Virus record (IMG/VR): IMGVR_UViG_3300035698_010374
Span: 1 to 24,430 of that record
Origin: a virus
DNA length: 24,430 nt
Strand: one strand, 5' to 3'
Both the position numbers and the translations under genes were made by a program. The notes beneath the pieces are model-generated. The model ran no database searches. It was not told the DNA's origin and was given only the letters and a program-made list of their open reading frames with translations. Of the stretch, positions 1-24,430 are shown piece by piece. Numbering within the stretch: the stretch's first letter is position 1; each line of letters begins with the position of its first letter.

Positions 1-1
1 A

Positions 2-61
2 AATTTTATTCACAATAAACGTAGAGATTTAACTGCGAATTTTACTTGGCCTTTAAATTAA
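2..61 (+). CDS. C-terminal end of an upstream gene (partial)
   Basis: This is the only + frame open from the left edge for a meaningful distance: 19 codons ending in TAA at 59-61. The other two frames stop at 16-18 and 30-32. It ends 34 bases before the next gene start and lies in the direction of the late operon, so it is probably the tail of a preceding virion gene. Too little is visible to name a product, and chance openness cannot be excluded. Confidence 0.35.
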   Translation, partial: NFIHNKRRDLTANFTWPLN

Positions 62-95
62 ACCGCTTCGGATCGGGAGCTAATGGGAAACTAAG

Positions 96-398
96 ATGAA
101 AAAAGTTATGGACAAAGTTAAGGAAATCGGTACATCAGCCCATTTGGTGTACACGTTAGTGGGCGCGATGGTAACGGTTGTGGTTTACGCAGATGATATT
201 GTGGATGCAACAGTATCTAACAAAGAGAATATACAGGAGCAGCGCGTTAGGCTTAACAACCATTTAATTAAAGAGGCTCAGTCTATACTGGAAATTAAAG
301 AGGACGTTGGCGACTTAGAGGCGTCAGTCGGCATAATCCAAACAGACATTAAATGGGTGAGGTTGTACCTTGAGCAATCAAAGAGGGATAGCGAATAA
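96..398 (+). CDS. small membrane protein with coiled-coil tail
   Basis: A 100-residue protein with one hydrophobic segment at about residues 15-33, after a short Lys-rich N-terminus. A heptad-like, charged helical stretch fills about residues 42-95. The ATG at 96 has a GGGA at 85-88 as a possible ribosome binding site; a second in-frame ATG at 108 is less well placed. The stop overlaps the next start (TAATG at 396-400), so it is translated with the tail nozzle gene. One transmembrane segment plus a coiled coil is compatible with a small holin or with a virion/ejection accessory protein. No family is recognised and function is open. Confidence 0.75.
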   Translation: MKKVMDKVKEIGTSAHLVYTLVGAMVTVVVYADDIVDATVSNKENIQEQRVRLNNHLIKEAQSILEIKEDVGDLEASVGIIQTDIKWVRLYLEQSKRDSE

Positions 399-1888
399 TG
401 CCAAGCATCACTTTTGACAGTTTTGATAAGGGCTTGGATCTTAGGCGCGGTTCTGCTGTGTCTGATTCCAATGTCCTCCTGGGCGCATTAAACACCTATA
501 TTGATGATAGCAAAGGCATTGTTACTCGTGGCGGCTTAGCCCTGGTTAAGTCATTAACACCAGGCTCTAAAGGTTTGGCTATAAAAAATGGTGAGTTAAT
601 CACGTTTTCTGGTGATGCTGAGGTTGTTCATGGCTCAACTTCTGATGGTGTTGTTATTACCAATATTAGAGTAGAGCTAACGGCTGATGGTACTCAAGCG
701 GTTACTGCGTTTCATAAGTCTGAGCTCTACCAGGGCGCATTATATGTATCGCTCACTTATGCTAATGGCGACACCAAGCACAGCTATATTGATGGTGTTG
801 GTGATGATAATGTTTCTGATGTTAACTGTCCTCACTCCCAAGTATTTTCCATTATTAAGGGTAAGGTTTATTCTCCATCAACCGATGGTTCAGATACGGT
901 TAGATATTCCGCTAGTGTGCCAGGCCCTAAAGATTGGACCACTATAGAGGATGCAGGTTTCCTGGCCACTGCCAGCCAAGCGCCAGGCACAACCGCTGTA
1001 AAGGCTATTGATGAGTTTGGCGGCAAGCTAGTTGTCTTTATGGAGGATTCCATGCAGGTGTGGTTTGCTGATCCAGATCCAGCTAACATCGCCTTGGAAA
1101 GAACACTTAGGAACGTAGGAACTAATTACCCTGGTTCAATCATTCCAGTTTATAGAGATTTGTTTTTCTATTCTCCTTTTGGCTTTCGCTCTGTAGGCCG
1201 ACAGCAATACACTGACAATCTTGAGGATATTGATGTTGGCACGCCGATTGATTTGCTGACAGTGCCGACACTAAAGGCTTATGAGGATTCACTTTTAAGC
1301 ATTGCCACTGACTTGGATGTTAATGGCATTCAGATAAGCAGCAGCAGCCTGAGGGAGCCAAAAGCAATCTACTCTGGCACCACTGGCCAATATATCTGCT
1401 TTGTTGGCAGTATCGCGTTTGTGTATACCTTTAGCCGAACAGCTAAAATATCTGCATGGAGCCGTTACGATTTTGGTGATATCCAGCCAGACCATGTTGT
1501 TGCTCTTAATGGCAAGGTTTATGTTCGTGCCGATGATAATATTTATGTGCTTGATGAGACTGCTGACAAAGATGGTATGAGCTATTTTGATTGGTCTTTT
1601 AATCTTTCCTACCAGTCTAACAAGTCACCGGGCGTTACAAAGCAATTCACTGGTTTTGATATTGTATCAACAGGTACGGCAACAATGACTAATGGTTACA
1701 ATTCCAATGATGGCTCTATAAAAACCTATCCTTATGTGGTGTCTGGCAATACTCGCCCAGGCTCAATGCAGCCAATGGAAATGGTATCTACTGAGGTGTC
1801 ACCAGGATTCACTGGCAACAGCGCTGATGGTGGCTTTAGGCTTGATGCTATTACTTACTATTATGAAAACCTGGGGGCATTGATTTAA
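398..1888 (+). CDS. tail nozzle / head-completion protein, P22 gp10 or T7 gp12-like
   Basis: A 496-residue, beta-rich protein without membrane segments. The middle part (about residues 205-275) has the pattern of phage stabilisation and tail-tube proteins. This is a 'GGKLVVF...MQVW' strand pair, then 'VGTNYPGSI', then 'FGFRSVG'. Such proteins are beta-propeller-like rings that close the head-tail channel and carry the tail tip in podoviruses. The position fits: it is directly followed by a gp13-like GNAT protein and gp14-like internal proteins, the T7 order gp12-gp13-gp14. The start overlaps the preceding stop by one base (TAATG). The family is inferred from motif pattern and gene order, so the exact homologue (P22 gp10 or T7 gp12) is undecided. 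Confidence 0.65.
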   Translation: MPSITFDSFDKGLDLRRGSAVSDSNVLLGALNTYIDDSKGIVTRGGLALVKSLTPGSKGLAIKNGELITFSGDAEVVHGSTSDGVVITNIRVELTADGTQAVTAFHKSELYQGALYVSLTYANGDTKHSYIDGVGDDNVSDVNCPHSQVFSIIKGKVYSPSTDGSDTVRYSASVPGPKDWTTIEDAGFLATASQAPGTTAVKAIDEFGGKLVVFMEDSMQVWFADPDPANIALERTLRNVGTNYPGSIIPVYRDLFFYSPFGFRSVGRQQYTDNLEDIDVGTPIDLLTVPTLKAYEDSLLSIATDLDVNGIQISSSSLREPKAIYSGTTGQYICFVGSIAFVYTFSRTAKISAWSRYDFGDIQPDHVVALNGKVYVRADDNIYVLDETADKDGMSYFDWSFNLSYQSNKSPGVTKQFTGFDIVSTGTATMTNGYNSNDGSIKTYPYVVSGNTRPGSMQPMEMVSTEVSPGFTGNSADGGFRLDAITYYYENLGALI

Positions 1889-2391
1889 TGATCTATCAAA
1901 GCGATAAGTTTACTGATGCTATTTATGAAAGCCTGGTAATAAGCCTGGTAGGAAACCTAAGGGATCTGGATATAAAAGAGTGCGCGATTAGCCAGCCTGA
2001 GTTTCTTAGCCATAAAACCATCTATGAGTATATGACGATGATGGCCATTGATGCGCGTGATGGCTCTTTTATCTGCCTGGATGATGATAACAACCCAGTA
2101 GCCATTGGTGGGATATGCGCCAGCCATGCAGGTGTTGGCAATGCCTGGCTTTGGGCTACCAATAGCTTTGAGCATCACGCTATGGAATTGACAAGATTTG
2201 TTAAGCGGTTAATTTCTAACTACATGAAAAATGATGGCCATAGACTTCAATGCCTGAGTGCAGCTTTCCACAGTAACGCTATTGAATGGCTTGAGGCGTG
2301 CGGATTCATTAAAGAGGGCGAATTACTTAAATATGGTTCTGGTGGAGAGAGTTTTTACCAGTTCGGTATTACGGAGAAAAAGAATGTGTAA
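1888..2391 (+). CDS. GNAT-fold acetyltransferase-like protein, T7 gp13-like
   Basis: A 167-residue protein with a GNAT-like layout. The substrate-side helix 'YEYMTMMAIDARDGSF' is followed by a central strand with 'NPVAIGGI' (about residues 68-78), then 'AWLWATN' and a helix with 'RFVKRLI'. A C-terminal strand-helix 'NAIEWLEACGFIKEGELLKYG' pattern is typical of the last GNAT beta-alpha element. T7 gp13, encoded between gp12 and gp14, belongs to this GNAT-like group and is needed for virion assembly. The gene overlaps the previous stop (TAATG) and its own end overlaps the next gene by 8 bases. Whether it acetylates anything is unknown; the acetyl-CoA loop is not obvious. Confidence 0.65.
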   Translation: MIYQSDKFTDAIYESLVISLVGNLRDLDIKECAISQPEFLSHKTIYEYMTMMAIDARDGSFICLDDDNNPVAIGGICASHAGVGNAWLWATNSFEHHAMELTRFVKRLISNYMKNDGHRLQCLSAAFHSNAIEWLEACGFIKEGELLKYGSGGESFYQFGITEKKNV

Positions 2392-3217
2392 ACCTAGTAA
2401 TAGAGCAAACCAACACGCTATAAACCAGCAGAATGCTATACAAGCGGATCAGTTTCGACAAAGCCAGAATTTTGCTGGTGAGCAGTTTGCCTGGCAACAG
2501 ACTAATGCAGCAGACAACCTGGCATTTCAGCAGGAGCAGGCTGCGTTTGGTCAGGGTATGGCCAACGCAAACTTTGGGCTTGCTCAGCAGGGCTTGGCGC
2601 TTCAAGAGGGTGAGATAAACAGGCAGATCCAGAGAGAGTTTGAGCGCGAGGAAAAGATCCAGGGATCTATCAGGGCGGTTAACTCTGAGTTTGAGGGCCG
2701 TGATTGGATGTACGATGGGTTAAAGGCCGACACCTTGGCGCTTAACACTGATGCTCTTAAAAAAAATAAGGTCGGAGCCGATAGAAACCTTGGCTTTGCC
2801 TTAACTCGTGGAGGCCAGCGCTTTGGCTCTTTGGAGAAAGATAAGTCTGGCGAGATCAATGAGCGCTACAACGAGGGCTTACTTGATGCCAATGTATTTG
2901 CCGATAGTGTGGCCAATGGCGCAAGGGCCCAAGACCAGAGTTTACGCCAGGCATTGCTTGGTAGCGCTTCAAGCGGCATCTTTGATGGCCAGGAGCTAGT
3001 TAGTGGATCTCAAGGCACATTGAATGCTATAGCGGCCACTGAGGGCGGCTTATCTAATACCTCGGCTAATCGTGGGTATTTTAATGATATCCCTAATTCA
3101 ATTAATCAGCTTTCAGGTCTGTTTGCTGAAAACTTTAGTGGTGGTGGTGGCGGTAGTTCGTTTCGACCAGGATCATCTGGCGGCTCAAAAGGCCGCGTAA
3201 GCAACGTAGGAGTATAA
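2384..3217 (+). CDS. internal virion protein, T7 gp14-like (copy 1)
   Basis: The start is set at ATG 2384, which has a GGAG at 2373-2376 and overlaps the preceding stop by 8 bases. The open frame extends upstream to 2258, but only inside the GNAT gene. The product is 277 residues, begins Met-Cys-Lys-Pro, and is rich in Gln, Ala and Asn with long predicted helices (about 10-90). A Gly/Ser-rich C-terminus contains a run of Gly near residues 250-256. T7 gp14, which enters the cell envelope with gp15 and gp16 during DNA ejection, also begins Met-Cys and has the same helical, Ala/Gln-rich composition. The next gene has the same start and layout, suggesting a tandem pair. Confidence 0.6.
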   Translation: MCKPSNRANQHAINQQNAIQADQFRQSQNFAGEQFAWQQTNAADNLAFQQEQAAFGQGMANANFGLAQQGLALQEGEINRQIQREFEREEKIQGSIRAVNSEFEGRDWMYDGLKADTLALNTDALKKNKVGADRNLGFALTRGGQRFGSLEKDKSGEINERYNEGLLDANVFADSVANGARAQDQSLRQALLGSASSGIFDGQELVSGSQGTLNAIAATEGGLSNTSANRGYFNDIPNSINQLSGLFAENFSGGGGGSSFRPGSSGGSKGRVSNVGV

Positions 3218-3219
3218 CT

Positions 3220-4278
3220 ATGTGTAATCCCCAGTTAGCGTGGGCGGTAGCTTCAATGGCAGCAAGCGCCTACGGTAGCAACCGTTCCGCTAAAGCAGCT
3301 AACAACGCTCAAGCCAAACAGTTTAGCTTTGATTCAGCAAGACAAAACAAGGAGTTTCTTTCTGGCCTAAGCCAGCAGCGTGAGGTGTTTGGAGCCGAAC
3401 AATTAAGGGCCCGGGAGGTTCAGGGACTTCAAGCTGAGGAGCGCCAGCGCCAATCTATGCTTGCTGAGCAGAGTGGTGCTATTGGCCAGGAAAGATTGTC
3501 TGTTATTCAGGATTCTATAGCTTCGGAAGAAGCAGAATTTCAGGGCCAGCAAGATGCTCAGGATGTGGCCATTGATCCAGTGAATGAAATAGCTGATGCC
3601 GCAGCTAATGCTGGTGCTATTGATGATGCTCAAGGCGAATTAGAGGGCGTTATTGATCAGTCTGCTAATGTTGGTGATCAGGATATAGGCGCATCTGAGG
3701 GCTTTGGTCGTGTCTCTGAGGATTACAATAAAGGTGCTGAGGGTGTTAAATCATCCAACATAGCCACTGCCAAGCTAAGGGCTCGGCGCATGGGTACTGG
3801 TATCGGTATCGGCAATCTGCAACGCGATAACTCTCTATCTATTGCTGATGCAGGTTTTAATGCAAATATTGATCGTGCCAGGGTGGGTAGAGAACACAAC
3901 AACTCAAACCAGATCAACGCTCTGCGTATGGGTAATCTTTCTGGCCAAGAGCAAGCCCTAACTCGCCAAGAACAACTTAATCAACTTCTATCAGATATTA
4001 ATCGTGGCGGGTCAGATGCGCGTTTTGATCTTGCCAAGCGTGGCGCGGAGATAAATAACGCACTAGCACCTGATGATTATCGTTTTATAGATCCCAATAG
4101 CGGCACAGGCCAGCTATTTAGCGCTCTTGGTGCAGGCATGTCTGCTTATGCGGCTGGTGGCGGCAAGCTGCCTGGTGGTGGCGGTAGCGGCTTAAACCCA
4201 AACCAAATATATCAACCTGCAACTCATTCAGTTAATGCTACCCCTGCTTTCGTTCAAAGGTTCGCAGGGATAACTTAG
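3220..4278 (+). CDS. internal virion protein, T7 gp14-like (copy 2)
   Basis: A 352-residue protein starting Met-Cys-Asn-Pro, followed by a short hydrophobic helix 'AWAVASMAASAYGS' and an 'NNAQAKQ' segment. This closely echoes the start of T7 gp14 (MCW..., Ala-rich helix, 'QNAQAK'). The rest is Gln/Glu/Ala-rich helix (about 35-135), an acidic Ala/Asp-rich stretch and a 'MGTGIGIGN' element. A second hydrophobic Ala/Gly segment, 'LFSALGAGMSAYAAGGG' (about 302-318), lies near the C-terminus. Two hydrophobic ends suit a protein that inserts into membranes during ejection. It lies 2 bases after the previous gene and is preceded by AGGAGT. Confidence 0.65.
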   Translation: MCNPQLAWAVASMAASAYGSNRSAKAANNAQAKQFSFDSARQNKEFLSGLSQQREVFGAEQLRAREVQGLQAEERQRQSMLAEQSGAIGQERLSVIQDSIASEEAEFQGQQDAQDVAIDPVNEIADAAANAGAIDDAQGELEGVIDQSANVGDQDIGASEGFGRVSEDYNKGAEGVKSSNIATAKLRARRMGTGIGIGNLQRDNSLSIADAGFNANIDRARVGREHNNSNQINALRMGNLSGQEQALTRQEQLNQLLSDINRGGSDARFDLAKRGAEINNALAPDDYRFIDPNSGTGQLFSALGAGMSAYAAGGGKLPGGGGSGLNPNQIYQPATHSVNATPAFVQRFAGIT

Positions 4279-4288
4279 GAGAAAAACA

Positions 4289-5332
4289 ATGCCATCAATT
4301 ATGAAACCAGTAGACAACTCAATAGGAAACCTACTGGGTAGTCTGTTTGGCTTGCCATTGCAGATGCAGCAACGAGATCAGTTATTACAAAAGCAAGAAC
4401 TTGCACAGCAAAGCGCAAACTCAACCATTGATAGGAATAGCTCTTATGCTGATCTAAATCGCCAGAAGATGAGCGCAGGCCAGGCACAACAAGATGCCTT
4501 GATGAGTCCAGACCTGGAAACCGCGCTAATGTCTCTGGTTAACCGTGGCGCAGATGGGCAGACAACGCCTAGCAATCTGGCTGCTTTGTTTAGAGCAAAC
4601 CCTAAAAATACAATGAGCAATGTGGGAGATCTATCGCAGGATGTTCAGAGAGGCAATTTTGCTGGCCAGGTAGGTGCACAACAAGACTTGAGCACTAAAA
4701 CAGGCCAATCAAACATGGCTAACCTGGCGGCCAACAAGGGCCTAACTCCTGCTTACTCTGGTAACGCCAATGGCATTACTACCAATGAGATAACTGGTGG
4801 CCAGCAAGCGCCCAGCGCCCAGGTGCAAGCGGCCCTGGTGGAGCAGAACAAGTCTGGAAAGGCTAAGGGCAAGGGCGACTCTATGATTGATACCTCAAAG
4901 AGCCTAATGGAATATTTAAAGTCTGATGTTATTGATGAGGATGGTGAGAAGGTAGTTAATTTTGAAACTGGTCTGGTTGATAGGCGGCCAGATAATGCTA
5001 AACGCGCACAGTGGGTAAATTTCTTATCACTCCCTGAAAACCAAGGTAAGGATGAGAAGGCTATAGCTATTCATTTTATGAAGCTGATGGATGCTCAGGC
5101 GGGAATTAATGGGAGCCTGGATGGTTTATATAAATCACCTCAACCTGGCCAGGCACCTGCACCTGCACCAGTATCGGCGGTATCTTCTCAACCAAGCCAA
5201 CAAGCTGCACCACAGAAAGCACCAGTATCAGCAACCACTGAGGCAGAGTACAATGCTTTACCAGATGGCACTATTTATGTTGGTCCTGATGGTAAGACTA
5301 GAACTAAGGGTAAGAAAAAAGGAGCTCAGTAA
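4289..5332 (+). CDS. Gln/Ala-rich virion-associated protein of unknown family
   Basis: A 347-residue protein preceded by a strong AGGAG at 4277-4281. It contains a helical Gln-rich N-terminal third, an 'LNRQKMSAGQ' segment and a Pro/Ala/Gln-rich linker (about 285-315). The C-terminal motif 'YNALPDGTIYVGPDGKTR' precedes a Lys-rich end. That last motif (LPxGxxYVxPDGKxR) recurs in phage internal or ejection proteins placed before giant C-terminal genes. The position between the gp14-like pair and the gp16-like giant matches gp15 of T7. It is less than half the length of gp15 and I see no sequence similarity to it. A virion role is inferred from position only. Confidence 0.6.
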   Translation: MPSIMKPVDNSIGNLLGSLFGLPLQMQQRDQLLQKQELAQQSANSTIDRNSSYADLNRQKMSAGQAQQDALMSPDLETALMSLVNRGADGQTTPSNLAALFRANPKNTMSNVGDLSQDVQRGNFAGQVGAQQDLSTKTGQSNMANLAANKGLTPAYSGNANGITTNEITGGQQAPSAQVQAALVEQNKSGKAKGKGDSMIDTSKSLMEYLKSDVIDEDGEKVVNFETGLVDRRPDNAKRAQWVNFLSLPENQGKDEKAIAIHFMKLMDAQAGINGSLDGLYKSPQPGQAPAPAPVSAVSSQPSQQAAPQKAPVSATTEAEYNALPDGTIYVGPDGKTRTKGKKKGAQ

Positions 5333-8300
5333 ATGAATTGGTGGGCACAGGATGAAGCAGTAGACCAAAATGCAGCGCTTGGTTCAGGAGCCGCTATGCC
5401 CTCGACTGTTGCGGCAAGTGAGCCAAGCGCTGTTAACTTTTGGGAGCAGGATGAAGCGATAGAGCCAGAGCCAGTAGAGCTTGCTGATGGAAACCTTTTT
5501 ACCTCGGCAGGCGCAAGCATGGTTAATGCAGCCATTGGCCTAGAGTCTGGTCTTGCCGCCACACCTGCAACCGTAATGCGTGCTGGCCGTGGCCTTTATG
5601 ATTATTTCCCTGACTCTGCCAAAAGCGTGCTTGCTGATGGTATGGGTGCGACAGTTAACATGACGCCTGCTGGTGGTTTGATGCAGTTGTTTGGTGATAA
5701 CGCTGGCGCTCTTGAGGATGCCAGTAACGCTGGTGCAGACTTTATTGATAGCGGATCTACCTACCTCAATAATAATTTTGATGCGTTTAAGCGCGTAAAT
5801 CAAAAAGGTCAGATGGCTGACCAGGCTGTTGGCTCTGCCCTGGGTGGTGATCTATCTCAATTAGGATCTGCGGTTTCTGATCCAGAACAATGGGCTGCCG
5901 CTATAGGCAATGCGGTTCCTACCTTGTTTGCAGCAATGAAGGGCGGCTTGCCATTTATAGCGGCCCTGGAAGCAAGTGAGGCATCTAAAAACGCCAGGGA
6001 CTATGAGAAAAAAACTGGTGTTGCTATCTCTGATTCTGATTTTGCTAAATCAGTTACGATCACTACATCAATAAACTCAGCGCTTGAAAGAATACTACCT
6101 AAGAAATTAGCTGATAAGGCTCTACAGGGCGGCTGGATAAAACGGTTTCTAACTGGTGGTGGTATAGAGTTTCTTACGGAAGGGGCTCAGAACACCAATA
6201 CAAACTTAAACAGTCCAGATCCAGAACAGGCGTGGCATGAAGGTTTGCTGCAATCTCTCATGGGCGGCTTTGGTTCTGGCGCGGGTATGTCAGTGGCCCA
6301 GGGTGATCAAACTCCTGCTGCTGTAGCACCTATCCCACTCCCAACAGGTGATAACTTTCGTGATTCTCCTGAGGCCATGAGTGGGCTAGACCAGCTTTTT
6401 AATATAGCTGATGGTGCTCAAGCCTACTCTAATTTACCTCAAGGCAATAATGATGAGTCGGTTAATAATGATCTTTCTGGCACGATGGCTGATGAGAATC
6501 GTTTTAACTCACTGGACAATGCGCCTGGTGGGTTCTTTGAGAATGATGAGAAGGTTGAGCAAAAAGAAAAAGGACCGATAGCCGATAACTTTATGCGCTC
6601 TCCTGAGGAAATGGAGGCATTAAGTCAGCTAGATGGTTTGGTTGGTGGATCTCAAGCCTATTCTGACTTACCTCAAGGTAATAATAATGAGTCGGTTAAT
6701 AATGATCTTAGCGGCACTATGGCCGATAGCAATCTGTTTGATGCTATTGATCAAGGCCAGGGCCGTGGTAGTGATGTTGATCCTGTAGCAAAAGCCAAGC
6801 CTACTGTTAAGCCTACAGTCAAACCAACAAATGATGATGATGATGAGTCTGGTGGTGGTGGATCTCCTCAACCAGCAGCCAGGGTTGACTTAAATCAGCC
6901 CGATGATACTGGCACTGGCCAGGATGATATTGAGATTAAGCCTTTATTTCCTTCTAAGGCTTCACCACTAGCAGGCGAAAAGGTAACGACTAAGGATAAC
7001 AGTGGTAGTCCAGTTGAATCACAATATGAGCTATCTGAGGCTAGTCAACTCAACGCCTCGCATGATGCTAATGGTGCAGAGAATCCAAACTACGATAAGG
7101 ACAAAAAAGGCAAGCAGCCCAGGGGCCGCGATAGCGCAGGATCTATATTCCAGATTAGGAAAATAGCTTCTGATAAAAAAATGACTCCTGAATGGTTGGG
7201 CCAATCTGAGCATGTAGATAAGGGCGCTCCAATGACTGACCAGCAGGGTGATGCTCGTTCTGGTAATGGCCGTATTGCTGGCATACAACTTGCCTACTCA
7301 AATGATGGCGATGCAGCTAAACGGTACAAGCAGTACCTTGTGGATAACGCTGAAAAATTTGGCTTTGACCGTGATGCTGTTGAGTCAATGAAGCAGCCAA
7401 TACTGCACAAAACTATCCTCAATGATTTCACAGATGCACAGTGGAAAGCATTTGCTCAGAATGCCAACAAGCCTACTACCCTGGGAATCCCTGCCGCTGA
7501 ACAAGCACAGCAAGATGCTGAGGGCATAGTTGATATTATTTCTGAGTTCAATCCTGATCAAAGCGGCAATGTTGGCGCTGCCAGTAACCGCCAGTTTGTT
7601 AATAAGTTTATGCAAATGATCGGCTCAGATGAGGCTAATGGCTTTATAAACAGTTCAGGTTATCTCAGCAAGCGTGGTGCCGATAGGATCACTACAGCCA
7701 TATTCCAGGCGGCGTATAAGAATGATGAGCTCTTGGGCATTCAATCGGAATCAACCGATAATGATATTAAGAATGTCACCAATGCCCTGGTTAAAGCTGC
7801 TGGCTCTTTTGCTAAGTCTCGCCAGACCGATGAAACCATTACTGATGAGCGCGTAAACTCGCTGCTTGATGCTATTGATGTGGTGCGTAGATCACGCAGA
7901 AACCACAACACACTTGACCATGAGTTATCTCTAGGCGATATGGTTAATCCAATATCTGCTGATACTGAGGCTCTGGCCAGGCAGATAGATGAAAACATTG
8001 GCTCTGCCAAAGAGCTCACCAATATATTTACTGATATTGCTGATGGTACGGCTATTGACGCGGATCGCTCTGCATTGAAAAAGTCTAACCTGGATATGTT
8101 TGATCAGATTGATGGCGGTTCGCCAGAAGTCAAACCAACATCAACACCAAATGAGACTGATGTTGGTATTGATGGTGATCTAAACATTCCTGATCTCTTT
8201 GCAAACACTGAGCTACGACCAGGCACAAAGCAGAAACAGCTTGATGATGGTGTATCTGCTTTTGAAAAGGTTTTTGGCAACATTAAAAAGAAAGTGGGTG

Positions 8301-11300
8301 ACAACATATCCCTGATTGGCGCAAACATATCCAAAAAATTCAAAGAAGGTAAGCCAAACAGCCTGGTTGGTATGAAAGTCTCAAACTTCGCTGACCTATC
8401 AATCATGGCCCAGGTTTACCGTGATCCCCGTTTTGAGACTTTTCGCATTATCTATGTGAATAGCGGAAAGGTTGTGGGTGAAAATGCCGTATCACAAAGA
8501 ATGCCTGCATCCGTTAGGTTTCCTGGCCAGCATCTTGAGGACATAATAAGGCGCGATGCATCTACGTTTGGCGCTACCTCCATGTATCTTCTTCATAATC
8601 ATCCCAGTGGGTCGTCAGAGCCATCCAGGGCTGACGTTCAGTTAACCAAAGACGTTGTTGGCTGGGTCGGGCTGCCAGAAATGAAAGGCCACGTTGTTTT
8701 GGATAACGATGAATATTCTGTTATATCTGCTGATGGTAGGGTTTCTGATTTTGGCATTGACAATAATGACATTACTGGCGGCCTTGATGCTGTTAAGCCA
8801 AACCAGTTTTTAGGTACGGTTATAAACAATGATAGTGGTTTTGCGAATATAGCTAAAACCTATGAAACCAGCATGAGTGATCCTGGCGTGGTGGTTGTGA
8901 TAGCCACTGACTCAAAAGGATCTGTAAACACTGTTTTTTCTATTGATGTGGCTGGCGCTAAAGCGGCCCTGGAAGGAAAAACTGCGGCCACACTAAGACG
9001 ATTACTTAGGGAGTCTGGTTCTGCTGGTAGGATCTTCGCTGTGATTCACAAGGATGCCGATCAATCCCTATCAGACGAAATTAAAAACGCTGGTATTTTT
9101 ACCGATGTTTATCAAGACAATCAAACAGCCTCTGTTAGTGGTGATGTAGGATCTATACAAACCTTATTCCCTAGCAACAGCGAAAACGATATAGCTGGCG
9201 GCCAAAAGCTTGATGATAGCGGCAATGCTGATTACCAGGAAGATATTCGGCTTAGCGACTCTGAGCCTGCTGCTGATTTGGTTGTAACTCACAACCTGAG
9301 TGAAGATAACCTTATTCATGCCATAGAGCTTGGGGGGCTTGCTGCGCCATCTTTGGCAATTCAAAAGGGCTCTCTTGGGTTTGGTTCGTTTGGTGAGATT
9401 AGCCTGTTGGCAGATCCAGGCATTATCAATGATAAAACAATTAGCTTTTTCACCTCCGATATCTACAGTCCTCGGCACACCAGGGCTATCTACGATATAG
9501 ATTTTTACGTTAATAAAAAATTAGCGGAGCAGCTTACTGAGTCTGCGCCTTACCTCAGAGCTCCATCAGCAAACGAGATGGAGAGTGGGCCTAATGAGTA
9601 CCTGAGAAATGAATCTCTGCAACTACTGTTTCTAAAGTCTAAAGGTATTGCGCCAAAACCGAAAAAGAAAAAGGCTAAAAGCAAAGAGCACGAAAAGGCG
9701 ATAAGCTATGTAAAAAGAAAGTATGGCCCCGATGCTAAAACGCATCAATACCGCACAGATCCCACTGTTGTAGGCTTGGCCACAAAGCACTATCTTGATA
9801 TCCAGACCATGCGCTATGAGGATGGTAAAATGTTTGGTGGTGATTATGTTGTTGATGGGGAGTTAAACCAAAACTTAATGTATGGATTCATTAATAGCGT
9901 TGATGCTGGTGTTGAGTCCAGAATTGATGCGTATGCAATGAAGGACGCGATTAGAGCTAAGCTAGGTAGAAGCAAAAAACTGCAAACTGAATTTGATGCT
10001 TATGCTATGAATTTATTTAATGATGCAGTAGTAGGCCAAAATATATTTAAAGGGCATACGCCAGGAGGCACAAGGAAGTACGCTAAGTACAATCTTGATA
10101 ATGTTGTAAAAGATATGATTGCTGAGTTGCAAGGCGGTGAGGGTTTTCATTATGGCGGCCCTGGGTTCGTTAGATCATCGGTGGCAAAAAAACTTCTCTC
10201 GGTAAACAGCGCCAAAAACAACCGAGATAAAATAATATCCAGCACTGAAATGGATGCTATTAAGGAGGAGTCAAAAGAAAAGCATGATGATGCTATGGAG
10301 TCACTAAAGGAGCATTACAAATTTGAAACTGATTCTTTCCATTATGATGCCGGCGTTGAGTCGTCAATGATGGCTTATGCCCTTGGTCGGGAATCTCTTT
10401 CTGAATCGTTTGATAATGTGACTGAGGCTAAAAAAATAATAGATGAGCATCTGGATTATCTTGCTGGCCTACCAACAGAGTATTTTGAAGGAAAGGCAAA
10501 AAGGGCAATGGATCTATCTGAGTTCAAAGTTGCCGTTGTTCCCAATGGAGTAAAAGGGGACCATATTGATCACCTTAAAAATGCTGGCGTTACCATTAGA
10601 CGATATAACCCAAAAATTGAGGGTGATCGTGAAAGGGTTGTCTCCAAACAGAACAAGGTTTTATTTTCTAACAAAGACAAGAACGATAGCGGCAATGGTC
10701 GCTCTATTGAGCAGATTGAATCTGATATAAAACCGTTCCTGGTTAAGTGGAAGAATGCGCCAACAATCAAAATTGTGGCCACGTTTAAAGATGGCCTGGA
10801 TTGGATTGGTAACGCTCCTGATGGCTTTGAGAACAATAAAAACGTAGCTGGTATGTGGACCAGCAAGGGCATTGTTCTTGTTGCTGAAAACCTGCACACC
10901 ACTGATGAGGCAATAGGAGTACTCCTGCATGAGACTATTGGCCATGATGGTATTCGCAAGGCGTTTAAGGATATCACTGGCTCAAGCGAGATTAATGTTC
11001 TGATGGCTGGCGTTTGGCAGGCTCATAAGAAAGAGATAATGGCTGAGGCAAAGCGGCGTGGTATTAAAACTGGCACTACTAAAGAAAAGTACATTGCTGC
11101 TGATGAGTGGATAGCTAAGCTGGCTGAAACGCCAAGGGGAAAACTCTCCCAGGCAATGAACAAGCTACTGCAATACATTCAGAAAGTATTAAAAGACCTG
11201 GGCCTAATGAGTAAGAATATTACTAAGGCTGACATATTAGCAATGCTATCCAGGGCTGAGCAGTTACTTGAGTCTGGATCGGGCGCTAAGGCTACTCCTG

Positions 11301-14300
11301 GCGGCGATAATGTTGTTCTGGCGGCTAAGTCTGGATATAAAGGCAATGACCAGGGTGAGGCTGCTGAGTGGTTAGCTGCTAAGGCCAAGGGCCTGGATAT
11401 GTCTCAGGCTGCGCGTATGAAGCGTGCCGGGGCTATGGGGTTTGATACACTAAACACAGTCACCAGGACAGATGGATTTAAGAATATTAGCGCTTATCGT
11501 GATCACACATACTTTGTTATGGGTGATGGAGAGGCCGCATGGGAGTTCTCTGAGCAGTTTGCCATTGATCTAAATGGTCGGGACTTTAAAGGTGATGTTT
11601 CTGATCTTGTTGGGGCTAATCCTAGAAAGGTTGGGAAAAACATTTATATACCTGAGCCAAATGATTTTTTAATAAAAGCACAAAACACAGCAACTGCATC
11701 CGATTTAAGAAACCTGGGGTTTGGCAAGCAAACGGTTTCTCACATAACAGATGAAATGGTTGAGGCTTTAAGGGTTGCTGGATTTGATAGCGCCAAAGGT
11801 GACATAGATGGAATGATAGGAAAAGAGATTGTTGTGTTTAATCCCAATCAGATACGCTCTATCAACGCTGCCTTTGATCCAGACAATGCCGATAGCAGCA
11901 ACATACTAGCCAGTAACGGCATGTTTGATGATCTTGGTGCTGCAATGGATAGTATGGACACCAGCCAGGATAATAATGGCTCTCAGAGCAATCCTGGTGT
12001 AGCCATAGGGGGTAATCAACCACCAGCAAGCCCACCAGTAGGCCCGGGGCGCAATGGTGGCCAGGGCACTACTCCACCAGCTAACGGTTATATTTCTGAT
12101 ACTGATTGGAAAGATGGCCTTGCCAGTAAAATTATTGATCGGTTTCATTCCCTAGTTAAAGCGCAAAAAACGCTTGGTGCTCAAACTGAGGATGCTGATG
12201 CTGATCTTGCAGTTACTCTTTATCCTGGGCGTGCGCGTGACCAGGTTGATCAGTTTACTGAGGATGTAACTAAACCGCTGGTTAAAATGATCCACGACTC
12301 AGGGCATTCCTTTGAGGAGGTGGGCCGATACCTGCACGCCAGGCACGCCAAAGAAGCGAATGCAGTGCTGCAACGCAGAAATCCTAATATCAATAACAAC
12401 GATATCTTGGCTGGTATGGACAATGTTGATGCGGCAAGCATACTGCACGACTACAGAAATGATGCCGCTATGCAGGCTATTGCTACCGCTATTGATGATG
12501 TTACCGATAATCATGTAACCACTATGGTTAGTAATGAGCTATTAACCCAGGAAGAAGCAGATACCTGGCGCTCACTTTACAAGCATTACGTTCCGTTAAA
12601 TCGTCTTGAGGTTGAGGATTCCATGCCTGGCGCTGGTCGAGGCTTTGATGTACGAGGCAAGGAGGCAAAGTTTCGCGCTGGATCATTTAAGGATGTAGAC
12701 CATGCCAACCTGGTAGCCAGGATATTGGCCCAAAGTGAAACGGCCCTGGTGCGATCTGAGAAGAATAAAGTAGCTCAAACCGTATACAACATGGCCAAAG
12801 ATAATCCTGATGCTGACTATTGGCTTGTTGACCAGGTGAGTGAAAAAACCTACAGAAAGGCTGATGGTACTGTTGGCAAGCGCAAGGATGTTAATGGCGA
12901 TTATGTTTTATCTGCCAAGTTTGATGGTGTTAGCAAGTACGTTCTTTTTAACGATGAGAATGCTCACGCTAAGAAAATGGCTGAACAGCTAAAGAATCTT
13001 GATGGCGCAGATATGAGCCGCTTCACTGCTACGGCGCAAAAGGTTAACCGATACCTGGCAATGATTAACACCTCACTATCACCTGAGTTTGTTATCTCTA
13101 ACTTTTTCCGTGATGTGCAAACTGCTGCCTACAATCTTACTGACACTGAGCTTGCAGATATGCAGGTTAAAGTGGTCAAGGGCCTTAAAGGTGCAGGGCT
13201 TGGCATTCGCAAAGTTCTACGCGCAAAGCCTGGTGATCCTGCTCCTACTGGTGTGTGGGCTGATGCGTTTAATGATTTCAGGGCGCATGGCGGTATGACA
13301 GGCTGGGTACAGAGCTATGAGGATGCGGCTGGTCGCATGGATCAGATACGCAAAGATATCCGTAATGAAACAAAGCCTGGCTGGAAGCAGGTGGCTGCTC
13401 TAGGCAAGGTTATTGGTGACTATAATATGGTCGTTGAGAATGCTGTTCGTCTTTCAGCTTATAAGGCTGGTGTTGATGCTGGCATGAGTAAGGCCAAAGC
13501 AGCACGCCTGGCCAAGCAGTTAACGGTGGATTTCAATAGAAAGGGTGAATGGGGCGCTGCAATAAACGCTTATTACCTGTTTTATAATGCTTCGGTACAA
13601 GGTTCTGCCAGGCTGATTAGAGCCTTGGCTAACCCAAAGAACAAGAAGCTAAGAGCTATGGTGGCATCTACCGTGGCTATCTCTGCAATGAATGACATTC
13701 TTGCCAGGATGCTTGGTGGTGAGGATGATGATGGCGAGACTCTTTACGACAAAATTCCTGATCATGTTAAGGACCGTAACCTGGTAATCATGGATTACTT
13801 TGGCTGGCGCGATACGAAGGATGGCGTATTTTTAAAGATACCGCTACCGTGGGGCTATAACGTGTTTCATGTTGCTGGCCAGGAAATTGGTTCAGCGATA
13901 TCAAAAGCATCTGGTATAAACCCTGAGTGGTCTGTTGGTCCTTCTGTAATGAGGGTTCTTTCAAGTACCCTGCACTCGTTCAACCCTATCCAGGATGGAT
14001 CTTTTGGGCAAACTCTTATGCCTACCGTGTCTGATCCATACATGCGGATCACACAAAATACAGATTGGCATGGCGGTCCTGTTTATCCTGATTACAATAA
14101 GTTTGATCCAAATTTTCGCAAGCATTACGGCAATGTTAGGCCAGAGAGCCAATGGGTAGCCAATAAGCTGGCTGATCTAAGTATGGATAAAGATACTTTA
14201 AAATCTCGTGTTGATTGGTCGCCTGAGTGGATTGATGTTTATGTTGATTTTGCCACTGGCTCTGCTGGTCGGGTGGTCGCTGATGCGGTTTCGGTCACTG

Positions 14301-14674
14301 GTCAACTTCTTCGCGGTGAGGAGATAGAGCGTAGATCAATACCGATGTATAGAAAATTAGTAGGTGAGGTGTCGGTATCTGATCGGCGTAGATTGTTCTA
14401 TGATGCTTACTATGAGGTTTTGGATGTTGATAAAGAACTTAAAAAGCGTAAAGGTGAGGACAACCACAAAGAACTTGTTAAGGGTGTTGGTGGTCGTACC
14501 AAGCTAATAGCACCAGCCAAGATTACTAAAAATAAGTTACGCAAACTAAAGGCGAAAAAGAAAAAGTATAAGGCTGATGGTAATGATGCTGCTTTAAAGA
14601 AAATTGAAACTGAAATGGATTCGGTAATGGCTAAATTTATGGCTAGATACCGCGCCGAAATGTATAAAGATTAG
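5333..14674 (+). CDS. giant polyvalent virion protein: ParB-like, RadC/JAB, HEXXGH, ART-like, LPD38-like
   Basis: A 3113-residue protein in the gp16 position; likely injected with the DNA (inference). Visible order is as follows. Two Trp-containing 'NxWxQDEA' repeats lie at residues 2-10 and 35-42. A hydrophobic, Gly/Ala-rich segment spans about 48-325. A 78-residue-period repeat lies at about 340-465, followed by an Asp/Gly linker. A DdrB/ParB-like domain spans about 545-910 with GNGRI at 644-648. A RadC-type JAB domain spans about 990-1150 with Glu1050, His1088, His1090, Ser1098 and Asp1101, a complete JAMM site. A phage-specific domain with 'THNLSEDNL...GGLAAPSLAI' starts near 1317. A metallopeptidase-like domain carries HETIGH at 1866-1871. 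An ART-like segment spans about 2009-2190. An LPD38-like C-terminus spans about 2260-3113. These are known building blocks of phage polyvalent proteins. No lytic transglycosylase domain was recognised. The start directly abuts the previous stop and has GGAG upstream. Confidence 0.85.
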   Translation: MNWWAQDEAVDQNAALGSGAAMPSTVAASEPSAVNFWEQDEAIEPEPVELADGNLFTSAGASMVNAAIGLESGLAATPATVMRAGRGLYDYFPDSAKSVLADGMGATVNMTPAGGLMQLFGDNAGALEDASNAGADFIDSGSTYLNNNFDAFKRVNQKGQMADQAVGSALGGDLSQLGSAVSDPEQWAAAIGNAVPTLFAAMKGGLPFIAALEASEASKNARDYEKKTGVAISDSDFAKSVTITTSINSALERILPKKLADKALQGGWIKRFLTGGGIEFLTEGAQNTNTNLNSPDPEQAWHEGLLQSLMGGFGSGAGMSVAQGDQTPAAVAPIPLPTGDNFRDSPEAMSGLDQLFNIADGAQAYSNLPQGNNDESVNNDLSGTMADENRFNSLDNAPGGFFENDEKVEQKEKGPIADNFMRSPEEMEALSQLDGLVGGSQAYSDLPQGNNNESVNNDLSGTMADSNLFDAIDQGQGRGSDVDPVAKAKPTVKPTVKPTNDDDDESGGGGSPQPAARVDLNQPDDTGTGQDDIEIKPLFPSKASPLAGEKVTTKDNSGSPVESQYELSEASQLNASHDANGAENPNYDKDKKGKQPRGRDSAGSIFQIRKIASDKKMTPEWLGQSEHVDKGAPMTDQQGDARSGNGRIAGIQLAYSNDGDAAKRYKQYLVDNAEKFGFDRDAVESMKQPILHKTILNDFTDAQWKAFAQNANKPTTLGIPAAEQAQQDAEGIVDIISEFNPDQSGNVGAASNRQFVNKFMQMIGSDEANGFINSSGYLSKRGADRITTAIFQAAYKNDELLGIQSESTDNDIKNVTNALVKAAGSFAKSRQTDETITDERVNSLLDAIDVVRRSRRNHNTLDHELSLGDMVNPISADTEALARQIDENIGSAKELTNIFTDIADGTAIDADRSALKKSNLDMFDQIDGGSPEVKPTSTPNETDVGIDGDLNIPDLFANTELRPGTKQKQLDDGVSAFEKVFGNIKKKVGDNISLIGANISKKFKEGKPNSLVGMKVSNFADLSIMAQVYRDPRFETFRIIYVNSGKVVGENAVSQRMPASVRFPGQHLEDIIRRDASTFGATSMYLLHNHPSGSSEPSRADVQLTKDVVGWVGLPEMKGHVVLDNDEYSVISADGRVSDFGIDNNDITGGLDAVKPNQFLGTVINNDSGFANIAKTYETSMSDPGVVVVIATDSKGSVNTVFSIDVAGAKAALEGKTAATLRRLLRESGSAGRIFAVIHKDADQSLSDEIKNAGIFTDVYQDNQTASVSGDVGSIQTLFPSNSENDIAGGQKLDDSGNADYQEDIRLSDSEPAADLVVTHNLSEDNLIHAIELGGLAAPSLAIQKGSLGFGSFGEISLLADPGIINDKTISFFTSDIYSPRHTRAIYDIDFYVNKKLAEQLTESAPYLRAPSANEMESGPNEYLRNESLQLLFLKSKGIAPKPKKKKAKSKEHEKAISYVKRKYGPDAKTHQYRTDPTVVGLATKHYLDIQTMRYEDGKMFGGDYVVDGELNQNLMYGFINSVDAGVESRIDAYAMKDAIRAKLGRSKKLQTEFDAYAMNLFNDAVVGQNIFKGHTPGGTRKYAKYNLDNVVKDMIAELQGGEGFHYGGPGFVRSSVAKKLLSVNSAKNNRDKIISSTEMDAIKEESKEKHDDAMESLKEHYKFETDSFHYDAGVESSMMAYALGRESLSESFDNVTEAKKIIDEHLDYLAGLPTEYFEGKAKRAMDLSEFKVAVVPNGVKGDHIDHLKNAGVTIRRYNPKIEGDRERVVSKQNKVLFSNKDKNDSGNGRSIEQIESDIKPFLVKWKNAPTIKIVATFKDGLDWIGNAPDGFENNKNVAGMWTSKGIVLVAENLHTTDEAIGVLLHETIGHDGIRKAFKDITGSSEINVLMAGVWQAHKKEIMAEAKRRGIKTGTTKEKYIAADEWIAKLAETPRGKLSQAMNKLLQYIQKVLKDLGLMSKNITKADILAMLSRAEQLLESGSGAKATPGGDNVVLAAKSGYKGNDQGEAAEWLAAKAKGLDMSQAARMKRAGAMGFDTLNTVTRTDGFKNISAYRDHTYFVMGDGEAAWEFSEQFAIDLNGRDFKGDVSDLVGANPRKVGKNIYIPEPNDFLIKAQNTATASDLRNLGFGKQTVSHITDEMVEALRVAGFDSAKGDIDGMIGKEIVVFNPNQIRSINAAFDPDNADSSNILASNGMFDDLGAAMDSMDTSQDNNGSQSNPGVAIGGNQPPASPPVGPGRNGGQGTTPPANGYISDTDWKDGLASKIIDRFHSLVKAQKTLGAQTEDADADLAVTLYPGRARDQVDQFTEDVTKPLVKMIHDSGHSFEEVGRYLHARHAKEANAVLQRRNPNINNNDILAGMDNVDAASILHDYRNDAAMQAIATAIDDVTDNHVTTMVSNELLTQEEADTWRSLYKHYVPLNRLEVEDSMPGAGRGFDVRGKEAKFRAGSFKDVDHANLVARILAQSETALVRSEKNKVAQTVYNMAKDNPDADYWLVDQVSEKTYRKADGTVGKRKDVNGDYVLSAKFDGVSKYVLFNDENAHAKKMAEQLKNLDGADMSRFTATAQKVNRYLAMINTSLSPEFVISNFFRDVQTAAYNLTDTELADMQVKVVKGLKGAGLGIRKVLRAKPGDPAPTGVWADAFNDFRAHGGMTGWVQSYEDAAGRMDQIRKDIRNETKPGWKQVAALGKVIGDYNMVVENAVRLSAYKAGVDAGMSKAKAARLAKQLTVDFNRKGEWGAAINAYYLFYNASVQGSARLIRALANPKNKKLRAMVASTVAISAMNDILARMLGGEDDDGETLYDKIPDHVKDRNLVIMDYFGWRDTKDGVFLKIPLPWGYNVFHVAGQEIGSAISKASGINPEWSVGPSVMRVLSSTLHSFNPIQDGSFGQTLMPTVSDPYMRITQNTDWHGGPVYPDYNKFDPNFRKHYGNVRPESQWVANKLADLSMDKDTLKSRVDWSPEWIDVYVDFATGSAGRVVADAVSVTGQLLRGEEIERRSIPMYRKLVGEVSVSDRRRLFYDAYYEVLDVDKELKKRKGEDNHKELVKGVGGRTKLIAPAKITKNKLRKLKAKKKKYKADGNDAALKKIETEMDSVMAKFMARYRAEMYKD

Positions 14675-14685
14675 AGGTACACACA

Positions 14686-16047
14686 ATGGCACAAGCAACA
14701 GAGTTTATTCAATCAACCAACTTCACTGAGTCTGGCGTTACTGGCGCCGATCTTGATACTGAGTTTGGCAACGTTAAAGCAACACTGACTGCGCTAAGGT
14801 TGAACTTGGCGGCACTACAGCGTGATGATCAACGGCTGGCTAATAACGCGGTGCACGCTCAAGCGCTATCTAGTGAGGCATTAGCCCTGATTAACGCCAC
14901 GTTTGACTATACTGGTGCGTTTGTGAGCGCTACGGCTTATACGGCTGGCCAGAGTTATTCTAGTGGTGGTCGGCTTTATGTCGCCTTGGTGGGACATACG
15001 TCTAGCTCTGTGGCTGCTGATACGGTTCTTGTTAATGTTGTGGCGGTAACAAGCTCTGATGATGCCATTGCTAATACTGGCCTTGTTGCCGCATCACTTA
15101 CTGGCGCGGGTAACGCCTACCTGTTCACGCTGAATTTAACGGCTTATGACGATGGGGAAAATTACAACCTAATCCCTAACCACACCAATACTGGCGCGGT
15201 TACCATCAACCGTGACTCTCAAGGCGCCAAGGCCCTACTAATTAATGGTCGTGCAGCCCTGGCGGGTGAGATTGTTTCTGGCCGTAAAATAACCGCTGCC
15301 TACAGCAGCACTCTTGATGCCTGGGAGCTACTTAGCTTGTTACCTCAGGCTGCTGCAACCATTGGCGCCGTTGGATTAAATATCCTGGTAACAAGCAATA
15401 CTGCATTTAATGTGGTTGTCACCAGCGCTACCCTGGTCAACGCTTCTGGTCGGTTTATTAATGTCGGCGCTAACACTGAGGCGGTGGCGGTGGCTTCTGC
15501 TGCGATGAATGATGCTTACACCTATGCTAATGATGCCTGGTATGACGTTTATATTCTTAGTGATGGAGCAGGATCGTTTGAGGTTCAATTGGTGCCTGAT
15601 CAAAGCGCGGTGGTTGAGGATGTTACTCATCCATTCACTGCGCGGGTTGGCTGCATTCGCAACACTGGCGGCAACCTGATACGAACACACCAAACTGGCA
15701 ACCAGGTGCGGTTTTTACAGGATATCTCCCAGCGTGCATCTGCAATATTGAATGTGGCTACTGGGCTTGAGTCTGTTAGTCTTACTATGCCAGTGGATAG
15801 CGGCCAGGCTGAGTTAGCTTTTCACGGTACTATCTCTGGCGCTACTACAGCCATTTTAAGTGTGGCGCAAGGTAGTGAACTTCTGGTTAGCACGCTGTTT
15901 CAGTTAGCGGCAGGCTCAACAGAACAATCAGTTACACGATCAATCTATGCGAGGAATGATTCTAATGTTAGAAAAATTGATATTAAGTACAGCGCAGGCG
16001 CTAGTAATCTCGTCAGTGTTTTTATTTGCGGCTTTATTTGGAGATAA
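14686..16047 (+). CDS. tail fibre/appendage protein (copy 1)
   Basis: A 453-residue beta-rich protein preceded by AGAGG at 14672-14676. The N-terminus carries a 'TNFTESG...LDTEF' segment and an 'LQRDDQRLANNAVH' helix that recur in the next gene and probably attach the fibre. About residues 75-105 follow the phage fibre pattern of Gly-x-(Trp/Phe), 'AYTAGQSY' and 'GGRLYVALVGHTS'. A later segment (about 150-215) has the 'NTGAVTINRDSQGAKALLINGRAAL' class of tail-fibre domain, followed by a 'WELLSLL' strand. Such proteins bind the host surface. The C-terminal third has no recognised receptor-binding or enzymatic domain. Confidence 0.75.
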   Translation: MAQATEFIQSTNFTESGVTGADLDTEFGNVKATLTALRLNLAALQRDDQRLANNAVHAQALSSEALALINATFDYTGAFVSATAYTAGQSYSSGGRLYVALVGHTSSSVAADTVLVNVVAVTSSDDAIANTGLVAASLTGAGNAYLFTLNLTAYDDGENYNLIPNHTNTGAVTINRDSQGAKALLINGRAALAGEIVSGRKITAAYSSTLDAWELLSLLPQAAATIGAVGLNILVTSNTAFNVVVTSATLVNASGRFINVGANTEAVAVASAAMNDAYTYANDAWYDVYILSDGAGSFEVQLVPDQSAVVEDVTHPFTARVGCIRNTGGNLIRTHQTGNQVRFLQDISQRASAILNVATGLESVSLTMPVDSGQAELAFHGTISGATTAILSVAQGSELLVSTLFQLAAGSTEQSVTRSIYARNDSNVRKIDIKYSAGASNLVSVFICGFIWR

Positions 16048-16054
16048 CACGACA

Positions 16055-17416
16055 ATGGCAAACCCCACTGAATACAATAAAGAAACCAATTTCACGGCGC
16101 TTTCTGGCCAAGATCAAAGTTCACAGCTTGATACTGAGTTCAACAAGATAGCGGCTGCGGTCAACGCCATTATCCAAAACCTGATACTAATTCAGCGTGA
16201 TGATACCCAGCTTGGCAATAATGTTGTGCACATACAATCTTTGCGTGCTGATGTTTATCGTCTATTAACCAAATTCTCTCCGCGTGGTTCGTGGACTACT
16301 GGAACAGCGTACCTGGTTGGTGATCTTGTTAGTGTTGGCGACTCAAGTTATGCGGTGATCCTGAATCATACGAGCACATCAGATTTTGATGCTGACTTAG
16401 CAAATGATTTGTTGATGAGGATATCTAGCCCTGTAACGCTAACTGATGTTGTTGATGAACTTTACAGCAACCCTACCACCATTAGTGATTTTCAGGCGCT
16501 GTTTGATATAGTTGAGCAGGTCTATTTAATTAGCTCTGCTATCTCTGCGGTAAACGCCAACGCGACTAATATTAACTCCTTGGTGACTAACTCGGCCAAT
16601 GTTAATTTGGTTGCTGGCGATATTGCCAACGTCAATTTGGTTGCTGGCGATATTGCCAACGTCAATTCCTTGGCTGGCATCCTGGCGGTCCTGCAATCAC
16701 TGTATGACAATCTTTCTGATATCCAAGATGCGGCCACCCTGTTAAATGATGCTGATGGCTGGCAGTCGCCAACAGATACTTGGACGTATGTCTCTGCCAC
16801 ATCTTTTAAGGTTATTGGGTCTGATGTTACCGCTAAATTTCCTGTAGGCGCTAAAATAAAGCTAACCAATGCTGGTGTTAAATATTTTTATGTTATTGCC
16901 TCGGCATTCAGCACAGACACTACGATAACGCTTGCTGCTGGTAGTGATTACGCTTTAGCTAATTCAGCTATCACACTTCCCCAATATTCGTATCAGAATA
17001 CACCTCAAGGCTTTCCAGCGTGGTTTGCGTGGACTCCAACTTATGTGGGCGTAACCTTTGGTATTGCCACCAACCTATCTAGGTTTAATATTTCTGGCAG
17101 TGTGGTTACTTTTGAGCAGCACATTGATTGGAGCTCTTTCTCAAGCATCGACTCGGCTACTAACTCATTTAGCCTGCCTGTTGAGGCTGATAGTTCGTAC
17201 TATGCCAACACCAATATTGGCATCACTGAGTCTCAAAGCAGCGCAACAGGGAAAACTTACCCTGGCACTCTCGTTGTTGCTAGTTCAACAACAGCATCAT
17301 GGCGGTACACCAAGGGCAACGTGGCAACAGCCGAGTCAACGGCGTACAGCGGAACCCTACCTATAGCCCCATTTTCAGGAGAGATAACCTGGTCTAAGGG
17401 AAATTACGGCATATAG
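16055..17416 (+). CDS. tail fibre/appendage protein (copy 2)
   Basis: The start is set at ATG 16055 (GGAG at 16040-16043), 7 bases after the previous stop. The open frame reaches back to 15947 inside the previous gene, but its N-terminus there is not conserved. The product has 453 residues, the same length as the upstream gene. Its first 60 residues match that gene in 'TNFT', 'LDTEF', 'QRDDxxLxNNxVH'. A 'GSWTTGTAYLVGDLVSVGDSSY...NHTS' module (about 76-107) resembles the fibre/chitin-binding-like fold of many phage fibres. Then come 'NVNLVAGDIA' repeats encoded by a 30-bp DNA repeat, a pattern known from T7-like fibre shafts. A beta-rich C-terminus (from about 320) is probably the receptor-facing part. 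Confidence 0.75.
   Translation: MANPTEYNKETNFTALSGQDQSSQLDTEFNKIAAAVNAIIQNLILIQRDDTQLGNNVVHIQSLRADVYRLLTKFSPRGSWTTGTAYLVGDLVSVGDSSYAVILNHTSTSDFDADLANDLLMRISSPVTLTDVVDELYSNPTTISDFQALFDIVEQVYLISSAISAVNANATNINSLVTNSANVNLVAGDIANVNLVAGDIANVNSLAGILAVLQSLYDNLSDIQDAATLLNDADGWQSPTDTWTYVSATSFKVIGSDVTAKFPVGAKIKLTNAGVKYFYVIASAFSTDTTITLAAGSDYALANSAITLPQYSYQNTPQGFPAWFAWTPTYVGVTFGIATNLSRFNISGSVVTFEQHIDWSSFSSIDSATNSFSLPVEADSSYYANTNIGITESQSSATGKTYPGTLVVASSTTASWRYTKGNVATAESTAYSGTLPIAPFSGEITWSKGNYGI
16604..16663 (+). repeat. 30-bp perfect tandem repeat in fibre shaft
   Basis: Two identical 30-bp units lie head to tail and encode a doubled 10-residue block containing NLVAGDIANV. The block continues a looser Asn-Val/Ala repeat on both sides. 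The exact identity at DNA level points to a recent slippage or duplication that lengthened the fibre shaft. Confidence 0.9.
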
Positions 17417-17418
17417 TA

Positions 17419-17853
17419 ATGACCAATCCAACACCAGAACTTCCTGATGCGGCCATAAACCGTTTTTGCTATAGCCCTAGCGGCACGTTCGGAATATTAA
17501 CCCTGCCAAGCGGCATAGCCCTGGCCACGGTGGAAAAGCCCTGGTTAGATAACAGAACTTACATATCGTGCATTCCTGAGGGGGTTTATGTGTGTAAGCC
17601 TCGGCGGTTTTATCGTGGTGGTTATGATGCTATTGAGATAACCGATGTACCTGGCCGCACGCATATATTAATGCATATAGGTAATTTTGTTGAGGATGTA
17701 GTTGGCTGCATCGGCATTAACAGCAGGCATGGCGCTCGCGGTCACGAGTGGTGTGGTGTAGGTTCTACCAATGCGTTTAGTCAGTTAATGGATGATTTGG
17801 GCGGCAAAGAGTTTAATTTGAAAATCACAAGCATCAATGGAGGTGTACTTTGA
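17419..17853 (+). CDS. DUF5675-type protein, possible lysis/peptidoglycan-related
   Basis: A 144-residue protein with the features I associate with DUF5675: 'LATVEKPW' (about 35-42), 'CIPEGVYVC' (51-59), a basic 'PRRFYRGGYD' and 'VPGRTHILMHIGN' ending at His86-Ile-Gly-Asn89. Then comes 'VVGCIGI' with Cys97. The conserved His and Gly-Cys-Ile pair resembles the layout of L,D-transpeptidase-like catalytic sites, but that is a pattern comparison only. The family occurs in phage late regions without proven function. Here it opens a three-gene cassette after the fibres, where lysis genes are usual. It starts 2 bases after the fibre stop and ends overlapping the lipoprotein start (TTGA). It may be the phage lysin, since no classical lysozyme is present. 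Confidence 0.65.
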   Translation: MTNPTPELPDAAINRFCYSPSGTFGILTLPSGIALATVEKPWLDNRTYISCIPEGVYVCKPRRFYRGGYDAIEITDVPGRTHILMHIGNFVEDVVGCIGINSRHGARGHEWCGVGSTNAFSQLMDDLGGKEFNLKITSINGGVL

Positions 17854-18743
17854 AAATTTTAATACTAATGGTGGCGGTCTGCTTTCTGGCTGCCTGCGCT
17901 AACAACACAAGTTATGAGCCAATAATTTCAGATGGCAAAGTATCAACCAATCTGGCTGGTGTCTCCCACAAGAAAAAAATCAAGCAATCCGACTCTGTGG
18001 CTATCATGGGATCTCTTGCACCATCATTGCCAGGCTTGGCTATGTCGGCTGAGGGCTGTCCTCGTGATAACGTGACTGATATAGCTCAGCTATCTGAGGC
18101 TGGTGAAGCGGCTTACTATCGGTTTCTTGAGGAGTGTGAGCGAAGTCTTGGAACATCCAAAATGATGGCTTATGCACTGAATAGACCAACTACCAGGGCA
18201 GGTGAGGTTACAGCCTCTTATGCTAAAGCTGTGGGCTTAGTGGCCCAGGCTAAGACGCAACAAACACAATTTATATCTGGCGGTCTTACTACCCTGGGTG
18301 CTGGTGCGCTAATTTATGGCGGCACCAAGGCGATGGTAGAGGGTTTCCGTGATGCTAATATTGCTACGGCCCGGGCTAAAGGCGATACCAATATAGGAAC
18401 CCTGGCGGTGAATGGCGGCCAGACTAATGGCCAATCTTCTAACGATCCCATTGGTGGCGGTGGCGAGTCTGGCGGTTCAGCTACCTCAACTACAGACAAA
18501 GGCAATACGGCTTCTGGTGCAGATACAGTTAATATTAATATCGCCTCTGACAACAACACGAGTATTGTGGGCATGGATAGCGCCAGGCAAAACCTGGCTG
18601 ATAGAAACATACAGGCGATTGAGCCCAGTGGTAACGGTGCGCTCAATGAAGATGCCAACATAGACCAGCAACCTGTTCAGGATGAGAATAGCGGATCTCT
18701 TGATAACACACCATCTAACGGAAACAATAACGGATTATTCTAA
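17850..18743 (+). CDS. phage lipoprotein with Gly/Asn-rich tail
   Basis: A 297-residue protein. The start is a TTG at 17850 that overlaps the preceding TGA (TTGA). It is supported by a very good ribosome binding site, GGAGG at 17839-17843, and by a signal peptide beginning at that codon. A lipobox Leu-Ala-Ala-Cys ends at Cys16, predicting a lipid-anchored envelope protein. The middle is helical. A Gly/Ala-rich hydrophobic stretch (about 144-168) could be a second membrane contact. The last 110 residues are low-complexity Gly/Ser/Asn/Asp. Candidates are an outer-membrane spanin-like or superinfection-exclusion lipoprotein, but it is much longer than usual o-spanins and no partner spanin is visible. 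Confidence 0.8.
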   Translation: MKILILMVAVCFLAACANNTSYEPIISDGKVSTNLAGVSHKKKIKQSDSVAIMGSLAPSLPGLAMSAEGCPRDNVTDIAQLSEAGEAAYYRFLEECERSLGTSKMMAYALNRPTTRAGEVTASYAKAVGLVAQAKTQQTQFISGGLTTLGAGALIYGGTKAMVEGFRDANIATARAKGDTNIGTLAVNGGQTNGQSSNDPIGGGGESGGSATSTTDKGNTASGADTVNINIASDNNTSIVGMDSARQNLADRNIQAIEPSGNGALNEDANIDQQPVQDENSGSLDNTPSNGNNNGLF

Positions 18744-19312
18744 TGGCTATAATTGTAATCCACGGCATTGCTACTGGTGGCGGCGGTGTCTATCGGATGG
18801 GTGAGGAGTTGGCCAGGCAGGGCTATAAAGTAAAGTTTTACCGTTATGAGAAACGGCACTTTTGGTCATATTGGAACATGAACAACATGAGGCAAGATGG
18901 TTCAAGCCTGCTGCATGACGTTGTGTATACGCCTGGTGATGATGTGCTTTGCCATTCCAATGGCCAGCTAGTTATGCAATCCGCTGTGGCCCAGGGCGCT
19001 AAGTTTGGATCTGTTGCTGTATTTAGTGGTGCTGGTACATCAGATAAGTTTGTTTACCCTGCTGGTTCAGTAAATGAGGTTCACTGGTTTGTTAATGTCC
19101 AGGATAAAGCTGTATGGCTAGGATCTAAGTTATGGCGGCATCCGTTTGGTAAGGCTGCCAGGGTGGGCTATGCAGGCGTGCCAGATGATAGGCAGATAAA
19201 CCATAAGTATAACTATTCAGAGTGGTTCAGTATTGAGCACTCGTTTTGGTTTGGTAAGTGGATGAAGCCAATGATTAACATCCTTGTCAATTGGCCTGTG
19301 TTTGAGAAATAA
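18743..19312 (+). CDS. alpha/beta hydrolase-fold protein
   Basis: A 189-residue protein with the core of the alpha/beta-hydrolase fold. A first strand 'IIVIHGI' (His7-Gly8, oxyanion-hole side) is followed by a helix 'MGEELARQGY' and a strand 'VKFYRY'. The nucleophile elbow is 'LCHSNG', with Ser72 as candidate nucleophile and Cys70 in place of the first Gly of GxSxG. Asp121 ('NVQDKAV') and His166 ('IEHSFW') are spaced as the rest of a Ser-Asp-His triad. There is no signal peptide. The start overlaps the lipoprotein stop by one base (TAATG), so it belongs to the same late cassette. Substrate is unknown; an esterase/lipase acting on envelope lipids during lysis is a reasonable guess. Confidence 0.75.
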   Translation: MAIIVIHGIATGGGGVYRMGEELARQGYKVKFYRYEKRHFWSYWNMNNMRQDGSSLLHDVVYTPGDDVLCHSNGQLVMQSAVAQGAKFGSVAVFSGAGTSDKFVYPAGSVNEVHWFVNVQDKAVWLGSKLWRHPFGKAARVGYAGVPDDRQINHKYNYSEWFSIEHSFWFGKWMKPMINILVNWPVFEK

Positions 19313-19321
19313 GATTCTATT

Positions 19322-19358
19322 AGAGCCAGTAGTAAACAATTAGCTTACTACTGGTTCT
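19322..19358. terminator. bidirectional hairpin between convergent operons
   Basis: A 14-bp stem (AGAGCCAGTAGTAA paired with TTACTACTGGTTCT, one G-U pair) closes a 9-base loop. It starts 10 bases after the hydrolase stop on the + strand and 3 bases after the last - strand stop (19361). The position suggests a terminator for both operons. Neither side has a clean U-run, so it may be a weak or Rho-assisted terminator or a 3'-end stabiliser. Confidence 0.65.
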
Positions 19359-19360
19359 GG

Positions 19361-19522
19361 TTAAGTTAAGCAGTGTGCGACCATTCTCCACACCAGACGA
19401 TCATACTGATCATAGTGGTAGGTGGGTGGGCTTCTAACTTCGTAGCCTCCCTGGTCAATGTGTTCGTCAACACCAGCCTCAACATGCTGCTTGGTTGGTC
19501 CTAACACTATTATGGTTTTCAT
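19361..19522 (-). CDS. 53-residue hypothetical protein, last gene of the early operon
   Basis: A small gene. The ATG (complement of 19520-19522) has a GAGGTG ribosome binding site about 8 bases upstream and overlaps the stop of the preceding 21-codon ORF as TAATG. The product begins 'MKTIIVLGPTKQHVEAGVDE', then has 'GGYEVRSPPTYHYDQYDR' and 'LVWRMVAHCLT'. The start resembles a beta strand plus a GPT loop as in nucleotide-binding proteins, but it is too short for a P-loop and no family is recognised. The coupling, ribosome binding site and codon pattern support expression; function is unknown. Confidence 0.65.
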   Translation of the reverse strand: MKTIIVLGPTKQHVEAGVDEHIDQGGYEVRSPPTYHYDQYDRLVWRMVAHCLT

Positions 19523-19587
19523 TACTGGTTCACCTCATTGCTATTGGTGCAGGTGGCTGATGCGGTATCTCGGTTCTCGTTATTCAT
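19522..19587 (-). CDS. 21-residue micro-ORF coupling two early genes
   Basis: The ATG overlaps the TGA of the upstream 97-residue gene (ATGA at 19584-19587), and its own TAA overlaps the ATG of the downstream 53-residue gene (TAATG). The peptide is polar (Asn, Thr, Ser, Glu) with no hydrophobic segment. It may matter mainly as a translational relay that carries ribosomes to the next gene. It lacks a strong ribosome binding site of its own. Confidence 0.45.
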   Translation of the reverse strand: MNNENRDTASATCTNSNEVNQ

Positions 19588-19877
19588 GGCGTATTGTGTC
19601 CGTGGTCGTCTATGATTATGCCCTTTAAGGCATCGTGGTTAAGAGTCTGAACATGACAACCTTTATTATATTTTGATTCCAGGATAATGGTCGCTGCTCC
19701 ATATTCCTCGGCCACTTCCGCTGCATCCTGAGCCTTGTCTAGCTGATCGCAGATCACGGCTATTGGTGAACCAACACCTTCTGTGTCTAGTGGGTTTTTG
19801 ATAACTGCATAAAAAATGGCATAGGCAAATACAGACCAGATAGCCGATATAAACAATATTGATAATATAGCCCTCAT
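19584..19877 (-). CDS. small membrane-anchored protein
   Basis: A 97-residue protein with a single N-terminal hydrophobic helix (about residues 3-26), which could be a signal anchor. It is followed by a soluble domain with 'IAVICDQLDKAQDAAEVAEEYGAATIILE' and a His/Asp-rich C-terminus ending 'DDHGHNTP'. It overlaps the upstream HTH gene by 4 bases (ATGA) and the downstream micro-ORF by 4 bases. I do not recognise the family; a periplasm- or cytoplasm-facing anchored early protein is all the sequence supports. Confidence 0.7.
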   Translation of the reverse strand: MRAILSILFISAIWSVFAYAIFYAVIKNPLDTEGVGSPIAVICDQLDKAQDAAEVAEEYGAATIILESKYNKGCHVQTLNHDALKGIIIDDHGHNTP

Positions 19878-20128
19878 ACCTTTAACCTCTTGTGTTTGAT
19901 GGCCAGCAAGATCATATATTGATGCTCCCTAGCCTGTTTTATTCCGTTGGCTGCTTCCAGGGGGATTAGATCGTAATCCTTGGATAAGTCTCCAACTGTT
20001 TCCAGGCATATCTGAGTGATACGTTGTGCGCTAACACTGTACTTCTTAGCTACGCTTGGGGCAGTTTGGCCACGCATCACTAACTCAGTAATGCGTAACC
20101 TCCTGCGCTTTGCTTTATCAGCAGCCAT
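19874..20128 (-). CDS. small helix-turn-helix protein
   Basis: An 84-residue basic protein. Residues about 8-40 ('RRRLRITELVMRGQTAPSVAKKYSVSAQRITQICLE') read as a homeodomain-like or sigma-4-like helix-turn-helix, with the turn at 'KKYSVS' and a recognition helix 'AQRITQICLE'. It is the third gene of the recombination operon, 3 bases after the coiled-coil gene. It could regulate the operon or help a nuclease or replication protein bind DNA. No specific family is recognised. Confidence 0.7.
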   Translation of the reverse strand: MAADKAKRRRLRITELVMRGQTAPSVAKKYSVSAQRITQICLETVGDLSKDYDLIPLEAANGIKQAREHQYMILLAIKHKRLKV

Positions 20129-20131
20129 TGG

Positions 20132-21349
20132 TTACTGGGCGCTCTCAATTAGCGCAATGGCGCGTAGCATTGCTTCGTTAACCTCATCATCGCTAAGGAT
20201 GTGATCAGCAAAAAACTGGTAAACAACTGCATCCCTGGCGTGCTGCACTGATATTCCAAGTTTAGCGGCCATTCCCTGACACTCTAAATTAAAGCCCTCC
20301 CATGATGCTATTGGGTGCTCAGCGGCAATATCGGCACTAACCTCCTCACTGCATTCCAAACCATAGTCATTACCAGCAGCAGGAAAATTGGTTTCTTCTG
20401 GTGTCGGCGGCTCAATATGCGGGCTATTGTCAAGCTGCTCATTGGTGCTTACAGCGCACTCGCTATTTATCTTGGTGGCTGGGTCCTCCGTTTCAGGATC
20501 TACAAAAGCATCCTGAATCTTCACAAGCCTGGCAAGTGAAGCCACTGTAGCTGCGTGCACCTCATCTGCACGCTCACCAAAGTCTAACTTACCGCCTGGT
20601 AGCTGCTCTAATACAGCTATAAGGGCCCCTACCTCGGCTTTACTCTCTAGATCCATAGCATCACCAGGCAAAGATTTTATATATCCTATATGCGCGGTAA
20701 TACGGTTGTTTTCAGCATCCTTAATGGCGGCAGCATTCGCCTCTAGCCTTTCAGCTTCCTGTTTAGCTAGTTTGGCTTGGAGTTCTTTATTCTCACGATC
20801 CTGAGCCTCTGCTTCCAGTTTGGCGGTCATTATCTCACCAAGCTGGTCCAACACACTAGCCTGCTTGGTAATCGCCTCGTGAATTACATCCTTATGGAAA
20901 ACACTGCAATCAATATTTTTAACTGCATCAATAGCGCTTGAGATAGATGAAGAATCATCATCCCTGGCGTTTGTTACAAAGCGCTCAAAACCAGCTACCT
21001 TTGCTTTATCAGCATTAATAACTTTGGTTTTTTCCTCAGCATCAGCCTTGGCTTTGTCGGCCCTGGCTTGTTCTGCTATCTCAAAAGGCTTTACAACAAC
21101 ATCAAAAATGTTTATTACCTTCTCAATAAGGGTGTCGCCCAGGTCTTTAAGATCACTTGATGTGTCTATGCGCCTACGGTTTATTGCTGCGGTTAGCTTA
21201 TTGCGCTCAGTTCTATCCTTGCGGGCTTGCTGGTATACGCTCTCATCAGTTAGATCCAGAACAACGCTGGCAGGAAATCTTGCTTTTAGATCCTCAAGGC
21301 CCTGTTCAGTTAGCTCACCATCAAATATTTTTTTAATTAAATCAGTCAT
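20132..21349 (-). CDS. coiled-coil partner of the recombinase (DUF1351-like)
   Basis: A 405-residue protein. About residues 38-90 have the 'RKDRTERNKLTAAINRRR...PFEIAEQ' pattern of the DUF1351-like proteins found beside phage annealing proteins. A long Ala/Lys/Glu-rich coiled coil spans about 90-215 ('ELQAKLAKQEAERLEA'), followed by an acidic, Pro-containing linker and a C-terminal helical domain from about 340. It lies 10 bases downstream of the Rad52-type gene, so a role in assisting single-strand annealing or loading is inferred. Its biochemical function is not established. The start has an AGGA about 9 bases upstream. Confidence 0.7.
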   Translation of the reverse strand: MTDLIKKIFDGELTEQGLEDLKARFPASVVLDLTDESVYQQARKDRTERNKLTAAINRRRIDTSSDLKDLGDTLIEKVINIFDVVVKPFEIAEQARADKAKADAEEKTKVINADKAKVAGFERFVTNARDDDSSSISSAIDAVKNIDCSVFHKDVIHEAITKQASVLDQLGEIMTAKLEAEAQDRENKELQAKLAKQEAERLEANAAAIKDAENNRITAHIGYIKSLPGDAMDLESKAEVGALIAVLEQLPGGKLDFGERADEVHAATVASLARLVKIQDAFVDPETEDPATKINSECAVSTNEQLDNSPHIEPPTPEETNFPAAGNDYGLECSEEVSADIAAEHPIASWEGFNLECQGMAAKLGISVQHARDAVVYQFFADHILSDDEVNEAMLRAIALIESAQ

Positions 21350-21359
21350 TTTTTTATTC

Positions 21360-22292
21360 CTATTGTGGGGTTGTGGGTATTGTTATGTTGGTTGTCCTGG
21401 CTTCCACTGCTCTATGCAGTTTGGCTATTAATGGCTTGTTATCAAAGTATTCTCCCTCTGATTTTTTAAGTAGTTTGGTTTTAAATGTGTCGCCAACTAT
21501 TATCACGCTGCTGGCTTCTGGTATAAATTCTAACGTGGCTATCTGCTTATCTAGCCACTCCTCAACCTTGGCATACGCCAGTGCTGTGTTGTCGTAAGCT
21601 ATCTTATCCAGCTCGGCTTTCTTGGCTTTGTATTCATTGCCAATCACCTCCTTGAAGTCTGCCATACCAAATGACTTGGCATACAGGTACGCGCCAGCAT
21701 AAATCTCTTTTAGCTCATCAAAGGTGTCGCTGCTGCGGATATTATCAACATAATCCTCAGTGATAACGCCTGGCAAGGCCCAGGCTGGCAGATCAGGTGC
21801 AGCCCAGTTGATGTGCCGGCCAGTCTTTTTATCCTCGGCGTGGTTGTCGGCGCAATCGTATCGGCTGTTAGCTAGATTGCATATAGCAAAATACTGCTCA
21901 AGGTTGTAGAGATACCTGCCCATACCCCACTGCACTGCTGAGCGTTTCATTGAATTGGATAGGGCGCCTTTTAGCGGCTCTATATTGGTGTGCTCTGCAC
22001 CATCCCACTTAGTTATCCACTCCCATGTACCGCCTGGATTGGAGATTCTAATACTTAGACCACAAAGATAGCCTTTTCCATGTGGTGTTGGTTTGTATTC
22101 GTTGCGCCAGGAATCAAAACCAACAACATCGTCCAGGCGTTGTTGTATGGCTCTATTGGTTATGTAGGGAACAACAATGGCCCAGGGCTTTCCGTTTTTG
22201 CTTATGCCGCATTGTTGGGTTCTCCATTCCAGATCCTCAGGGGAAAATGGTTCTTGCAGGAGTCGGGTGGTTCGTTCTAAATCGTGTTTCAT
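21360..22292 (-). CDS. Rad52-type single-strand annealing protein
   Basis: A 310-residue protein. Its first 135 residues carry the Rad52/Rad22 signature found in phage annealing proteins: 'LLQEPFSPEDLEWRTQQ' (11-27), 'PYITNRAIQQRLDDVVG' (42-58), 'WITKWDGAE' (92-100) and 'SMKRSAVQWGMGRYLYNLE' (114-132). The following 'WAAPDLPAWALPG' is also common in these phage proteins. They anneal complementary single strands during phage recombination and concatemer formation. The C-terminal half is helical and likely binds a partner. The start has a TGAGG 8 bases upstream and a good promoter begins 30 bases further up. This is the most secure functional call in the early region. Confidence 0.85.
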   Translation of the reverse strand: MKHDLERTTRLLQEPFSPEDLEWRTQQCGISKNGKPWAIVVPYITNRAIQQRLDDVVGFDSWRNEYKPTPHGKGYLCGLSIRISNPGGTWEWITKWDGAEHTNIEPLKGALSNSMKRSAVQWGMGRYLYNLEQYFAICNLANSRYDCADNHAEDKKTGRHINWAAPDLPAWALPGVITEDYVDNIRSSDTFDELKEIYAGAYLYAKSFGMADFKEVIGNEYKAKKAELDKIAYDNTALAYAKVEEWLDKQIATLEFIPEASSVIIVGDTFKTKLLKKSEGEYFDNKPLIAKLHRAVEARTTNITIPTTPQ

Positions 22293-22320
22293 ATAATTAG
22301 CCTCAAATAATTGAGTGCCA

Positions 22321-22349
22321 ATAATAATCTAAAAACAAGGGGGAAGCAA
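22321..22349 (-). promoter_or_regulatory. sigma70-like promoter of the recombination operon
   Basis: On the - strand, TTGCTT (complement of 22344-22349) is followed after exactly 17 bases by TATTAT (complement of 22321-22326). The predicted start of transcription is near 22314, about 22 bases before the Rad52-type ATG. This places a private promoter for the five early genes downstream of the terminator at 22566-22597. Confidence 0.6.
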
Positions 22350-22398
22350 GGGGAATGGCCCAGCGCCACATAATCTGTGTGGGTAAACACTACAAGGC

Positions 22399-22413
22399 TA
22401 ATCATATTGATTA
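22399..22413. promoter_or_regulatory. inverted repeat, candidate operator
   Basis: TAATCA and TGATTA form a perfect 6-bp inverted repeat around a 3-base centre, about 50 bp upstream of the recombination promoter. It has the size of an operator for a small dimeric HTH protein, and two such proteins are encoded nearby. Longer flanking inverted repeats (GTAAACAC/GTGTTTGC and AGGCTAA/TTAGCCT) enclose it. Confidence 0.35.
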
Positions 22414-22565
22414 TGCAGCGCCAGGAGTGCACTTTAGCCTGAAAGTGGTGGTGTTTGCAATTAGATAATTTAGGGAGTAGGATTGTCCTCCGCTTTGGAG
22501 AGTTGCCAAATTCGTTATGTGTTCAGCGATTCATCACTTAACTGGTACTCTACTTAGCGGGAACA

Positions 22566-22597
22566 AAAAAGCCAAACCTACTAGAGCTTGGCTTTTT
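22566..22597. terminator. bidirectional Rho-independent terminator
   Basis: GCCAA (571-575) pairs with TTGGC (588-592) around a 12-base loop. Flanking A5/T5 tracts extend the stem and give a U-run in either direction. On the - strand it would end transcripts of the regulatory block (23781-22948) before the recombination promoter; no + strand gene is assigned upstream of it. Confidence 0.75.
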
Positions 22598-22874
22598 CTA
22601 GGTCGTTGAACGATGAAGGGTGCGGTTCAAGTTCCAATAGGAATCTATTATATCTATCCCAGGGCAAACCACAAGAGCCCACAACACCTTATTTTTCTAG
22701 TTTGCAGTTTATCTGTCCACAGGATGTGCTCTGTTCGGCTGCGTAAAACAGGATTTGTTGTAAGGGTTTATTCACATGACGCGACAAATTCAGAAGGTAA
22801 CTTGCTGGCATGATGCTGGTAGGATGTGTGAGCTTTAAGCGATGGTACGATAGGCGGTTAATATCTACACAGCC

Positions 22875-22920
22875 CAGAGTGACCAAAGGCCAAAGATAAT
22901 TTTGGCCTAAGGGTACTCTG
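22875..22920. repeat. 46-base nested inverted repeat
   Basis: An inner perfect 8-bp stem (AGGCCAAA/TTTGGCCT) has a 6-base loop and lies inside an outer perfect 6-bp stem (CAGAGT/ACTCTG). The two are separated by matched 6-base internal segments, so the whole is symmetric about 22897/22898. It starts 27 bases past the stop of the Cro-like gene on the - strand. There is no U-run, so it is not a simple terminator; an RNA processing or stability structure, or a protein site, is possible. Confidence 0.6.
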
Positions 22921-22947
22921 CACTCCAATACTTCCTGGCAATTAATA

Positions 22948-23226
22948 TTATTCAATACTTAAACCTAGTATCTCACCTCCCTTTAGCTTTGGTGGCTCTA
23001 TTGCTTCCAGGACCATTAGTGCGTGACTGTGGGGCATAAGGTTAAGGATCACCAATCTACGCATCACACCTTGGGCCGTAGCAGGTGTCTTACTACTACC
23101 TGATGCCCAACTGTAGAAGTGATGAGATTTATAGTTAGTGCCAAGGGCCCTGTTGATTATCTCTAACAACTTGTTAACGCTCTTGGCTGCCCTGCGTGCC
23201 TCGTACAATAGATTAGTTTTGCTCAT
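22948..23226 (-). CDS. small Cro/HTH-like DNA-binding protein
   Basis: A 92-residue basic protein. Residues about 18-62 ('NKLLEIINRALGTNYKSHHFYSWASGSSKTPATAQGVMRRL') have the layout of a phage Cro/Cox-type helix-turn-helix: a short helix, a 'FYSWASGSSKTP' segment like the end of a Cro recognition helix, then a closing helix. It overlaps the upstream gene by 14 bases and has AGGGGA a few bases before the ATG. As last gene of the leftward regulatory block it could repress one of the divergent promoters. The fold call is moderate and no sequence family is certain. Confidence 0.6.
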   Translation of the reverse strand: MSKTNLLYEARRAAKSVNKLLEIINRALGTNYKSHHFYSWASGSSKTPATAQGVMRRLVILNLMPHSHALMVLEAIEPPKLKGGEILGLSIE

Positions 23227-23557
23227 GGTAATCCCCTAATAGTTTAATAAGTGCTCTGTGTGCGTCAGCATAATCACTAACGCATGTAACATTGGTTTTA
23301 CCTAGCTCAGGCAATACTTCACCCAATAGCGGCGTTAGTACCTTAGCCATTTTGATCATGCGCTGCTCAACAAGTGACTTATCAGTGTTGAGAATATGCA
23401 GCCTCATGGCTGTGGCCTTACTCCAAAGATCCACAACAATATCACTTAGCTCTGGCTTGCCCTGGACCTTAATCAAGCTGGCTACCGCCACCAGGTTAGG
23501 CACAAAGTCAGGATCAGTCAGGTCGTGCTCGTGTTCGCCTATCTGGATGCGTTTCAT
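23213..23557 (-). CDS. conserved-looking phage protein of unknown function
   Basis: A 114-residue acidic, mostly helical protein beginning 'MKRIQIGEHEHDLTDPDFVP' with 'LWSKATAMRLHIL' and 'MIKMAKVLTPLLGEVLPELG' helices in the middle. There is no membrane segment, Cys cluster or recognised motif. It overlaps the preceding gene by 4 bases (ATGA) and the following one by 14 bases, so the three are translated as one unit. A regulatory role is suggested only by its neighbours. Confidence 0.65.
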   Translation of the reverse strand: MKRIQIGEHEHDLTDPDFVPNLVAVASLIKVQGKPELSDIVVDLWSKATAMRLHILNTDKSLVEQRMIKMAKVLTPLLGEVLPELGKTNVTCVSDYADAHRALIKLLGDYHEQN

Positions 23558-23781
23558 GCCTGGGCCTTTTGGATCTTAGCTATATGCTGTGGGATTAGCT
23601 TGTAATAACCCGCAGCCGAACCTCGCCATGATTTAAAAGCCCTTACATTGTATTGGCTGTTTATGCGGTTAATGATGTTGGGCAGGTTTTGACTACAATC
23701 CGATTGATGAACGGATTCTCCAGACATTAAAACCAACAAAACACGATCTTTTTCTGATGCTCTTTTTTTACAATTACTCAT
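23554..23781 (-). CDS. putative winged-helix regulatory protein
   Basis: A 75-residue protein and first gene of the leftward block. The sequence 'EKDRVLLVLMSGESVHQSDC...LPNIINRINSQYNVRAF' followed by 'GSAAGYYKLIP' matches the rhythm of small phage winged-helix proteins. In these, a helix ending in Gly-Glu-Ser is followed by a recognition helix with an 'IINRI' core and a beta-hairpin wing. The ATG has AAGAGG 9 bases upstream. It lies opposite the LexA-like gene across 182 bp of divergent control region, so it may take part in the switch. The family assignment is tentative. Confidence 0.6.
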   Translation of the reverse strand: MSNCKKRASEKDRVLLVLMSGESVHQSDCSQNLPNIINRINSQYNVRAFKSWRGSAAGYYKLIPQHIAKIQKAQA

Positions 23782-23876
23782 ACTGTTTACCTCTTAGTTA
23801 ATTTACTGAGTAGCCCTGTTGCCAGGGCCACTGGTTAAATTAAAATAACACAACAACAAAACGCTGCTGATACAGT

Positions 23877-23894
23877 AGTATACCATACTATACT
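23877..23894. promoter_or_regulatory. palindrome containing the leftward extended -10
   Basis: AGTATA-CCATAC-TATACT is a perfect 6-bp inverted repeat with a 6-base centre. Read on the - strand it gives TGG followed by TATACT, an extended -10 element for the leftward regulatory block (start of transcription near 23870). A repressor bound here would cover that promoter directly. No good -35 is seen, as is usual with extended -10 promoters. Confidence 0.5.
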
Positions 23895-23908
23895 AATAAT
23901 TGTTGTAA

Positions 23909-23937
23909 TTGTTTCTGTGTATAATAACAGGTATACT
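23909..23937 (+). promoter_or_regulatory. rightward promoter of the LexA-like gene
   Basis: TTGTTT (23909-23914) and TATACT (23932-23937) are separated by exactly 17 bases, giving a start near 23944 and a leader of about 20 bases. An alternative -10, TATAAT at 23920-23925, lies inside the SOS box but lacks a well-spaced -35. Either way the LexA box overlaps the promoter core. Confidence 0.6.
23915..23930. promoter_or_regulatory. perfect LexA/SOS box
   Basis: CTGTGTATAATAACAG matches the CTGT-N8-ACAG consensus of the gammaproteobacterial LexA operator, with the usual A/T-rich centre. It fills the spacer between the candidate -35 and -10 elements, the classic blocking position. Host LexA should repress this promoter and release it on DNA damage; the phage LexA-like protein may bind the same site. 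Confidence 0.8.
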
Positions 23938-23963
23938 TATTTTTCACACAGCGAGGATCTAAA

Positions 23964-24206
23964 ATGTTGGAAGATTTAACAGCAGTACAATTAGTGGTTT
24001 TGAGTATGATTATGAACTACATAGCGGAACATCAGCGGCCGCCAACTAATGTGGAGATAGCTAGAAAAATGAAATGGTCTAGCGCTAACGCTGCCAGCGA
24101 TGTGCTAAAGGCCCTGGAAAAAAAGGAATATATAGAGTTGCGGCCAAATACGGCCAGGAACATCAAAATTTTAAATCACTCGCTTGTATGGATAGATGTG
24201 CATTAA
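23964..24206 (+). CDS. LexA DNA-binding-domain-only protein
   Basis: An 80-residue protein matching the N-terminal winged-helix domain of LexA over almost its whole length. The correspondences are 'LTAVQ' (5-9) to LTARQ, 'PPTNVEIARKM' (26-36) to PPTRAEIAQRL, 'SANAAS' (40-45) to SPNAAE, then 'LKALEKKEYIE' and a final 'ARNIKIL'. Ser40, Asn42 and Ala43 keep residues that contact CTGT in E. coli LexA; the two following Glu are Ser45 and Asp46. The whole S24 peptidase/dimerisation half is absent, so it cannot self-cleave. The GAGG at 23953-23956 supports the ATG at 23964. It is expressed from a promoter with a perfect SOS box and may compete with host LexA or autoregulate. Confidence 0.85.
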   Translation: MLEDLTAVQLVVLSMIMNYIAEHQRPPTNVEIARKMKWSSANAASDVLKALEKKEYIELRPNTARNIKILNHSLVWIDVH

Positions 24207-24294
24207 ACAGCGCAAAGTTGATGTTTCTCAGAGGCGATGTGAGGCTATAAAGGATTGGAATAAAGATAACCCTATAGGCGAACCCCATGAGTGA
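24196..24294 (+). CDS. 32-codon ORF coupled to the LexA-like gene
   Basis: This ATG lies within the last codons of the LexA-like gene (11-base overlap), and the ORF ends in an overlap with another short ORF at 24287. The product is highly charged ('MCIKQRKVDVSQRRCEAIKD', then an 'NPIGEPHE' end) with two Cys. There is no clear ribosome binding site, so expression would depend on coupling. It is reported because overlapping order is the rule in this genome. Confidence 0.3.
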   Translation: MCIKQRKVDVSQRRCEAIKDWNKDNPIGEPHE

Positions 24295-24403
24295 TAAAGA
24301 GATGGCACAGTATCTAAATGCGGATAGGTTCTTATGCGCCAAAAATGCATACACCTATTTCTTGGTGTTGTCGCGCCTCATTCTATATGCCGCTTGTCGG
24401 TGA
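24287..24403 (+). CDS. 38-codon ORF with a short hydrophobic helix
   Basis: This ORF starts 8 bases before the end of the preceding one, with a weak AGGCG about 10 bases upstream. The product begins 'MSDKEMAQYLNADRFLCAKN' and ends with a hydrophobic 'YFLVLSRLILYAACR' stretch. It could be a tiny membrane protein or chance. Nothing else is seen up to the window end at 24430. Confidence 0.25.
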   Translation: MSDKEMAQYLNADRFLCAKNAYTYFLVLSRLILYAACR

Positions 24404-24430
24404 GCGTCACAACAATACTGTGTGTGCGAG

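Follow-up and report, generated by a model that had tools for sequence, protein, structure and literature searches.

A stand-alone LexA DNA-binding domain behind a candidate SOS box at the Cro position of a probably marine phage

The window analysed here, a stretch of viral DNA of 24,430 nucleotides, carries near its right end a small gene (positions 23964 to 24206, plus strand) whose 80-amino-acid product is a LexA winged helix, with the DNA-binding domain only. Residues 3-65 match the Pfam family LexA_DNA_bind (PF01726; E-value 6.8e-17, model positions 2-64 of 65) and residues 4-71 match the PHROG profile phrog_362 (E-value 1.5e-16). On the NCBIfam lexA model (TIGR00498) the protein covers positions 2-70 of 203 and scores 57.8 bits, below the cut-off of 110.95. 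Among solved structures, the protein is nearest in sequence to LexA DNA-binding domains in the PDB (E-value 2e-9). Of five AlphaFold models predicted from single-sequence input, the best (pLDDT 86) displays the three helices and the wing of LexA, and its best fold match in the PDB is 3jso, a complex of LexA with DNA. A stop codon follows directly after residue 80, so that the peptidase and dimerisation half is missing, and with it the hinge, the Ala-Gly cleavage site, the S24 peptidase and the catalytic Ser/Lys; the C-terminal tail is short (about 9 residues). The profile matches and the position of the stop codon thus agree with the first-pass annotation, which had described a LexA winged helix with no second half. 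A short ORF (24196-24294, plus strand), read from the sequence and its translations, overlaps the stop codon of the LexA-domain gene (MCIKQRKVDVSQRRCEAIKDWNKDNPIGEPHE) and is possibly the next gene of the operon; no relatives of it were found among the loci compared. The remainder after position 24294 has no long frame, and the contig stops at 24430, 224 nt beyond the LexA-domain gene, with the rest of the operon, and any CI gene located elsewhere, falling outside the window.

Upstream, an AT-rich intergenic stretch of 182 nt separates the LexA-domain gene from a leftward ORF of 75 aa. A putative sigma-70 promoter was read from the sequence at 23909-23937 (plus strand), with TTGTTT (23909-23914) as the -35 element, a 17-nt spacer and TATACT (23932-23937) as the -10 element, and GAGG (23953-23956, plus strand), 7 nt before the ATG, is the likely ribosome-binding site. 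The spacer contains the SOS-box-like candidate operator CTGTGTATAATAACAG (CTGT-N8-ACAG; 23915-23930, no strand assigned), and an alternative, exact -10 element, TATAAT (23920-23925), lies inside it. As the box spans both the promoter spacer and the internal TATAAT, bound LexA would block either start. The box is the sole exact match to CTGT-N8-ACAG in the window, where 0.35 would be expected by chance, at least one match being found in 29 of 100 shuffles; dinucleotide shuffling of the intergenic stretch yields an exact box with a probability of 0.6%. Scored with a matrix made up of E. coli boxes, CTGTGTATAATAACAG reaches 14.2 bits, compared with 13.3-25.5 for the matrix's own boxes. The candidate box ranks among the weaker ones for the LexA of E. 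coli and is mediocre outside its core. Of the perfect box in a 17-bp spacer that had been proposed earlier, the exact core and the filled spacer stand, but the flanks do not reach that description and the -35 element agrees at only 3 of 6 positions; the promoter was absent from a consensus promoter scan.

The 75-aa ORF (23554-23781, minus strand) belongs to no known family and is the first gene of a divergent leftward operon, which also contains an Erf/Rad52-like annealing protein (21360-22292, minus strand; PF04098, E-value 2.8e-19; phrog_1097, E-value 6.4e-66) that served as the synteny anchor. In seven viral contigs sharing Erf and in a P. shioyasakiensis prophage, itself near-identical to one of the seven (L098), the divergent point consists of a Cro-like gene of 67-72 aa and, facing it on the strand of Erf, a CI-like repressor; the representatives tested with Pfam gave P22_Cro, CI with Peptidase_S24, CII and replication protein O. 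Phage vB_Pun_Y3 has Cro at the divergent point and no CI there. In the window, the 75-aa gene lies leftward, where the relatives have their CI-S24 repressor, the LexA domain occupies the place of Cro, and no CI repressor was found at the divergent point. Synteny places the LexA-domain gene at the head of the rightward early genes, pointing away from the recombination operon, as expected of a functional analogue of Cro. The P22-type Cro of the marine lambdoids (L098-L111, L180 and vB_Pun_Y3) has the same position and is also a small DNA-binding protein, but it has the HTH Cro fold (PF14549) instead of that of LexA, usually faces CI-S24 and has no SOS box in its region. The 80-aa protein does not match P22_Cro, Pfam returning LexA_DNA_bind instead, and no exact SOS box was found in the available regions of 19 Erf-sharing relatives. 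When a hidden repressor was sought among the leftward 75-aa and 92-aa proteins, neither matched a family, no BLAST relation was found between them, and the structure of the 92-aa protein was predicted with low confidence only.

The divergent region contains a second palindromic, repeated element, AGTATACCATACT(ATACT) (23877-23894), a candidate operator for another regulator. Within the leader of the leftward operon, a 21-bp inverted repeat (81%) is located at 23798-23843, and as minus-strand RNA this leader is far more stable than its shuffles (-34.4 kcal/mol, z -3.9). The inverted-repeat region has no match in Rfam and is possibly an attenuator or antitermination site. Elsewhere in the window, the virion-gene region encodes a giant protein of 3113 aa (5333-14674), of which residues 999-1128 are RadC-like, as well as a 167-aa protein for which no viral relatives were found; for the gp10-like protein of this phage, only two distant viral relatives were found.

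The Erf/Rad52-like protein has its nearest relatives in Pseudoalteromonas and Vibrio phages and in the P. shioyasakiensis prophage (45%). These relatives, and they only, make a marine gammaproteobacterium the likely host, and the phage is probably marine. An exact CTGT-N8-ACAG occurs within 150 nt upstream of 21 of 24 full-length LexA-type genes, at distances of 20-126 nt; these genes come mostly from the order of the Pseudoalteromonas prophage host, and those that match the window protein best are among them, as are some paralogues. That the LexA of the likely host group uses this motif, on which the earlier proposal depended, is supported by these sequences. Full-length host LexA has the same DNA-binding domain as the window protein and, like the window gene, CTGT-N8-ACAG upstream, but it also has the hinge, the catalytic Ser/Lys and the dimerisation domain that the window protein lacks.

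The recognition helix begins with the residues SSANAASDV (codons at 24078-24104, plus strand), which pair in alignments with RSPNAAEEH of E. coli LexA. The DNA-contact residues of E. coli LexA are S39, N41, A42, E44 and E45 (PMC3091678), of which the first three are retained in the 80-aa protein, as is A43, and two of the five are changed, E44 to S and E45 to D. Compared with the LexAs of the likely host group, which read SANAAEEH or SPNAAEEH, the window protein reads SANAASDV. With E44 and E45 replaced, the phage protein may read another operator, as the gp6 protein of phage GIL01 does.

Stand-alone LexA domains are, judging from profile matches, a known and common type of phage protein. They had been presented as unusual in the first-pass annotation, a view that did not survive the homologue search: the phrog_362 family comprises at least 573 stretches encoding relatives in viral contigs (one scan), with annotated members in phages SfV, SfII, mEp460, mEp390, Ayreon and EPP-1, and none of the 93 relatives examined has an open frame approaching the length of a full LexA. 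The lambdoid members (SfV orf42, mEp460 gp46, and those of Ayreon, mEp390 and EPP-1; 69-161 aa) resemble the window protein in being peptidase-less LexA winged helices, with a CTGT-type recognition helix (SPNAA or SVNAA). They differ in lying mid-operon, near rusA, dam and Q, and in having no SOS box within 250 bp; neither the mid-operon place nor the C-terminal extension, both typical of these members without defining them, is found in the window gene. In a non-redundant set of 63 further LexA-domain genes from phages, 62 have an upstream ORF on the same strand that overlaps them or lies at most 30 nt away, and the exception (L003) reflects a wrongly chosen start, its annotated start overlapping the preceding gene. 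For the window gene, the nearest ORF of this kind is 384 nt away. Scanning of the 250 nt upstream at the 93 other phage loci gave no exact SOS box, a contrast with the 21 of 24 LexA-type genes that is descriptive, since the latter were not randomly drawn. Short-frame LexA-domain genes also occur in the sampled bacterial genomes (L195, L196, L198 and L199; open frames of 113-144 aa), and no SOS box lies upstream of L195 or L196. Two LexA matches among plasmids were discarded, as both turned out on inspection to be full-length lexA. Among the viral loci and bacterial short-frame genes inspected, no gene for the DNA-binding domain only, other than that of the window, has an SOS box, and the combination of a box in its own promoter with the position of Cro was found at no other locus examined. 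No close homologue of the 80-aa protein was confirmed in viral contigs or genome contigs, and no homologue bearing the same box was found.

A search of the literature gave no established function for peptidase-less LexA proteins beyond that of GIL01 gp6. In this betatectivirus of Bacillus thuringiensis, host LexA is the lysogenic repressor and controls the production of gp6, a truncated LexA homologue with the DNA-binding domain only; gp6 binds the palindrome GaCACAn-nTGTGaC when present at nanomolar levels and is an activator of the late promoter P3 (PMC6182141). GIL01 is thus a precedent both for host LexA as a phage repressor and for a truncated LexA as a phage regulator. Like the window protein, gp6 is phage-encoded, small (ORF 4350-4550, about 66 aa) and limited to the DNA-binding domain, and its production under host LexA has a possible counterpart in the candidate SOS box of the window gene. 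However, gp6 is of the Gram-positive LexA type and activates late genes, whereas the window protein is of the gammaproteobacterial type; moreover, the controlling promoter in GIL01, P1, drives a multi-gene early operon, and in the window the candidate box lies over the promoter of the LexA-domain gene itself. The nanomolar binding of gp6 also argues against the earlier suggestion that a domain deprived of its dimerisation half would bind weakly (PMC6182141). Other phage regulators directly under host LexA, which tie the phage switch to SOS, are the antirepressors GfoA/GftA of Gifsy, Tum of 186 and AntC of N15 (PMC3121763). They inactivate a phage repressor and, unlike the window protein, contain no LexA domain.

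The solitary LexA domain, the box over its promoter, the position of Cro and a recognition helix similar to that of host LexA together suggest that the first rightward early gene of this phage may encode a Cro-like regulator built on the LexA winged helix, with host LexA in the part of CI. We regard this reading as quite possible and prefer it, if tentatively. Box, domain and position are what the sequence shows, and from them we infer each regulatory step as follows. Host LexA would bind the box and hold the rightward early promoter low. Activation of RecA, by DNA damage or phage replication, would remove host LexA and open the promoter. The phage LexA domain, having no cleavage site, would then build up and act at the divergent region. 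In the simplest case it would bind the vacated CTGT-N8-ACAG box in its turn and so turn down its own transcript. In lambda, Cro likewise turns its own transcript down. Host LexA would thus take the role of CI and the phage domain that of Cro, and autoregulation, offered as an alternative in the first-pass annotation, becomes the reading preferred here.

The main rival is an activator similar to GIL01 gp6, with a different target: host LexA would control the domain, which would bind another palindrome and, through contact with RNA polymerase, activate other phage promoters, those of late or replication genes. Such an activator, rather unlikely as it seems to us, has its precedent in gp6, which activates P3 from its own palindrome under host-LexA control (PMC6182141), and the changes E44S and E45D, together with the lack of a second exact CTGT-N8-ACAG in the window as a target, would fit it. 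However, no promoter emerged as a candidate target, the late promoter was not recognised in the window, and the retention of S39, N41, A42 and A43, as in a LexA reading CTGT, hardly suggests a complete change of specificity.

Improbable, in our estimate, is an origin in which the first ~70 codons of a host lexA were captured along with the autoregulatory box, autoregulation being then the main function and host control incidental. The box distances of the sampled lexA genes, an arrangement like that in the window, would agree with such a capture, as would the SANAA read by some host LexAs as well as by the window protein, and full-length host LexAs are among the closest matches to the latter (46-49% identity). 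Against this, in a tree set up to distinguish host lexA capture from membership of the phage family, the 80-aa protein forms a long branch whose placement has no support, and the window gene has a single box where many host lexA genes have a pair.

A box that arose by chance or that serves another factor, the gene being then an ordinary winged-helix regulator with no link to SOS, is very unlikely; the frequency of exact matches in shuffles of 24 kb, the boxless 93 loci and the score at the weak end would allow it, but the box coincides precisely with the promoter of a gene for a LexA domain, where the shuffles put it at about 0.6% for the intergenic stretch. Muting of the host SOS response at large, the earlier proposal in which the uncleavable domain sits on host SOS boxes after LexA cleavage and damps SOS during infection, is possible but less likely than the Cro-like reading and, in itself, just as unlikely as a chance box: a helix related to that of host LexA, expression expected just when LexA is lost and many phage genome copies raising the level of the domain could serve it, but with no dimerisation half the domain should have only modest affinity for boxes that are scattered and present in single copy, two of the five contacts differ, the early-switch position gives a simpler role and the sequence offers no positive evidence for it.

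The Cro-like reading may be carried one step further, to a switch of the lambdoid type in which host LexA replaces CI, the phage domain replaces Cro and both compete for one SOS box. This stricter form is unlikely as matters stand; such competition would wire the lysis decision directly to the SOS state of the host. If the Cro-like circuit outlined above is right, it would be a phage switch whose repressor and counter-repressor share one DNA-binding fold and differ in their owners, host and phage, and it would provide a testable role for the peptidase-less LexA proteins found in hundreds of phage contigs.
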